NCBI GenBank assembly: GCA_031283445.1
Contig: JAITBT010000064.1
Location: 1-53,884 of the forward strand
Source of the DNA: Holosporaceae bacterium
Lineage (GTDB): Bacteria; Pseudomonadota; Alphaproteobacteria; UBA3830
DNA length: 53,884 bases
Direction of reading: 5' to 3'
Both the position numbers and the translations under genes were made by a program. Under the pieces are notes generated by a model. It had not been told where the DNA came from. It made no database searches and saw nothing but the letters and a program-made list of their open reading frames with translations. This document shows positions 1-53,884 of the stretch, piece after piece (the stretch's first letter is position 1; each line of letters starts with the position of its first letter).

Positions 1-330
1 TGGAGTACGGGGGAACAATAGCTCCATACAGGAAAGAAGTAAAGCCTTACAGACGGCTGGGTGGAGTGGTGTGAGCCTGAACTTCGCTTCGGATCTAAAT
101 GAATACCAAGCCAGGTGACAACTAACACCTCCACCAGGCACCGTGCAAAAAAATGAAACTGCGACGCAGTGTGAAACACATACAAGAGAGCAGCTCGAAT
201 GAATGCCGCGCGTGGAAAATGTACAGATCGAACACAGTTCGGGTTAGAATGAAACACGTCCAAGTGCTTCTAGGGAGCCACCGGTGATTCGCTGTAGCAC
301 AGCTGGGAAAATTCAGTCCACCATCTCTGA
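1..330 (+). ncRNA. Unidentified non-coding segment, candidate structured RNA
   Basis: No credible reading frame covers 1-396. The first 300 bases are about 50% GC, clearly above the AT-rich intergenic DNA elsewhere, as RNA genes in AT-rich genomes tend to be. Short perfect hairpins are visible: ACTGC/GCAGT at 158-170, CGAAC/GTTCG at 229-241 and GCTGT/ACAGC at 291-303. The arm at 60-73 is largely complementary to 123-136. AATGAA recurs at 98, 152, 198 and 248, about every 50 bases. I could not match it to RNase P RNA, tmRNA, 6S RNA or a known riboswitch. It could be an RNA gene whose 5' end lies outside the window, or a long leader of the LysRS gene. Strand is assumed from the downstream gene. 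Confidence 0.3.
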
Positions 331-396
331 GCATATAGAAGTTTTGAAAAATGGTTCTTGGAGATATATACTATAGCTTTCTAGCGGGAGAAGGCA

Positions 397-1965
397 GTGA
401 CAGAATCGGTGGGTGGGATTTATGACAGGGTGAAATCCTGGCCTTTTGAGGAAGCACGAAAACTTGTGTGCCGCACGACTGTGAAAGAATTGGGATGCGC
501 GCTCTTCCAAACTGGTTACGGACCATCTGGATTGCCTCACATCGGTACTTTTGGTGAAGTGGTACGCACAACGTTTGTGAAACACGCTTTCGAACATCTG
601 AGTCATGCGAAGACTAGGCTTTGCGTCTTCTCGGATGATCGCGACGGACTCAGAAAGGTTCCAGACAATATCCCTTGTAAGAAAATGATGGCTGGAAGCA
701 TCGGATTTCCCTTGACGGAGGTCCCGGATCCGTATGGATGTCATCAAAGTTTTGGTCACCATAACAATAATAGGCTGAGAGAGTTTTTAGATTCGTTCGA
801 TTTTGAATATGAGTTTCTAAGCGCCACTGATTGTTATAAAAAGGGTGTTTTTAATGAAGTATTGAAGAAGGTTCTCATTTACCATCAGGAAATCCTGGAA
901 ATTGTGTTGTCAAGTTTGAGGGAAGAAAGGGCGGCTACTTATAGTCCGTTTTTGCCTATTTCTCCTAAAACGGGACGGGTATTACAGGTGAAAATAGATG
1001 AGTATAGAGTGAACGATGGAACCATTGTGTTTAGGGATGAAGACGGCAGTTTAACAGAGCTCCCAGTTATCGACGGAAACTGTAAATTACAGTGGAAAGT
1101 AGATTGGGCGGCCAGATGGGCAACTTTCAAAGTTGATTATGAAATGGCCGGGAAAGATCTCATCGATTCCGTTAGTTTATCCAGTAAAATTTGCCGTGTT
1201 TTGGGGGGAATTCCTCCGGACGGATTTAATTACGAATTATTTTTGGATGGGGAAGGTAAAAAGATATCGAAATCCAAAGGGAATGGTCTTGGCGTGGAAG
1301 ATTGGTTAAGATACGCTCCACCGGAAAGTTTGGCAAATTTTATGTTTGCTTCTCCCAGAAGCGCTAAGAGATTATATTTTGATGTTATCCCTCGGCAGAC
1401 TGACGACTATATTGCCCATCTGAGGAATTTTAAAAATCAGGAACTGGACAAGCAAATCGATAATCCGGTTTGGCATATTCATAATGGAAATCCTCCTCCA
1501 CCGGAAAGCGAAATGCCATTTTCTCTTCTGCTGAATTTGGTCAGCGTATGCAATACCGACGATAGAAATATTCTTTGGGGATTCATTAGGAAATATATGA
1601 GCGATGCTTCTCCGGAAACGATGCCTTTTCTGGATAAACTGGTACAGCATGCCATCAACTACTACCAGGACTTTGTTAAATCGAAAAAAAGCTATCCAGT
1701 TCCAACGGATTTGGAAATTGAATCCTTGAATGATTTACTTTCGGAGTTGAATAAATTAAATAAAACCGAGTCCAGCGACGAAATTCAAAAAATAGTCTTT
1801 GACGTGGGCAAAAGGCATGATTTTCCGGCTTTGAAAGCGTGGTTTAACACTCTTTATCGCCATCTCTTAGGGCAAGAGGATGGCCCACGCATGGGATCTT
1901 TCGTAGCTCTTTATGGAATCGATAATACAAAGAAATTACTAGAGGATGCTATCGCAAGGAAATAA
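397..1965 (+). CDS. lysK: Lysine--tRNA ligase, class I
   Basis: Charges tRNA-Lys with lysine in the cytoplasm. The 522-residue protein is the class I (Rossmann-fold) type found in archaea, alphaproteobacteria and some other bacteria, not the class II LysS of most bacteria. The two class I signatures are visible: HIGT at residues 48-51 and KISKS at 289-293, followed by KGN. Length is usual for the family. The GTG start is preceded by GGAG at 387-390 with suitable spacing. The uracil-DNA glycosylase gene begins on the base after its stop codon, so the two are probably co-transcribed. No class II lysS is visible in the window. Confidence 0.95.
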   Translation: MTESVGGIYDRVKSWPFEEARKLVCRTTVKELGCALFQTGYGPSGLPHIGTFGEVVRTTFVKHAFEHLSHAKTRLCVFSDDRDGLRKVPDNIPCKKMMAGSIGFPLTEVPDPYGCHQSFGHHNNNRLREFLDSFDFEYEFLSATDCYKKGVFNEVLKKVLIYHQEILEIVLSSLREERAATYSPFLPISPKTGRVLQVKIDEYRVNDGTIVFRDEDGSLTELPVIDGNCKLQWKVDWAARWATFKVDYEMAGKDLIDSVSLSSKICRVLGGIPPDGFNYELFLDGEGKKISKSKGNGLGVEDWLRYAPPESLANFMFASPRSAKRLYFDVIPRQTDDYIAHLRNFKNQELDKQIDNPVWHIHNGNPPPPESEMPFSLLLNLVSVCNTDDRNILWGFIRKYMSDASPETMPFLDKLVQHAINYYQDFVKSKKSYPVPTDLEIESLNDLLSELNKLNKTESSDEIQKIVFDVGKRHDFPALKAWFNTLYRHLLGQEDGPRMGSFVALYGIDNTKKLLEDAIARK

Positions 1966-2631
1966 ATGAACGAGAAGGCATTAGGTCAAATTTTGGAATG
2001 GCTCTCGGATGCTGGAATATCCGATATCATTGCCGACGTAAATTCGATACCCGTCGAAATTAAAAAAGAAGTCATGACTTTATCTGCTTTGAAAGAAATG
2101 ATTTCCCGAGTGGATACTCCGCTCCGTAATTGCGCCATCAATATGGTTTTCGGAGTCGGAAATGAAAAAGCAGATATATTATTACTAGGAGAGGCGCCGG
2201 GAGTGGAAGAAGATCGTCAGGGCATTCCTTTCGTTGGCCAGAGCGGCCGATTACTGGATAAAATCTTAGCAGCGGTTGGATTGGATAGAACTAAAGTGTA
2301 TATTACCAATATTCTCCCCTGGAGACCGCCGGGAAATAGAACTCCTACAAATCAGGAAATAGAGCAGTTTCGGCCCTATGTGCTCAAGCATATTTCTTTG
2401 ATAAATCCTAAGGTAATAATCTGTCTCGGTGGAACCGCTGCTAAAGCTCTTCTGCAAACGTCGCAGGGGATCATGCAACTGCGTGGTAAATGGACCAGAA
2501 TTGATGAGATTTCAGCCAAAATTATCCCGACTTTTCATCCAGCGTATCTACTGCGTTCTCCTTCGCAAAAAATGGAGGCTTGGTTGGATTTTTTAAATGC
2601 AATACATTGGTTGGAGAATTCCGGAACGTAA
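1966..2631 (+). CDS. Uracil-DNA glycosylase, family 4-like
   Basis: Removes uracil from DNA as the first step of base-excision repair. The 221-residue protein carries the family motifs GEAPG at 75-79, followed by EDRQG and PFVGQSG, then RPPGNR from 120 and the catalytic-loop HPAYLLR from His191. Classical family 4 enzymes hold a 4Fe-4S cluster with four cysteines. Here only Cys56 and Cys153 exist, Trp119 stands just before RPPGNR where the cluster enzymes have Cys, and Phe135 occupies another expected Cys site. The cluster is therefore probably absent, which from memory fits an alphaproteobacterial subgroup with PWRPPGNR. The ATG directly follows the LysRS stop codon. Confidence 0.85.
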   Translation: MNEKALGQILEWLSDAGISDIIADVNSIPVEIKKEVMTLSALKEMISRVDTPLRNCAINMVFGVGNEKADILLLGEAPGVEEDRQGIPFVGQSGRLLDKILAAVGLDRTKVYITNILPWRPPGNRTPTNQEIEQFRPYVLKHISLINPKVIICLGGTAAKALLQTSQGIMQLRGKWTRIDEISAKIIPTFHPAYLLRSPSQKMEAWLDFLNAIHWLENSGT

Positions 2632-2681
2632 GAACACTTTTTTTTATAAAGAAGATAGAATACCAATGGAGTAACCGGATA

Positions 2682-3698
2682 TTACAAAGCAGACTTAAAA
2701 TAAAAGTCCATAGTTTTTAGTAGCAGAGTGTCCATGTCGACGATGGGGTTCCATCCCAGAAGGGCTCTTGCATTTTTAATGGATGGGACTCGTGCCTCTA
2801 CATCTTGATAGGATTTTCCGTAATAGTCGGCCGAACTGGTATGGATAATGCTTATTTTTTCTGCCGAGTCTTTCAATTTATCATATTTTTTTGCAAAAAC
2901 TACAATTTTCTCAGCTAGTTCTTTTATGCTGCATTTGTTATTGGGATTACCTATGTTGATTATTTGTTTATCGACGTTATTACTCTCCAGAATTTTCATT
3001 AGAGCATCAATACCATCGGAAATATAGGTAAAACAACGAACCTGAGCCCCTCCATCAACTAGATTGATATTTTTTCTATGAAAAATATTGCTTAGGAATT
3101 GACTAACTACGCGAGAACTTCCGTTGTTTTCGTTATAAATATCATCCAGACGAGGTCCAATCCAATTAAACGGACGAAACAACGTATAGCGCAGGCCACT
3201 CCTGACACCGTATGCGAAAATAACGCGATCCAGCATTTGCTTCGAGCAGGAATAAATCCACCTTTGCTTACATATGGGGCCTGTTACGCAATTGGAGCTA
3301 TCCTCTTCAAATTCATCGTCATTGCACATACCATAAACTTCTGACGTGGAGGGGAAAATAACGCGTTTATCATATTTTACAGCAGATTTTACTATCTTTA
3401 GATTGGCTTCAAAATCTAACTCAAATACTTTAAGAGGATCTTGCACGTAAACCAATGGACTAGCAATGGCTGCTAGCGGAAAAATCACATCACATCTTTT
3501 TATGTGATCTTTCAGAGAATTAAAGTTCGTAACGATATCTATTTCGAGAAAATCAAATTTTTTTTCAGGCAACAGATGCTTGATTTTAGAGGACGAAATA
3601 TCAATGGCAGTTATCTGCCAATCCTTGTGTTTTTTAAGAATCTCTTCCGATAAATGGCTCCCGATAAAACCGCCGGCGCCGATAATTAGCACATTCAC
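2682..3698 (-). CDS. arnA: UDP-glucuronate decarboxylase, stand-alone ArnA dehydrogenase domain
   Basis: Oxidatively decarboxylates UDP-glucuronate to UDP-4-keto-pentose, the first committed step to L-Ara4N. The 338 residues match only the C-terminal half of enterobacterial ArnA, a short-chain dehydrogenase fold. Visible are the NAD loop GAGGFIG at 7-13, PSTSEVYGMC with Ser119-Glu120, Tyr149-x3-Lys153, and Arg303 in VEARVPSIKNA. Glu120 and Arg303 correspond to the decarboxylation residues Glu434 and Arg619 of E. coli ArnA. The N-terminal formyltransferase half is absent and no separate copy lies in the window. It is the last gene of the arn operon, starting three bases after the arnC stop codon. 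Confidence 0.9.
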   Translation of the reverse strand: MNVLIIGAGGFIGSHLSEEILKKHKDWQITAIDISSSKIKHLLPEKKFDFLEIDIVTNFNSLKDHIKRCDVIFPLAAIASPLVYVQDPLKVFELDFEANLKIVKSAVKYDKRVIFPSTSEVYGMCNDDEFEEDSSNCVTGPICKQRWIYSCSKQMLDRVIFAYGVRSGLRYTLFRPFNWIGPRLDDIYNENNGSSRVVSQFLSNIFHRKNINLVDGGAQVRCFTYISDGIDALMKILESNNVDKQIINIGNPNNKCSIKELAEKIVVFAKKYDKLKDSAEKISIIHTSSADYYGKSYQDVEARVPSIKNARALLGWNPIVDMDTLLLKTMDFYFKSAL

Positions 3699-3701
3699 AG
3701 A

Positions 3702-4721
3702 CTATTCCTCTTTTTCTAATATCTCTCGAATTACAAAACGCGGATGTTCGCAAACGGCAAAATATGCCCTTCCCAAATATTCTCCCAAAAGTCCAACTCC
3801 CAAAATTATGACGCTCAACAGTAGAAATACAAATGCAAAATGCAATCCATATCCATGATGATTACCGATGATTTTTTTGAATAATTCCACAAAGAAGTAA
3901 ATCCCACTGGCAGAAGAAATTACCATACCAATGATCGTAAAAACCTGTAGTGGAATCAAAGAAAATCCAGTCAATAGGTCAAACGCAATACGTATTAGCT
4001 TGTACAGATTGTACTTGGAATCGCCCGCTTTGCGTTCCACATGAGTGACGGGAATATCAATAGGATTCCCTGCGAATTTCTGAGCAAGAGCCGTAATAAA
4101 GGTCGAAGTTTCCCGGGTTTTCACAACTTCATCTATAATAAACCTTTTATAGGCTCGTAGCATGCAGCCGTGATCCTTCATGATAATGCCGGTGGCGCTG
4201 GCTCTGATGTGGTTCACCATTTTTGATGCATATGTTCTAAAAAAATTATCCTGACGTTTCATTCTATAGCCGCCAACAAGATCATATCCTTCATCTATTT
4301 TGCCAAGCAAAATCGGAATTTCTTCTGGTAGATTTTGTAGATCTGCGTCTAGCGTAACAACTACATTTCCACGAACATGTTCAAATCCAGCTAAAATAGC
4401 TATATATTGGCCATAATTGCCATTGAACATAATGACTCTTATAACATCAGAGCGCCTTTTAAATAGGCTTCGCAATTTTGTAGAAGTTTTATCACTGCTA
4501 CCATCATCTACAAATATCACTTCGTATCTTTTTTTGATGGCATCCATTGTTTTCAGAAGACGCTCACTCAACTGATCTACATTTTCTTGCTCATTGAAGA
4601 TTGGAATTACCACCGATATCTCTACGATATTCGTAGTGCGGGTTTTTATCTTTTTCAACTCCAACCCTACCGGTTTTTCCTTTTTCAATTTTGTCGCTTT
4701 TACAGAAAGCTTTTCAGACAT
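3702..4721 (-). CDS. arnC: ArnC-like undecaprenyl-phosphate aminoarabinose transferase
   Basis: A family 2 glycosyltransferase expected to move the aminoarabinose unit from UDP to undecaprenyl phosphate at the inner face of the cytoplasmic membrane. It shows VVIPIFNEQEN near 37, VDDGSSD at 71-77 and the metal-binding DADLQN from 125. Two hydrophobic segments follow at about 245-270 and 290-320, as in ArnC. The 339-residue length is slightly over the usual ~320 because of a lysine-rich N-terminal extension of about 34 residues. Classical ArnC uses the formylated sugar, yet no formyltransferase is seen here, so the true donor may differ. It could also be a dolichol-phosphate-mannose-synthase-like enzyme, but the operon favours ArnC. 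Confidence 0.85.
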   Translation of the reverse strand: MSEKLSVKATKLKKEKPVGLELKKIKTRTTNIVEISVVIPIFNEQENVDQLSERLLKTMDAIKKRYEVIFVDDGSSDKTSTKLRSLFKRRSDVIRVIMFNGNYGQYIAILAGFEHVRGNVVVTLDADLQNLPEEIPILLGKIDEGYDLVGGYRMKRQDNFFRTYASKMVNHIRASATGIIMKDHGCMLRAYKRFIIDEVVKTRETSTFITALAQKFAGNPIDIPVTHVERKAGDSKYNLYKLIRIAFDLLTGFSLIPLQVFTIIGMVISSASGIYFFVELFKKIIGNHHGYGLHFAFVFLLLSVIILGVGLLGEYLGRAYFAVCEHPRFVIREILEKEE

Positions 4722-4735
4722 ACTACCACCGTCTA

Positions 4736-5881
4736 TTATTCGAAAAACTTCTTAACCGTGTTGATTATATAATCTTGCTCACTCTCTTTTAATTCATAGT
4801 ACAGAGGCAGACACACAGCACGCTCTCCAATATATTCAGCATTCGGAAAGTCACCTTTTTTATAGCCAAAAGCCTTCTGATAATAGCTAAATAGATGCAC
4901 CGGAGTACAATACGAAGCCGATTCAATAAGATTACTTTTCAGATACGATATAAATCTATCCCTTTTGGTTTCATCGTATAAGCAAACAGGGAAAAGATGC
5001 CCCGAATGGATAAAATCGTAAGTTGGAACATCCTGCGTATAGATTTTATCTTTTATATCATAAAGATGATAACTATACCTACTGGCCAAATAACGTCTTC
5101 TTTCGTTCAACATATTGACATCTTCCAGCTGGTGTATACCTATGGCGGCTTGTAAATCCGACATATTGCTTTTACCGCCTGGAAATATGACATCATAATC
5201 GCCACCACTATTTTCCTCTCCCATCGGACGGTTTATGCCATGAAACCTCTGTAGCGCCAGCACTCTTTGTTCGGACTCTGAATTTAAAACAACGCATCCC
5301 CCTTCGCCGGAAGTTATGTTTTTAATGGGGTGGAAACTGAAAACTTGTATATCTCCAATAGTGCCAATTTTACGATCTTTATAGTACGCACCAAAAGCAT
5401 GAGCAGCATTTTCGATGACTCGAACGTTTTTTTGCTTCGCTACTTCATAAATTGGATCTAAATCAACGGGCATTCCTACATAGTGAACTGGTATAATAGC
5501 TTTGGTCCTGGAAGTGCACGCATCATATATTCTATTAGAATCTATGTTAAATGTATCGCTTTCCACATCCACAAAGACTGGTTTAGCGCCGAGCATTGCG
5601 ATGACGTTGGCAGTTGCAACAAACGCCAAAGGCGTAGTAACCACTTCGTCATTTTTCTTTACTCCGATGGTCATTAGAGCAGCGTGAAGCCCAGCGGTTG
5701 CCGATGCAAAACACATAGCTATCCTTCCTTCAAAATATTCCGATAGCTTACGCTCGAACTTCTGGACTCTAGGGCCCGTGGCTAGCCCCCCAGATTTTAA
5801 TACACTCAGAACTTCTTCAATTGTTTCTCGACTTATGGTTGGTTTGGAAAGCGGAATAAAATCTTCTTTATCTTTTAGCAA
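4736..5881 (-). CDS. arnB: ArnB-like UDP-4-amino-4-deoxy-L-arabinose aminotransferase
   Basis: A PLP enzyme of the DegT/DnrJ/EryC1 family expected to transaminate UDP-4-keto-pentose to UDP-L-Ara4N. The 381-residue length is normal. The Schiff-base lysine is Lys187 in FSFHPIKNIT, and SATAGLHAALM, PVHYVGMP and SGEGG match ArnB. One change stands out: E. coli ArnB has IEDAAHA, whereas this protein reads IENAAHA, so the Asp that normally pairs with the PLP ring nitrogen is Asn158 (codon AAT on the minus strand). This may weaken or alter catalysis. The gene overlaps the upstream flippase-like gene by 14 bases and precedes arnC by 14. Confidence 0.85.
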   Translation of the reverse strand: MLKDKEDFIPLSKPTISRETIEEVLSVLKSGGLATGPRVQKFERKLSEYFEGRIAMCFASATAGLHAALMTIGVKKNDEVVTTPLAFVATANVIAMLGAKPVFVDVESDTFNIDSNRIYDACTSRTKAIIPVHYVGMPVDLDPIYEVAKQKNVRVIENAAHAFGAYYKDRKIGTIGDIQVFSFHPIKNITSGEGGCVVLNSESEQRVLALQRFHGINRPMGEENSGGDYDVIFPGGKSNMSDLQAAIGIHQLEDVNMLNERRRYLASRYSYHLYDIKDKIYTQDVPTYDFIHSGHLFPVCLYDETKRDRFISYLKSNLIESASYCTPVHLFSYYQKAFGYKKGDFPNAEYIGERAVCLPLYYELKESEQDYIINTVKKFFE

Positions 5882-6221
5882 TTAACGCCACTCCTACTAA
5901 TATCAGAAAAATACCACTGCTTCGAAGCCATGTGATATTTTCCGCAAAGAAAAACCATCCTCCCAGTGCTGCCAATACATATGACAAACTACCAAATGGA
6001 TATAAGAAGCTTAACTCAAATTGAGATAATAAATAAAGCCATAACAGTAAAGAAAAAACAAAAATAAAAACTCCTCCACATATGTAAATATTGGAAACTA
6101 ATGCCAAAATCAATTTATATATAGGGAGATCGAAATTTATGAACACAACTCCTTTTTTCAATAAAAGCTGTGCCAGTGTATTTATAATAACTTGAAAGAA
6201 TATAAGAACAAAATTAATCAT
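5868..6221 (-). CDS. Small EamA-type membrane protein, ArnE/ArnF-like
   Basis: A 117-residue protein with four predicted membrane helices, at about 3-20, 33-60, 68-88 and 95-113. It has the size and layout of the ArnE and ArnF halves that flip undecaprenyl-phosphate-aminoarabinose to the periplasmic face. Only one half is present here, whereas E. coli has two unequal ones. It may work as a homodimer, or a partner may be encoded elsewhere. The start codon overlaps the arnT stop by 4 bases and its end overlaps arnB by 14, so translation is probably coupled. On its own the sequence could be a generic small multidrug-resistance-type protein; context makes the arn role likely. Confidence 0.7.
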   Translation of the reverse strand: MINFVLIFFQVIINTLAQLLLKKGVVFINFDLPIYKLILALVSNIYICGGVFIFVFSLLLWLYLLSQFELSFLYPFGSLSYVLAALGGWFFFAENITWLRSSGIFLILVGVALIAKR

Positions 6222-7906
6222 CTATTTGTTATTACTATAAAATGCTTATCTAAGTCTATAATTCTATGTGTAAAGTTTGTTTTCAAGAATGCTTCTCGGT
6301 AGTGTTCCAAAGATGATAGCAGAAATATTCTTTTGTCAGTAGTATTCCACAATTCCCAAAAGTCACTTTCTGCCGCTAATTGATTACTATTTTTATTAGC
6401 TTTGGCTCCGAACTCTAATTCTCCAACAAAATCTACTACTCCAACTGTTGCTTTAAGATAGACTGGAAAGTCCTGATAATATCTTTTATAACAAAAAACC
6501 AAATCCTCTTTTTTTTTGTTCATATTTATTAGTTCAGCTAAATATTTTGTAGATGGCTTTTTAGCTTCCTGATAAAATACCGCAACTTTATTGATCAGCC
6601 ACATCATATTTGTGCTAATAAAAATATATGCCAGAACTGTGCCTACTTTGGACGCTTTTCCATAAATGGTACAAAAGGGAATAATTGCTACTACGATTAA
6701 TAGTATCGCAAAAATGTTTACCAGCAAAACAGCTTCTGGATTTTGCAGAACTACTGCTATTTCCGATTTCGCCAGAATATAGGCCACATAGGCTATCCCG
6801 AATAGTATAATGTTGCTCCATGCTCCGGATCGGAAATTTTTGTTGCAGGATCCAACAGATTCTACCAGCATAATTCCAGTTATCAGTGCAATAGGCGGCA
6901 TTAGAGGCAGAATATATGGAATTAATTTCGAGCTAGAAAAAGAAAAGAAAGCCAATACCCCAAAAATCCAACACATAAAAAATATATTTTCAGAATTTTT
7001 GGATATGGCCTTTTGGAAGGAATTTTTTATGGCCACCAATGAAAATCCCGTCCAGGGCAAAAGCCCTACCAGTAGGATTGGAATGAAAAACCACGGTGCC
7101 TGATATCTGTTATGGCCTGTGGAAAAATATCTTTGAAAATGCTCTCCAATAAAGTAGAAATGCAAGAAATCTTTATCTCGCAAAGCCATCATAACGTGCC
7201 AAGGCAAAAATATTATGAGGAAAGCTAAGATTCCTTGAGGGTATAGCATTTCTTTTATTTGTGGCCAATTTTTTGTAAATACAATCCACAGCAGAATCAC
7301 GATTCCTGGAAGGACGATGCCAATTAACCCTTTAGTGAGACATGCTAGAGCTGCAAATATATAAGCCCAGAAAATGTAGCCTTTTAATATCGCTGCTTTC
7401 GGGTCTTTTTTTACAAAGGCGATAAAGAAACACCAGAGTGTGCCACTTATGAACACAGATACCACTAAATCAAGAATAATCAAACGACTGTGAGCATAGT
7501 ACAGAACATTTGTTGCTAAAATTCCGGCAGATATCAGTCCAGTCATTCGCGAGTAGTACTGAGATCCTACCCAAAATACCCCCAGACATCCAATAATTGC
7601 AAAAAAGATAATCCACAATCTCATGGATGTTTCATTAATGCCGATGAACTTTACGACTCCCGCCTGAAGCCAATAGAATAATGCTGGTTTTTCGAAATAT
7701 TTCAGTCCATTTAACATGGGGGTGATAAAATCTCCGGTCGCCGCCATCTCACGAGAGATTTCTACATACCTTCCCTCGTCCGGATCTGCAAAATTACGAT
7801 TTCCTACTTCATAGGAAAAGAAAATGGCCAATATTATAGCAAGAAAGAGAACACCCTTTGCGCCTCCATACCAGATGCTCTCATCCTTGAATTCCTGATC
7901 TTGCAC
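6218..7906 (-). CDS. arnT: ArnT-like lipid A aminoarabinose transferase
   Basis: An integral inner-membrane glycosyltransferase (PMT/GT83 type) expected to transfer L-Ara4N from undecaprenyl phosphate to lipid A phosphates on the periplasmic side. The 562 residues contain about a dozen hydrophobic segments. A first periplasmic loop carries the acidic motif DPDEGRY at 41-47 followed by MLNGLKYFEKPALFYW, typical of ArnT. The C-terminal ~120 residues are soluble. The GTG start is only 19 bases downstream of the tRNA-Gly gene, with GTGGAA as a weak ribosome-binding site, so a separate promoter is unlikely unless it lies inside the tRNA. It is the first gene of the arn operon. Confidence 0.85.
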   Translation of the reverse strand: MQDQEFKDESIWYGGAKGVLFLAIILAIFFSYEVGNRNFADPDEGRYVEISREMAATGDFITPMLNGLKYFEKPALFYWLQAGVVKFIGINETSMRLWIIFFAIIGCLGVFWVGSQYYSRMTGLISAGILATNVLYYAHSRLIILDLVVSVFISGTLWCFFIAFVKKDPKAAILKGYIFWAYIFAALACLTKGLIGIVLPGIVILLWIVFTKNWPQIKEMLYPQGILAFLIIFLPWHVMMALRDKDFLHFYFIGEHFQRYFSTGHNRYQAPWFFIPILLVGLLPWTGFSLVAIKNSFQKAISKNSENIFFMCWIFGVLAFFSFSSSKLIPYILPLMPPIALITGIMLVESVGSCNKNFRSGAWSNIILFGIAYVAYILAKSEIAVVLQNPEAVLLVNIFAILLIVVAIIPFCTIYGKASKVGTVLAYIFISTNMMWLINKVAVFYQEAKKPSTKYLAELINMNKKKEDLVFCYKRYYQDFPVYLKATVGVVDFVGELEFGAKANKNSNQLAAESDFWELWNTTDKRIFLLSSLEHYREAFLKTNFTHRIIDLDKHFIVITNR

Positions 7907-7925
7907 AAGTATTCCACTAAATCTG

Positions 7926-7996
7926 AGCGGGCGAAGGGAATCGAACCCTCATCACAAGCTTGGGAAGCTCGTGCTCTGCCATTGAGCTACGCCCGC
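7926..7996 (-). tRNA. tRNA-Gly (anticodon CCC)
   Basis: The minus strand folds as a full cloverleaf of 71 bases. The acceptor stem pairs GCGGGCG with CGCCCGC, the D arm is GCTC/GAGC, the anticodon stem is CGAGC/GCTTG with loop TTCCCAA, and the T arm is GAGGG-TTCGATT-CCCTT. The anticodon is CCC, and the anticodon and T arms resemble E. coli glyU. The discriminator is T and CCA is not encoded. It lies between pntB and the arn operon. A promoter is visible upstream. Confidence 0.95.
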
Positions 7997-8008
7997 AGAT
8001 AAGTTGAC

Positions 8009-8037
8009 ATCGTATCTCCAATCTGGCCGCTTTGCAA
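8009..8037 (-). promoter_or_regulatory. Promoter of tRNA-Gly and probably of the arn operon
   Basis: Reading the minus strand, TTGCAA (8032-8037) and TACGAT (8009-8014) are separated by exactly 17 bases. Transcription would begin a few bases before the tRNA. As only 19 bases separate the tRNA from arnT, the same transcript probably continues into the arn genes. Confidence 0.55.
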
Positions 8038-8103
8038 TCTTTTCCTTTGGCTCGTCTTTCCTCTGGAATTCTGCGGAGTCCTATACTTTTTACAACATTT
8101 TTA

Positions 8104-9465
8104 TTATAGCATCGCCTTAATTATAGCCTCGGTGGTTTTTTTCGCATCCCCCAGGAGCATTACTGTGTTGGCTGCATAAAATAATTCATTATCGATGCCG
8201 GCGTATCCTGGGCCCATGGATCTCTTCAAAAACAGAATCACCTTTGCCTTTTCCACGTCCAGAATAGGCATGCCGTAGACGGGGCTTTCCGGATCCTTTT
8301 TCGCGGCTGGGTTGGTAATGTCATTTGCTCCAATCACGTAGGCTACGTCGCAGATTGGAAACTCCCTGTTGATTTCGTCCATTTCAAAGACCTTGTCGTA
8401 GGAGACATTAGCCTCCGCCAGCAGGACATTCATGTGCCCTGGCATGCGTCCTGCCACTGGATGAATCGCATATTTTATCTGGGCACCAAATTTTGCCAGG
8501 ATCTCTTCCATCTCTTTCAATGCATGTTGAGCCTGGGACGTCGCCATGCCGTAACCCGGAATCACTATAACTGTTTTTGCATTTCTTAGGAGATAAGCTG
8601 CATCTTCGGGACAGCCTTGTTTAAAAGATCTAGACACCCGAAGTCTCTCCGCTAGATCCTTTCGTTCTGTCTTGAATATTACATCCCACAACTGGCGATT
8701 CATACTTTTACACATGATGTGGCTGAGTATAGCTCCGCTCGCTCCGACTAATGCTCCGGTAATGATCAGAAGATCGTTGTGCAGTGTAAACCCTATCCCG
8801 GATGCTGTCCAACCGGAAAGAGAATTTAGGATTGATACTATGATTGGCATGTCTGCGCCACCGATCGGAAGAATTAGGGTAATTCCCAGCACAAAAGCAC
8901 AAGCTGTTCCTAAAATAAAAGCATTCCTATTGCCGTCGGTGAGCACGAAATACATGAGAAGGCCGCTCATGGCCATACCCAAAAAAGCATTCAGAGCAGG
9001 AGGGATGTTAAATTTCCTGCATATTCCTTGCAGTTTTAGAAAAGCGAGCAGGGATCCACTGAAGGTCATCGCTCCGACGGTAGCTCCAATCCCCATCTCT
9101 CCAAGACTTGATCTTTGCAGACCAAATGGTGCGATCATGCCAAATATCTCGGGAGTAAGAAATACTGCGTAAGCAACCAAAACTGCGGCCATTCCAACCA
9201 TACTGTGAAATCCTGCCATCAGTTGCGGAAGAGCTGCCATCGAAATGGCGTTGGTAATACAAATGCCGGCCGCTCCACCGACCAATATTATGGAGATTAT
9301 AAAAACCAAGTTGAAATGATTTGTGAGCATAAAAGTAGCAATACCCACAATCATCATACCGGCAATGCCACAAATGTTTCCGTGCATTGCGCTTTCCGCC
9401 GAAGACAATCCTTTTAGGGCAAAAATGAAACATACTGCGGCTATTAAATACAAAATATTTTCCAT
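8104..9465 (-). CDS. pntB: NAD(P) transhydrogenase subunit beta
   Basis: Membrane and NADP(H)-binding part of the proton-translocating transhydrogenase, which makes NADPH from NADH using the proton gradient. The 453 residues start with about nine membrane segments (1-260) and end with the conserved NADP domain. Visible landmarks are VIPGYGMA, HPVAGRMPGHMNVLLAEA, the VIGANDITNPAA stretch and MPILDVEKA, and GPGYAGIDN. It follows pntAB after 7 bases, as in alphaproteobacterial pnt operons. The soluble PntAA subunit is not encoded next to it, so the enzyme cannot be assembled from this locus alone. Confidence 0.95.
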   Translation of the reverse strand: MENILYLIAAVCFIFALKGLSSAESAMHGNICGIAGMMIVGIATFMLTNHFNLVFIISIILVGGAAGICITNAISMAALPQLMAGFHSMVGMAAVLVAYAVFLTPEIFGMIAPFGLQRSSLGEMGIGATVGAMTFSGSLLAFLKLQGICRKFNIPPALNAFLGMAMSGLLMYFVLTDGNRNAFILGTACAFVLGITLILPIGGADMPIIVSILNSLSGWTASGIGFTLHNDLLIITGALVGASGAILSHIMCKSMNRQLWDVIFKTERKDLAERLRVSRSFKQGCPEDAAYLLRNAKTVIVIPGYGMATSQAQHALKEMEEILAKFGAQIKYAIHPVAGRMPGHMNVLLAEANVSYDKVFEMDEINREFPICDVAYVIGANDITNPAAKKDPESPVYGMPILDVEKAKVILFLKRSMGPGYAGIDNELFYAANTVMLLGDAKKTTEAIIKAML

Positions 9466-9472
9466 TTATAGC

Positions 9473-9787
9473 CTATTTTTTATGAAACATATTCAACATC
9501 TTTCGGGTAATCGCGAATCCTCCAAAAATATTTATAGATGCCAGAAAAATGGCAACAGATCCAAGAATTTTCGAACATATACAGTTTTGCTGTGATGCTG
9601 CAAAGATCGCTCCGACTATGATGACACTCGAAATCGCATTTGTAATGGACATCAGAGGCGCGTGGAGCGCCGGCGTTACTCTCCAAACTAAGTAGTACCC
9701 AATAAAACAGGCCAAAACGAAAACCGTGATTTCGTGAGTGTTAATTCCACCTGCAAGGTTTTCGATGACTCCGACGCAACAACACAT
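9473..9787 (-). CDS. pntAB: NAD(P) transhydrogenase subunit alpha part 2 (PntAB)
   Basis: Small membrane subunit of transhydrogenase, equal to the C-terminal hydrophobic part of E. coli PntA and to the separate PntAB of Rhodospirillum. The 104 residues give three to four membrane helices. Conserved features are GYYLVWRVTPALHAPLMSIT (residues 28-47), the ISSVIIVGA helix and the ending GGFAITRKMLNMF. The ATG is supported by GGAG about seven bases upstream. Usually the gene for the soluble NAD-binding PntAA lies directly upstream, but 9788-10013 is non-coding and the next gene is unrelated. Confidence 0.9.
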   Translation of the reverse strand: MCCCVGVIENLAGGINTHEITVFVLACFIGYYLVWRVTPALHAPLMSITNAISSVIIVGAIFAASQQNCICSKILGSVAIFLASINIFGGFAITRKMLNMFHKK

Positions 9788-9839
9788 AACGTCTCCAACA
9801 AATCATTATAGATATAACAAAAATTCATCTCTGAGTTGG

Positions 9840-9851
9840 AGTATACCAAAA
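9840..9851 (-). promoter_or_regulatory. Extended -10 promoter element for pntAB-pntB
   Basis: The minus strand reads TTTTGGTATACT, an extended -10 (TGG-TATACT) 52 bases before the pntAB start. No good -35 is seen, as expected for extended -10 promoters. The same 12-base layout recurs before mutL and, slightly changed, before the SRP RNA. Confidence 0.45.
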
Positions 9852-10013
9852 AGTTATTAATAATTGATAGACAAAAATCTTAACCTTCTAATTTTGGATT
9901 GAATACATTCCTTTTTAACCAAGATTAATCAATTAAATTCCGCTCCATTTGCTGCAATATAGATATCATCCTCTACTCATTCTTTGCACGACTGACTAGC
10001 CTACCAGAAATAC

Positions 10014-11351
10014 CTAGGAGAGAGGAATAATTGCCATTACTTGAAACATTGTACGTTTTATTTTTACTTTCGGGCGTGTGGTGTGGCCTAGTATTGTGAT
10101 CGGTCCGTAGTTTTTTACTATAGGAAAATAGTATGTTGTACTTATACTGAGAATCCAATTATCGTTGGTCCTTTTTTCCATGCCGATTCCGATAAATGGC
10201 GTTGTTGCAGCCAGTGGTTTCTGTTCCATAAATTCACCCCACCGGGCAATGCCTCTAAAATATGAAAAACCAAATTTTGCAAACAAATCGGATTTAATAC
10301 TAGGAGCATAGACGCGATATTTCAAAGCGATATGCGGGCTCAAACCAAATGCTAGTTTGCCATTTTCGGCAGCGCTGTCTATTTCTTTGCTTAAACCTTC
10401 TAGCAGTTCTCTTCGAGCGGCTATAACTTCGTCAATTGGTGTTGGCGTCACGTCAGGTAAACCACCAGCAATCTGAATCACGTGACCTCTAATACTTCCA
10501 CGTAATAGTTCACCTAGCGATGTTGCTGCATCAGCGCGAAGATCTACTAGTTGAGGATAAGTAAGACTTTGTAAAACAGATGCAAAATTCGGATAATATG
10601 ATGTTATAAATTTTCTCAAAAATTCAATCGTTTCTGTATTCGAACCACCAAAACCAACGTCAGCGCCATAAGTGAAGTCGTTTAGCGTAGCGGTTGCGAT
10701 CGGTGCAGCATTCCAGATGTTAGTAGATGTCACGCCGCCTGCCAGGGAAACGGCAGGATTTGTAATAAATCCATGATCGAGAACTACAGTTTCGTCCCCT
10801 CCAATGTATTTGAATACATCCACAAGTTTTATCGTAACAGCACGGTCGACCACTGTGTCGGCTAAGCCGCCTCCGGCGTTAGATTGGTGATAATCTACAA
10901 CGGCAGCGTTTATATTGGCACCTATGGCTGAAAAAAATCTGTTCACATCTGATACCATCTTCATGAATATCGGAGAATTCGAAGCATATACATTACCTAT
11001 GGTTTGCCGCGGATTATTACGGCCAGCATCACATCCAATTTCGATCCCAAAATTATTAGACAAATTGCAACCAAAAATTACAGATACTCCAGCTGGAGTT
11101 GAATTGATCTTTGTTTTAACTCCGGTAAAATGGCGGTTCTCCTGGCACAGCATCTGCTGATTTACAGCATAAAAGCCTACGCCCACATAGCTTTCTGTAG
11201 TCTTAACATCATTGTGATCGTTGTCTGCGGAATTAGAACTCTCTGCTTCCTCATGTTTCTGCTTGGAGCCGTGGTCCTCTCGCAATACTGTCGCATGGAT
11301 ATTCATCTCCGTGAGTATAAATAAAAAATAATAGACATATAATCTTTTCAT
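10014..11351 (-). CDS. Exported protein of unknown function, possible outer-membrane protein
   Basis: I do not recognise this 445-residue protein. A probable signal peptide (MKRLYVYYFLFILTEMNIHA) is followed by a charged, Ser/Asp/His-rich linker. Then come stretches with alternating hydrophobic residues such as YVGVGFYAV, GVSVIFGCN and, at the end, IGIGMEKR and WILSISTTYYF. This pattern suggests beta strands of a small barrel interrupted by a large insert (about 130-330). It does not end in the usual aromatic residue. An ATG at 11366 would lie about 3 bases from the predicted transcription start, so the ATG at 11351, with AGGA just upstream, is preferred. It is a single-gene unit. Confidence 0.6.
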   Translation of the reverse strand: MKRLYVYYFLFILTEMNIHATVLREDHGSKQKHEEAESSNSADNDHNDVKTTESYVGVGFYAVNQQMLCQENRHFTGVKTKINSTPAGVSVIFGCNLSNNFGIEIGCDAGRNNPRQTIGNVYASNSPIFMKMVSDVNRFFSAIGANINAAVVDYHQSNAGGGLADTVVDRAVTIKLVDVFKYIGGDETVVLDHGFITNPAVSLAGGVTSTNIWNAAPIATATLNDFTYGADVGFGGSNTETIEFLRKFITSYYPNFASVLQSLTYPQLVDLRADAATSLGELLRGSIRGHVIQIAGGLPDVTPTPIDEVIAARRELLEGLSKEIDSAAENGKLAFGLSPHIALKYRVYAPSIKSDLFAKFGFSYFRGIARWGEFMEQKPLAATTPFIGIGMEKRTNDNWILSISTTYYFPIVKNYGPITILGHTTRPKVKIKRTMFQVMAIIPLS

Positions 11352-11375
11352 TATCCTAAACATCATTGCGTATTT

Positions 11376-11404
11376 GTTATATCGGATGCAAATGCAAGAA
11401 ACAA
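11376..11404 (-). promoter_or_regulatory. Promoter of the exported protein gene
   Basis: On the minus strand TTGTTT (11399-11404) and TATAAC (11376-11381) are 17 bases apart. The predicted transcript starts near 11369, giving an 18-base leader to the ATG at 11351. Confidence 0.5.
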
Positions 11405-11511
11405 TAATTTAAGATAAAAATTTACTTATTTTTTATAAATTATAAGATAATAAACTGCTATTGTGATTTAATAAAAATTGAAAAATACATCATTGCCCTA
11501 TTATTTCAGCT

Positions 11512-11535
11512 ATAAAGAGCAGTGACAAACACTGC
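11512..11535 (-). terminator. Possible terminator after ybaB
   Basis: On the minus strand GCAGTG-TTTGT-CACTGC (11519-11535) forms a six-pair stem with a five-base loop. It is followed by TCTTTAT, a weak T-rich tract. It lies about 35 bases past the ybaB stop and would end the ffs-dnaX-ybaB transcript. Confidence 0.45.
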
Positions 11536-11570
11536 ATCATTAAATTTTTGGATTAGATCACACGAGTGTA

Positions 11571-11879
11571 TTAAAAGGGCAGTTTCATTCCCGGAGGCAA
11601 GAAACTACCCATCTGTTCCGCTAATTTAGCTTCCAGTTTCGATTTCGCATCACGAAATGCCGCAATAACTAAATCCGAAACTATTTCAGCCTCCTCCGGC
11701 GACAATAATTTAGGTTCCAGAGTCAGACTTTTCATGTCGCCTTTCCCGGTAATGACGACGGTCACCATTCCGCCTCCAGAAGTTCCTGTGATTTCCAAGT
11801 CATTCAGCTTATTCTGAGCTTCCAGAAATTTAGCCTGCATCTGTTGCGCTTGTTCCATTAATTGTTTAAAATTATTCAT
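11571..11879 (-). CDS. ybaB: YbaB/EbfC nucleoid-associated protein
   Basis: Small DNA-binding protein of 102 residues in the YbaB/EbfC family, thought to bind DNA as a dimer and affect nucleoid structure. It begins with the amphipathic helix around MEQAQQMQAKFLEAQ, followed by the strand region EITGTSGGGMVTVVITGKG and a C-terminal LPPGMKLPF, all typical. It sits 10 bases downstream of dnaX, the classic dnaX-ybaB arrangement. recR, which commonly follows, is absent. Confidence 0.9.
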   Translation of the reverse strand: MNNFKQLMEQAQQMQAKFLEAQNKLNDLEITGTSGGGMVTVVITGKGDMKSLTLEPKLLSPEEAEIVSDLVIAAFRDAKSKLEAKLAEQMGSFLPPGMKLPF

Positions 11880-11889
11880 ATTTTTCTTT

Positions 11890-13140
11890 CTATTGCTCTA
11901 CTCTGGCACCCGGAAACATTCTTAATGTTTCTCCTACCAAAGATTTTGTCATGTTTTCTGTATGGAGTATTTTTTCGCTTTTTGCAAGCGGTTTAGAAGA
12001 GTCACGCGAAATCTCCTGGATTAATTCCTGAAGATCCGGTAATTCGGAAGCATAGGCAATGCGAATCAGAAGCATTTCCAGAACTATTTCCGAACGTTCA
12101 CTAAATCTTAACTCATTGACCCCCTTCAAAAGCATCTGCCAAATTTTTGTTATAGATGCCAGAGAAGTCTTTTCCGCTAGTTTCTTTAGTTGCGGAAACG
12201 AATCGTCAGAGACAATCATTTCTGCCGGTTGGATATTTGTTTTTAAGCATGCTAGCATGTGGACATGATCCATTAACGCATTAATGATTTTAGGAGCTGA
12301 GGCGTTGTTTTCGTTCATTTCCCTATATTTTTTAACGGCAGCTTTTATATCAGCAGAAAAGACGAGGTCCAACAGCTCAATTATATCATTGTCATCAGAA
12401 ATATTCAGCATATCTTTTAAATCTCGAACGGCTAACTCATTGTTTTCCGATATGTTTATCGCTTGATCTAGAATTGAAAGGCCGTCTCGGATTGACCCGT
12501 CGGCTGCTCGTGCTAACAATGTCAATACTTCTGCAGAAGCAAAAATACCCTCCTGGTTGCAGATGGAGGACAAATACTGGGCCATTAAATCTGTGTCTAT
12601 TTTTTTCAGATCAAATTTAAGAACACGAGACATTATAGTTTCCGGAATTTTGTATGTCTCCGTCGTTGCAAACAAAAACTTCACATGAGGAGGAGGCTCT
12701 TCCAATGTTTTTAGAAGAGCATTAAATGCACTTTTGGAAAGCATATGAACTTCATCTATGATGAAAATCTTGAACTTCCCGGTGGTTGGCATATATCTGC
12801 TAGATTCTAAAATTTCGCGGACATCATCGACGCCGGTATTACTGGCGGCGTCCAGCTCGATCACATCCATAAGATTATCATGTAAAAAATTCAGACACGA
12901 TGCGCATTGACAGCATGGTTCTGGATCGGTGTCTGCGCGTTTTTCGCAACGGAATACTTTAGCTAGAATTCTTGCGATGGTGGTCTTACCTACTCCGCGA
13001 GTACCAGAAAACAGAAGCGCAGGTCCTAGTCTATTTTTTACCAAACCTCGGGTAATTATTTTGATAGTTAAACCTTGTCCCACTACATCGCTGAATTTTT
13101 GAGGTCTATATTTTATGGCCAGCGGGATATAGATGCTCAT
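11890..13140 (-). CDS. dnaX: DNA polymerase III subunit gamma (DnaX, short form)
   Basis: ATPase of the clamp loader that opens the beta clamp at replication forks. Walker A is GTRGVGKT at 46-53 and the zinc site uses cysteines among 65, 76, 77, 79 and 82. Walker B is IIDEVHML around 127-133 and sensor 1 is ATTE. The SRC motif reads SRV, keeping the arginine finger. At 416 residues it stops after domain III plus a short tail, like E. coli gamma (431) and unlike full tau (643) or typical alphaproteobacterial DnaX (~600). No tau part that binds DnaB and the polymerase is seen. Transcribed with the SRP RNA upstream. Confidence 0.9.
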   Translation of the reverse strand: MSIYIPLAIKYRPQKFSDVVGQGLTIKIITRGLVKNRLGPALLFSGTRGVGKTTIARILAKVFRCEKRADTDPEPCCQCASCLNFLHDNLMDVIELDAASNTGVDDVREILESSRYMPTTGKFKIFIIDEVHMLSKSAFNALLKTLEEPPPHVKFLFATTETYKIPETIMSRVLKFDLKKIDTDLMAQYLSSICNQEGIFASAEVLTLLARAADGSIRDGLSILDQAINISENNELAVRDLKDMLNISDDNDIIELLDLVFSADIKAAVKKYREMNENNASAPKIINALMDHVHMLACLKTNIQPAEMIVSDDSFPQLKKLAEKTSLASITKIWQMLLKGVNELRFSERSEIVLEMLLIRIAYASELPDLQELIQEISRDSSKPLAKSEKILHTENMTKSLVGETLRMFPGARVEQ

Positions 13141-13158
13141 ACTAATTCTCCAAATTAA

Positions 13159-13246
13159 TTGGGTAGCTGACCCATCCGATATTTGCTACGGCTGCTTCCT
13201 TCCGAACCTGACCGAGTTCGCAATCCTGGACGCCCATCTACCCAAT
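13159..13246 (-). ncRNA. ffs: Signal recognition particle RNA (4.5S type)
   Basis: The minus strand carries the universal SRP RNA tip, TCAGGTTCGGAAGGAAGCAGCC-like (GGTC...GGAAGGAAGCAGCC). The ends, TTGGGTAG and CTACCCAA, pair to close the hairpin, giving about 88 bases. It is the RNA partner of Ffh in co-translational membrane targeting. Its position just upstream of dnaX is the common bacterial arrangement. Confidence 0.93.
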
Positions 13247-13250
13247 CTAT

Positions 13251-13262
13251 ATTGTACCAAAA
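13251..13262 (-). promoter_or_regulatory. Extended -10 promoter element of SRP RNA
   Basis: The minus strand reads TTTTGGTACAAT, an extended -10 (TGG-TACAAT) ending four bases before the predicted 5' end of the SRP RNA. This matches expected spacing. It resembles the elements before pntAB and mutL. Confidence 0.5.
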
Positions 13263-13319
13263 CTGCAGTTATGAGAAAAGTGTAGAAAAATTTGCAAAAC
13301 GAATGGAGAAAACAAATAA

Positions 13320-13348
13320 TTGATTATTCAAAAATTAACATTTATAAA
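13320..13348 (+). promoter_or_regulatory. Promoter of the M23 peptidase gene
   Basis: TTGATT (13320-13325) and TATAAA (13343-13348) are 17 bases apart. The predicted leader to the GTG start is about 30 bases. It may drive the whole peptidase-serC-rnd-tsaB run. Confidence 0.5.
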
Positions 13349-13383
13349 TAATAGTAAATCATGATGAGTTAATTTTATAGCTT

Positions 13384-14523
13384 GTGGAGAATGTACTGAA
13401 GTCGTTTGTAATAACAAATCCGGTCAGATTTTTTTACGGTTGTATCTTGATCTTGATAGGATATGTTCCTGTATTCGTTGACTTCTTTTCACACCGCTCC
13501 ATTCCTTTACCACAAGAAGTTTACGTGTTTGAGAAACAAGAAAATAAAATACCACTATTACTGGGCAAGGATTTACCGACTGTGAGTAATAGTTACTGGG
13601 TTCCAGAGAATCAGCAATTCGAATCATTTTATAGTAGACTTTATACAGTCAGCATACCAGGACCAGGTGCCACAATCAACAAAGCAAGTCCCGACAAAAA
13701 GTTGACGACAGGTCCCATAAAAACAATCTCTTCGGGCAGATTTTTAGGTTCAAAATTTGTTAAAGGTAAAATAGAATCTAATTTTTACACGGATGCTCGC
13801 CGATTGGGAGTACCCGCTACAGTAGTAGATAGCGTAATACATAATTTATCTACCAAAATAAATTTTAACCATTCTCTTAAGAAGGGGGATACATTTGAGA
13901 TAGTATACAACCCAAAAAATATGATGTTGTGCTCCAAAATCATTACTAGACGAGGTTCCGTAACAGTCTATAGATTTACGCATGGAACGAATTCCGCGTA
14001 TTATTTTGAAGACGGAGTAAAAGTTGCGGCGAAAACAGATTCAAATAGTTTTGCACCACCTCTGCTGGGAAAGTATAAAGTATCCTCCGCCTTTGGCCGC
14101 AGGTGGCATCCTATCCGCGGTGTATATCAAAATCATACAGGTGTGGATCTCTCCGCACCACATGGTACTCCGGTCTATGCAATTTTTAGCGGGATAGTAA
14201 CAAGAGCATCTTGGAACTATGGATATGGCAATTGTGTAGATATAAAGCATCAGGCTGGATTCAGCAGTAGATATGGACACCTAAGTAGATATGTAGTCCA
14301 CTGTGGGGAGAATGTAAAAAAAGGTCAGCTGATTGGTTTTGTTGGATCGACCGGGACATCAACGGGATCGCACCTGCACTTGGAGTTAGCTAGAAATGAT
14401 AGGAAAATGAACCCTTTAAGTGTAAAAATGATACCAAAAGAAAAGGCTACTGTACCCAATAGGAATGGTTTTAATATCGTAAAAGAGCAAATGAAAACAT
14501 TACTTTCTCGGATGGATGTATAA
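13384..14523 (+). CDS. M23-family murein endopeptidase
   Basis: Probable zinc metallopeptidase acting on peptidoglycan cross-links in the periplasm. The 379-residue protein has an N-terminal membrane anchor at about 10-32. A middle region (about 140-230) contains INFNHSLKKGDTFEIVY, like the LysM/OapA-type domain of MepM relatives. The C-terminal M23 domain has HTGVD with His251 and Asp255 and HLHLE with His330 and His332, so the metal ligands and catalytic His are present. The start is GTG with a weak ribosome-binding site; no better ATG keeps the anchor. serC follows after 14 bases. Confidence 0.85.
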   Translation: MENVLKSFVITNPVRFFYGCILILIGYVPVFVDFFSHRSIPLPQEVYVFEKQENKIPLLLGKDLPTVSNSYWVPENQQFESFYSRLYTVSIPGPGATINKASPDKKLTTGPIKTISSGRFLGSKFVKGKIESNFYTDARRLGVPATVVDSVIHNLSTKINFNHSLKKGDTFEIVYNPKNMMLCSKIITRRGSVTVYRFTHGTNSAYYFEDGVKVAAKTDSNSFAPPLLGKYKVSSAFGRRWHPIRGVYQNHTGVDLSAPHGTPVYAIFSGIVTRASWNYGYGNCVDIKHQAGFSSRYGHLSRYVVHCGENVKKGQLIGFVGSTGTSTGSHLHLELARNDRKMNPLSVKMIPKEKATVPNRNGFNIVKEQMKTLLSRMDV

Positions 14524-14537
14524 ATTATGGTTAGCAC

Positions 14538-15701
14538 GTGGAGAGTCTAGTTAAAACCGTCGGAATGAAAAAACCAAGCTGCACAAGATTCTCATCAGGA
14601 CCTTGTGCAAAATACCCTGGCTGGTATGCGCCGAGCGAGTGCCTGGTGGGTCGTTCCCATAGATCTGAGGATGGATTAAAGTTAATTCGAGACGTCATGG
14701 AGCAGCAAAAAAAGGTTCTAGATATTCCAGAAGATTATCGTCTGGGAATCGTTCCCGCATCCGCCAGCGGCGCCATGGAGACAATACTTTGGGCACTGTT
14801 GGGAGAACGTGGAGTAGATGTGTTAGCCTGTTGCGTATTCAGCAATTGTTGGGGCCATGATGTGGTCTGGGAATTAAAAATTTCTGATGTCCGCTTGATA
14901 AAAGAAAATTTTCCAAAACTAGCGGATGTATCGCAGGTAGACTTCGCTAGAGATTTAGTTTTTTGCCTATCCTCGACCACATCTGGAGCGTCGTACCATG
15001 ACCTTGATTGGATACCTCCCAATCGGAAGGGGTTGGTCCTCTGCGATGCAGCCTCCGCTGTGTTCACTATGGATATCGACTGGAATAAACTAGATGCAGT
15101 TGCGTTCTCTTGGCAAAAAGGACTTGGAGGGGAGAGTGGATTTGGATCCATAGTATTGAGCCCGCGAGCTATCTCTCGATTAGAAACATATAAGCCCGAG
15201 TGGGCCATACCCAGAATATTTCGCATTGCTGCCGATAAAAAAGTTAAGTTTGATCTTTTCGAAGGCTACACGATTAATTCCCCATCCATGTTCTGTTTGG
15301 AGGATTTTCGCAATAGCTTAATCTGGGCGGATAGTATCGGTGGGCAAAAAGCATTGATTCAGAAAGTAAAGCAAAATTATGATGTGGTGCAGCAATGGCT
15401 GATACAACAAGAAATCTTTTGTTTTTTGGTAGAAGAAAAATATAGGGCGTATCATGTCATTTGTTTAGATGTTCTTTCCGAAGAATATCAATCCAAATCC
15501 GAAGAAGATAAATGGATTTTTCTAAAAAAGATCGTTGAAATTTGCGAAGAAGAAAATGTCGGATTTGATTTTCTAGGGCACATACACACGAAACCTAATT
15601 TGCGAATCTGGACAGGGCCAACAATTGATGCTTCTGATCTAGAGAAGTTTTTGCCATGGTTGGAAATAGCTTACAAGAGGGCGCTGAATGCTTTTAATTG
15701 A
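14538..15701 (+). CDS. serC: Phosphoserine aminotransferase
   Basis: PLP enzyme converting 3-phosphohydroxypyruvate and glutamate to phosphoserine for serine synthesis, also usable in pyridoxal phosphate synthesis. The 387 residues match the alphaproteobacterial/archaeal SerC type, with FSSGPCAKYPGW near the start, GRSHRSEDG and PASASGAME. The PLP lysine is Lys194 in SWQKGLGGE and the end reads RIWTGPTID. Usually serA follows; here rnd does, overlapping by 14 bases. The GTG start is 14 bases after the peptidase stop. No other serine pathway gene is in the window. Confidence 0.9.
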   Translation: MESLVKTVGMKKPSCTRFSSGPCAKYPGWYAPSECLVGRSHRSEDGLKLIRDVMEQQKKVLDIPEDYRLGIVPASASGAMETILWALLGERGVDVLACCVFSNCWGHDVVWELKISDVRLIKENFPKLADVSQVDFARDLVFCLSSTTSGASYHDLDWIPPNRKGLVLCDAASAVFTMDIDWNKLDAVAFSWQKGLGGESGFGSIVLSPRAISRLETYKPEWAIPRIFRIAADKKVKFDLFEGYTINSPSMFCLEDFRNSLIWADSIGGQKALIQKVKQNYDVVQQWLIQQEIFCFLVEEKYRAYHVICLDVLSEEYQSKSEEDKWIFLKKIVEICEEENVGFDFLGHIHTKPNLRIWTGPTIDASDLEKFLPWLEIAYKRALNAFN

Positions 15702-16752
15702 ATCTTCTGATCAACTCCAGGATTTTATAGAAAATACGATGAACGAACAATTCATCGCCGTGGATACAGAGTTTATACGTGAGAATTTGGAAAAACCTCT
15801 GCTGTGTTTAGTTCAAATAGCGACAGCGAATAATGTTTTTATAATCGATCCGATTGCGGTTGACATATCTCCGCTGAATAAAATTTTTGAAAACGCTGCT
15901 ATTAGAAAAGTATTTCACTCGGCTGTTCAAGATCTGGAGATATTAGCTCTGTACGGAATCAATATTAAAAATTTTTATGATACACAGCTCTACGAAGCAA
16001 TTTTAAGTACGAATGCTAGCATTAGTTATCAATCAATAGTTTTTCGATATCTAAACAAAGAACTAGAAAAGACACTTTCCAGAAGTAATTGGGGAAAACG
16101 CCCCTTGGATGAGGAACAATTGATATACTCAGCCAATGATGTCCTTTATCTAGGAGAAGTTTATGAAAAACAGCTGGAAAAATTGATGAAATTGGGCAGA
16201 GAAAGCTGGCTGGATGAAGAACTAAAGCAGATGTTATCTTTTGGAAAAGAAGAATCTTTTCTAGCATCATTAAATAAAAATAACCAAGAAGTATATATTC
16301 AGTTGAGTGAATGGCGGACTCAAAAAGCTAAGGAAAAAAACGTTCCTCCCAGTTCTATTATCCGGAACGATGTCATAAAAGCCATATGCCAAAAAGGCAT
16401 AAATTTTATACGAAATATTAAAAATTCTAGAAACATAAGAAATGCAGATTATAAAGAATTTCTACTTTTTGCAGAAAAAATCGCTGAAAAACTAGAAATC
16501 AAAGAGAGACAAATCGAGCAGAGTATCATAGTTAATTTATTGCGGACGCTGTTGGAAGTTTGTTCTCGGAAACATAATGTGGCCCCATCTATTGTTGCAA
16601 CATCCAAAGATCTTGAAAAATTAGCAATTCTCGATGAGGGGGTTAAGTGCTTATCAAATTGGAGGAATGAAATTTTTGGAAAAAATGCTCTTCGACTGCT
16701 GAATGGTGAAATTTCATTACGTATTAAAGAATGTGAAGTTATAGTGGAATGA
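15688..16752 (+). CDS. rnd: Ribonuclease D
   Basis: 3'-5' exoribonuclease of the DEDDy family that trims tRNA and other stable RNA ends. The 354-residue protein has VDTEF with Asp26 and Glu28, HSAVQDLEIL, and YSANDVLYL supplying the last Tyr/Asp of the active site. An HRDC domain follows at about 205-285. The ATG lies inside the end of serC, and the stop overlaps the tsaB start as ATGA, so translation is probably coupled through all three genes. Confidence 0.92.
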   Translation: MLLIESSDQLQDFIENTMNEQFIAVDTEFIRENLEKPLLCLVQIATANNVFIIDPIAVDISPLNKIFENAAIRKVFHSAVQDLEILALYGINIKNFYDTQLYEAILSTNASISYQSIVFRYLNKELEKTLSRSNWGKRPLDEEQLIYSANDVLYLGEVYEKQLEKLMKLGRESWLDEELKQMLSFGKEESFLASLNKNNQEVYIQLSEWRTQKAKEKNVPPSSIIRNDVIKAICQKGINFIRNIKNSRNIRNADYKEFLLFAEKIAEKLEIKERQIEQSIIVNLLRTLLEVCSRKHNVAPSIVATSKDLEKLAILDEGVKCLSNWRNEIFGKNALRLLNGEISLRIKECEVIVE

Positions 16753-17348
16753 AAAATATCATAGCAGTTTCTGCACAGTTGAAGCACTGCTCCATAGCTA
16801 TTTCATATGAAGATAGATTGTACGAAACTAATGAAGATATAGATGCTGCCTCTAATTTGGTTTGGCTATTTGATAATCTGGTGAAGTGTAATAGCATAGA
16901 TTTGCAAAAAATAGATGGAATTATAGCAGCTGCTGGTCCATGTTCCTTTACGGGAACTAGAGTAAGCCAAAGTTTTGCCAAAGGATTGGCTTTAGCTTTA
17001 AAGTTGCCAGCTGCTAATGTAAATTACTTCGATATAATTGAAAACATTTGTGCTATACGAAATTTCCCGAACGCTATTATCGTCATTCGAAGCGAAAAAA
17101 AACAAGCTTACTATAGAATAGGAGAGGAAATCGGAATTTCTCCACCGGAACTTTTAGCGACAAAAATAGATGATGGAGCAGTTCTAATGGGAGATGCTGC
17201 GGACGAAATAGCGTCGTATGTAAAAAATAAAAATATCACGATGATTCCGGTGGCTGACTTTCGAAAGGCAAAATATTTACTGGAGTTTGCGCACCTAATT
17301 ACCTCGGAATCGCTAATCCAGCCATTTTATATTTCTCATTCGAAATAG
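16749..17348 (+). CDS. tsaB: tRNA threonylcarbamoyladenosine biosynthesis protein TsaB
   Basis: Partner of TsaD and TsaE in adding the t6A modification to ANN-decoding tRNAs. The 199-residue length is near normal (~230 in E. coli). The signature reads GPCSFTGTR at about 61-69 against the usual GPGSFTGLR, and LALALKLP follows. The C-terminal half is weakly conserved and ends in IQPFYI, which resembles the common ending P.Y.R. Start overlaps the rnd stop by 4 bases. TsaD, TsaE and RimI are not nearby. Confidence 0.85.
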   Translation: MKNIIAVSAQLKHCSIAISYEDRLYETNEDIDAASNLVWLFDNLVKCNSIDLQKIDGIIAAAGPCSFTGTRVSQSFAKGLALALKLPAANVNYFDIIENICAIRNFPNAIIVIRSEKKQAYYRIGEEIGISPPELLATKIDDGAVLMGDAADEIASYVKNKNITMIPVADFRKAKYLLEFAHLITSESLIQPFYISHSK

Positions 17349-17682
17349 AGCCTTCCTTTGCGGTTTTGCTTCATACAGATAGGTCGATTTCCACTGCTGC
17401 GTGTATCGGGTTCTTAAGTTTCTTTTATTGAAATGTTCTAAAAACTATTGTCTATTATATCGTTTATTTGAAATATAAATTTATACTGGAGTATATTCGA
17501 CATCGATAGTCAGACCAGATACCATCATACTGCAAAAAGCACAAAAACTTTTGTTAATTTACCAATATTTTCTATAACTTTTTTTGCATTTTTTTGACAT
17601 CTCTCTGATATTATGCGAATTAGCAGAAAAAGTCCAGAATTTCACATTTTTAGTTTATAAACTCATTCAATCCAACTCCATT
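17349..17682. other. AT-rich intergenic gap between convergent genes
   Basis: 334 bases between tsaB (+) and the EAL gene (-), strongly AT-rich with T and A runs. I see no reading frame, tRNA or clear terminator. TTGACA at 17594-17599 has TATTAT only 9 bases later, which is not a workable promoter spacing. Confidence 0.5.
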
Positions 17683-18396
17683 TCAAGGATTGTGGCACTG
17701 CTGCGTTATTAATGTTCTTCTCATCGACAGAGATGCATATTCTTCTAATTCAATGTGTGAAGCTGTTTTTTTTCTAAAATGAAGTGGAACTGAGAAGAAA
17801 AAACCTTGTCCAAGATCTACTCCTGCGTCCTTTCCGCAGTCCAGCTGATCTTGGGTTTCGATGCCTTCAGCCACCACTTCGCATCCAAAATCGTGAGAAA
17901 CATCCGTACAAAATTTCAATAATGCTCTGGATTTTCTATTTGAAGGAGCTTCCTGTATAAATTTTTTATCTACCTTTACTATATCGACGGGAAGTTCATT
18001 TAAAAAAGACAAACTAGAATAGTTGGTGCCAAAATCATCTAGTGCAATTTTGACATTGTGAAGACGAAGTAAGCTCAATGTTCGTTTCGCTATGGATAAG
18101 CACTCCGGCGGAGTATTTTCGCTTACTTCCAAAACTATATTAGAACCATCTATTTGATTTTTTATAAGGATGTCGCAAAAAAGGCCACAAAAATCAGTAT
18201 CTACAATGTCTTTTACTGTCATATTAATAAATAAGCGGGAATTATTTTTATAGGCATTGGACGAGACTATACTTGCTAGTATATCTACTGCACTTGGATA
18301 ATCCGCAGTATCTTCTTTTTTATAAAGAGCCTCATAACCCAAAACAGCATTATCCCGTAGCGGTATTAGCGGTTGTAATCTAATTTTATTTATCAT
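17683..18396 (-). CDS. Stand-alone EAL-domain protein, probable c-di-GMP phosphodiesterase
   Basis: A 237-residue protein that is almost entirely one EAL domain, predicted to hydrolyse cyclic di-GMP. All residues usually needed are visible: Glu22 in YEAL, Asn58 in FINMT, Glu90 in LEVSE, Asp120-Asp121 in DDFGTNYSSL, Lys141 and Asp143 in KVDKKF, Glu177 in AEGIE and Gln197 in GQGFFF. It has no signal peptide, membrane segment, GGDEF or sensor domain, so it should be cytosolic. It starts 43 bases after mutL, with an AT-rich stretch including TATATTATAAG on the minus strand that could hold its own promoter. No cyclase is in the window. Confidence 0.85.
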   Translation of the reverse strand: MINKIRLQPLIPLRDNAVLGYEALYKKEDTADYPSAVDILASIVSSNAYKNNSRLFINMTVKDIVDTDFCGLFCDILIKNQIDGSNIVLEVSENTPPECLSIAKRTLSLLRLHNVKIALDDFGTNYSSLSFLNELPVDIVKVDKKFIQEAPSNRKSRALLKFCTDVSHDFGCEVVAEGIETQDQLDCGKDAGVDLGQGFFFSVPLHFRKKTASHIELEEYASLSMRRTLITQQCHNP

Positions 18397-18439
18397 TTTT
18401 TTTAATTTTTCTTATAATATAATGAGAATTAATAATTTA

Positions 18440-20209
18440 TCAAGATCTTTCAAAAAATTTATTTATTTTTTTTGAAGATAATATTACATAGGAAGGTCTT
18501 CCATGGCAACATTGGGCGATATTCGCCGTATCCTCCATCTGGCGCAGCAATGAATTCATTTCCTGGATTGTTAATTTTTTTCCGGCACGCAGGCTTCCAT
18601 GGCAAGAGATGGTTGATAAAATTCGATATATCTTTTCATTTATCGCGTAAGCATCGCCAAACGTTGAAAGCTCTTCGACTATATCCTTTACTAGAGCCTT
18701 TGCGTCACAAGTTCCTAAAATTGCCGGAAGAGCATTAATGGATATTAAATCCGGAGCCAGTTTTTCATAATGAATACCAAATTTCAACATTATATCGTTA
18801 TTTGTTTCCAGTTGTTCAATTTGAGATTTTTTTAATGGACAGATTTCTGGTAGTAAAAGCGTCTGCGTTTCTAGGGTAAGATCGTTCCTTAGTTTTTCCA
18901 ACGTGATCCTTTCCGCTGCAGCATGTTGATCCACTATGATTAAGTTATCGTCGTTTTCAGCAATAATATATGTGTTGCCCAGCTGATGGATGGCATTCCC
19001 CAGCGATATTTTCCTTTTCATATTGAGCGAGAGAGATTGTTCCTCTGGAATCAAAGTATAACCCTCTTCTAGATTGATGTTCGTAAAAATTTCTTGCTCC
19101 GACCGGAAGAATATATGGCTTGCCGTTGGTGCAGTTTCCTCCCTGGGAATGGAGCGCTTGGCTGGAATGAAATAAGTGTGGCTAGGAAAAGAAGAAGCTA
19201 TCATTTCTGTTGTTGGCTTCATGGCTCCAAAAGATGAGAGTGCCTTTTTCAATTCGGATAATACAAAAAATCTAATTTTCTCGCTTTCCTTAAATCTGAT
19301 TTCGACCTTTGCTGGATGAGCATTTACATCAACTTCGTTATAGGGTATATCGAGGAATAAAACTGCTGTGGCATACCGTCCAGCCGGTGCTAGACCAGCG
19401 TACGCGGATCTTAGGGCATAAGAAAAATTTTTGTCCTTCACAAATCTTTTATTCACAAAAAAATATTGATTACTCATAGATGCCTTATTGAAGGTTGGCA
19501 CTCCGATGAATCCATGTAGCTTTAATTTGTCTTTTTCCGCTTTTATCTCGAACGTATTTTCTGCAAAAGAATCTCCCAAAACATCACGCACACGCTGCTG
19601 TAGGTCATCTGTTTTGCAGTAGAAAAGTTTTTCTCGATTGTCTTCAAAAAATTTGAAAGTTTTATCCGGAAATGCCAAGGCTGTGCGCCTAAAGCTATCA
19701 TAGCAAAAATCTAACTCTATACTGTTTGATTTTAGAAACTTCAATCGTGCCGGAGTTGCAAAGAATAAATCTCGTACTTCAACTGTAGTACCCTTCTTGC
19801 GATTGGCCAAAGACAGCTGTGGTTTGCTGGTTCCTTCTAGACTAATTGTCCATGCTTCAGAAAATGAATTATCGGCGGACGTAATGGAAAGACGGGATAC
19901 GGATGCAATTGACGGAAGAGCTTCTCCCCGGAATCCAAAAGTATGTATATCAAATAAGTTTTCGGAGCTTAACTTAGATGTAGCATGACTTAATACACAT
20001 AGCTCCAGCGATTCTTTATCCATCCCAGCGCCGTCATCACTCAGAGAAATAAAACTTTTTCCGGCGTCTACGACCTCCACAATAATTTCATTTGCTCCAG
20101 CATCGATGGCATTTTCCATTAACTCCTTTATGATCGATGATGGTCGTTCTATTACTTCTCCCGCTGCAATTTGATTGACTAAGTTTTGTGATAATAATTG
20201 TATTTTCAT
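18440..20209 (-). CDS. mutL: DNA mismatch repair protein MutL
   Basis: GHKL ATPase that links MutS mismatch recognition to repair. Counting from this start, ELMENAIDAGANEI, DDGAGMD and TFGFRGEALPSI form the ATP site in the first ~100 residues. The C-terminal half contains DQHAAAERITLE, fitting the metal-binding endonuclease motif DQHA-x2-E-x4-E, and CCHGRP near the end, so strand nicking activity is likely, as in bacteria without MutH. The ATG at 20209 has AGGAG 11 bases upstream. A GTG 12 bases earlier would directly abut that sequence, so it is less likely. Confidence 0.93.
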   Translation of the reverse strand: MKIQLLSQNLVNQIAAGEVIERPSSIIKELMENAIDAGANEIIVEVVDAGKSFISLSDDGAGMDKESLELCVLSHATSKLSSENLFDIHTFGFRGEALPSIASVSRLSITSADNSFSEAWTISLEGTSKPQLSLANRKKGTTVEVRDLFFATPARLKFLKSNSIELDFCYDSFRRTALAFPDKTFKFFEDNREKLFYCKTDDLQQRVRDVLGDSFAENTFEIKAEKDKLKLHGFIGVPTFNKASMSNQYFFVNKRFVKDKNFSYALRSAYAGLAPAGRYATAVLFLDIPYNEVDVNAHPAKVEIRFKESEKIRFFVLSELKKALSSFGAMKPTTEMIASSFPSHTYFIPAKRSIPREETAPTASHIFFRSEQEIFTNINLEEGYTLIPEEQSLSLNMKRKISLGNAIHQLGNTYIIAENDDNLIIVDQHAAAERITLEKLRNDLTLETQTLLLPEICPLKKSQIEQLETNNDIMLKFGIHYEKLAPDLISINALPAILGTCDAKALVKDIVEELSTFGDAYAINEKIYRILSTISCHGSLRAGKKLTIQEMNSLLRQMEDTANIAQCCHGRPSYVILSSKKINKFFERS

Positions 20210-20254
20210 ACGTAGCTTCACTCCTGAACTGATCCAACCAAAATTATATTTTAT

Positions 20255-20266
20255 AGTATACCAAAA
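20255..20266 (-). promoter_or_regulatory. Extended -10 promoter element of mutL
   Basis: The minus strand reads TTTTGGTATACT, identical over 12 bases to the element before pntAB. It lies 45 bases before the mutL ATG and has no obvious -35. Confidence 0.45.
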
Positions 20267-20294
20267 TCATTTTGTTTACTAATTGTTCATAAAG

Positions 20295-20309
20295 TCGAAT
20301 TAAATTCGA
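20295..20309. promoter_or_regulatory. Perfect 15-base palindrome, possible operator
   Basis: TCGAATT-A-AATTCGA is a perfect 7-base inverted repeat around a single base. It lies in the divergent intergenic region between mutL and dnaN, 28 bases upstream of the mutL -10 element. It has the shape of a dimeric repressor site, but the regulator is unknown and chance cannot be excluded. Confidence 0.25.
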
Positions 20310-20501
20310 TTCCGAAAGGTTACCCATGAAAAAGGTGCTTTATATGGGAAATAAGTCTCAATATATTAGTCTCCATCACATCCCTTCCTAAATGATATCG
20401 ACTAGTAATCAACTTGGTTAAGTTCAGTGTGTTCATTGGAATGAAGCAGTTGTCTTGCGAGCGGAAAAGTATTACCCTAAAAGCAGTTGTGGAGATGAAT
20501 A

Positions 20502-21605
20502 ATGAGAGCAAAAGTTGCTAAAAAGGATCTTCTACCGGCTATTATGCGAATTGTTAGTGTGGCCAACAGAAAATCCGTAGTTCCGATATTATCGCATGTT
20601 TTGATGGATTTTCGGGAGTCCTGTCTGAAATTAAAAGCAACGGATTTAGATCATTCTATAATAGAAGATATTTCTGCAGAAGTTGATACCCTTGGGTCGG
20701 TAGCTGTGCCTGCTGTTGTTTTAAGTGACATCGTAAGAAAATCATCTGATACAGCAATCTTAGAATTTTCTCTTGCAGAGAAGGGAGGCAAACTTGTTGT
20801 AATTGCAGAGAAGTCTAAATTTGAACTATCAGCATTAGATCCTGCGGATTTTCCAGAAATTGCTCTAGTGAAGGGAACTTGTAGTTTTAATATAAAATCC
20901 GCTGATTTTAATAAGTTAATAAACAGGACGAAATTTTCCATTTCTCCGGAAGAAAGTCGCCATAATTTAAATGGCATTTTTTTTCATAAAGAAGATGATA
21001 GATTGAAGGCCGCGTCCACTGATGGCCATAGGCTGTCTGTTTCTCAGATAAGTATCAATGTAAAAGAAAGTATTCAGGGAATAATAATTTCTAAAAAAAC
21101 AGTTTTTGAAATAAAGAAAATGTTGGACCTTTTTCAAGATGAGGTTTCCATAACTTTTAATGCCAATCAAATTCAATTCGTTCTGGGAAATGTAATTTTT
21201 ATTTCAAAACTTGTAGATGGAAATTTCCCGGATTACAAAAAGGTTATTCCAGAAGTGTCCGGGGAGTTCTTCGTTATTAAAAGGTCAGATTTTCTCGAAA
21301 TTATTGATCGTGTTGCCGTGATATCCGATGAAAAAATCAGATCTGTTAAGCTAGAGTTAAACAAGAATAATTTTTCCTGCTATGTCGCCAATAGCAAAGT
21401 AGGAAGCGGACGGGATGAAGTGGATGTAGACTACGATGGTCAAGGATGGAACGCAGGATTTAATGCTGGTTATTTGTTGGATGTTGCTCAGACCTTGCAG
21501 GGAGAGACTTTAAAAATTTTTGTAAAAGAGTCTTTAGCGCCAATATTGATTATAGATGAGTCCGAGCCGGAATCCTTATTTGTAATCATGCCTATGAGAA
21601 TCTAA
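20502..21605 (+). CDS. dnaN: DNA polymerase III beta sliding clamp
   Basis: Ring-shaped processivity clamp that tethers polymerase III and repair enzymes to DNA. The 367-residue length is typical. Three clamp repeats of about 120 residues can be followed. Landmarks include RKSVVPILSHVLM at 27-39, the SPEESRHNLNGIFF and STDGHRLSVSQ stretch, the GNFPDYKKVIP segment, and the ending PILIIDESEP...VIMPMRI that forms the partner-binding pocket. GGAG stands eight bases before the ATG. recF follows after 4 bases. dnaA and gyrB, frequent neighbours, are absent. Confidence 0.96.
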   Translation: MRAKVAKKDLLPAIMRIVSVANRKSVVPILSHVLMDFRESCLKLKATDLDHSIIEDISAEVDTLGSVAVPAVVLSDIVRKSSDTAILEFSLAEKGGKLVVIAEKSKFELSALDPADFPEIALVKGTCSFNIKSADFNKLINRTKFSISPEESRHNLNGIFFHKEDDRLKAASTDGHRLSVSQISINVKESIQGIIISKKTVFEIKKMLDLFQDEVSITFNANQIQFVLGNVIFISKLVDGNFPDYKKVIPEVSGEFFVIKRSDFLEIIDRVAVISDEKIRSVKLELNKNNFSCYVANSKVGSGRDEVDVDYDGQGWNAGFNAGYLLDVAQTLQGETLKIFVKESLAPILIIDESEPESLFVIMPMRI

Positions 21606-21609
21606 AGTT

Positions 21610-22716
21610 TTGTCCGCAGACATCCTTCGATTAGATTGCAAAAATTTTCGTTCCTATAGAACATTGGTTTTAAATTTTTCTTCGAAATTTGTTGTTTTTT
21701 ATGGAGAAAATGGCGCAGGAAAAACCAATATCTTAGAGGCAGTTTCACTATTTTCTTCTAATCGAGGACTTAGAAAAGCGTCAATTACTGATTTAAATTC
21801 CATGAAAGCTTTACCTTTTTCCTGGAATTTGGAATTGATAGTAAAGAAAAATAATTACAAAACTTTTCTGGCAACAAATGCTTTGAGTGGACGAAGATGC
21901 GCAAAAATAGACAATGTCTTTGTCGATTCATTGGCAAGATTTGAAGAAATGCTGTGGATCTTGTGGCTAACTCCGAGTATGAATAATATTTTTATGGCCC
22001 CTATAGCGGACCGCCGAAGTTTTTTTGATCATTTGGTTGGGGGATACGATAAAGAACACAAATATGTTCTAAAGACTCTCTCTAAATTACAAAAAGAAAG
22101 ACAGCATGTAATTTTTTATAGACAGGATAAAGCTTGGCTTGATGTTCTAGAAAAAAGAATTGCAGAGGAAAACATAAAAATCATAAAATCGCGTCTTGAA
22201 TTTATTAAAATATTGAATGAAACGTTCGAAAATTATCAATCGAATTTTTTGAGGCCTAAAGTTCGGATGTCGGGAATAGTGGAGAAAATTTATGAAACTT
22301 ACTCGGAAGAGGATGCAATTTTGGAAATATCTGATATTTTAAAAAAGAATCGATCTTTGGATTTAGAAAGACAAACTACTACCATCAGTTGCCAAAAAAC
22401 TTTTTGGCAAGCGGAGCATCCTAGGACCTGTTTGCCGGCGGAAAAATGTTCCACTGGAGAGCAGAAAGCATTTTTAATTTCTCTGGTTTTAGCTACTGTA
22501 AGGATCTATCAAAAAATACGGGTAGGAATACCGGTTTTGTTGCTAGATGATCTCATGGTCCACCTGGATAAGATTTGCAGAAAAACTCTGGGAGAGGAAC
22601 TTTTAGCGATGAATGTTCAAACGTTTTTTACGGGAACTGATCGAAGCTTATTTGAAGAGTTTTCGAGAATAGCACAAGTATATCATGTAAAAAAATCAAT
22701 TTGTACAGAAGAGTAG
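21610..22716 (+). CDS. recF: DNA replication and repair protein RecF
   Basis: SMC-like ATPase that helps load RecA on gapped DNA via RecOR. The 368-residue protein has LDCKNFRSY near the start and Walker A GENGAGKTN at about 34-42. The signature region is CSTGEQKAFLISL and Walker B is VLLLDDLMVHLD; family members usually have LLDDV-x-SELD, so this copy is a little divergent. TTG is used as start with a poor ribosome-binding site, so translation probably depends on dnaN, whose stop is 4 bases before. Confidence 0.92.
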   Translation: MSADILRLDCKNFRSYRTLVLNFSSKFVVFYGENGAGKTNILEAVSLFSSNRGLRKASITDLNSMKALPFSWNLELIVKKNNYKTFLATNALSGRRCAKIDNVFVDSLARFEEMLWILWLTPSMNNIFMAPIADRRSFFDHLVGGYDKEHKYVLKTLSKLQKERQHVIFYRQDKAWLDVLEKRIAEENIKIIKSRLEFIKILNETFENYQSNFLRPKVRMSGIVEKIYETYSEEDAILEISDILKKNRSLDLERQTTTISCQKTFWQAEHPRTCLPAEKCSTGEQKAFLISLVLATVRIYQKIRVGIPVLLLDDLMVHLDKICRKTLGEELLAMNVQTFFTGTDRSLFEEFSRIAQVYHVKKSICTEE

Positions 22717-22797
22717 TGGCTGGCGTATTAATTTTTTAAATATTTTACTAAAAATTAATATAATTTAGCTTGTTTTCATAAATCTTTTATGTTGATA

Positions 22798-22828
22798 ATG
22801 AAAATGATCATATGGTGATGATTTTCAT
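22798..22828. promoter_or_regulatory. Inverted repeat covering the ribosome-binding region of the PAS kinase-like gene
   Basis: ATGAAAAT (22798-22805) and ATTTTCAT (22821-22828) form a perfect 8-base inverted repeat with a 15-base loop. The second arm ends directly at the ATG and the loop holds the only purine-rich candidate ribosome-binding site, GGTGATG. It could be a protein operator or an RNA hairpin that limits translation. Confidence 0.3.
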
Positions 22829-25279
22829 ATGAAAATTTGGTCTAGAGTTGATTTAATTGGTTTATTTTTTCTAATCTTCGGGATAATTGCTCTTATATGC
22901 TCAAATTCAAATTGGCCAGCTTTGTTTTCTCTATTAATTTCTTCGGTATTTTTTCTACATAGTATCTACAGCACTAAGTTTAATTCCGCCAAATATCTGA
23001 ATATTTTGTGCCATTACCAGGCAATTTTGTCTTCTTCATCCAATGGATGGATAGCTTGGAGTATCGACAACGAATATATAGGTTCTTCAAAAGTATTACG
23101 GGCATTATTTGGGATCACGTCAACTTGTAATATTTATATAGCTGATTTTTTATTAACTATTGATTCAGCAGATGCGGAAAATTTATCACTCTATTTCAAT
23201 AGACTAAGAAAAGAAGGTACTAATTTCCAGTTGTCGATAAAAATCAGCCAAAACAACAAGATAGTAGAAATTAATGGCTTTCGTATAATCATAGGCGATG
23301 TTGAGACATTATTATTTTGGTGCATAGATATTACAAAGTCATCCACAATAATTAATTCTGCAGAGGAAAAATTTCATCAGGCTAGGAAAAAACTGAATGC
23401 CTTGGAGGAAGTTCTGAATATGCTTCCTATTCCCGTATGGAAACGTAATAAAAAACTAGATATAGTCTATTGCAATAAAACCTACTCTAATTATCTTAAT
23501 AATACAATCGAGCAGGTTTTGACGGATAACATTCCGTTAATTCCTGGACATTTATTCGGTCAGGGACACTCGTTAGCAGAAAACGCCAGAAAATCTAATC
23601 GTTCTCAAACTGTAGCGCAGTTTATTACTGTTTGTGGCGTTCGAAAGAAAATCCTTATGCAAGAATGCCCAGTTCCTGACGGAACCTTTGTTGGATATGC
23701 TAGTGATATAACCACTGAGGAAGCTCTTACTACTAATTTAGATAGAATAATAACTGCTAATTGCGAAGTACTGGAGCACTTACCAACCGCCATCGTAATC
23801 TTTGGAGAAAATACTCGGGTAGTTTTTTTCAATAGTGCCTATCACCGCCTCATGAAATTGGAACCAGGATGGTTGCACTCTAAACCAACATTTGGGGAGG
23901 TGCTCGATGAATTGAGAAATAATCGACAGCTGTCAGAACAAGCAGATTATCAAGCATATAAAAAAGCGCAATTGGCATTGTTCACTTCGCTCAACGCTCC
24001 TTTTCAAGAGTTAATTCATCTCTCCAACTGCAAAACATTACGGTCTCTGGTCGCTCCTTATTCATTGGGTGGTCTATTTTTTATATATGAAGATGTTACA
24101 GATTCTCTTGTGCTACAGCGCAAAAATAGTACTCTGCTGGCAGTACAAAAGGAGACTATTAATAATTTACACGAAGGAATAATGGTATTCGGTAGCGATA
24201 ATAGGTTAAAGATCATCAACGATGCTATGCAAAAAATTTGGAAATTTGATAAAGAAGTAGCCAGTCTGCGTGGCACGCACATTTCGGAAATTTTGACTTT
24301 TATGAAAGATCAATTAGATTATGGAACGGACTGGGAAGAATTTAAAGAAAGTACTTTAAGCAATTTAACTGATAGAATTGTGAAGACCGGCAGGTTGATC
24401 AAAAAAGATGGCTTCATAATTTTATTTTCCTATATTCCGTTGCCGGATGGCGCTCATATGCACAGTTTTAGCGATATAACCGATACCTATATGGTGGAGA
24501 GAGCGGTTATGGAGAAAAACCAAGCGCTGAAAATAGCCCAAGAGTTTCGGTTTGAATTTGTTTCTGGGATTTCAATTGAGCTAAAAGAGCCTCTAAATCT
24601 GCTAATTGGCTTTGCCGAGCTGCTACTCCATCAATATTTTGGGCTTTTAAACAAAAAGCAGCTGGAATATTGCCAATGCATATTGGAGGCATCTAATCAA
24701 CTACATCGACTTATTAATGATCTGCTGGAAATGGTTTCCATCGATGTGGATTCTGCTGAATTGAACATTTCTTCGTTTTCGATTCAGGAAACTATTGAGG
24801 AAGTCATTAATAGCTTAGAAAAAAGAATTAACGAAAGGAGCGTTAGTATAATAAAAAATTATCCTAAGCAGAATATAGAATTTAATGGGGACAAAATTCG
24901 CATAAAACAATCTATCTATAACATATTAACCAATATTATACAGGCAGTTTTGCCCAATGAAAAAATAAACATTATTGTCACTGCTGTTGAAAATTTAAAG
25001 ATCATAATAAGAAATGATAATATGAGATTCTTTCCCAACAGGAATAGCAATGCCGTGAGGCGTTCTCCAAAAGAAATGGTTCGCTTTCTTAATGGTGAAA
25101 ACGGTGTCAGCATGCCGTTAGTAAGATCTTTGATAGAATTGCACGGTGGAACGCTAAAAATTAATTCTGATTTTGGAGAGGGAATGTGTGTTATTTGCAC
25201 TCTTCCGATTGCACCGAATAAAGATCATAAAACTACACAAAACGATATCATTAATTCTTCAGAAGTTGTAAATTCCTAA
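22829..25279 (+). CDS. PAS-rich DivL-like histidine-kinase relative lacking the phospho-acceptor His
   Basis: An 816-residue membrane protein. Two hydrophobic segments at about 8-25 and 30-46 are followed by roughly four PAS-like repeats (about 70-540). A HisKA-like helix pair (about 565-645) and a GHKL-like ATPase domain (about 680-805) complete it. The H-box reads SIELKEPLN where kinases have SHELRTPLN, so Ile583 replaces the phosphorylated His. The N-box Asn remains (NILTNII) but the DxGxG box is gone (RNDNMRF) and the second glycine box is degraded before LIELHGG. DivL, the alphaproteobacterial cell-cycle regulator, has a similar layout with Tyr in that place. It probably signals by binding rather than phosphorylation. 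An AtpZ-like gene follows after one base. Confidence 0.75.
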   Translation: MKIWSRVDLIGLFFLIFGIIALICSNSNWPALFSLLISSVFFLHSIYSTKFNSAKYLNILCHYQAILSSSSNGWIAWSIDNEYIGSSKVLRALFGITSTCNIYIADFLLTIDSADAENLSLYFNRLRKEGTNFQLSIKISQNNKIVEINGFRIIIGDVETLLFWCIDITKSSTIINSAEEKFHQARKKLNALEEVLNMLPIPVWKRNKKLDIVYCNKTYSNYLNNTIEQVLTDNIPLIPGHLFGQGHSLAENARKSNRSQTVAQFITVCGVRKKILMQECPVPDGTFVGYASDITTEEALTTNLDRIITANCEVLEHLPTAIVIFGENTRVVFFNSAYHRLMKLEPGWLHSKPTFGEVLDELRNNRQLSEQADYQAYKKAQLALFTSLNAPFQELIHLSNCKTLRSLVAPYSLGGLFFIYEDVTDSLVLQRKNSTLLAVQKETINNLHEGIMVFGSDNRLKIINDAMQKIWKFDKEVASLRGTHISEILTFMKDQLDYGTDWEEFKESTLSNLTDRIVKTGRLIKKDGFIILFSYIPLPDGAHMHSFSDITDTYMVERAVMEKNQALKIAQEFRFEFVSGISIELKEPLNLLIGFAELLLHQYFGLLNKKQLEYCQCILEASNQLHRLINDLLEMVSIDVDSAELNISSFSIQETIEEVINSLEKRINERSVSIIKNYPKQNIEFNGDKIRIKQSIYNILTNIIQAVLPNEKINIIVTAVENLKIIIRNDNMRFFPNRNSNAVRRSPKEMVRFLNGENGVSMPLVRSLIELHGGTLKINSDFGEGMCVICTLPIAPNKDHKTTQNDIINSSEVVNS

Positions 25280-25280
25280 A

Positions 25281-25487
25281 ATGAAGAATGACAAAAACAA
25301 GCAATTGCGATTCATGGCGGCGTGCGGAGTTGAGTTTGTTTCAGCTGTAATGGTTGGAATGGGTTTGGGGGGATGGCTCGATAAATATTTTCATAAATTT
25401 CCAATTTTTTTAATAATATTTTTTCTGCTGGGTTGTATTTCCGGGTATTTCAATATAATAAGGCATATAAATGAGACGAAGAAATAG
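25281..25487 (+). CDS. AtpZ/AtpI-family small membrane protein
   Basis: A 68-residue protein with two membrane helices at about 15-33 and 38-58. GVEFVSAVMVGMGLGGWLDK, PIFLIIFFLLG and GYFNIIR are hallmarks of the ATPase_gene1 (AtpZ/AtpI) family, which assists assembly or magnesium supply of F0F1 ATP synthase. Such genes usually precede atpB, but no ATP synthase gene lies downstream here. Instead it follows the DivL-like gene by one base and probably shares its transcript. Function in this position is inferred only from the family. Confidence 0.75.
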   Translation: MKNDKNKQLRFMAACGVEFVSAVMVGMGLGGWLDKYFHKFPIFLIIFFLLGCISGYFNIIRHINETKK

Positions 25488-25792
25488 TTTGAATGATTAC
25501 GTTCACAACAAATTTCAGAGTTCTGCTAATTAATGATTGATCAAAAAGCAAGTTATTGTATTATTTTAAGAAATGGCTACAGCATGATCTTCTTTTTCCG
25601 ACACAAGACTTTACAATAGTTCTTTCAGTCCTGCTCTTACTAAAGCCTTCTATAGGCCGAAATCTACCGGAGAATTTTCTCTAGAGTTAAGAGAATGCAT
25701 TTGGAAAATAGAAATTATCTTAAATTTTATATATAATAGATGTGAATAGTAGTATTTTCCTAAAAAAATATTTTTTTGAGAGAAAAGAATTT
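25488..25792. other. Intergenic region before the DsbA-like gene
   Basis: 305 bases without a supported gene. A frame in the right half stays open for about 55 codons after a stop at the fifth codon (MATA*), but has no recognisable product. The region ends with the -10 sequence and leader of the DsbA-like gene. No tRNA, repeat or clear terminator seen. Confidence 0.4.
25732..25737 (+). promoter_or_regulatory. -10 element of the DsbA-like gene
   Basis: A consensus TATAAT with no good -35. It places the transcript start near 25744. That rules out the in-frame GTG at 25742 and supports the ATG at 25793 as start. Confidence 0.4.
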
Positions 25793-26440
25793 ATGTTGAA
25801 GTTGTGTGTTTTATTTGGGTGGATGGCTTTTTTCCTGGAGAATTCGTCAGGAGCCGTTTTAGAATCCGGGGATATGTCTTTTTTAGAGGAACTAAAAAAA
25901 ATAAAAATACCGAATGAATATGGGTTGACAGAAATAGTTTTGGGTGATGAGACTGCTCCCCATACGGTAATCATATATTCATCTTTTACGTGCGATCTTT
26001 GTCGAAAATTTCACAGAGAAGAGTTTCTCAAGTTCAAAAAAAAATATGTTGATACAGGTGAAGTAAAACTATATCTGAGAAGTTACCTAGATGATCAAGG
26101 AGCGCTAGAATCCGCGATTTTGGTAAGATGTCTCGGTGGTAATTCAGGCGAAAAAATGATTGCCCTTTCTTCTGTGATCTTCGAAGAACAACAATCCTGG
26201 AAAGCCTCTTCAGATCCTCAACAATTTCTAATAGATTTAATTGTTCGTAAAGGATATTCCCGAAAGAAAGTTAATGCATGCCTTTCCAACACAAGAATTT
26301 CCGCAGGCTTGATGAAAGAGCAGCAGCAAGCAATGCTGAAGTTAAAAATATATCTTGTTCCTACATTTATTGTGGATGGAAAACTTCATCAAGGGTTGCT
26401 TACCTGCTCTGAACTTGCTGCTAAATTTCGCCCTGAGTGA
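25793..26440 (+). CDS. DsbA-like thiol oxidoreductase, exported
   Basis: Periplasmic thioredoxin-fold protein of about 215 residues, related to DsbA/Com1 proteins (Thioredoxin_4 type). A signal peptide (MLKLCVLFGWMAFFLENSSGA) ends near residue 21. The active site is CDLC in YSSFTCDLCRKFH, and the cis-proline loop reads VPTFIVDGK near the C-terminus. It probably forms or shuffles disulfides in envelope proteins; DsbB is not in the window. The frame extends upstream to a GTG at 25742, but that lies at the predicted transcription start. GAGAGAAAAG precedes the ATG. Confidence 0.8.
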   Translation: MLKLCVLFGWMAFFLENSSGAVLESGDMSFLEELKKIKIPNEYGLTEIVLGDETAPHTVIIYSSFTCDLCRKFHREEFLKFKKKYVDTGEVKLYLRSYLDDQGALESAILVRCLGGNSGEKMIALSSVIFEEQQSWKASSDPQQFLIDLIVRKGYSRKKVNACLSNTRISAGLMKEQQQAMLKLKIYLVPTFIVDGKLHQGLLTCSELAAKFRPE

Positions 26441-26443
26441 AAC

Positions 26444-26468
26444 GAAGGCTGGGAAAATTCTCGCCTTC
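26444..26468 (+). terminator. Hairpin after the DsbA-like gene
   Basis: GAAGGC (26444-26449) pairs with GCCTTC (26463-26468), and inner bases GGGA/TTCT extend the stem across one bulge. It begins 3 bases after the stop codon. There is no T tract, so it may be a factor-dependent end or only an mRNA-stabilising hairpin. Confidence 0.3.
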
Positions 26469-26566
26469 AAGAGGAGCGGGGTATCTTAGAAGACATAAAA
26501 AGCCAGTGTTTACGATTTGTTTTCGAATTTAATACTTTTCTTTACTATATTTTATTTCATAGTGGG

Positions 26567-26595
26567 TTGACTCCTGTTGTTCCAGTGGCTAGTAT
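26567..26595 (+). promoter_or_regulatory. Promoter of the str-S10-spc-alpha run
   Basis: TTGACT (26567-26572) and TAGTAT (26590-26595) are exactly 17 bases apart, the best promoter match in the window. The predicted leader to rpsL is about 30 bases and contains the strong site AAGGAAGGGG. No other comparable promoter was noticed before the end of rplQ. Confidence 0.7.
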
Positions 26596-26630
26596 ACAGC
26601 CCTTATGTAATTAAATAAGGAAGGGGCACT

Positions 26631-27002
26631 ATGCCGACTATAAATCAGTTGGTTCGTAATCCGCGGAGGGATGTAGCTAAAAGGAATAAAGTCCCGGCTC
26701 TCCTGTTTTGTCCGCAGAGGCGGGGGGTCTGTTCTCGTGTTACGACGATTACGCCCAAAAAGCCGAACTCTGCATTGCGGAAAATTGCTCGTGTTCGTTT
26801 AACCAGTGGATTTGAGGTTACTTGTTATATTCCCGGAGAGGGACATAATTTACAAGAGCACTCAGTGGTGATGATTCGGGGCGGTCGCGTTAAGGATCTT
26901 CCAGGTGTTCGGTATCATATAGTCCGTGGAGCATTGGATGCTCAGGGTGTTAAAGGGCGCCGTCAGGGCCGTTCTAAATACGGCGCGAAAAAACCGAAAT
27001 GA
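26631..27002 (+). CDS. rpsL: 30S ribosomal protein S12
   Basis: Decoding-centre protein of the small subunit and the site of streptomycin resistance changes. The 123 residues are highly conserved: [11 protein letters not shown] at the start, [11 protein letters not shown] with the usual lysine, [11 protein letters not shown], and [16 protein letters not shown]. The conserved loop positions are wild type, so no streptomycin-resistance change is evident. First gene of the str operon, behind a clear promoter and strong AAGGAAGGGG site; rpsG follows after 9 bases. Confidence 0.97.
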
Positions 27003-27482
<480 letters not shown>

Positions 27483-27483
27483 C

Positions 27484-29577
27484 ATGGTTCGGAAGACGCC
27501 GATAGAACGGTACAGAAATATAGGTATTATGGCGCACATTGACGCTGGGAAAACTACCACGACCGAACGGGTACTATTTTACACAGGGCGCTCTCATAAG
27601 ATTGGAGAAGTGCATGACGGGGCAGCCACGATGGACTGGATGGAACAGGAGCAGGAACGCGGCATCACAATCACTTCTGCCGCCACTACTTGTTATTGGA
27701 AAGACCATCGCATAAATATCATTGATACGCCCGGGCATGTGGATTTCACTATCGAAGTGGAAAGGTCACTCCGCGTTCTCGATGGGGCAGTTGCGGTGTT
27801 CGACGGTGTTGCCGGAGTGGAGCCTCAGACAGAGACAGTTTGGCGCCAGGCTGACAAATATCGCGTACCACGGATCTGTTTTGTGAATAAAATGGATCGA
27901 ATGGGAGCGAATTTTTACCGCTGCGTCCAGATGGTAGAGGATCGTTTAGGGGCTCGCCCTGCTGTGCTGCAGCTGCCAAATGGTGCAGAGAGCGATTTTG
28001 TTGGAGTCATCGACCTTTTAGAGATGAAGGCATATCACTGGAACGACGATACGTTAGGGGCTGCGTATGTCATAAAAGATATTCCACCGGATTTGAAAGA
28101 AAAATCCGCAGAGTATCGTCGGCAGTTGATCGAACTGGTAGTAGAGCAAGATGACACAGTTTTGGGGGCTTATTTGGATGGAATAGAACCATCGGTGGCG
28201 GATCTGAAATCATGTGTTCGTAAGGGGGTCCTGAATGGGGCCTTTGTGCCGATTTTTTGCGGGAGTGCGTTCAAAAATAAAGGTGTCCAGACCCTATTAG
28301 ACGGGGTAGTTGATTTCCTCCCTTCGCCGTTGGATATAGGAGAGATTCACGGTGTCGATATACGTGACGGGAACCAGCTTACTCGCAATGCTCGCGACGA
28401 TGTCCCTCTTTCAGCGCTCGCCTTTAAGGTTATGGCAGATCCCTTTGTCGGTTCGCTGACATTCGTTCGCGTTTATTCTGGATGTCTCGAGTCCGGGAGC
28501 TATGTGATGAATTCCGCGAAAGATGAGCGGGAAAGAGCTGGTAGATTATTGTTGATGCATGCCAATAATAGGGAAGATGTGAAGGAAGCTTACGCTGGCG
28601 ACATCGTTGCCGTTTGCGGACTGAAGGTGACAACCACCGGGGATACCTTGTGTGCTCCTAATAGTCCTATTTTGCTGGAAAAAATGGAATTCCCTATGCC
28701 GGTTATCGAAGTAGCAGTGGAGCCTAAGTCAAAGGCAGATCAAGAGAGGATGGGCACAGCGCTGGCTAGATTGGCAGCGGAGGATCCGTCCTTTCGCGTT
28801 AGCTCAAATGCTGAGACAGGCCAGACTATCATCAAGGGCATGGGAGAGTTGCACCTGGAGATCATTGTAGATCGTATGAGACGCGAATTTAAGGTTGACG
28901 CCAATGTTGGAGCTCCGCGGGTGGCCTATCGGGAAACGATCTCCAAGACCGCTGAGATCGACTACGTACATAAAAAACAGTCCGGGGGGGCTGGTCAATT
29001 CGCTAAAGTTGTAATAAAATTCGAGCCGAATGATTTTTCGGCTGGTCTGGAGTTCGAAAGTAAGGTTTTCGGAGGAGCTATCCCGAAGGAGTATATTCCT
29101 GGAGTAGAGAAAGGCTTAAAAAGCATCGCAGACTCTGGGTGTATAATAGGCTTTCCGATAGTGGGCGTGAAGTGTTATCTTCTGGATGGAGCCTATCACG
29201 ACGTCGATTCTAGCGTGTTAGCGTTCGAAATAGCTGCGCGCGGTGCATTTCGTGAGGCAATGACAAAATGTGGAGCCAGGATATTGGAACCAGTGATGAG
29301 CGTGGAAGTCGTAACGCCGGAAGATTACATGGGAGACGTTATAGGCGATCTGAATAGTCGCCGGGGGCAAGTGGTGGGTATGGATCAGCGATCAAATGCT
29401 CGTATCATCGCTGCCGATGTTCCATTGGCGGAGATGTTTGGTTATGTTAATACTCTGCGCTCGATGAGCCAGGGGAGAGCTCAGTACACGATGCAGTTCG
29501 CGCGATATGAGAGGGTTCCGTCTCACCTTGCGGACAAAATTATTGCAGAGCATAAAGGTGTAGTAAAAGAGGATTAG
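27484..29577 (+). CDS. fusA: Elongation factor G
   Basis: GTPase that moves tRNAs and mRNA through the ribosome and helps recycle it. The ATG at 27484 gives 697 residues, the usual length; the frame also runs 96 bases back into rpsG but that extension has no family counterpart. Motifs seen are G1 AHIDAGKTT at 17-25, switch [13 protein letters not shown]3 DTPGHVDF, and G4 NKMDR. Domain IV contains the tip loop with the following [22 protein letters not shown]. Third gene of the str operon. Confidence 0.97.
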
Positions 29578-29590
29578 TTGGAGGGAGCGA

Positions 29591-30781
29591 ATGAGCAAAG
29601 TAAAATTTGAGAGGTCTAAGCCTCACTGTAATATTGGTACCATCGGTCACGTGGACCATGGTAAAACGACTCTGACGGCCTCGATAACGAAGGTGTTATC
29701 GGAAAGGGGTGGAGCTAACTTTACAGCGTACGACCAAATTGATAACGCACCTGAAGAACGCGCCCGCGGGATCACCATCGCGACTACGCATGTGGAATAC
29801 CAAACCGAAGCGCGACACTACGCCCACGTGGATTGCCCAGGGCATGCGGACTACGTCAAAAATATGATAACGGGCGCTGCACAAATGGACGGTGCCATCC
29901 TGGTGGTTTCGGGAACGGATAGCGTGATGCCTCAGACCAAAGAACACATCCTGCTAGCTAGGCAGGTGGGAGTGCCGGCTCTGGTGGTGTTCATCAATAA
30001 AGTGGATATGGTTGACGACCCGGATATGCTGGAATTGGTAGAAATGGAAGTGAAGGATACCCTGGCGAAATATGATTTTCCGGCTGACGAAATTCCGATA
30101 ATTAGAGGCAGCGCACTCTGCGCCCTGGAAGGGAACAATGATGCGCTGGGCAAGGACAAAATCCTCGAGCTTATGGATGCAGTCGACAAATACATACCGC
30201 AACCCGAGAGGCCGAAAAATCGGCCATTCTTGATGCCGATCGAAGATGTGTTTTCGATTTCGGGGCGCGGTACCGTCGTAACGGGTAGAGTCGAAAGAGG
30301 AATCGTGAAACCCGGGGACGAAGTAGAGATAATCGGCATCAAGGCCACACAGAAAACAGTGGTGACGGGAGTCGAGATGTTCCGTAAACTCCTGGACCAG
30401 GGTGAAGCAGGCGACAATCTGGGTTGCCTATTACGTGGGACGAAACGGGAAGACGTAGAGAGGGGGCAGGTCTTGGCTGCTCCGTCTTCTATTACTCCGC
30501 ATACGAAATTCGAGTGTGAAGCTTACATCTTGAATAAAGATGAAGGAGGGCGTCACACGCCGTTCTTCAACGGCTACCGCCCGCAGTTCTACTTTAGGAC
30601 AACGGACGTGACCGGGAGTGTCACCCTGCCTGAAGGAACCGAAATGGTGATGCCTGGAGATAATGTGACGCTGCATGTGGAACTAATCGCTCCGATCGCT
30701 ATGGACGACGGGCTACGTTTCGCCATTCGGGAGGGCGGCCACACAGTGGGCGCCGGCGTAGTCACGAAAATAAAGGCCTGA
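29591..30781 (+). CDS. tuf: Elongation factor Tu
   Basis: GTPase that delivers aminoacyl-tRNA to the ribosome. The 396 residues cover all three domains, with GHVDHGKTT at 19-27, [27 protein letters not shown], and NKVDM. GGAG stands eight bases before the ATG. The gene is much richer in GC than most neighbours (several lines at 50-60% against 32-45% in other ribosomal genes). The likely reason is strong codon selection for a very highly expressed gene. Only one copy is in the window. Confidence 0.97.
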
Positions 30782-30791
30782 GGAGAAAGTC

Positions 30792-31106
30792 ATGGCTGCT
30801 CAGAAAATCCGCATCTGCCTAAGGGCGTACGATCATCGAATACTGGACTTCTCGGCGGGCGAGATCGTGGTGACAGCCAAGCGTACGGGCGCCCAAGTTC
30901 ATGGCCCGGTGCCGCTGCCAACGCGGATGGAACGCTTTACGGTCTTGCGGTCGCCCCATAAAGATAAAAAATCGCGGGAACAATTCGAACTGCAAACTCA
31001 TAAGCGGCTGGTAGATATCTTGGAATGTCCTCCCCAAACTGTGGACGCACTCATGAAGTTGGAGCTGGCGTCAGGCGTCGATGTAGAAATTAAGCTTTTG
31101 GATTAA
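30792..31106 (+). CDS. rpsJ: 30S ribosomal protein S10
   Basis: Small-subunit head protein that also works in transcription antitermination with NusB. The 104 residues contain the characteristic [15 protein letters not shown] start, [29 protein letters not shown]-like middle and the [19 protein letters not shown] end. Starts the S10 part of the cluster, only 10 bases after tuf, with no promoter of its own. Like tuf it is unusually GC-rich for this genome. Confidence 0.96.
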
Positions 31107-31110
31107 TAAA

Positions 31111-31749
31111 ATGCGCTCAGGTATAATAGGAAAAAAATTGGGCATGACTCGGATGCTTACGGCTGACGGGAGGCAGTACGCTGTGACCGTCCTCAAAGTG
31201 GAGCGGCATAACGTCTTGAGCCATAAAACAGTGGAGAAACATGGCTACGAAGCCGTGATAGTTGGTACTGTTGAAGTTCCAGAAAAAAAGTTAACGAAGC
31301 CTCTGCAGGGCTATTTTAAGAAGGTTGGAGGGAAATTTTATAAGATACTTCGGGAGTTTCGCACGCCGATTACCGAAGCACCTGCTTTGGGGACGTCCTA
31401 TGGAGCGGATCTCTTTAAGGAAGGTCAGTTGGTGGATGTATCGGGAACCTCCAAAGGTAAAGGCTTCGCGGGCGGTATGAAACGTCATAATTTCGGGGGG
31501 CTTCGAGCCTCTCATGGTGTTTCCGTGTCCCATCGAAGCCATGGTTCAATAGGTAATAGAGAGGATCCCGGTAAAGTTTTTAAAGGCAAGAAAATGGCGG
31601 GACACTTGGGGTCTAAACAAGTTACGCTGCAGAATGCTGAGATTCATGGCGTTGATGGTGATTTGCTCTTGGTGCGAGGTGGTGTCCCAGGTCCTGTTGG
31701 CGGCTACATTTTCGTAAAAGAAGCAGTGAAAGGGATTCGGCAGCAATGA
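31111..31749 (+). CDS. rplC: 50S ribosomal protein L3
   Basis: Early-assembly protein of the large subunit near the peptidyl transferase centre. The 212 residues show RSGIIGKKLGMTRM at the start and the conserved GKGFAGGMKRHNF-GG-ASHGVS loop, including the Gln-equivalent region that is often methylated. KMAGHLGSKQVT follows. Stop overlaps the rplD start by 4 bases, giving coupled translation. Confidence 0.97.
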   Translation: MRSGIIGKKLGMTRMLTADGRQYAVTVLKVERHNVLSHKTVEKHGYEAVIVGTVEVPEKKLTKPLQGYFKKVGGKFYKILREFRTPITEAPALGTSYGADLFKEGQLVDVSGTSKGKGFAGGMKRHNFGGLRASHGVSVSHRSHGSIGNREDPGKVFKGKKMAGHLGSKQVTLQNAEIHGVDGDLLLVRGGVPGPVGGYIFVKEAVKGIRQQ

Positions 31750-32369
31750 AATTGCAGGTTATAAAGTTAGATGGTAGCAGCAACGGAGATATTGAACTGG
31801 AAGGTGCTGTATTTGATATCGAGCCAAAGAAAGAGTCTATATCTGACGTTATACGTTGGCAATTAGCTCGTCGCCAGGCAGGGACTCACGCCACGAAAGA
31901 TCGTGGTGGCGTTTCGCGTTCCACAAGAAAAATATATAAACAGAAGGGAACCGGTCGTGCTCGGCATGGCGCGCGGACTGCGAACATTTTCGTCGGTGGT
32001 GGTATCGTCTTTGGTCCAGTCCCTCGTTCTCATAAATTTAAAGTTAATAAAAAAGTGCGTGATTTAGCGATTAAGTCATTGCTTTCCATTAAAATGCGGG
32101 AAAACAATATAATTGTCTGTGAAGACCTGAATATCGAGACCTCTAAAACTAAAAATCTGCAGGAGTGCCTCCGGCAGTTGGATATTAAATCAGCTTTGTT
32201 TGTGGATGTGTCTTCGGATTGTCGAAATTTCAAAAATGCTTGTTCTAATATTCATAAAATAGATGTATTGCCGATCCTTGGTTTTAATGTTTATGATGGA
32301 ATGCTACACGAAAAAATAATTTTTACACGAGGTGCGGTAGATTGCATCCAGCACCGCCTGTTGGGATGA
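31746..32369 (+). CDS. rplD: 50S ribosomal protein L4
   Basis: Lines the peptide exit tunnel. The 207 residues include the tunnel loop with QKGTGRARHGARTANIFVGGG, preceded by RQAGTHATKDRGGVS. In E. coli L4 represses its own S10 operon through a leader hairpin; no such leader can exist before rpsJ here as the gap is 10 bases. The sequence is more AT-rich than tuf or rpsJ. Overlaps rplC by 4 bases. Confidence 0.96.
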   Translation: MKLQVIKLDGSSNGDIELEGAVFDIEPKKESISDVIRWQLARRQAGTHATKDRGGVSRSTRKIYKQKGTGRARHGARTANIFVGGGIVFGPVPRSHKFKVNKKVRDLAIKSLLSIKMRENNIIVCEDLNIETSKTKNLQECLRQLDIKSALFVDVSSDCRNFKNACSNIHKIDVLPILGFNVYDGMLHEKIIFTRGAVDCIQHRLLG

Positions 32370-32373
32370 AGAG

Positions 32374-32658
32374 ATGATTAATGAATATGATTGTTTGATT
32401 GCCCCGTTGATGACCGAGAAAACTATGAATTCCGGCAAGGAAGGTGTACATGTTTTTAGCGTTCACACCAAGGCTACTAAGTTGGACGTTAAGAGAGCTG
32501 TAGAAAAAGTTTTTAATGTTAAGGTAGTTAAAGTTGGTATTTTGAATAGAACAGGAAAGAAGCGGGTCTACCGTGGGAAACCGGGAAGAACCGCACTTAG
32601 GAAACATGCCATCGTCCGCCTAGCGGAAGGTGCTATAAATTTTGAAGGTGGGATTTAA
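32374..32658 (+). CDS. rplW: 50S ribosomal protein L23
   Basis: Protein at the tunnel exit that docks SRP and trigger factor. The 94 residues include [30 protein letters not shown] and VRLAEG. It lacks nothing compared with the bacterial family. Its final base overlaps the first base of rplB (TAATG). Confidence 0.95.
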
Positions 32659-33485
32659 TGGCTCTGAAGGTATATAAGCCAATATCGCCCGGTGCAAGAG
32701 GGCTGGTGCTGGTATCTCATTCTACGCTCTGGAAAGGTAATCCGCTGAAGGGGTTGACCCATGGAAAATCCGCCACCGGGGGACGCGGCGTACGGGGGTC
32801 AATTACTGTCTGGCATCGTGGCGGCGGGCATAAAAAATTATATAGACTTATAGATTTTTCCAGAAATAAAGTCGGGATAGAAGCTGTTGTGGAACGTATC
32901 GAATATGATCCTAACAGATCGGCTTTTATAGCCCTGGTGAAATATGTTGACGGGGAATTTTCTTATATAATTGCACCTCAGAGATTAGAAGTCGGCGATA
33001 AGATCATTTCAGCCGAAAAAACCGACGTTAAAGTTGGAAATTGTATGAAAATGATCAATACTCCTGTCGGGACCGTTGTCCACAATATTGAATTTAGAAT
33101 TGGTAAGGGAGCTCAGTTTGCTCGTGCGGCTGGGTCCTATGGCCAAATCGTCGGACGCGATTCCGGGAAAGTTATTGTTAAATTATCATCCGGTGAGGTT
33201 AGGTTGATCGATGGTGCATGCCGTGCTACCGTCGGCGCCGTATCTAATCCGGATCAGAAAAATACAAATTTGGGAAAAGCCGGGCGCTCTCGCTGGTTAG
33301 GGTGGCGCCCGACTAATAGAGGGTCCGCCATGAATCCAATCGACCATCCGCATGGTGGGGGAGAGGGGAAAACCAAAAGCGGGAGACAACCAGTGACTCC
33401 GTGGGGTAAGCCGACAAAAGGGTATAAAACCAGGCGAAAGGCTAAACCGTCGGATAAATTTATATTAACCAAAAGGAAGAAATAG
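32658..33485 (+). CDS. rplB: 50S ribosomal protein L2
   Basis: Central large-subunit protein required for subunit association and peptidyl transfer. The 275 residues carry [24 protein letters not shown] and, near the C-terminus, the invariant [14 protein letters not shown] containing the functionally important His. Ends in the usual Lys/Arg-rich tail. rpsS follows after 8 bases. Confidence 0.97.
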
Positions 33486-33493
33486 GTGTAATC

Positions 33494-33775
33494 GTGGCAC
33501 GTTCAGTGTGGAAAGGTCCGTTTGTGGACGGGTATTTGATAAAAAAAGTAAAAGCTCTACTGGAGACCGGACGACGGGATCCAATTAAAACTTGGTCTCG
33601 TCGTTCGACATTGATTCCGGATTTCGTTGGTGTGACCTTTTCTGTTCATAATGGTCGAAAATTTATCCCGGTTTTGGTTACAGAGGAGATGGTAGGTCAT
33701 AAATTGGGAGAGTTCGCTCCTACGCGGACGTTCCAGGGACACTCTGGGGATAGAAGAATAGCGAAGAAAGGGTAG
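33494..33775 (+). CDS. rpsS: 30S ribosomal protein S19
   Basis: Head protein contacting A-site tRNA and forming a pair with S13. The 93 residues contain [32 protein letters not shown] and [18 protein letters not shown], all conserved. Start is GTG at the 5' end of a GCACGTTC-like sequence. rplV begins one base after its stop. Confidence 0.96.
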
Positions 33776-33776
33776 T

Positions 33777-34151
33777 ATGATGGCCTCTGGTTTACGTATT
33801 AATACAAAATCTCCAAACGTGGTAGCTAGGGATCGCATGATTTTAGCATCGCCACGGAAAGTCAATCTGGTCGCCCGGATGATTCGGGGTGCCCAGGCGG
33901 GTAAAGCTTTGGATATTTTAAAATTTTGTAAAAAGGCGGTGGCTCGCGATATTCGAAAAACTTTACTCTCAGCAGTTGCGAATGCAGAGATGAATTACAG
34001 TCTCAATATTGATTTATTGTCTGTACGGGAGGCCTACGTCGGAAAATCTGTTACACTTCGGAGATTTATGGCTCGTGCCAAAGGTAATGGTGCTTCTATT
34101 CGCAAAAGATTTAGTCGCTTGACCATAGTTGTATGTGAAACCGAGGGTTAA
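33777..34151 (+). CDS. rplV: 50S ribosomal protein L22
   Basis: Tunnel-wall protein with a long beta hairpin. The 124 residues contain [14 protein letters not shown], the middle [11 protein letters not shown] and the hairpin region [31 protein letters not shown]. The hairpin tip is intact, so no macrolide-resistance deletion is evident. Two consecutive ATG codons open the frame; AAAGGG lies 4 and 7 bases upstream of them respectively, so either may start. rpsC follows after one base. Confidence 0.94.
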
Positions 34152-34152
34152 T

Positions 34153-34833
34153 ATGGGGCAAAAAGTAAATCCGAATTCTCTTCGCTTGGGTATAACCCGT
34201 AACTGGAACTCCAGTTGGTATGCAAAAGCTGGCTACGCTGCTTTGCTGCGTCAAGATTTTGAATTAAGAAAATTTTTAAATAAAAAATTAGAACAAGCGG
34301 GAGTTTCAAAGATTTTTTTGGAGCGATTAGCCAAAAAGGTAATGGTAACAATACATACTGCGAGACCTGGTGTCGTAATCGGCAAAAAGGGCAATGGGAT
34401 AGAAAAAATACGAACAGATTTAATGGCGCTAGCCGGTGCAGATGTATCTTTAAATATCGTGGAGGTTCGGAAGCCCGAAATAGATGCTAGATTGGTGGCC
34501 GATTCGATAGCGGGGCAGATCGAAAAAAGAGTAGGTTTCCGCCGCGCTGTAAAAAGGGCAATGCAGTCGACGTTGCGATCAGGGGGGCTTGGAATCCGAG
34601 TTAATTGTTCTGGTCGCCTTGGCGGCGCTGAAATTGCTAGGATGGAGTGGTATCGCGAGGGGCGAGTGCCATTGCATACCTTGCGAGCAGATATTGATTA
34701 CGGAATAGCGACTGCGAATACTACCTATGGGACCATCGGCATAAAAGTCTGGATTTACAAAGGAGAATCGTATAACGCGAGACCGAATTTCTTGCCACGC
34801 CGTGTCAGTGGAGAAAAGCAGGAAAGGGAATAG
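34153..34833 (+). CDS. rpsC: 30S ribosomal protein S3
   Basis: Protein at the mRNA entry tunnel. Starting at the ATG giving [13 protein letters not shown], the usual N-terminus, it has 226 residues. The KH domain shows the GxxG loop as [12 protein letters not shown], and the C-terminal domain has [20 protein letters not shown] and [10 protein letters not shown]. The frame extends 24 bases upstream into rplV, but that extension has no family support. Confidence 0.96.
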
Positions 34834-34836
34834 GTT

Positions 34837-35247
34837 ATGTTGTCTCCAGCTAAGTCGAAATTTAGGAAACAATTTAAAGGTAGAATACATGGAGTAGCTT
34901 CTTGCGGTTATCGGTTGGGTTTTGGTTCTTATGGCTTGAAAGCTCTTGCATCTGCTCGTGTAACAGCCGCTCAGCTAGAAGCCGCCAGACGTGCTATTAC
35001 CAGATGTATGAAGCGTGTTGGCAAGGTCTGGATCCGGGTATATCCGGATGTTCCTGTCTCCCGGAAACCGGCGGAGGTCCGGATGGGAAGTGGAAAGGGT
35101 GGAGTTGAGTATTGGGTCTGCCGCGTTTATTCGGGAACAATTATGTTTGAAATGGATGGAGTCGATGAGTCTACTGCTAAGGAGGCCCTGTCCCTGGCAG
35201 CGGCTAAATTGCCGATTCAAACGAAGATCGTCACAAGAGGGATTTAG
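34837..35247 (+). CDS. rplP: 50S ribosomal protein L16
   Basis: Organises the A-site region of the large subunit. The 136 residues begin [16 protein letters not shown] and include [29 protein letters not shown], and the conserved [15 protein letters not shown]. The Arg of the EITARQLE-like stretch that is hydroxylated in some bacteria reads [10 protein letters not shown] here, with Ala in its place. rpmC follows after 2 bases. Confidence 0.96.
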
Positions 35248-35249
35248 CC

Positions 35250-35435
35250 ATGGCACAGAATAGTAAAAAAAAGTCTTTGTCTGAAGAGGTGGATACCGCT
35301 AAGATAGAGCTTCTGCGCATTCGCTTCCGCCGCGTTCTAGGTGAGAGCGTTTCCGCTCATGTAATAAAAAATGCTCGCAAAAATATAGCAAAGTGTGTAA
35401 GATCGCTCGAGAATGGAGATAAAAAGAATGTCTAG
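35250..35435 (+). CDS. rpmC: 50S ribosomal protein L29
   Basis: Small helical protein beside the tunnel exit. The 61 residues form two helices, with [15 protein letters not shown] in place of the usual LFNLRFQ-x-GQLEN stretch, so it is one of the more divergent ribosomal proteins here. It is identified mainly by position between rplP and rpsQ and by length. Its end overlaps rpsQ by 8 bases. Confidence 0.88.
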
Positions 35436-35685
35436 ATTTGTTTTGGACGGAGTTGTTACAGGCAGTTCTTGTGATAAAACTGTTACCGTGTTGGTAACTC
35501 GGCGTGTAATGCATCCAAAATACAAGAAATATATAAATGTTACAAAGAAATATCATGCTCACGATAGCGAAAATAAATATGGAGTAGGAGATAACGTGGT
35601 GATCGAAGAAACAAAGCCTATATCTAAAACAAAATGTTGGATTGTCGTCAAAGGCAATAATTCTAACCAAGGGGCTCAGTCATGA
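35428..35685 (+). CDS. rpsQ: 30S ribosomal protein S17
   Basis: Early-binding small-subunit protein with an OB fold. From the ATG at 35428 it has 85 residues: [38 protein letters not shown] and [16 protein letters not shown] match the family. An ATG 15 bases earlier is also in frame, but the chosen start has GGAG nine bases upstream and fits the usual N-terminus better. Overlaps rpmC by 8 and rplN by 4 bases. Confidence 0.92.
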
Positions 35686-36050
35686 TTCAGATGCAAACCC
35701 GTTTGTCTGTTGCAGATAACTCCGGGGCCCGGGAGCTTATGTGCATTAAAGTCCTGGGGGGAGCTGGGCGTCGATATGCCGGAGTCGGAGACATCATTGT
35801 CGCATCCGTGAAGGAAGCTATCCCGAGGGGCAAAGTGAAGGCCGGCGACGTAGTGCAAGCTGTTGTCGTAAGAACGGCTGCAGCTGCGTATCGTAAAGAT
35901 GGCAGCGTTATCCGTTTCGATCGAAATGCTGCTGTTCTGATAAATAAACAAGGAGAGCCGCTAGGGACGCGTGTTTTTGGTCCTGTGGCTCGCGAACTCC
36001 GCAATAGAAACATGATGAAGATTGTTTCGTTGGCACCGGAGGTACTATAA
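35682..36050 (+). CDS. rplN: 50S ribosomal protein L14
   Basis: Forms an inter-subunit bridge. The 122 residues read as a standard L14: [48 protein letters not shown], and [11 protein letters not shown]. Parts of the gene reach about 60% GC, like tuf. Overlaps rpsQ by 4 bases and shares its last base with the rplX start. Confidence 0.97.
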
Positions 36051-36364
36051 TGAGTAGGTGGCGCGTTAAAAAAGGAGATGTCGTCCAGGTCATTACCGGA
36101 GATGATAAAGGTGTTCGAGGGGAGATTTTGAAAGTCCTGAGAGATGATCGGCGGGTTGTTGTGAAGGATGTTAATGTCTGCACTCGGCATAAGAAACCGA
36201 CAGCCAATGATCCTGGTGGGACAATAAAGATGGAGAAATCTATACATGCTTCGAATGTGATGTTAATCGACCCATCGGATAGTAAGCCATCTCGTGTCGG
36301 AGTCTCCGTAGTTGATGGAAAGAAGGTACGCATCTCCAGGCGTACCGGTACTATGATAAATTAG
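36050..36364 (+). CDS. rplX: 50S ribosomal protein L24
   Basis: Assembly initiator of the large subunit. The 104 residues include the KOW motif [21 protein letters not shown] at 6-26 and the conserved [10 protein letters not shown] and [15 protein letters not shown] stretches. Start overlaps the rplN stop by one base (TAATG). Confidence 0.95.
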
Positions 36365-36377
36365 GTGAGAGAAAATT

Positions 36378-36917
36378 ATGGCTCGCTTGAAAGATTATTA
36401 TTTTGAGAAAATAGTTCCCCAGTTAAAGGCGGAATTAAAATTTTCTAATGATTTTGAAGTTCCTTATCTTCGAAAGATTGTCCTTAATATGGGAGTAGGC
36501 GAAGGTACTTCCGATAGTAAATACATAAAACAGGCCGTAGAAGAATTGACTATGATTTCCGGACAAAAGGCAGTTATTACTTCTGCTCGCAAATCCATCG
36601 CTACTTTTAAGCTTCGTCAGGGACAAAAAATTGGAGCGATGGTTACTCTTCGCCGTGGACTCATGTATGAATTTCTGGATCGTCTGATAAATATTGCCCT
36701 CCCACGGGTAAGAGATTTTCACGGTCTTTCTCGGAAATCATTTGACGGGAATGGTAATTATTCCTTCGGAGTGAAAGAGCAGATAGTTTTTCCGGAAGTT
36801 GCGATTAGCAACGTTGAGAATATCCATGGCTTGGATGTAACTGTAGTTACAAGTACTAATGATGACGTCCATGCATCGTTATTGTTAAAAGCGTTTAATT
36901 TTCCGTTTGTTTCATAA
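36378..36917 (+). CDS. rplE: 50S ribosomal protein L5
   Basis: Binds 5S rRNA in the central protuberance. The 179 residues show KIVLNMGVGEG, the TMISGQKAVITSARKSIATFKLR run, GAMVTLRRGLMYEFLDRL, and the RDFHGLSRKSFDGNGNYSFG region. Length normal. 13 bases after rplX, 9 before rpsN. Confidence 0.97.
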   Translation: MARLKDYYFEKIVPQLKAELKFSNDFEVPYLRKIVLNMGVGEGTSDSKYIKQAVEELTMISGQKAVITSARKSIATFKLRQGQKIGAMVTLRRGLMYEFLDRLINIALPRVRDFHGLSRKSFDGNGNYSFGVKEQIVFPEVAISNVENIHGLDVTVVTSTNDDVHASLLLKAFNFPFVS

Positions 36918-36926
36918 GGGGTAAGT

Positions 36927-37232
36927 ATGGCTCGTTTAAGTAGCATAGAATCAGCAAAGAGAATTCGCCGAAGGGTAGATGCTAAAAAAGCTCAGCGAGC
37001 GAAACTGAAAGCTATTATTAATGACAAGACTTTGCCATTGGAAGAGCGCTTTGCTGTGCAGCTGAAATTATCTGCGCTACCACGAACGTCGTCATTCACG
37101 AGAATTCGTAATCGCTGTATGGTGACAGGCCGGGCCCGCGGTGTTTACCGAAAGTTTAATATTTCTCGCATTATGTTGAGGGAAATGGCGGCGGAAGGCT
37201 TGGTTCCTGGTGTTCGTAAGGCGAGCTGGTAG
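36927..37232 (+). CDS. rpsN: 30S ribosomal protein S14, zinc-free type
   Basis: Head protein of the small subunit. At 101 residues it is the long form without the zinc-binding CxxC pairs, typical of proteobacteria. It contains [35 protein letters not shown] and a C-terminal [14 protein letters not shown]. Followed by rpsH after 24 bases, one of the larger gaps in the cluster. Confidence 0.95.
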
Positions 37233-37256
37233 GCATAAAGGTGTGAGGTAACCACA

Positions 37257-37646
37257 ATGACAGATCCTATTTCTGATATGCTGGCGAGAATTAAAAACGC
37301 TTGTCAGCGCTGTTACAAAACGGTTGATGTGCCGTCTTCGAAAGTCAAGGCGTGCGTCTTGCACGTTCTCGAGCGGGAGGGGTACATAAATGGTTTTGAA
37401 GAATTAGATAAAGATAATCGTAAGTTTCTGCGGGTAGATCTGCGTTATTACGAAGGAAAGTCCGTAATAAATATGTTGGATAGAGTTTCTAAACCAAGCC
37501 GCAGAGTGTATTCTAAGCTAAAAAAAATTAGCTCCGTGTTTAATGGGTTTGGTATTTATGTATTGTCTACATCTAAAGGAATCATGTCGGATGCCGAGGC
37601 TAGGGAGAATAATATTGGTGGCGAAATTTTGTGTAAGGTGTTCTGA
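37257..37646 (+). CDS. rpsH: 30S ribosomal protein S8
   Basis: Key 16S rRNA platform protein and, in E. coli, the repressor of the spc operon. The 129 residues contain DPISDMLARIKNA, PSSKVKACVLHVLEREGYI, ISKPSRRVYSK-like (VSKPSRRVYSK) and the ending IMSDAEARENNIGGEILCKVF. 2 bases before rplF. Confidence 0.95.
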   Translation: MTDPISDMLARIKNACQRCYKTVDVPSSKVKACVLHVLEREGYINGFEELDKDNRKFLRVDLRYYEGKSVINMLDRVSKPSRRVYSKLKKISSVFNGFGIYVLSTSKGIMSDAEARENNIGGEILCKVF

Positions 37647-37648
37647 AG

Positions 37649-38182
37649 ATGTCTAGAATTGGAAAACATCCCATAGAAATTCCGACGGGGATTGATGTTA
37701 TGTTAAATAACAACCTTTTAAGTGGAAAAGGGAAAAATGGAAAGTTTGAGTTCAAAGTACACGATAGTGTTAATGTCGAAATTTCGGAGGGAAAAATAAT
37801 ATTTAGTCCTCGTAGTACTGATAAAGAGTCTCGCTCCATGTGGGGGACTTGCCGATCGATTGTTTCTAAAGCTGTTCAAGGATTATCACGCGACTTTGTG
37901 AAAAAAGCTACTCTTGTAGGAGTTGGCTATAAAGCTAACATCCAAGGAAAAAATTTGGTTCTGCAGCTAGGGTATAGCCATGATATCGTATTCGAAATTC
38001 CGACAGATGTGAGGATTATTTGCGAGACTCCAACGATCATTGTTGTTTCTGGTTCGGATAAGCAGCGCGTGGGCGAAATCATAAAGAGGCTTCAAAAATT
38101 TAGAGCTCCAGAGCCATATAAGGGGAAAGGGATCATCATAGAAGGACAATACGTATACCGTAAAGAAGGGAAGAAAAAGTAA
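37649..38182 (+). CDS. rplF: 50S ribosomal protein L6
   Basis: Large-subunit protein near the factor-binding site. The 177 residues consist of two related halves; [12 protein letters not shown] opens the first, and the second carries [12 protein letters not shown], the LQLGYSHDI stretch and the signature PEPYKGKGI. 2 bases before rplR. Confidence 0.96.
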
Positions 38183-38184
38183 TT

Positions 38185-38544
38185 ATGGCTAGATTCAATA
38201 AGAAATTTGAACGCCGAGCAAAAAGGGTTCGTTATAAGATTCGACGTAAATTTTCGGGAAGGCCGCGCCTCTCGGTTTTTAGATCGGAACGCCATATTTA
38301 TGCTCAGATTATTGATGATTCTTACGGAAAAACATTATGCGCAGCGTCTACTCTTGATAAAAGTTTAAAAGAGCTTGGGCTGATTTCTGATGGAGAAGCA
38401 GCAGCCAGGGTTGGAGCTCTGCTCGCAGCTCGGGCAGTTGAAGCTGGTGTCCGAGAGGTGGTTTTCGATCGAGGAGGATATAATTATCATGGGCGCGTGA
38501 AGGCTCTTGCCGAGAGCGCTCGCAGCAATGGGTTATTATTTTAA
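38185..38544 (+). CDS. rplR: 50S ribosomal protein L18
   Basis: Binds 5S rRNA. The 119 residues include [21 protein letters not shown], a middle with AASTL, and the C-terminal [21 protein letters not shown] that is typical. A basic N-terminus contacts RNA. rpsE starts 10 bases later. Confidence 0.95.
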
Positions 38545-38554
38545 GGATTTTTTA

Positions 38555-39073
38555 ATGAGTCGTGAAGAAGTAGCTTATACGGAAAAGCTTGTGGCCATAA
38601 ACCGGGTCGCGAAAGTTGTAAAGGGCGGTAAGCGGTTTTCTTTTTCCGCTTTAGTTGTTGTTGGGGATGGTCGCGGAAGAGTTGGCTATGCCGGGGGGAA
38701 GGCGCGTGAAGTTGCGGATGCCGTAAAGAAAGCTACGGAACGAGCCAAGAGATTCATGATAAGAATCCCTATGCGAGAAGGACGTACATTACATCACGAT
38801 TCTCATGGAAAGTTCGGTGCTGGTAGGGTAGTTTTACGAGCGGCTTCGCCCGGCACTGGAATTATAGCTGGAGGCGCTATGCGATCAGTTTTTGAGGCAT
38901 TGGGTATTCAAGATGTCGTTAGTAAATGTATCGGTTCCGCAAATCCTCATAATATGGTGAGGGCCACATTTGATGCGCTTCAGTCGATTGCTTCTCCAAA
39001 ATATGTTGCTAACAAGCGCGGAAAGAGAATCAGTGAGGTGACTTCCCGTAGAGCTCCAGGAGGTGATCGATGA
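38555..39073 (+). CDS. rpsE: 30S ribosomal protein S5
   Basis: Accuracy-related protein at the mRNA entry side. From the ATG at 38555 the protein has 172 residues: [35 protein letters not shown] covers the double-stranded RNA-binding fold (split here into [16 protein letters not shown] and [11 protein letters not shown]), followed by [16 protein letters not shown] and GSANPHNMV. The frame continues 48 bases upstream into rplR, without family support; TAAGGA precedes the chosen start. Overlaps rpmD by 4. Confidence 0.95.
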
Positions 39074-39273
39074 TGAGCGAAAAAGCAGAAACCCGGCTAC
39101 ATGTCGTTCAGATCGCCAGTGGTGCTAGGTGTACGAAGTATCAGATTTTGAGTTTGAAAGCTCTTGGGTTAGGAAAAATTGGCAAGCGCGTAGAACTTAC
39201 AGATAATGATTGCATACGAGGATTAATAAAAAAAGTCTCACATTTGATAAAAGTGGAGAATTTAAATGGCTAG
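39070..39273 (+). CDS. rpmD: 50S ribosomal protein L30
   Basis: Small large-subunit protein. The 67 residues have the L30 core: [34 protein letters not shown] (usual LRGLGLRKM/INxxVELxDTP) and the C-terminal [12 protein letters not shown]. Two adjacent ATG codons can start it. Overlaps rpsE by 4 and rplO by 8 bases. Confidence 0.9.
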
Positions 39274-39730
39274 TTTCCGGTTAAATAATTTAAAATCGCG
39301 TCATGGGATCGATAAAAAAGCTCTTGGCCGCGGCATAGGTTCTGGCTGTGGCAAGACATGTTCTTATGGTCACAAGGGGGGAAAGGCTCGCTCTGGTAGA
39401 GGCACTGTTCGCTGGTTTGAGGGGGGGCAGTTGCCTATTTACAGAAGGCTCCCGAAGCGTGGTTTTGTGTCAATGTGCTCGAAAGCCTTAGTTGCGTGCG
39501 TAAATCTTTTAGATTTGCAGAGGCTTTGCGAGGCTAAGGTCCTTTCTTCTGGTCAAGATGTTGACTTAACAACATTGAAAGCAACAGGATTGGCTCGCAA
39601 ATCGGCCGTCTCGTTTCGCCTTTTGGCGAAAGGAACACTATTGGTACCTTTGCAAATTTCTGGTGGATACGCATCCGCAGCGGCAGTTCGAGGAGTCGAG
39701 GCTGCGGGTGGAACAATAAAGGTGATTTAA
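39266..39730 (+). CDS. rplO: 50S ribosomal protein L15
   Basis: Late-assembly large-subunit protein. The 154 residues contain RGIGSGCGKTCSYGHKGGKARSG (as RGIGSGCGKT and GHKGGKARSG), FEGGQLPIYRRLPKRGF, and the C-terminal AAGGTIKVI. Start overlaps rpmD by 8 bases. secY follows after 6 bases. Confidence 0.96.
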   Translation: MASFRLNNLKSRHGIDKKALGRGIGSGCGKTCSYGHKGGKARSGRGTVRWFEGGQLPIYRRLPKRGFVSMCSKALVACVNLLDLQRLCEAKVLSSGQDVDLTTLKATGLARKSAVSFRLLAKGTLLVPLQISGGYASAAAVRGVEAAGGTIKVI

Positions 39731-39736
39731 GTAATT

Positions 39737-41065
39737 ATGACAAGTCCTGTTTTCGCTCAAAATTTGAGCTTTGAAACTTTTTCAAAAGCTTCTGATTTAA
39801 AAAAAAGATTGCTCTTTGCGATTTTTTCCCTTTTTATTTATCGAATAGGCACATATATCCCTCTTCCAGGTTTGGATCCTGCTGCCATTGCGGAGTTAGC
39901 TGCTAGGCATCTTAAAGATAGCGGGATTCTTGGGATGTTTAATATGTTTTCTGGTGGTGCTCTTAGTCGTATGACGATTTTTGCCCTTAATTTGATGCCA
40001 TATATATCGTCCAGCATTATTATTCAACTCTTTACTATGGTTTCTCCCACGCTAGAGGCCTTGAAAAAGGAAGGTGAATCCGGACGCCGGAAGCTCTCTC
40101 AATATACAAAATATTTGACGATCCTTATCGCTAGTTTTCAGGCTTATGGCATCAGTCTTTTCTTGATGTCCGCACAAGCCGGGCCTGTTGTTATCGGGCG
40201 CCTGTTTCCTGTAATCGCCGTTCCTTCGCTGGTCTGTGGCACGTTGTTCCTAGTTTGGTTAGGCGAGCAGATAACCTCTCGTGGAATCGGAAACGGCTCT
40301 TCGCTGTTAATTTTTTCTGGTATCGTCGCCAATATGCCGACCAGCATCGCCAATATTTTTGAATTGGGGCGCGCTGGTGTGCTTTCGATTTTTTCCGTAT
40401 TAACTATATTTTTGGTTGCGGTAGCTGTAATTATTTTCGTGGTATATATGGAGCGGGCGCAGCGACGTGTTTCTATTAGTTATCCACAGAGACAGGCTTC
40501 TATAACCCACGGTGGTGGCCCCGGAGGGAGTCATCTCCCATTGAAAATTAATTCTGCCGGTGTTATTCCCCCAATTTTTGCTTATTCTCTGCTGTCGATG
40601 CCGCTTATGCTCGCTAATTTTGTAAGCAATAATGAAAATGAACTTTTAAAATCCATTTTCGAATTTTTTAGCAGGGGAGGCGTACTATTTTCGCTAATTC
40701 TGATTATTTTGATAATATTCTTCTCGTTTTTCTATACAGCGATCGTTTTCGATCCAAAGGAAACGGCTGATAACTTAAAAAAAGCTGGAGGGTTTATTCC
40801 TGGAGTGCGACCAGGCCAGGCGACAACAGATTATCTGGATTATATTCTAACTCGTCTGACGACGGTGGGTGCGCTTTATATGTCGTTTGTTTGTATCCTC
40901 CCAGATGTGATGAATGCAAAATTCGGAATACATTTTATATTTGGTGGCACGGGTATTCTGATTATAGTCGGCGTCACCATGGATACGATTTCACAAATTT
41001 ACACACACATTCTTTCTCATCAATATAAAGGTGTACTTAAAAAGGTGGAAAAGAGACGTAAATGA
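39737..41065 (+). CDS. secY: Protein translocase subunit SecY
   Basis: Pore subunit of the SecYEG channel for protein export and membrane insertion. The 442 residues have ten membrane segments. Conserved regions are RIGTYIPLPGLD, LNLMPYISSSIIIQL, GESGRRKLSQYTKYLT, GIGNGSSLLIFSGIV, the plug and loop 8 stretch RRVSISYPQR, LPLKINSAGVIPPIFA, and FIPGVRPGQAT. Ends just before adk with a 4-base overlap (ATGA). Confidence 0.97.
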   Translation: MTSPVFAQNLSFETFSKASDLKKRLLFAIFSLFIYRIGTYIPLPGLDPAAIAELAARHLKDSGILGMFNMFSGGALSRMTIFALNLMPYISSSIIIQLFTMVSPTLEALKKEGESGRRKLSQYTKYLTILIASFQAYGISLFLMSAQAGPVVIGRLFPVIAVPSLVCGTLFLVWLGEQITSRGIGNGSSLLIFSGIVANMPTSIANIFELGRAGVLSIFSVLTIFLVAVAVIIFVVYMERAQRRVSISYPQRQASITHGGGPGGSHLPLKINSAGVIPPIFAYSLLSMPLMLANFVSNNENELLKSIFEFFSRGGVLFSLILIILIIFFSFFYTAIVFDPKETADNLKKAGGFIPGVRPGQATTDYLDYILTRLTTVGALYMSFVCILPDVMNAKFGIHFIFGGTGILIIVGVTMDTISQIYTHILSHQYKGVLKKVEKRRK

Positions 41066-41721
41066 AAAATACCACCTTAATAGTTTTGCTTGGCGCTCCC
41101 GGTTCTGGGAAGGGAACCGTCGCACAATATATAACAAAGAAATATAATGTTTGCTATTTTTCCACTGGAAATTTATTAAGAAATGAAGTAAAAAAGAAAT
41201 CCGATATGGGTTGTAAAGTGGAGAGTATACTGGGGTCCGGAGGGTTGGTTAGCGACGATATTGTAAATGAAATTGTTGAAAAGAACCTGAGAGGAATCTC
41301 CGAGGAATATGGCGCTGTGGTTTTGGATGGGTATCCCAGGACAAAGAAGCAGGCGCTCATGCTGGAATGCAGATATGCACCGGTCCCTGATTGTAGGGTA
41401 CAAGCGATTTTATTAAATGTCGCGCCGGAAGAAATAATATCCCGAATCTCGCAACGTACTATCTGTGATTCTTGTGGAAGTGCCTATGGTCCATCGCAAC
41501 GGAAGACTGCTTGTGCCTGCGGGGGCGCGCTGGTAAGAAGAAAAGATGATGAGGAAGTCGTTGTTCGGCATCGGCTAGAGGAATATGAAAGGGAAATCGA
41601 ACCTCTGTTAGCTTATTACGCGGATAAATTGATAGAGATAGACGGCGCGGATTCTCTTGAGGGGGTCGCAGCGCAGGTGGAGGCTCACTTAAGGAGTCTA
41701 GGAATAGAGGAGAGGAGATAG
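41062..41721 (+). CDS. adk: Adenylate kinase
   Basis: Interconverts ATP+AMP and 2 ADP. The 219 residues carry the P-loop GAPGSGKGT at 11-19, the AMP-binding STGNLLR and DGYPRT, and a LID with cysteines in ICDSCGS and CACGG. The second pair is C-x-C, whereas zinc-binding LIDs normally have C-x2-C or C-x2-D, and the LID is shorter than usual. RKDDEEVVVRHRLEEY matches the family. Overlaps secY by 4 bases; rpsM follows after 3 bases, as in the alphaproteobacterial secY-adk-rpsM order. Confidence 0.94.
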   Translation: MKNTTLIVLLGAPGSGKGTVAQYITKKYNVCYFSTGNLLRNEVKKKSDMGCKVESILGSGGLVSDDIVNEIVEKNLRGISEEYGAVVLDGYPRTKKQALMLECRYAPVPDCRVQAILLNVAPEEIISRISQRTICDSCGSAYGPSQRKTACACGGALVRRKDDEEVVVRHRLEEYEREIEPLLAYYADKLIEIDGADSLEGVAAQVEAHLRSLGIEERR

Positions 41722-41724
41722 CTG

Positions 41725-42102
41725 GTGGCACGTATAGCTGGTGTTAATTTGCCTGATAAGAAACGCGTGGAATTTGCTTTGCGGTATATTTATGGTATCG
41801 GACCTAGTCGTTCGGGCATCATTTGTCGAAAATTGGGAATACCAGATACAAAAAGGGTTTATGAGTTAACCGATGAGGAAGTGCTGAGGATCCGTGAAGT
41901 AATCGATCGGGACTATCAGGTTGAAGGTGATCTAAGAAGAGCTGTTACTATGAACATCAAGAGGCTTATGGATTTAGGATGTTATCGAGGCTTCCGTCAT
42001 CGGAAAGGTCTGCCGGTTCATGGTCAGCGGACGCATACAAATGCAAGGACTCGTAAGGGTAAGGCACGAGCTATTCCTGGAAAGAAAAAAGTGACCAAAT
42101 AG
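41725..42102 (+). CDS. rpsM: 30S ribosomal protein S13
   Basis: Head protein that bridges to the large subunit and contacts P-site tRNA. The 125 residues start with [20 protein letters not shown] (split ARIAGVNLP and [14 protein letters not shown]) and include [27 protein letters not shown] in pieces. GTG start with AGAGGAGA just upstream, inside the end of adk. Confidence 0.95.
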
Positions 42103-42113
42103 AGAGGAAATGT

Positions 42114-42506
42114 ATGGCCTATAAAAAAACTCAGAAGCTGAAGAAGAAAGATAAAAAGAATATCGCTTATGGCATTGTTCATATCAACGCGACGTTTAAT
42201 AATACTATGGTTACTATCTCGGATCCACAAGGGAATGCAATTGCCTGGAGCTCAGCCGGAAGTTCTGGCTTCAAGGGATCTCGCAAGTCAACACCGTATG
42301 CGGCACAAGTTGCCGCGGAACGCGCTGTAACGAGGGCCCTGGAACATGGACTGAAAAATGTCGATGTGGAAATTATGGGCCCAGGTTCAGGCCGTGAATC
42401 AGCTCTGCGAGCGTTCCAGACTTTGGGACTTGTAGTTGGTGCGATTCGTGATGTAACTCCTATTCCACATAATGGTTGTAGGCCTCCGAAACGCCGCAGA
42501 GTTTAG
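42114..42506 (+). CDS. rpsK: 30S ribosomal protein S11
   Basis: Platform protein near the exit-site codon. The 130 residues contain [37 protein letters not shown], and the invariant C-terminus [16 protein letters not shown]. It stands directly before rpoA; rpsD, which lies here in gammaproteobacteria, is missing as is usual in alphaproteobacteria. Confidence 0.97.
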
Positions 42507-42528
42507 ATAAAAAGTAAAGGGGTTCGAG

Positions 42529-43557
42529 GTGATTCAAAAACAATGGCAAGATTTGATTAAGCCCTACAGAGTTCAACTTGAAAGCCGTGAGCTTGGTGCA
42601 GATCGGCGCGTAGGGCGTGTGGTGGCAGAACCTCTGGAAAGAGGATTCGGCTTGACTCTCGGTAATGCCCTGCGTCGTGTTCTTCTGTCTTCGCTAAAAG
42701 GGGCTGCTGTTACGTCCCTTCGTATAGCTGGTGTAGTTCATGAATTTTCTTCCATTGCTGGCGTTTTAGAAGATGTCACGGATATTATTCTGAATGTAAA
42801 ATCAATGCCTTTGAAAATGGAGTGCGATAGTCCCCGAAAGATGAAAATTAATGTTAAAGGACCATGCGAAGTTACTGCGGGGATGCTGGATTTAGGAGCG
42901 GAAATAACTGTCTTGAATCCGGATCATCATATTTGTACAGTCGGAGAAAAAGCATCTTTTTCGATGGAGCTAGAAGTGGCTATAGGTCGCGGATATGTTA
43001 CAGGTACTCAGAATAGCGTAGAGGGTGCACCAAGTGGAACCCTTTTTATCGATTCTATATTTAATCCAGTAAAAAAGGTCTCATATCGGGTAGAAAATAC
43101 ACGCGTTAACCAGGCTACAGATTATGATAAACTAATAATTGATGTAGAAACAAATGGCGCCCTTTCGCCGGAGGATGCTGTGGCTATGTCTGCACGCATA
43201 CTGCAAGATCAATTCCAAAAATTCATCAATTTTGAAGAAGAAACAGAATCGGATGATGAAAAGAAAGAGCAAATTCTGCCTTTCAATTCCAATTTATTAA
43301 GAAAAGTTGAGGATTTGGAATTATCTGTTCGGTCTATGAATTGTTTGAAAAATGATAATGTTGTCTATATAGGCGATCTTGTGCGAAAAACCGAGAACGA
43401 AATGTTACGTACTCCTAATTTTGGAAGGAAATCTTTAAATGAAATTAAAGAAGTTCTTTCTCAGATGGGGCTTTATTTAGGCATGCAAATTAATGGCTGG
43501 CCTTTTGAAACTGTAGAAGAATCTGGGAAAAAAGTGCATAATGAAAGTAAATTTTAA
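42529..43557 (+). CDS. rpoA: RNA polymerase subunit alpha
   Basis: Assembly platform of RNA polymerase. The 342 residues comprise an N-terminal domain with [19 protein letters not shown] near 40-60 and a C-terminal domain (about 255-325) that contacts promoter UP DNA and activators. The latter shows [17 protein letters not shown] and [10 protein letters not shown]. Between them is an acidic linker ([12 protein letters not shown]). GTG start with AAAGGGG upstream. Confidence 0.97.
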
Positions 43558-43568
43558 GGAGATTTCTC

Positions 43569-43973
43569 GTGCGCCATAAGATTAGTGGAAGAAAGTTTAA
43601 CAGACGAACCGCTCAGCGACTTGCTTTGTTCAATGGTTTAGCTAAATCTTTGCTGAAATATGAGCAAATTGTCACAACCCTTCCCAAGGCAAAAGATTTA
43701 AGACCGGTAGTTGAAAAACTGATTACTCTAGGGAAAACTCCATCTGTGGCAAACAGAAGAAACTTATTTGCGAAATTGCGGGATGATAGCCTGGTTGCAA
43801 AGGTGTTCGGTCCTTTGGCAGCTCGTTATGCACTGCGAAATGGTGGATATACTCGCATCGTAAAGTGTGGATTTCGGCAGGGTGATATGGCGCCAATCGC
43901 TGTGATTGAATTGTTAGAGCGAAATGAGTCTGCCAAAAGACCGGCTGTAGTCGCAGAATCACTGTCATCATAA
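43569..43973 (+). CDS. rplQ: 50S ribosomal protein L17
   Basis: Last gene of the ribosomal run. The 134 residues show [42 protein letters not shown] in pieces, and [27 protein letters not shown] start with AAGGAG closely upstream. A promoter search downstream gives only a weak candidate before the carboxypeptidase gene, and no clear terminator was seen. Confidence 0.96.
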
Positions 43974-44117
43974 TTATTTCATTTATTCATGCAAATCGAG
44001 AATCTCTATGATACTTAAGGGAGGTTTTTGTTTCAGGGGTTGTACATAAATTTATCTTATTTCTTCTCTTGCGAGCGTGGTATTGGTATCATTTGCAAGT
44101 TTATGGGGAATTTAGAA

Positions 44118-45293
44118 ATGAAAACGGTGATAGTTTTTCTAACTATTTTGATGTGTTCCAGCTTCAAACTCGTTAATGCAGATCGTAATATTGATGCTAA
44201 GCAAGCCATCCTGATGGATGCGGAAACGGGGGATTGTCTTTATGAAATGAATGCAGAAGAGAGATGTGCACCATCTTCCATGACCAAGCTGATGGTGTTA
44301 TATATATTATTTTCTGCAATTGATTCCGGGCGTATTAATTTAAAAGATAAATTCCTCATAAGTAAAATAGCACAGAAGATGAAAGGTTCCAGAAGTTTTT
44401 TTACTGCCGGAAGTCTGGTTTGTGTCGAAGATTTGATCCGTAGTGTTGTAGTCCATTCCGGAAACGATGCCTGCGTCGCAATCGCGGAAGGGATGTATGG
44501 TGATGTGGAATCTTTCGTGGACCAAATGAATAAAAAAGCTAAGGAGTTTGGGTTAAAGAACACGAATTTTACAAATCCATCCGGTCTTCCGGATGAAGAC
44601 CATTTTTCGAGTGTTCATGATATCGCTTCTGTCGCCAGCAAGCTCATCGCGGATTTTCCACAATTCTACCATTATTTTTCCGAAAAAGTTTTTACAATTA
44701 ACTCCATAACGCAGCAAAATCGCAATACTCTTTTGGGAAATGCTTTGAAGGTTGACGGTCTCAAAACGGGCAAAACTAATTCCGGTGGATATGGAATTGC
44801 TGTGTCTGCAAAAAATAATGGGAAACGTTTAATAGCCGTCGTTAATGGATGCACATCCGCCCGAGGGAGAGCACGGGCTGCTAATGAATTATTGGCTCTT
44901 GGATTACGGGAATATACTTCACTTAAGATAGTAGAAGCCGGAAAGCCTGTTTCAGAAATTACCGTAAATATGGGAGAAAAAGATAAAGTTGGTCTTTGTA
45001 CTCACGAAGATGTTAACGCTGTGATTTCTAAAAAATACAGAAAATCACTACAGATCGTAGTTATTGTTAAAGAGCCGGTGGATGCTCCTCTCGATTTAGG
45101 GAGGAAATTTGGAGAGTTGGTATATAAGTACGGGAACTTTACGTCCCAAAAGTACGATTTATTTGCTGTAGAACCGATAAAAAGATCCGGTTTCTTCCCG
45201 TGGGTAAAAGTTGTGCTGTGGCGCCTTATTTACGGCAAAGAAGATGCTAAAGAGGTTGTTAAAAACCCTATTATAAATATTCCACAGGATTAA
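44118..45293 (+). CDS. D-alanyl-D-alanine carboxypeptidase, S11 family
   Basis: Periplasmic penicillin-binding protein that trims the terminal D-Ala of peptidoglycan stems. The active-site triad is complete: SSMTK (SxxK), SGN (SxN) and KTG in DGLKTGKTN. From the ATG at 44118 a signal peptide MKTVIVFLTILMCSSFKLVNA starts the 391-residue protein. A C-terminal beta domain and an end near a hydrophobic VVLWRLIYG segment may anchor it. The frame also extends to a TTG at 44028 with the very strong site AAGGGAGG, which would add 30 residues ahead of the signal peptide; the start is therefore uncertain. tmk follows after 4 bases. Confidence 0.85.
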   Translation: MKTVIVFLTILMCSSFKLVNADRNIDAKQAILMDAETGDCLYEMNAEERCAPSSMTKLMVLYILFSAIDSGRINLKDKFLISKIAQKMKGSRSFFTAGSLVCVEDLIRSVVVHSGNDACVAIAEGMYGDVESFVDQMNKKAKEFGLKNTNFTNPSGLPDEDHFSSVHDIASVASKLIADFPQFYHYFSEKVFTINSITQQNRNTLLGNALKVDGLKTGKTNSGGYGIAVSAKNNGKRLIAVVNGCTSARGRARAANELLALGLREYTSLKIVEAGKPVSEITVNMGEKDKVGLCTHEDVNAVISKKYRKSLQIVVIVKEPVDAPLDLGRKFGELVYKYGNFTSQKYDLFAVEPIKRSGFFPWVKVVLWRLIYGKEDAKEVVKNPIINIPQD

Positions 45294-45297
45294 TAAT

Positions 45298-45927
45298 ATG
45301 GACGTCAATGGTAGATTTATTACTTTTGAAGGTGGTGAAGGTGTTGGCAAATCGACGCAAGCAAAATTGCTGGCTGAGAAATTAGTTACTCTAAAACAAA
45401 AAGTTAATCTTACAAGAGAACCTGGTGGATGCGAAATTGGAGAAAAGGTTAGGGAAATTTTAAAGAGTAATTCGCGAAGTATTGATCCAATATGCGAACT
45501 TTTCCTGCTATTTGCTGCACGTCGGGATCATTTCATAAATTTAATAACTCCGTGGCTGAAAGAAGGGTATTTTGTTATTTGTGATAGGTTTTATGATTCA
45601 TCATTGATCTATCAGGGGCTTTTAAAAAATGTTTCCATTGAGGATATTATGAAATTAAAGCAGATTACCATAGGAAATTTCGATCCAGACCTCACAATAG
45701 TTCTTGATGTCAGTACCGATATTTCAATTCAAAGGTTAATAACGCGGCATTTGGTCCATGATGAATATGATCAAATGAGCCGACAAAAGCATGATATCAT
45801 TAGGAATGGTTTTCAAAAAATAGCCGATATTTTTTCATTTCGCTCCGTGTTAATAAACGCAGAAGGATCTGAAAAATCAGTTTTTAAAAAAATTTGGAAA
45901 GCGTTTGAGAAAAGAATAGGTATTTGA
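45298..45927 (+). CDS. tmk: Thymidylate kinase
   Basis: Phosphorylates dTMP to dTDP. The 209 residues have the P-loop FEGGEGVGKST at 9-19, the DR-x motif CDRFYDSSLIYQG, and the LTREPGG motif. LID residues lie around ISIQRLITRHLVHDEYDQM. Between the carboxypeptidase and ruvC; the common alphaproteobacterial follower holB is not present here. Confidence 0.93.
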   Translation: MDVNGRFITFEGGEGVGKSTQAKLLAEKLVTLKQKVNLTREPGGCEIGEKVREILKSNSRSIDPICELFLLFAARRDHFINLITPWLKEGYFVICDRFYDSSLIYQGLLKNVSIEDIMKLKQITIGNFDPDLTIVLDVSTDISIQRLITRHLVHDEYDQMSRQKHDIIRNGFQKIADIFSFRSVLINAEGSEKSVFKKIWKAFEKRIGI

Positions 45928-45937
45928 GGATAGAAGA

Positions 45938-46423
45938 TTGTCTAGAATTTTGGGAATTGATCCAGGATTACACATCACTGGGTGGGGAATGATAGATTAC
46001 GATGGATTTCGTTTAAGATATAAATCTCACGGGAGCATTATATCTCACTCCTCAGAAGATCTTGGCTCGCGGCTTAGTTATATTTTTAAAATTTTATCAA
46101 ACATCATTGAAGAGCATGATCCTGAAGAAGTAAGTGTAGAGGAAGTTTTTGTTAATAAAAATCCTTTTTCATCGTTGAAATTGGGCATGGCGCGCGGGGC
46201 TGCGATTTGTTGCGCTGGAGTTTTTGGGTTGAAAATTTATGAATATACTCCCAATAAAGTAAAAAAAACTATAGTGGGAATGGGGCATGCTTCGAAGGAA
46301 CAAGTATCAATTATGGTCCAAAAATTATTAAATTGTGGTAATGTAAAATCGGATGAGGCCGATGCTCTAGCGGTTGCAGTTTGCCATGCCCATCACAGAA
46401 CGTTTTATACGGTGAAGGAATGA
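45938..46423 (+). CDS. ruvC: Holliday junction endonuclease RuvC
   Basis: Resolves Holliday junctions by paired cuts. The 161 residues contain the four acidic residues: Asp in ILGIDPGLHITGWG near 7, Glu in VEEVFV near 66, and two Asp in KSDEADALAVAVCHAH near 140. Starts with TTG, with AGGA about eight bases upstream. Its stop overlaps the ruvA ATG (ATGA). Confidence 0.94.
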   Translation: MSRILGIDPGLHITGWGMIDYDGFRLRYKSHGSIISHSSEDLGSRLSYIFKILSNIIEEHDPEEVSVEEVFVNKNPFSSLKLGMARGAAICCAGVFGLKIYEYTPNKVKKTIVGMGHASKEQVSIMVQKLLNCGNVKSDEADALAVAVCHAHHRTFYTVKE

Positions 46424-47022
46424 TATCCTATTTAAAAGGAACTCCTGAAAAAATCTCGGAAAATTCAATAGTTGTCGATGTCAATGGTGTTGGATATAGT
46501 GTTATTTGTTCATACAGAACAATAAATGAAGTGCGAAATTATTCTGGAATCGTGCATATTTTTACGGTGCTGAATGTTCGAGAAGATTCCTGGACCCTAT
46601 ATGGCTTTATTTCTGAACAGGAGAGATTTTGGTTCAATAATCTGATCTCCGTGCAGGGTGTGGGCGGGAAAGTAGCTCTTGCGATTTTATCAGCTATTTC
46701 CGACGAAGATCTTTACAATGCATTTCTCGCCGGTGATAAAGATGTATTTACAAGGGCGGCTGGCGTCGGTTCAAGACTTGCAACGCGCATCATTACAGAA
46801 TTGAAGGAGAAAGTCATTGGAAAAGTCGACTTCAAAACAGCAGCTACAAGTCCCGCAGTTTCGGAATCGAGCGTGGTAAATGATGTTATTTCTGCTCTCC
46901 TAAACCTAGGTTATCAAAAAGTTGACGTTTTACGCGCAGTTTCGGCAATACCAATAAATCCAGAAACTGGGTTTGACATCTTATTAAAACAGAGTTTGAG
47001 TAAATTATCGTCCGGAGTATGA
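46420..47022 (+). CDS. ruvA: Holliday junction branch-migration protein RuvA
   Basis: Tetrameric protein that binds four-way junctions and loads RuvB. From the ATG overlapping ruvC it has 200 residues: [12 protein letters not shown] opens the OB domain, helix-hairpin-helix motifs follow with [14 protein letters not shown] and [19 protein letters not shown], and the C-terminal RuvB-binding domain is [17 protein letters not shown] longer in-frame start inside ruvC has no family support. Confidence 0.94.
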
Positions 47023-47023
47023 G

Positions 47024-48052
47024 GTGAAAAAAAATGAATTAAATCCGGAGTTATTGGAACTAGAAACAAACGAATACTCTCTTCGTCCGACCAAGTTGGA
47101 TGATTTTATCGGGCAAAAGGGAATCAAGGATAACCTTCACATATTTATCCAATCAGCCTGCAAGCGTAGTATCTCGATGGATCATGTGTTGTTTTTTGGT
47201 CCTCCAGGATTGGGAAAAACTACGCTTTCCCAAATTATTTCTAAGGAGCTGGGCGTTGGATTTAAAGCGACATCTGGTCCCATTTTAGCAAAGGCAGGGG
47301 ATCTTGCGGCAATTCTTACAAATTTGCATGAAAGAGACGTACTTTTTATTGATGAAATTCATCGAATGAATCATCTGGTTGAAGAAATTTTATATCCAGC
47401 CATGGAGGATTTTCAATTGGATTTGATGATAGGGGAGGGACCTGCTGCTCGTTCTATTCGGATCGATTTGCCTCATTTCACTTTGATTGGAGCTACAACG
47501 CGCTCCGGCATGTTATCCTCTCCGCTGCGCGATAGGTTTGGTATTCCATTACGCTTGGAATTTTACACGCCACTTGAATTGCAGATAATTATCTCAAAAA
47601 ATGCCGAATTACTCGGTATCCCCATATCTCCAGATGGCTCCGACGAAATAGCCAGAAGATCCAGAGGTACTCCGCGCATTGCTGGACGCCTTTTGAAACG
47701 CGTTAGAGATTTTGCTATAGTTAATAATGCGAATATTATCAACAAAAAAATTGCCGATGTTGCTTTAAAAAAGCTAGGTGTCGATGAAAATGGTCTTGAC
47801 TCCATGGATAGAAAATACTTAAAATGCATCCTCGATTTTTATAATGGCGGTCCTGTTGGTGTCGAGACTTTGGCAGCTGTGTTGTCCGAAAAAAGGGACA
47901 CCATAGAAGAAGTTATCGAGCCATATATTTTGCAGAATGGTCTTGTCCAGAGGACAGCAAGGGGACGCGTTCTCACGACGGAGGGGTTTCGTTATTTGGG
48001 CGTTCCCCAAAAAGCAAAACAAGATTTGTTATATGAGGGAGATTTGTTATGA
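47024..48052 (+). CDS. ruvB: Holliday junction helicase RuvB
   Basis: AAA+ motor that drives branch migration. The 342 residues show [13 protein letters not shown], Walker [10 protein letters not shown] at about 64-72, Walker B FIDEIHRM, sensor 1 [10 protein letters not shown], and the arginine finger region [16 protein letters not shown]. The C-terminal winged helix has [10 protein letters not shown] and [21 protein letters not shown] start within TATGAGGTG; overlaps tolQ by 4 bases. Confidence 0.96.
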
Positions 48053-48768
48053 ACGGTATCGAAGATGTAGTAGTTGCCGCCAGCGAGGGAAATGACATGT
48101 CGCTTCTGGGGATTTTTCTTCAGGCTTCCTTTGCTGTTAAATTTGTCGTTATTTTGCTGGTGGGGTGCTCTTTCTGGAGTTGGACAATTATTTTTGCGAA
48201 GTTTTCTTTTTTGCGGAAAATAAAAGCTTGTGCAGATAAGTTTGAAGAGGCGTTTTGGAATTGCGGATCCATAGATAATCTTTTTGATAATTTAAGTCGT
48301 AAGGGGGAAGATCCTTTTGTATCGGTTTTTATCTCTGGCATGCAGGAATGGCGTCGAACTAAGGCTAAGATACGACATCCGCTGGGAAGTATTTCCCTGA
48401 ATGAAAGAATTACCAGGATGATGCATGTTACTATAGGGCGAGAGATGGAATATTTAGAACAGTATCTAGGATTCTTAGCTACGGTTGGATCGACAGCTCC
48501 TTTTATTGGATTGCTGGGAACGGTTCTGGGAATTATGAATACTTTTGAATCCATTGGATTTGACAAAAATACAAGCTTGACTTCTGTAGCTCCGGGCATT
48601 GCGGAGGCTTTGTTCGCTACTGCACTCGGATTGATCGTTACAATTCCGGCCGTCGTTGCCTATAATAAAATATCTTCGGAAATTAATAAATATCGGAGTA
48701 GATTGGAGGCTTTTGTTGATGAATTTTCTTCAATTATTTCTCGTCAAGCCGAAAATGCAGAGGTATAA
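48049..48768 (+). CDS. tolQ: Tol-Pal system protein TolQ
   Basis: Inner-membrane channel subunit that uses the proton gradient with TolR to energise TolA. The 239 residues contain three membrane helices (about 22-45, 140-165, 175-205). [21 protein letters not shown] and [22 protein letters not shown] are the TolQ/ExbB signatures. Overlaps ruvB by 4 bases; ybgC, often between them, is absent. tolR begins on the next base after the stop. Confidence 0.94.
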
Positions 48769-49197
48769 ATGGTTTTTAATAATTCCAGAAGAAACACTTC
48801 CCAACGGCGGGTCCTGATGAGTGACATGAACGTTACTCCTATGATCGATGTAATGCTGGTGCTATTGGTAATATTTATGATTACTGCTCCGCTACTGAAT
48901 GTAGGTATTCAGGTTAATCTACCCAGCGCCCATGCTCCAAATATTAGTGGAAGCGAGGCTTCAATTGAGGTGCTTATCAACGAAGCTGGAGCTGTCTTTA
49001 TCGGAGAAGTACAGGTCGATGTGCAAACCTTACCAGATAAACTTCAGGCTATAACGCACGAGAGCCTGGCTAATACAAAAATCTTCGTGAAGGGAGACAA
49101 AACGCTTCCATATGGCACAATTATGGAAGTCATGGGTCATATCAGCAAATCGGGATTCAAAAAAGTAGTTCTGGTGACAGAATTACCAAAAAAGTAG
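48769..49197 (+). CDS. tolR: Tol-Pal system protein TolR
   Basis: Single-span partner of TolQ. The 142 residues have DMNVTPMIDVMLVLLVIFMIT at about 18-38, where the Asp in the helix is the proton-carrying residue, and a periplasmic ExbD-type domain ending in GFKKVVLVTELP. Directly adjacent to tolQ and 7 bases before tolA. Confidence 0.94.
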   Translation: MVFNNSRRNTSQRRVLMSDMNVTPMIDVMLVLLVIFMITAPLLNVGIQVNLPSAHAPNISGSEASIEVLINEAGAVFIGEVQVDVQTLPDKLQAITHESLANTKIFVKGDKTLPYGTIMEVMGHISKSGFKKVVLVTELPKK

Positions 49198-49204
49198 GAG
49201 TTCC

Positions 49205-50401
49205 ATGCGTCGGAGATGTAGTAATTTTCGATTTAAACGGTCCGTTGCGTATTCTCTATTGATTCACATAACATTGATATTATTAGGAATAACGTCCTTT
49301 TCGATTCCTCGGGAGAATAAAATGCCGTTGCTAGATGTTCAGGTTGTGGGAAAAGAAGAATCGCAGAAGGATCCCGAAAAGCATGAGGAACGACCGGAAA
49401 CACCGTCTGAAATTCCGGTAATTCTCGAGACGGAGCCGCCAGCGGTAATTTTGAATGAAAATAAGGAGGTTCAGGAGAATCAAATAAAGGAAGAAACTAT
49501 TAGGGAAGAGCCGGCACATGTGGAACAACCGTTGCAGGAAGAAATTGCTTCTCTCAAGGATATACCTCCTTTGGAAAATCCGACACCTCCGGAAAAAATG
49601 CCGTCGGATCCTATTGAGGAAAAAAGTATCCCGGAGGAACTGAAAGAAGAATCATCATCAAAGGATATTGAACCTTTAAAAGAGGAATCTAAGGAACCTA
49701 AACCTTTACAAGAAGAATCTGAACCTTTACGAAAGGACACAAAGGAAGAGTCCAAGGATGTTAAAGAGGAACTCGTTCCTCAGTTGGAGAATAAGGAAGA
49801 TAAGCCCCCCCCAAAAAATCAAGTAAAATCTCCTAAGCCCAAAAAACGAAATCGAAAAGCTTTAATGGAAGTCATCAAAAACGCAGAAAAGAAAAAAGCA
49901 AAGGAAAAGAATCGAAAAAAGATGCTGGAAATTGTAGAAAGAGCTTCTGTAAAAAGAAAAAAGAATGACGCTTTTGAAAAAATGCTGAATGGAAGTATAA
50001 GTAATTTGAAAAAAGCTTCCGGAAAAAGTAGAATACCAGAGGGGCGGGATCATCTTGCATCTGAAGGCTATTTGGATGGCGAGGATTCCATTGCGCATAT
50101 AATAAATGAACAAATACGACCATATTGGAATGTGCCATCTGGGATAAAGGATGCGGAAAAGCTGGTGATAGAAGTGGAATTAGTATTTAATGAATTTGGA
50201 GAAGTAATTCCATCTAGTGTAAGGGTTGTTGATGATAGGCGTTATGCCACTGATCGTATTTTTCGGGCGGCCGCAGATAGTGCTCGTCGCGCGATCTTGG
50301 AGGTAGGGCATTTCAGTATTCCTCGTCATAGACTAGAGCGAGAGAGAGAATATCGTTTTAAATTTAATGTAGCAGATGCCTTAAGGAGAGCAGGAGGATA
50401 A
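49205..50401 (+). CDS. tolA: TolA-like energy-transducing protein
   Basis: Spans the periplasm and transmits force from TolQR to the outer membrane. The 398 residues have one N-terminal membrane helix (about 14-34, SVAYSLLIHITLILLGITSF). A long Pro/Glu/Lys-rich region (about 50-235) with imperfect PLKEESK/PLQEESE repeats follows, then a Lys-rich stretch. The C-terminal globular domain (about 300-398) contains IRPYWNVPSG and AADSARRAI, as in TolA/TonB C-termini. Identification rests on layout and position. Confidence 0.88.
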   Translation: MRRRCSNFRFKRSVAYSLLIHITLILLGITSFSIPRENKMPLLDVQVVGKEESQKDPEKHEERPETPSEIPVILETEPPAVILNENKEVQENQIKEETIREEPAHVEQPLQEEIASLKDIPPLENPTPPEKMPSDPIEEKSIPEELKEESSSKDIEPLKEESKEPKPLQEESEPLRKDTKEESKDVKEELVPQLENKEDKPPPKNQVKSPKPKKRNRKALMEVIKNAEKKKAKEKNRKKMLEIVERASVKRKKNDAFEKMLNGSISNLKKASGKSRIPEGRDHLASEGYLDGEDSIAHIINEQIRPYWNVPSGIKDAEKLVIEVELVFNEFGEVIPSSVRVVDDRRYATDRIFRAAADSARRAILEVGHFSIPRHRLEREREYRFKFNVADALRRAGG

Positions 50402-50402
50402 A

Positions 50403-51725
50403 ATGATCCAAGGTGTGAGAAAAATAGTTCCTGTTTTATGTGCTGTCTTCGTTTTCTTTTGTGAAGCGGCTACCGTTGTAAATATAAATCAGGGAGTCAT
50501 GAAACGAATTCGTATAGCCTTAAATGTCTTGGAGTCGGAGGATGATAAGCTAGAAGATAGTATTCAAAAAGTAGTTGCGGACGATCTAGAGGGGACATTC
50601 TTGTTTATGGCTATTCCCCGAAGCGCTTTCATGCAAAAGAGATTAGAAAAGAAACCCACGTTTCCTTTGTGGAAGCTTATAAATGCTCAGTATCTGGTGA
50701 ATATTAAATTGAAGGTCGAGGACGCCAGATTGAAGGTGTCGATGGTCATTTATGACGTTCTTTCCGAAACGTCAGTTGGGACTTTTTCCGCTTCCGGAAG
50801 TGCCAAAGAATGGCGAAAGCTTGCTCATATAATGGCCAATAATATATATGAAAGGATAACAGGGGAAGTTGGATACTTCGATACAAAAATATTATACGTC
50901 GCACTCCAGAAAAAAGCATTTGGCTCGAAAACGTATCGCATTGCCCTGATGGATCAAGATGGTTATGAACATAAATTCTTGACTGACGGGCGTACAATTG
51001 TCCTGACTCCTCGCTTTTCACCATCTGGATCGGAATTTTCTTTTTTCTCTTATCGAGAAAAAATCTTAAATGGCCGTAGAGTCCCAATTTCTGCCGGTGT
51101 ATATAGATATAATTTAGCCACTGGAAATACCGAACTTTTGGCTCGTTTTAATGGAATGACTTATGCCCCAAGATATTCTCCAGATGGAAAATTATTGATA
51201 TTTAGTCTGTCTAATCATGGATCGTCTTCTATTTACACCTTTGATCTCCTTACAAAAAAGATAACTCGTCTAACCAAAGGAAGATGCATTGATACTTCTC
51301 CATGCTATTCGCCCGACGGTAAGCAGATAGTCTTTAATTCGGACAGAGGAGGATCTCAGCAGTTATATATAATGGATGCTGATGGCTTAAACATTCGACG
51401 CTTGTCTTTTTCGCATAGCAGGTACGCCACTCCCGTTTGGTCTCCCCGAGGCGATTGGATTGCTTTTACGAAATTCGGTCCTGACGGGTTTTATATTGGT
51501 ATAATCCGACCGGATGGTACCGGAGAACGAATGCTCTCTACTGGATATCAGGTGGAAGGTCCGACTTGGTCTCCTAATGGTCGTGTTATTATGTTTTCTC
51601 ATCAGGATTACGCACGAAGAGAAAAGATCTACAGCGTAGATGTTACTGGGTATAATAAACATGAAGTTACAACACCATATCAGGCCATTGACCCGGAGTG
51701 GTCGGGGAAAAATAGGTTACCTTAA
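50403..51725 (+). CDS. tolB: Tol-Pal system beta-propeller protein TolB
   Basis: Periplasmic protein linking Tol to Pal. The 440 residues have a signal peptide (about 1-22, ending CEAA), an N-terminal domain to about 160, and a six-bladed propeller with PD40 repeats: PRFSPSGSEFSFFSYR, PRYSPDGKLLIFSLS, PCYSPDGKQIVFNSDR, PVWSPRGDWIAF, PTWSPNGRVIMF. Pal (OmpA-like lipoprotein), which normally follows, is not encoded downstream; a gap of 138 bases leads to an antiporter gene. Confidence 0.94.
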   Translation: MIQGVRKIVPVLCAVFVFFCEAATVVNINQGVMKRIRIALNVLESEDDKLEDSIQKVVADDLEGTFLFMAIPRSAFMQKRLEKKPTFPLWKLINAQYLVNIKLKVEDARLKVSMVIYDVLSETSVGTFSASGSAKEWRKLAHIMANNIYERITGEVGYFDTKILYVALQKKAFGSKTYRIALMDQDGYEHKFLTDGRTIVLTPRFSPSGSEFSFFSYREKILNGRRVPISAGVYRYNLATGNTELLARFNGMTYAPRYSPDGKLLIFSLSNHGSSSIYTFDLLTKKITRLTKGRCIDTSPCYSPDGKQIVFNSDRGGSQQLYIMDADGLNIRRLSFSHSRYATPVWSPRGDWIAFTKFGPDGFYIGIIRPDGTGERMLSTGYQVEGPTWSPNGRVIMFSHQDYARREKIYSVDVTGYNKHEVTTPYQAIDPEWSGKNRLP

Positions 51726-51804
51726 AGGAAAGATTGTTGTTAATTTGCAACGACCTCCAATAATTATCGTGATACAATTCATAAATTCAAGAAATTTATA
51801 AGAT

Positions 51805-51825
51805 ATGTGCATATTATGTGCATAT
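51805..51825. repeat. Two direct repeats ATGTGCATAT, one helical turn apart
   Basis: ATGTGCATAT occurs at 51805-51814 and 51816-51825, an 11-base period that would present both copies on the same DNA face. The first copy is also part of ATATG-TG-CATAT, an inverted repeat. It lies about 40-60 bases before the antiporter ATG, where an operator would sit. No clear -35/-10 pair could be assigned. Confidence 0.35.
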
Positions 51826-51863
51826 GCTAGATAGTATATCTTGAATTTTTTAGGCGCTTTTAC

Positions 51864-53174
51864 ATGAATTGGACTATAACGAAAATTGCATCTGTTGTTT
51901 TATGTGCAATGGGATCAGGGTTGGCGCTTTCTTCCCTGGGACATTCCCCAGTATTGGGTTATATTATTGCTGGCATTTTGCTCGGACCTTCGGGATTTCA
52001 GTTTATCATAGATCGTGAAGCTATCGGATTGTTTTCCGAAATGGGAATTCTCTTTTTGCTTTTTGCTATAGGGCTAAATCTTTCATTTGAAAAAATTCGC
52101 AACATATGGAAAACATCTATAGCGACCACACTTATTTCTACGGCATTCATATATATAATTATACTTGGTGCTGGGTGGTTTTTAAAATTAACTCACAATC
52201 AAGTGGTACTTATCGCTTTTTGTGTAACCCTTTCTTCCACAGCTGTTACGGTAAAATCTCTGAAAGGATTGAAGGATCGCGATGATAATATTGAGGAAAA
52301 TACCTTCGGAATTCTGATTGCTCAGGATTTAATTGCTCTAGCTATGGCGCTTATTATAAATTTCATGGGCCCTCGGCAGGAAGCCGATCATCAATTACAT
52401 AGAGTAGTAGCCGTTTTGTTGTTTGTGTCCGGACTAGTGTTCTATTTTTCTTGGTATCATCGGCACATACATAAAATCACGAACTTTATTAAAAAGCATG
52501 ATGATATGTTGACATTAACTGTGTTTGGAATATGCCTAGGTGGAGCCGTCCTTGCCGAACTTGCTGGACTTTCTGCACCGTTCGGAGCTTTTATTATGGG
52601 GCTTATTCTAGGGAATTCTAATCTTCGGGAGCAGGTAAAAAGCATAGCTACTCCTATCGAAGAAATTTTACTTATGACATTTTTTCTCAGTGTCGGACTG
52701 CTGGTGGATTTGGAGTTTATTTTTCATAATTTATTAATTATTCTTTCATCGTTGGTGTTTGTAACTTTTGGAAAAACTATCATAAATATTTTTATCCTGA
52801 GACTTTACAAATTTCCTCTGAAGGAATCGTTTGTTATTGGTGTTTTGTTAGGGCATATAGGAGAATTTTCTTTCATGCTTTCCTACTCCGCTAGGAAAGT
52901 TGGTCTCATTGACAGCTATGGTGTGAAATATTTGCTTAGTTTGACGGCTTTAAGTCTCTTTTTAAGCCCATTTTGGTTGATTTTTGCTGAGCGATGCCGA
53001 ACTATAGCCAAGAGCGTCAACGTCGTTTCTTCTTGGGAGTTTTTCAAACTGGCTAGTAGCGGAGAAGGAATAAAATTGCGGAATATTAGGTCGATTTTTA
53101 ATGGATTTGGCAGTAGTATGGCTTCTCTATTTTCCAAATTAAAAGAATTATGGAATCAATATTATAAAAAATGA
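51864..53174 (+). CDS. CPA2-family monovalent cation/proton antiporter
   Basis: Inner-membrane transporter of the KefB/KefC/NapA superfamily, probably exchanging K+ or Na+ for protons. The 436 residues have about 12 membrane helices. LGHSPVLGYIIAGILLGPSG, LLFAIGLNLSFEK, VTLSSTAVTVKSL, FGAFIMGLILGNS and GHIGEFSFMLSYSAR match the family. The usual C-terminal RCK (TrkA-N) regulatory domain is missing, so it resembles short members or ones with a separate regulator. Start at the ATG near TTTTACATG; overlaps rnhB by 4 bases. Confidence 0.85.
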   Translation: MNWTITKIASVVLCAMGSGLALSSLGHSPVLGYIIAGILLGPSGFQFIIDREAIGLFSEMGILFLLFAIGLNLSFEKIRNIWKTSIATTLISTAFIYIIILGAGWFLKLTHNQVVLIAFCVTLSSTAVTVKSLKGLKDRDDNIEENTFGILIAQDLIALAMALIINFMGPRQEADHQLHRVVAVLLFVSGLVFYFSWYHRHIHKITNFIKKHDDMLTLTVFGICLGGAVLAELAGLSAPFGAFIMGLILGNSNLREQVKSIATPIEEILLMTFFLSVGLLVDLEFIFHNLLIILSSLVFVTFGKTIINIFILRLYKFPLKESFVIGVLLGHIGEFSFMLSYSARKVGLIDSYGVKYLLSLTALSLFLSPFWLIFAERCRTIAKSVNVVSSWEFFKLASSGEGIKLRNIRSIFNGFGSSMASLFSKLKELWNQYYKK

Positions 53175-53821
53175 ATTTGGCATGGTACGAAGAAAATAGT
53201 GTATCTATAGATGGTAGTGTAGGCATTGATGAAGTCGGGCGAGGACCCCTTGCTGGACCTGTGGTAGCGGCGTGCGTCTGGATTTGTTACCCTTTGGCTA
53301 TGGAAATGAAGCACAACAGTCTAGTGGTGCGTGATTCAAAAAAAATGACAACAAACCAAAGAAAAGGCGTAATAGATTGGATTAAACTACAGCCTTCGCA
53401 GAAGATACAATATTCTATAGCTTCTGTAACAGTAGAAGAAATTGATGAAATCAATATACTTAAAGCGACGCTGCGAGCGATGGAAAGATCCTACAATTTA
53501 TTGAATATTCCTGCAGAATATGTTTTGGTGGATGGCAACGTGGCTCCCACTATACCAACTGCTGCCGTTCAAGCGATCGTGAAAGGCGATAGTAAAGTCC
53601 TATCAATAGCATTGGCTTCTATAATAGCTAAAGAATATAGAGATGACTTTATGCGAAAATTAGCATTAAGGTATCCCGATTATGGCTGGAAAACAAATGT
53701 AGGATACGGCTCAAAGGAACACCTGGAGGCGATTTCTCGGTACGGTATAACACCATATCATCGAAAGACCTTTATGCCAGTTAAAGCATCAATGGAAAAT
53801 AATAAAAAAATTGATTATTAA
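53171..53821 (+). CDS. rnhB: Ribonuclease HII
   Basis: Cuts the RNA strand of RNA-DNA hybrids and initiates removal of single ribonucleotides. The 216 residues carry GIDEVGRGPLAGPVVAA with Asp20-Glu21, the second acidic residue in YVLVDGN, and the last one in ASIIAKEYRDDFM. SKEHLEAISRYGITPYHRKTF is the usual C-terminus. ATG overlaps the antiporter stop by 4 bases, so translation is probably coupled. Confidence 0.94.
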   Translation: MNLAWYEENSVSIDGSVGIDEVGRGPLAGPVVAACVWICYPLAMEMKHNSLVVRDSKKMTTNQRKGVIDWIKLQPSQKIQYSIASVTVEEIDEINILKATLRAMERSYNLLNIPAEYVLVDGNVAPTIPTAAVQAIVKGDSKVLSIALASIIAKEYRDDFMRKLALRYPDYGWKTNVGYGSKEHLEAISRYGITPYHRKTFMPVKASMENNKKIDY

Positions 53822-53884
53822 GGTTTTTGTAATTTTTATGGTGTTTACTATAAGTATTAACAGATTGATTTTTTTTACAGTCAG

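Follow-up and report, generated by a model that had tools for sequence, protein, structure and literature searches.

Among the described systems closest to the locus analyzed here is the arnBCADTEF operon of E. coli, where ArnA joins a formyltransferase (FT) domain to its dehydrogenase, ArnD is the deformylase, and the equilibrium of the ArnB step is unfavourable. In E. coli the addition and later removal of the formyl group count as required steps, and prevailing accounts give ArnC the formylated sugar as its only donor. Beta- and other proteobacteria have split arn operons, with separate genes for FT and dehydrogenase. A related enzyme, the UDP-4-keto-pentose/UDP-xylose synthase, is known from Ralstonia, and in Francisella and Bordetella ArnC- and ArnT-like enzymes add amino sugars to lipid A with no ArnA FT; those additions begin with N-acetyl sugars and involve a deacetylase.

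The stretch of DNA analyzed (the window; 53,884 nucleotides) comes from a Holosporaceae bacterium whose nearest named relatives are Holosporaceae metagenome-assembled genomes (MAGs). It contains a compact minus-strand operon (7906..2682) in the order arnT–arnF-like–arnB–arnC–arnA-dehydrogenase, with adjoining genes overlapping or at most 14 bases apart; all five minus-strand arn genes described in the initial annotation were found at 2682-7906, and family searches agree with their assignment. This five-gene short operon is a new variant of the known Arn pathway. Like E. coli arnBCADTEF it encodes a homologous dehydrogenase and ArnC, a probable ArnB, an ArnT homolog and one ArnE/F-like subunit, with the same catalytic residues; unlike E. 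coli it has no FT domain, no ArnD and one flippase subunit, and its gene order (T-EF-B-C-DH) and a helix of the ArnC pocket are altered. With the split operons it shares a stand-alone dehydrogenase and, often, a single EF-type subunit; however, those operons retain FT and mostly ArnD too, FT being present in 63, ArnD in 51 and neither in 16 of the 80 dehydrogenase loci retained, some of which end at contig ends. The lack of an ArnE was dropped as a special trait, as a single EF-type gene is common in FT-bearing loci as well. Like the UDP-4-keto-pentose/UDP-xylose synthase, the dehydrogenase exceeds the curated NF008872 cut-off, but unlike that synthase it shares its operon with ArnB, ArnC and ArnT homologs.

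The first gene of the operon (6218..7906, minus strand) encodes an ArnT-like lipid A glycosyltransferase of 562 residues that scores 71.8 bits with PMT and 33.6 bits with Arnt_C, each above its Pfam cut-off, falls below the NCBIfam Arn equivalog cut-off, and matches ArnT of PDB 5ezm with E=1.4e-53; the Asp of PDE and the Glu-Lys of FEKP are retained, and lipid A may be its acceptor, as predicted from these similarities. Next is a single SMR-type flippase subunit of 117 residues (5868..6221, minus strand), called ArnF-like from its operon position and from its match to the ArnF model (43.5 bits, cut-off 99), with ArnE (23 bits) and EamA (22.5 bits, cut-off 28.2) likewise below their cut-offs; its gene lies between arnT and arnB in relatives too. 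The PLP aminotransferase that follows (381 residues; 4736..5881, minus strand) belongs to the DegT family (360.6 bits), and its top PDB matches are the ArnB chains 4lc3 and 1mdo. In NCBIfam its PseC score (319.7, cut-off 423.5) lies slightly above its ArnB score (310.6, cut-off 631), both below cut-off, and this ranking counts against a shortened L-Ara4N pathway; operon position favours ArnB. The polyprenyl-phosphate glycosyltransferase (339 residues; 3702..4721, minus strand) is a GT2-family protein whose best NCBIfam match is the ArnC model (305.9 bits, under the cut-off of 529), and it matches ArnC of PDB 9hwj with E=6.2e-81. The last gene (2682..3698, minus strand) encodes a 338-residue dehydrogenase/decarboxylase with no FT domain; it scores 496.3 bits (cut-off 294) with NF008872, the model for bifunctional UDP-4-keto-pentose/UDP-xylose synthase, and its PDB matches are 3slg and ArnA dehydrogenase domains. 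A neighbour outside the pathway, tRNA-Gly(CCC) (7925..7996, minus strand), stands 18 bases upstream of arnT, and trigger factor and ClpP, unrelated to the pathway, are conserved downstream genes in the two relatives examined. Promoter and terminator scans gave no clear surplus over shuffled sequences (24 vs 19.1, sd 4.3; 4 vs 4.9).

The operon contains neither the FT half of ArnA nor ArnD, as had been noted at the outset, and the same holds for the source genome within the reach of its draft, which has 78 contigs and is 94.24% complete. The searches suggested with the initial annotation, for a formyltransferase, an ArnD-like deacetylase and ugd, returned as the sole Formyl_trans_N (PF00551) gene fmt (288.1 bits against the fmt cut-off of 201.5), which was also the only match of the ArnA-FT profile (127.7 bits); neither PF01522 nor the ArnD profile gave any match in the draft, and ugd, together with lpxC, was found, ugd lying outside the operon. 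Of the three options raised in the initial annotation, namely direct transfer of the free amino sugar, distant copies and a new end product, that of distant FT and ArnD copies is thus excluded within the limits of a draft 94% complete. The draft encodes another aminotransferase (L230:4685-5869), which is PseC by cut-off.

Comparison with relatives shows that the short form is not peculiar to this genome. Within the order, 44 of 49 genomes, the majority about 1 Mb in size, carry ArnC, and the five genes are contiguous in 22 of these 44; because gene order is conserved in relatives, chance is no explanation for the arrangement. The ArnD profile is matched in none of the 49 genomes, a single hit of 10 bits (E 0.154, in G009) being disregarded; in the collected loci 51 of its 52 matches reach at least 334 bits and the remaining one is cut by a contig end. 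More than one ArnA-FT profile match occurs in 12 of the 49 genomes (the best at 191.9 bits, in G011), which counts against loss of formylation. In the order of Facilibium, ArnC is found in 10 of 33 genomes, and the sequence covered at these ten ArnC loci shows no FT and no ArnD. Deacetylases of family PF01522 were considered as stand-ins for ArnD in short-type genomes and rejected: at nine places in eight such genomes outside Holosporaceae (G068-G075, loci L147-L155, all nine retrieved) no frame was picked up by the ArnD profile, even with the E-value limit set at 10, and PF01522 does detect ArnD in all four FT-bearing controls, with scores between 27.7 and 34 bits.

Because catalytic residues are retained in the FT-less rows, the operon enzymes of these loci look active, as judged from sequence. 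The window dehydrogenase keeps the equivalents of Thr432, Ser433, Glu434, Tyr463, Lys467, Asn492 and Arg619, its ArnB keeps the lysine aligned with the PLP lysine of E. coli (Lys188), and its ArnC keeps the two aspartates of DAD as well as residues equivalent to Arg122 and Arg200 of GtrB. Across FT-less loci all 65 dehydrogenases retain the Arg619 equivalent, all 53 ArnBs the PLP lysine and all 64 ArnCs the two DXD aspartates; seven Holosporaceae genomes enter these counts twice.

One position in ArnC separates the two kinds of operon. In the column of E. coli Leu220 (GtrB Phe215) all 56 FT-bearing rows carry Leu, and the 64 FT-less rows, which represent 57 distinct genomes, carry Ile (51), Tyr (11) or Val (2); the residue in the window is Ile245 (codon 3987..3989, minus strand). 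Among the 53 ArnC columns invariant in FT-bearing rows it is the only one retained by no FT-less row, and the same test finds no such column in the dehydrogenase (78 invariant columns), ArnB (24) or ArnT (13). Leu220 sits in a helix that makes up the substrate pocket on its membrane side. It may have a role in the lipid path instead of contacting the sugar, a point against direct transfer. The window ArnC groups in the tree among rows from FT-bearing operons, and the tree requires two changes of label between FT present and FT absent, which points to at least two separate origins of the FT-less form, only two being forced. With only two forced origins a sign test (2 pairs, p 0.5) is uninformative and could not render the association of FT absence with Leu220 significant. 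In a control with FT-bearing rows alone, 7 of 508 pairs of FT-bearing clades share at least one private column, a result that counts against direct transfer, three of the seven leaving six or fewer rows to compare; an earlier clade-pair control, in which 2 of 1867 pairs were non-zero and each of these joined two FT-less clades, was set aside as biased against FT-bearing clade pairs.

The frequency of the short form in the order, its origin on at least two occasions and the matching change in ArnC favour direct transfer, and they lend support to the shortened pathway proposed in the initial annotation: ArnC probably takes unformylated UDP-L-Ara4N directly, the formylation/deformylation cycle having been dropped. 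We infer the ArnC donor, the product and the driving force of this pathway from gene content, the absence of FT and ArnD, the catalytic residues, the repeated origin and the ArnC change, as read from the DNA. Ugd, encoded elsewhere in the genome, would supply UDP-GlcA, which the stand-alone dehydrogenase would oxidize and decarboxylate to UDP-4-keto-pentose, and amination by ArnB would yield UDP-L-Ara4N. ArnC would then transfer the free amino sugar to undecaprenyl phosphate with no formyl step, the lone ArnF-like protein would assist flipping of the lipid-linked sugar, and ArnT would place L-Ara4N on lipid A. As the formyl group would never be added, no deformylase would be needed, and the pull on the ArnB step would come from prompt consumption by ArnC and ArnT. 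A published statement that ArnC accepts the formylated donor only (PMC12748117) counts against direct transfer.

The alternative that survives best, although rather unlikely, is a different end product: the dehydrogenase, which passes NF008872, would serve as UDP-4-keto-pentose/UDP-xylose synthase, and the pentose that ArnC and ArnT carry to lipid A could be something other than Ara4N (e.g. xylose). Formylation would then be unnecessary, as an amine in need of protection may be missing altogether. The model name does not separate the products, since NF008872 also accepts, above its cut-off, the dehydrogenase from L077, an operon with FT. Of the order's 44 genomes with ArnC, 33 have an ArnB ortholog and ten lack one, which is unexpected under a strict Ara4N pathway and counts against the shortened one; in five loci (L193, L197, L198, L200, L205) arnB is gone and the flippase gene abuts arnC, and in one ArnB-less genome (G013) the nearest ArnB homolog passes the PseC cut-off. 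The window ArnB, by contrast, is intact within its operon and retains the PLP lysine. The sugar may differ above all in the ArnB-less relatives.

Less probable still is a formyl cycle run by other proteins, with Fmt formylating UDP-L-Ara4N and an unrelated hydrolase (Def, NaxD/YdjC-like or PIG-L-like) deformylating it, or another N-acyl group used likewise. The genome does have fmt adjoining a peptide-deformylase-like frame (def, named from sequence), and a PIG-L-like frame (L230:8059-8754, named from its sequence start) lies in a sugar cluster; however, adjacency of fmt and def is what is usually seen for this pair of translation genes, fmt passes its own cut-off, and the 22 contiguous copies of the operon leave no space for a sixth gene among the five. 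That the operon is a functionless, decaying remnant is very improbable: in some relatives arnB is missing, or arnT or the dehydrogenase gene does not adjoin the others (L050, L053, L057), but the frames are intact with their catalytic residues, and ArnC is maintained across small genomes. The weakest alternative, that FT and ArnD lie in the part of the genome missing from the incomplete draft, can be dismissed, an assembly gap being ruled out by the order-wide ArnD search and both genes, where present, being mostly inside the operon, which is here whole.

In a tentative and rather unlikely extension of direct transfer, formylation would not be intrinsic to the transfer of aminoarabinose: ArnC would have switched its donor in two lineages, marked by the Leu220 change in the pocket helix, with the whole formyl cycle lost in one piece. 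Some Holosporaceae would then have lost ArnB, their ArnC and ArnT would place an unaminated pentose on lipid A, and a charge-masking system would have become neutral. A natural formyl-free pathway would reveal the purpose of the formylation/deformylation cycle, and short operons supply, in their ArnCs, ready comparison enzymes for donor choice, including that of the named strain Facilibium subflavum. If direct transfer is true, bacteria with small genomes maintain a sugar modification of the outer membrane at lower cost.

All five genes of the minus-strand row proposed in the initial annotation (arnT, an arnE/F-like gene, arnB, arnC and a dehydrogenase) were found, at positions 7906-2682, with a minus-strand tRNA-Gly gene 18 bases upstream of the operon. 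For arnT (7906-6218) the best NCBIfam match is the Arn model, and the structure match is 5ezm; a gene for an SMR-type protein of 117 aa (6221-5868) follows, and then arnB (5881-4736), with structure matches to ArnB (4lc3, 1mdo). The best match of arnC (4721-3702) is likewise the Arn model, with ArnC (9hwj) as structure match. None of ArnB, ArnC and ArnT reaches the model cut-offs, and ArnB scores slightly higher with the PseC model (319.7) than with the ArnB model (310.6). The dehydrogenase (3698-2682) matches the C-terminal half of ArnA, exceeds the cut-off of NF008872 (bifunctional UDP-4-keto-pentose/UDP-xylose synthase; 496.3 vs. 294), and has structure matches to ArnA dehydrogenase domains and 3slg. 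Elsewhere in the window, a putative class I lysyl-tRNA synthetase frame (397-1965) adjoins a frame resembling family 4 type uracil-DNA glycosylase (1966-2631).

The formyltransferase half of ArnA (FT) and the deformylase ArnD had been reported missing from the operon, and they are missing also from the draft genome (932,477 bases in 78 contigs, the window being C44; 94.24% complete, 2.14% contamination). PF00551 has a single match there, a protein that exceeds the fmt cut-off (288.1 vs. 201.5) and whose gene adjoins a def-like frame; the sole match of the ArnA-FT profile is the same place, at 127.7 bits, compared with 386 to 442 bits for FT proteins of FT-bearing loci with a similar profile (11 examples). 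Neither PF01522 nor the ArnD profile has a match in this 94.24% complete draft. The search for ugd that the annotation called for gave a PF03721 match, and LpxC (PF03331) is present as well. The genome also has, on contig C45, a sugar cluster (L230) in which one aminotransferase exceeds the PseC cut-off and other DegT genes occur.

Across the window's order ArnC occurs in 44 of 49 genomes (E 1e-80 or better) and the ArnD profile in none of the 49, a single 10-bit match in G009 (E 0.154) being disregarded; with the absence of FT and ArnD from the window's genome, these counts back the earlier idea of a shortened pathway. More than one ArnA-FT match was obtained in 12 of the 49, the best at 191.9 (G011:C56:8991-9836), 188 (G042:C33), 176.1 (G037:C10) and 161 bits (G036:C6); the extra formyltransferase-like genes of these four genomes may perhaps act on other (surface) sugars. 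Seven Holosporaceae genomes are counted twice in some tallies. A review of the Holosporales (PMC11909080) describes them as obligatorily associated with eukaryotic hosts, with termite-gut members in one family.

The order arnT, flippase, arnB, arnC, dehydrogenase is fully contiguous in 22 of the 44 ArnC-bearing genomes, namely the window, 16 of 20 neighbourhoods of one set, L192, L202, L204, L206 and L219; the share of 16 in 20 is biased by the choice of that set from genomes with an ArnB match. In L043 and L046 arnT extends to the end of the contig, and in L206 it is split over two frames. The exceptions within the set are L047 (contig end), L050 (no adjoining dehydrogenase), L053 (neither arnT nor dehydrogenase adjoining) and L057 (arnB alone). 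Trigger factor and ClpP genes follow the operon in L052 and L059 but not in the window; the operon therefore occupies more than one place.

The other 22 genomes comprise 12 with the genes apart, non-adjoining or cut by contig ends, and 10 that lack an ArnB ortholog at a threshold of 50% identity (G007, G009, G013, G018, G021, G025, G028, G041, G043, G045); an ortholog is present in 33, and in the 44th genome, G080, the contig ends inside arnC. At five loci (L193, L197, L198, L200, L205) arnB is missing and the flippase gene abuts arnC, the other four genes standing side by side. The closest aminotransferase is PseC by cut-off in G013, and a DegT protein in G025 under every cut-off shown. In genomes lacking ArnB its role may fall to a different aminotransferase, or the sugar may stay unaminated.

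A wider dehydrogenase scan of GTDB genomes gave at least 593 pattern matches, of which the best 80 were taken as loci; among these 80, FT was found in 63, ArnD in 51, ArnD only in one (the contig-cut L118), and neither within the locus stretch in 16: seven Holosporaceae, L076, L079 (a 3.5 kb contig only), L081, L096 (Ca. Odyssella), L101, L105, L117, L135 and L144 (Facilibium subflavum). Whole-genome searches of 15 of the 16 (L079 left out) gave 0 to 2 PF00551 matches each, and four FT-bearing controls 4 to 5. Outside the Holosporaceae these matches range from 147.8 to 178.6 bits, values like those of Fmt and PurN, except one in G068 (70.6 bits with PF00551, 97.3 with the FT profile). The latter is a frame of 1,427 aa (L157:240-4523) that resembles a formyltransferase over part of its length, in a gammaproteobacterial MAG carrying a short arn operon. 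PF01522 deacetylases of G068-G075 were considered as ArnD and rejected, 0 of 9 places matching the ArnD profile.

Four of the 16 loci (L081, L105, L117, L135), from Gammaproteobacteria or records so titled, have arnB adjoining an ArnA-type dehydrogenase, an ArnF-like gene in two, and no arnC or arnT in the locus stretch; UDP-L-Ara4N or UDP-pentose is perhaps put to another use there. L101 comes from a record titled Rhizobium sp. (assembly ~1.1 Mb) whose ArnC groups with Ca. Odyssella at weak support, and the record may be mistitled. Within the order of Facilibium, ArnC occurs in 10 of 33 genomes (L144 and L231-L239), FT and ArnD being absent from the locus stretch in all ten; the gene order is flippase, arnB, arnC, dehydrogenase, with arnT adjoining in L144, L237, L238 and L239. 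L235 ends at arnC, L237 has no adjoining arnB, and a putative ugd follows the dehydrogenase in L237 and L239.

Residues that we take to be catalytic are kept in loci without FT (counts include near-copies): the equivalents of E. coli ArnA Thr432, Glu434, Tyr463, Lys467, Asn492 and Arg619 in 65/65 dehydrogenases and of Ser433 in 64/65, the PLP lysine in 53/53 ArnB, both Asp of the ArnC DXD in 64/64, and the Asp of the ArnT PDE in 44/44. Equivalents of GtrB Arg122 and Arg200, catalytic according to PMC4728340, are also kept in 64/64 ArnC. Judged by these residues, the enzymes look active.

The ArnC alignment has 120 rows, 56 from FT-bearing loci and 64, drawn from 57 genomes, from loci lacking FT; one position separates the two sets. 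Of 53 columns invariant in FT-bearing rows, a single one, that of E. coli Leu220 (Ile245 in the window), differs in all 64 other rows, which have Ile (51), Tyr (11) or Val (2). The same test gave no such column for the dehydrogenase (78 invariant), ArnB (24) or ArnT (13), as expected if the formylated donor meets ArnC alone. Each clade without FT, tested singly against the FT-bearing rows, has one private column, which must be Leu220 because the all-rows test leaves only Leu220. GtrB Phe215 aligns with it, the offset being fixed by Tyr209, Leu212 and Ala216, and it would lie in the helix that makes up the membrane side of the substrate pocket. The Leu220 change appears to mark a changed use of ArnC. 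Other changes in the window's order are lineage-bound: Tyr replaces His81, Thr (once Asn) replaces Pro185 and Asp replaces Glu197, the last of these also in 10 of 11 gammaproteobacterial rows.

In ArnC trees (87 rows; 71 chosen rows with the Leu220 column removed) rows without FT are nested among FT-bearing rows, and the FT label needs two changes, both forced by supported branches; the topology, rooted at the midpoint, would fit two losses of FT and ArnD. The sign test gives p 0.5, and two events cannot reach significance. Among 508 pairs of FT-bearing clades used as a yardstick, 501 have no private column in common and 7 have at least one (3 of the 7 leaving at most 6 rows to compare), which makes the Leu220 signal roughly a one-in-a-hundred occurrence and no more unusual than that.

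According to a recent review, ArnC takes only the N-formylated derivative (PMC12748117). An ArnA domain survey counted species having both domains, fused or separate, and its section 3.1 says nothing of dehydrogenase operons that lack a formyltransferase (PMC12650200); no recognisable paper on a route dispensing with formylation or ArnD was met in the literature searched (few subscription journals, no bioRxiv preprints). The short operon fails two defining features of the Arn pathway, FT and ArnD, but its steps as far as UDP-L-Ara4N, and those that follow the lipid-linked sugar, would be equivalent; on this sequence-level likeness it is classed among the variants of that pathway.

Follow-up and report, generated by a model that had tools for sequence, protein, structure and literature searches.

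An isoleucine-bearing DivL pseudokinase and a DivK without its phospho-aspartate in Holosporaceae: a possible phosphate-free contact module

Results

The divL gene and the domain layout of its product

The window, by which we mean the whole analysed stretch of 53,884 nucleotides, encodes on its forward strand a pseudo-histidine kinase of 816 residues (positions 22829–25279), which we identify as the orthologue of DivL from its open reading frame with an ATG start, Pfam, phmmer and a phylogenetic tree. All features of the gene listed in this paragraph lie on the same strand. The protein begins with two hydrophobic helices (about residues 8–25 and 29–48; 22850–22972), which are probably membrane-embedded as judged from their sequence and which correspond to helices 6–25 and 28–69 of the AF2 model. 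They are followed by a PAS-like domain A seen in the AF2 model without a Pfam call (residues 73–167; 23045–23329), by three domains recognised by both Pfam and AF2, namely PAS domain B (203–293; 23435–23707), PAS domain C (321–422; 23789–24094) and the PAS_7 domain D (450–549; 24176–24475), by the helical hairpin of the DHp (HisKA) domain (556–640; 24494–24748), likewise supported by Pfam and AF2, and by a degraded CA (ATPase-like) domain (646–795; 24764–25213), delimited by Pfam and alignment.

Besides the PAS folds, Pfam assigns HisKA to residues 576–639 (47 bits) and HATPase_c to residues 687–795 (39 bits), and the NCBIfam search returned general kinase models only, all far below cut-off. 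The AF2 model (mean pLDDT 80) has a pair of long helices at the N-terminus, then four PAS-like domains, the DHp hairpin and the CA fold, with the CA lid region (733–760) unstructured, and its Foldseek matches include the DivL structure 4q20. This order of a predicted N-terminal membrane part, several PAS domains, DHp and CA matches the DivL type. Directly 3′ of divL lies an open reading frame of 68 residues (25281–25487), which by eye has the look of an AtpI-type small membrane protein.

Orthology to DivL

In a phmmer search of PDB sequences, only one chain scores better than Caulobacter DivL (4q20; E 2.3e-18). Among 61 relatives from the family and the class, nearly all genomes of the family have an orthologue that is complete or almost so in length, at about 52–73% identity, though in some cases it is fragmentary. 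The named family members are Holosporaceae MAGs and a single Yak omasum alphaproteobacterium MAG. The genomes from across the class each yield a single long best match to the DivL query at about 27–36% identity. In one relative (L038, genome G036) stops and a frameshift interrupt the frame of divL, through either sequencing error or real decay. In a tree of the DHp-CA region with 62 rows, 37 of them DivL, all DivL rows, our protein and 4q20 fall on one side of a branch with support 99/100 that is present in 100% of bootstrap trees, separate from CckA and from other kinases, including PleC/DivJ-like ones. The proposal in the initial annotation that this might be the DivL of the lineage is thus borne out by the placement inside, and not outside, the DivL clade, and by the presence of CckA and CtrA in the genome (see below).

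Phospho-acceptor site, H+4 residue and ATP boxes

The motif SIELKEPLN starts at Ser582, which puts Ile583 (codon 24575–24577) in the position of the phosphorylated His, as the initial annotation had read it; alignment and codon agree. Among the 30 informative family rows, mostly 52–73% identical, the acceptor residue is Thr in 16, Ile in 8, Val in 4 and Leu and Ala in one each. Neither a phosphorylatable His nor the usual DivL Tyr occurs in any of them, and Ile583 is therefore not a product of chance or of assembly error. Across 85 class DivL rows the same position holds Tyr in 70, His in 8, Ala in 4, Cys in 2 and Gly in 1; since Tyr is usual in DivL but has reported exceptions, we did not use it to define DivL. 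The DivLs of Paracaedibacteraceae (Odyssella, Finniella) keep the Tyr, so that its loss likely took place inside the Holosporaceae lineage.

A second substitution lies four residues downstream, at position H+4 (Glu587; codon 24587–24589). This residue is acidic (Glu or Asp) in 29 of the 30 family rows, and Glu in all four rows of the families f2 and f4, but in none of the 85 class DivLs, where Thr, Ser, Asn, Ala or Lys is found. In HisKA kinases, the Thr or Asn at H+4 is needed for phosphatase activity and positions a water molecule at the phospho-Asp of the receiver (PMC3510030, PMC5231405). As the canonical residue works at the receiver active site, we infer by analogy that the new acid of DivL would be expected to face that site as well.

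Within the CA domain, the N-box Asn702 is retained (24932–24934). Both glycine boxes are degraded, as was already suspected from this one sequence: G1 is reduced to RNDNMRF without a Gly (25010–25030), and G2 to GENGVSMPL (25094–25120), in which GxGLGL is gone and S-M-P, in place of GLGL, forms a signature of the family.

Sequence constraint on the DivL domains

Our protein shares 44% identity with class DivLs over the PAS region 301–430, 44% over the DHp and 22% over the CA domain, versus 52%, 65% and 44%, respectively, among the class DivLs themselves. Within the family, identity is highest in the DHp (72%) and low in the CA domain (48%). The dN/dS ratios (NG86, nine pairs) are 0–0.08 for the DHp, 0.03–0.10 for the PAS region and, where defined, 0.005–0.12 for the CA domain, and 0.06–0.24 for DivK; these ratios are rough because dS is large or saturated in several pairs. 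As far as can be read from the sequences, purifying selection on the DHp is strong.

A DivK without phospho-aspartate, next to pleD

A search for divK in the genome led to a protein of 136 residues (L070), the DivK of the family, which is encoded elsewhere in the genome adjoining pleD (L067); the own-genome copies of both lie on contig C15. The two genes are on the same strand in all 29 family loci and are adjacent in class genomes too. Identity between family and class DivKs is only about 19–24%. When the degenerate DivK is used as query, canonical DivK is the best match in all ten class genomes that have one. Its model is a receiver fold whose match to DivK 1mb0 (82 residues at rmsd 2.0, Z 10.9) is equalled by those to other receivers. 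The protein accordingly has the fold, the best match and the gene neighbour of a DivK, but lacks the phosphorylatable Asp53 and the acidic pocket.

Residues are numbered here after what we take to be the Caulobacter DivK sequence; class DivKs carry the same Asp at position 53. The family alignment has 32 rows from 30 genomes, three of them copies of the DivK of the window's own genome. The equivalent of D53 is Asn in all 32 rows, and that of D10, the second Asp of the acidic pocket, is lost in all 32 (to Gln, Lys, Asn, Arg or Ser), whereas Ser83 is retained in 32/32 and Lys105 in all 30 informative rows. Phosphorylation of this DivK is improbable, given the Asn. We found no report of a natural DivK with this substitution in the open-access literature, and a search there for DivK in Holospora gave one passing mention only.

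The neighbouring PleD shows a similar pattern: the phospho-Asp of its first receiver domain is lost in 29/29 family rows (Ser, Ala, Thr, Phe, Cys or Val), but the GGDEF motif is intact in all 29 and the RxxD inhibition site is kept. c-di-GMP synthesis by the family PleD may therefore be independent of phosphorylation of the PleC/DivJ type.

CckA, ChpT, CtrA and other kinases

Of the downstream pathway, CckA and CtrA are present in the genome with their phospho-residues in place. The genome encodes CckA (L060), with the motif GGVAHDFNN and an intact receiver, and CtrA (L063); across the relatives, the His and Asp of CckA are retained in 35/35 informative open reading frames, the Asp and pocket of CtrA in 30/30, and the His of ChpT is invariant in the sister genomes that have it. 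Searches with the PF10090 profile and a family alignment did not find chpT in the own assembly, which is 94% complete; as most sister genomes, and the nearest ones, carry ChpT, an assembly gap is likelier than a loss.

Five HisKA matches were found in the genome, which also encodes NtrY/NtrX, a hybrid kinase and a further kinase on contig C77 (L059/L130; C77:28521–30758). The last was considered as a PleC/DivJ-type kinase for DivK and dropped, since it groups with hybrid/MHYT kinases in a comparison that held no curated PleC reference. Its His is lost throughout the family (Asn in 25 rows, Val in 3, Ser in 2, Ile in 1), with ATP boxes and H+4 Thr largely intact, and it is perhaps a phosphatase-type or ATP-sensing pseudokinase.

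DivL and DivK states across families

The sister family f3 and the genome G051 have a PAS-only DivL of 552–570 residues (L056, L057, L058, L068), and no recognisable DivK was found in them; the DivK-like matches in the f3 genomes belong to a different response regulator (EDNEMNRDML type) and were rejected. With families as units, a Tyr-bearing DivL occurs with canonical DivK in ten and without it in one (f9), and a non-Tyr or DHp-less DivL occurs without canonical DivK in six (p 0.0006 by Fisher test; 0.0025 with the ambiguous f6 counted against). As families are not independent, this co-variation is only suggestive. The D53N substitution in DivK and Glu587 in DivL both seem to date from close to the root of the clade, which would make their association one or few events.

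Discussion

A proposed contact module that may work without phosphate

Considering the orthology, the loss of phospho-residues from DivL, DivK and PleD, their retention in CckA, ChpT and CtrA, and the purifying selection seen in these sequences, we regard it as probable, though by no means secure, that DivK and DivL form a contact module that regulates CckA without phosphorylation, with both the complex and its effect on CckA inferred. With its acceptor lost and its ATP site degraded, the DivL of this host-associated family would have no autokinase chemistry. Its PAS domains would contact CckA, and the surface of its DHp would bind the pseudo-receiver DivK, in which Asn replaces the phospho-Asp; this input would tune CckA, ChpT and CtrA with no phosphorylation of DivK. 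The acid at H+4 would then face the emptied, Lys-containing pocket of DivK, where it may replace the charge of the phosphoryl group. More tentatively, and with the odds in our view somewhat against it, the whole input arm of CtrA (DivK, DivL and the PleD receiver) could have been turned by selection into a contact circuit free of phosphate, in which a pseudokinase Glu stands in for the charge of a receiver phospho-Asp.

The initial annotation had suggested that this DivL was reduced to a pure interaction scaffold. This is plausible but does not cover everything. No domain is better conserved in the family than the DHp, which is under strongly purifying selection, and the partner DivK is itself non-phosphorylatable; more than decay alone, the pair seems to be a contact switch that was kept and rewired.

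It could instead be that DivL retains its function in the PAS part alone, acting on CckA, with the DHp-CA region and DivK as leftovers of a course that leads to a PAS-only DivL. The strongly degraded CA domain fits this course, as does the state of f3 and G051, where a PAS-only DivL and the lack of a recognisable DivK go together, the same association as in Rhodobacterales (PMC2877005; PMC9430884). The constraint on the DHp runs counter to it, as does the persistence of DivK in about 30 genomes of the family, where N58, S89 and K109 are invariant, and we consider it unlikely. Slightly further down the scale, we doubt that DivK bypasses DivL by acting on CckA directly (or with PleD), leaving DivL as an independent CckA scaffold. 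Such a role has a precedent in Osp of Rhodobacter sphaeroides, which inhibits CckA without phosphorylation and is active in its D51N form (PMC9430884), and divK still adjoins pleD; but the acidic H+4, like the strong constraint under which the DHp has evolved, suggests that a receiver still docks there, and DHp and DivK were lost together in f3. It is very improbable that DivL is an active kinase of an unconventional sort that relies on a different residue. Glu584 of the DHp and the N-box Asn702 are kept and the G1 Asp is present in 26 family rows, but our protein has Asn729 at the corresponding G1 position, and neither the G1 nor the G2 motif survives in it. The acceptor site holds Ile, Thr, Val, Leu or Ala with none conserved, and the DivL of Caulobacter, whose boxes are better preserved, has no intrinsic autokinase activity, not even in its Y550H form (PMC4211667).

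Comparison with known systems

The proposed DivK–DivL contact module is best compared with Caulobacter crescentus DivL (4q20; PMC4211667), which binds DivK via its DHp without kinase activity (PMC4211667). The two proteins share a DHp-CA clade, the multi-PAS, DHp and CA layout, an acceptor site without His and the presence of the CckA-CtrA pathway; they differ in that Caulobacter DivL has Tyr550 in place of Ile, Thr in place of Glu at H+4 and better-kept ATP boxes, where here G1 and G2 are lost, and in that the DivK partnered here lacks the phospho-Asp, unlike that of Caulobacter. The PAS domains of Caulobacter DivL impose phospho-specificity, and once they are removed both forms of DivK bind similarly (PMC4211667); given binding via the DHp, a phosphate-free contact would thus be a modest change. 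Full-length Caulobacter DivL, however, strongly prefers DivK~P (PMC4211667), so that phosphate-free binding would have to involve a change of specificity.

In Rhodobacterales, the PAS-only DivL likewise has no kinase chemistry and the lineage lost canonical DivK (PMC2877005, PMC9430884), the PAS-only form being always accompanied by the absence of DivK (Brilli et al., PMC2877005). While DHp-CA and DivK are absent there, both are retained here in phosphate-free form. The PAS-only state of f3 and G051 resembles this known case, and the Holosporaceae DivL adds an intermediate between a full DivL with DivK and a PAS-only DivL without it. Osp is similar to the family DivK in being a non-phosphorylated single-domain receiver that controls the CckA system, a role that the family DivK would share; Osp retains the Asp without the DD pair and the Lys (PMC9430884), whereas the family DivK has Asn for Asp, keeps the Lys and is encoded by divK by position.

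What turns pseudo-receivers on or off has been stated to be unknown (PMC12632262). The pseudo-receiver and pseudokinase described here are orthologues of a well-studied pair, and their substitutions, matched at the expected DivK–DivL contact, offer one testable mechanism for such switching, in which the retained function of DivL need not depend on phosphate.

A Tyr is not obligatory in DivL, as seen from Magnetospirillum with Ala (PMC4211667), Rhodospirillales with Ala or Cys and Azospirillum with His, yet none of these non-Tyr class DivLs has the acidic H+4 of the Holosporaceae family. The Azospirillum relatives (L244, L261, L243, L251, L260) carry their acceptor His in the motif VSHHLRNPL or VSHHLRTPL and have a deleted or degenerate G1 region.
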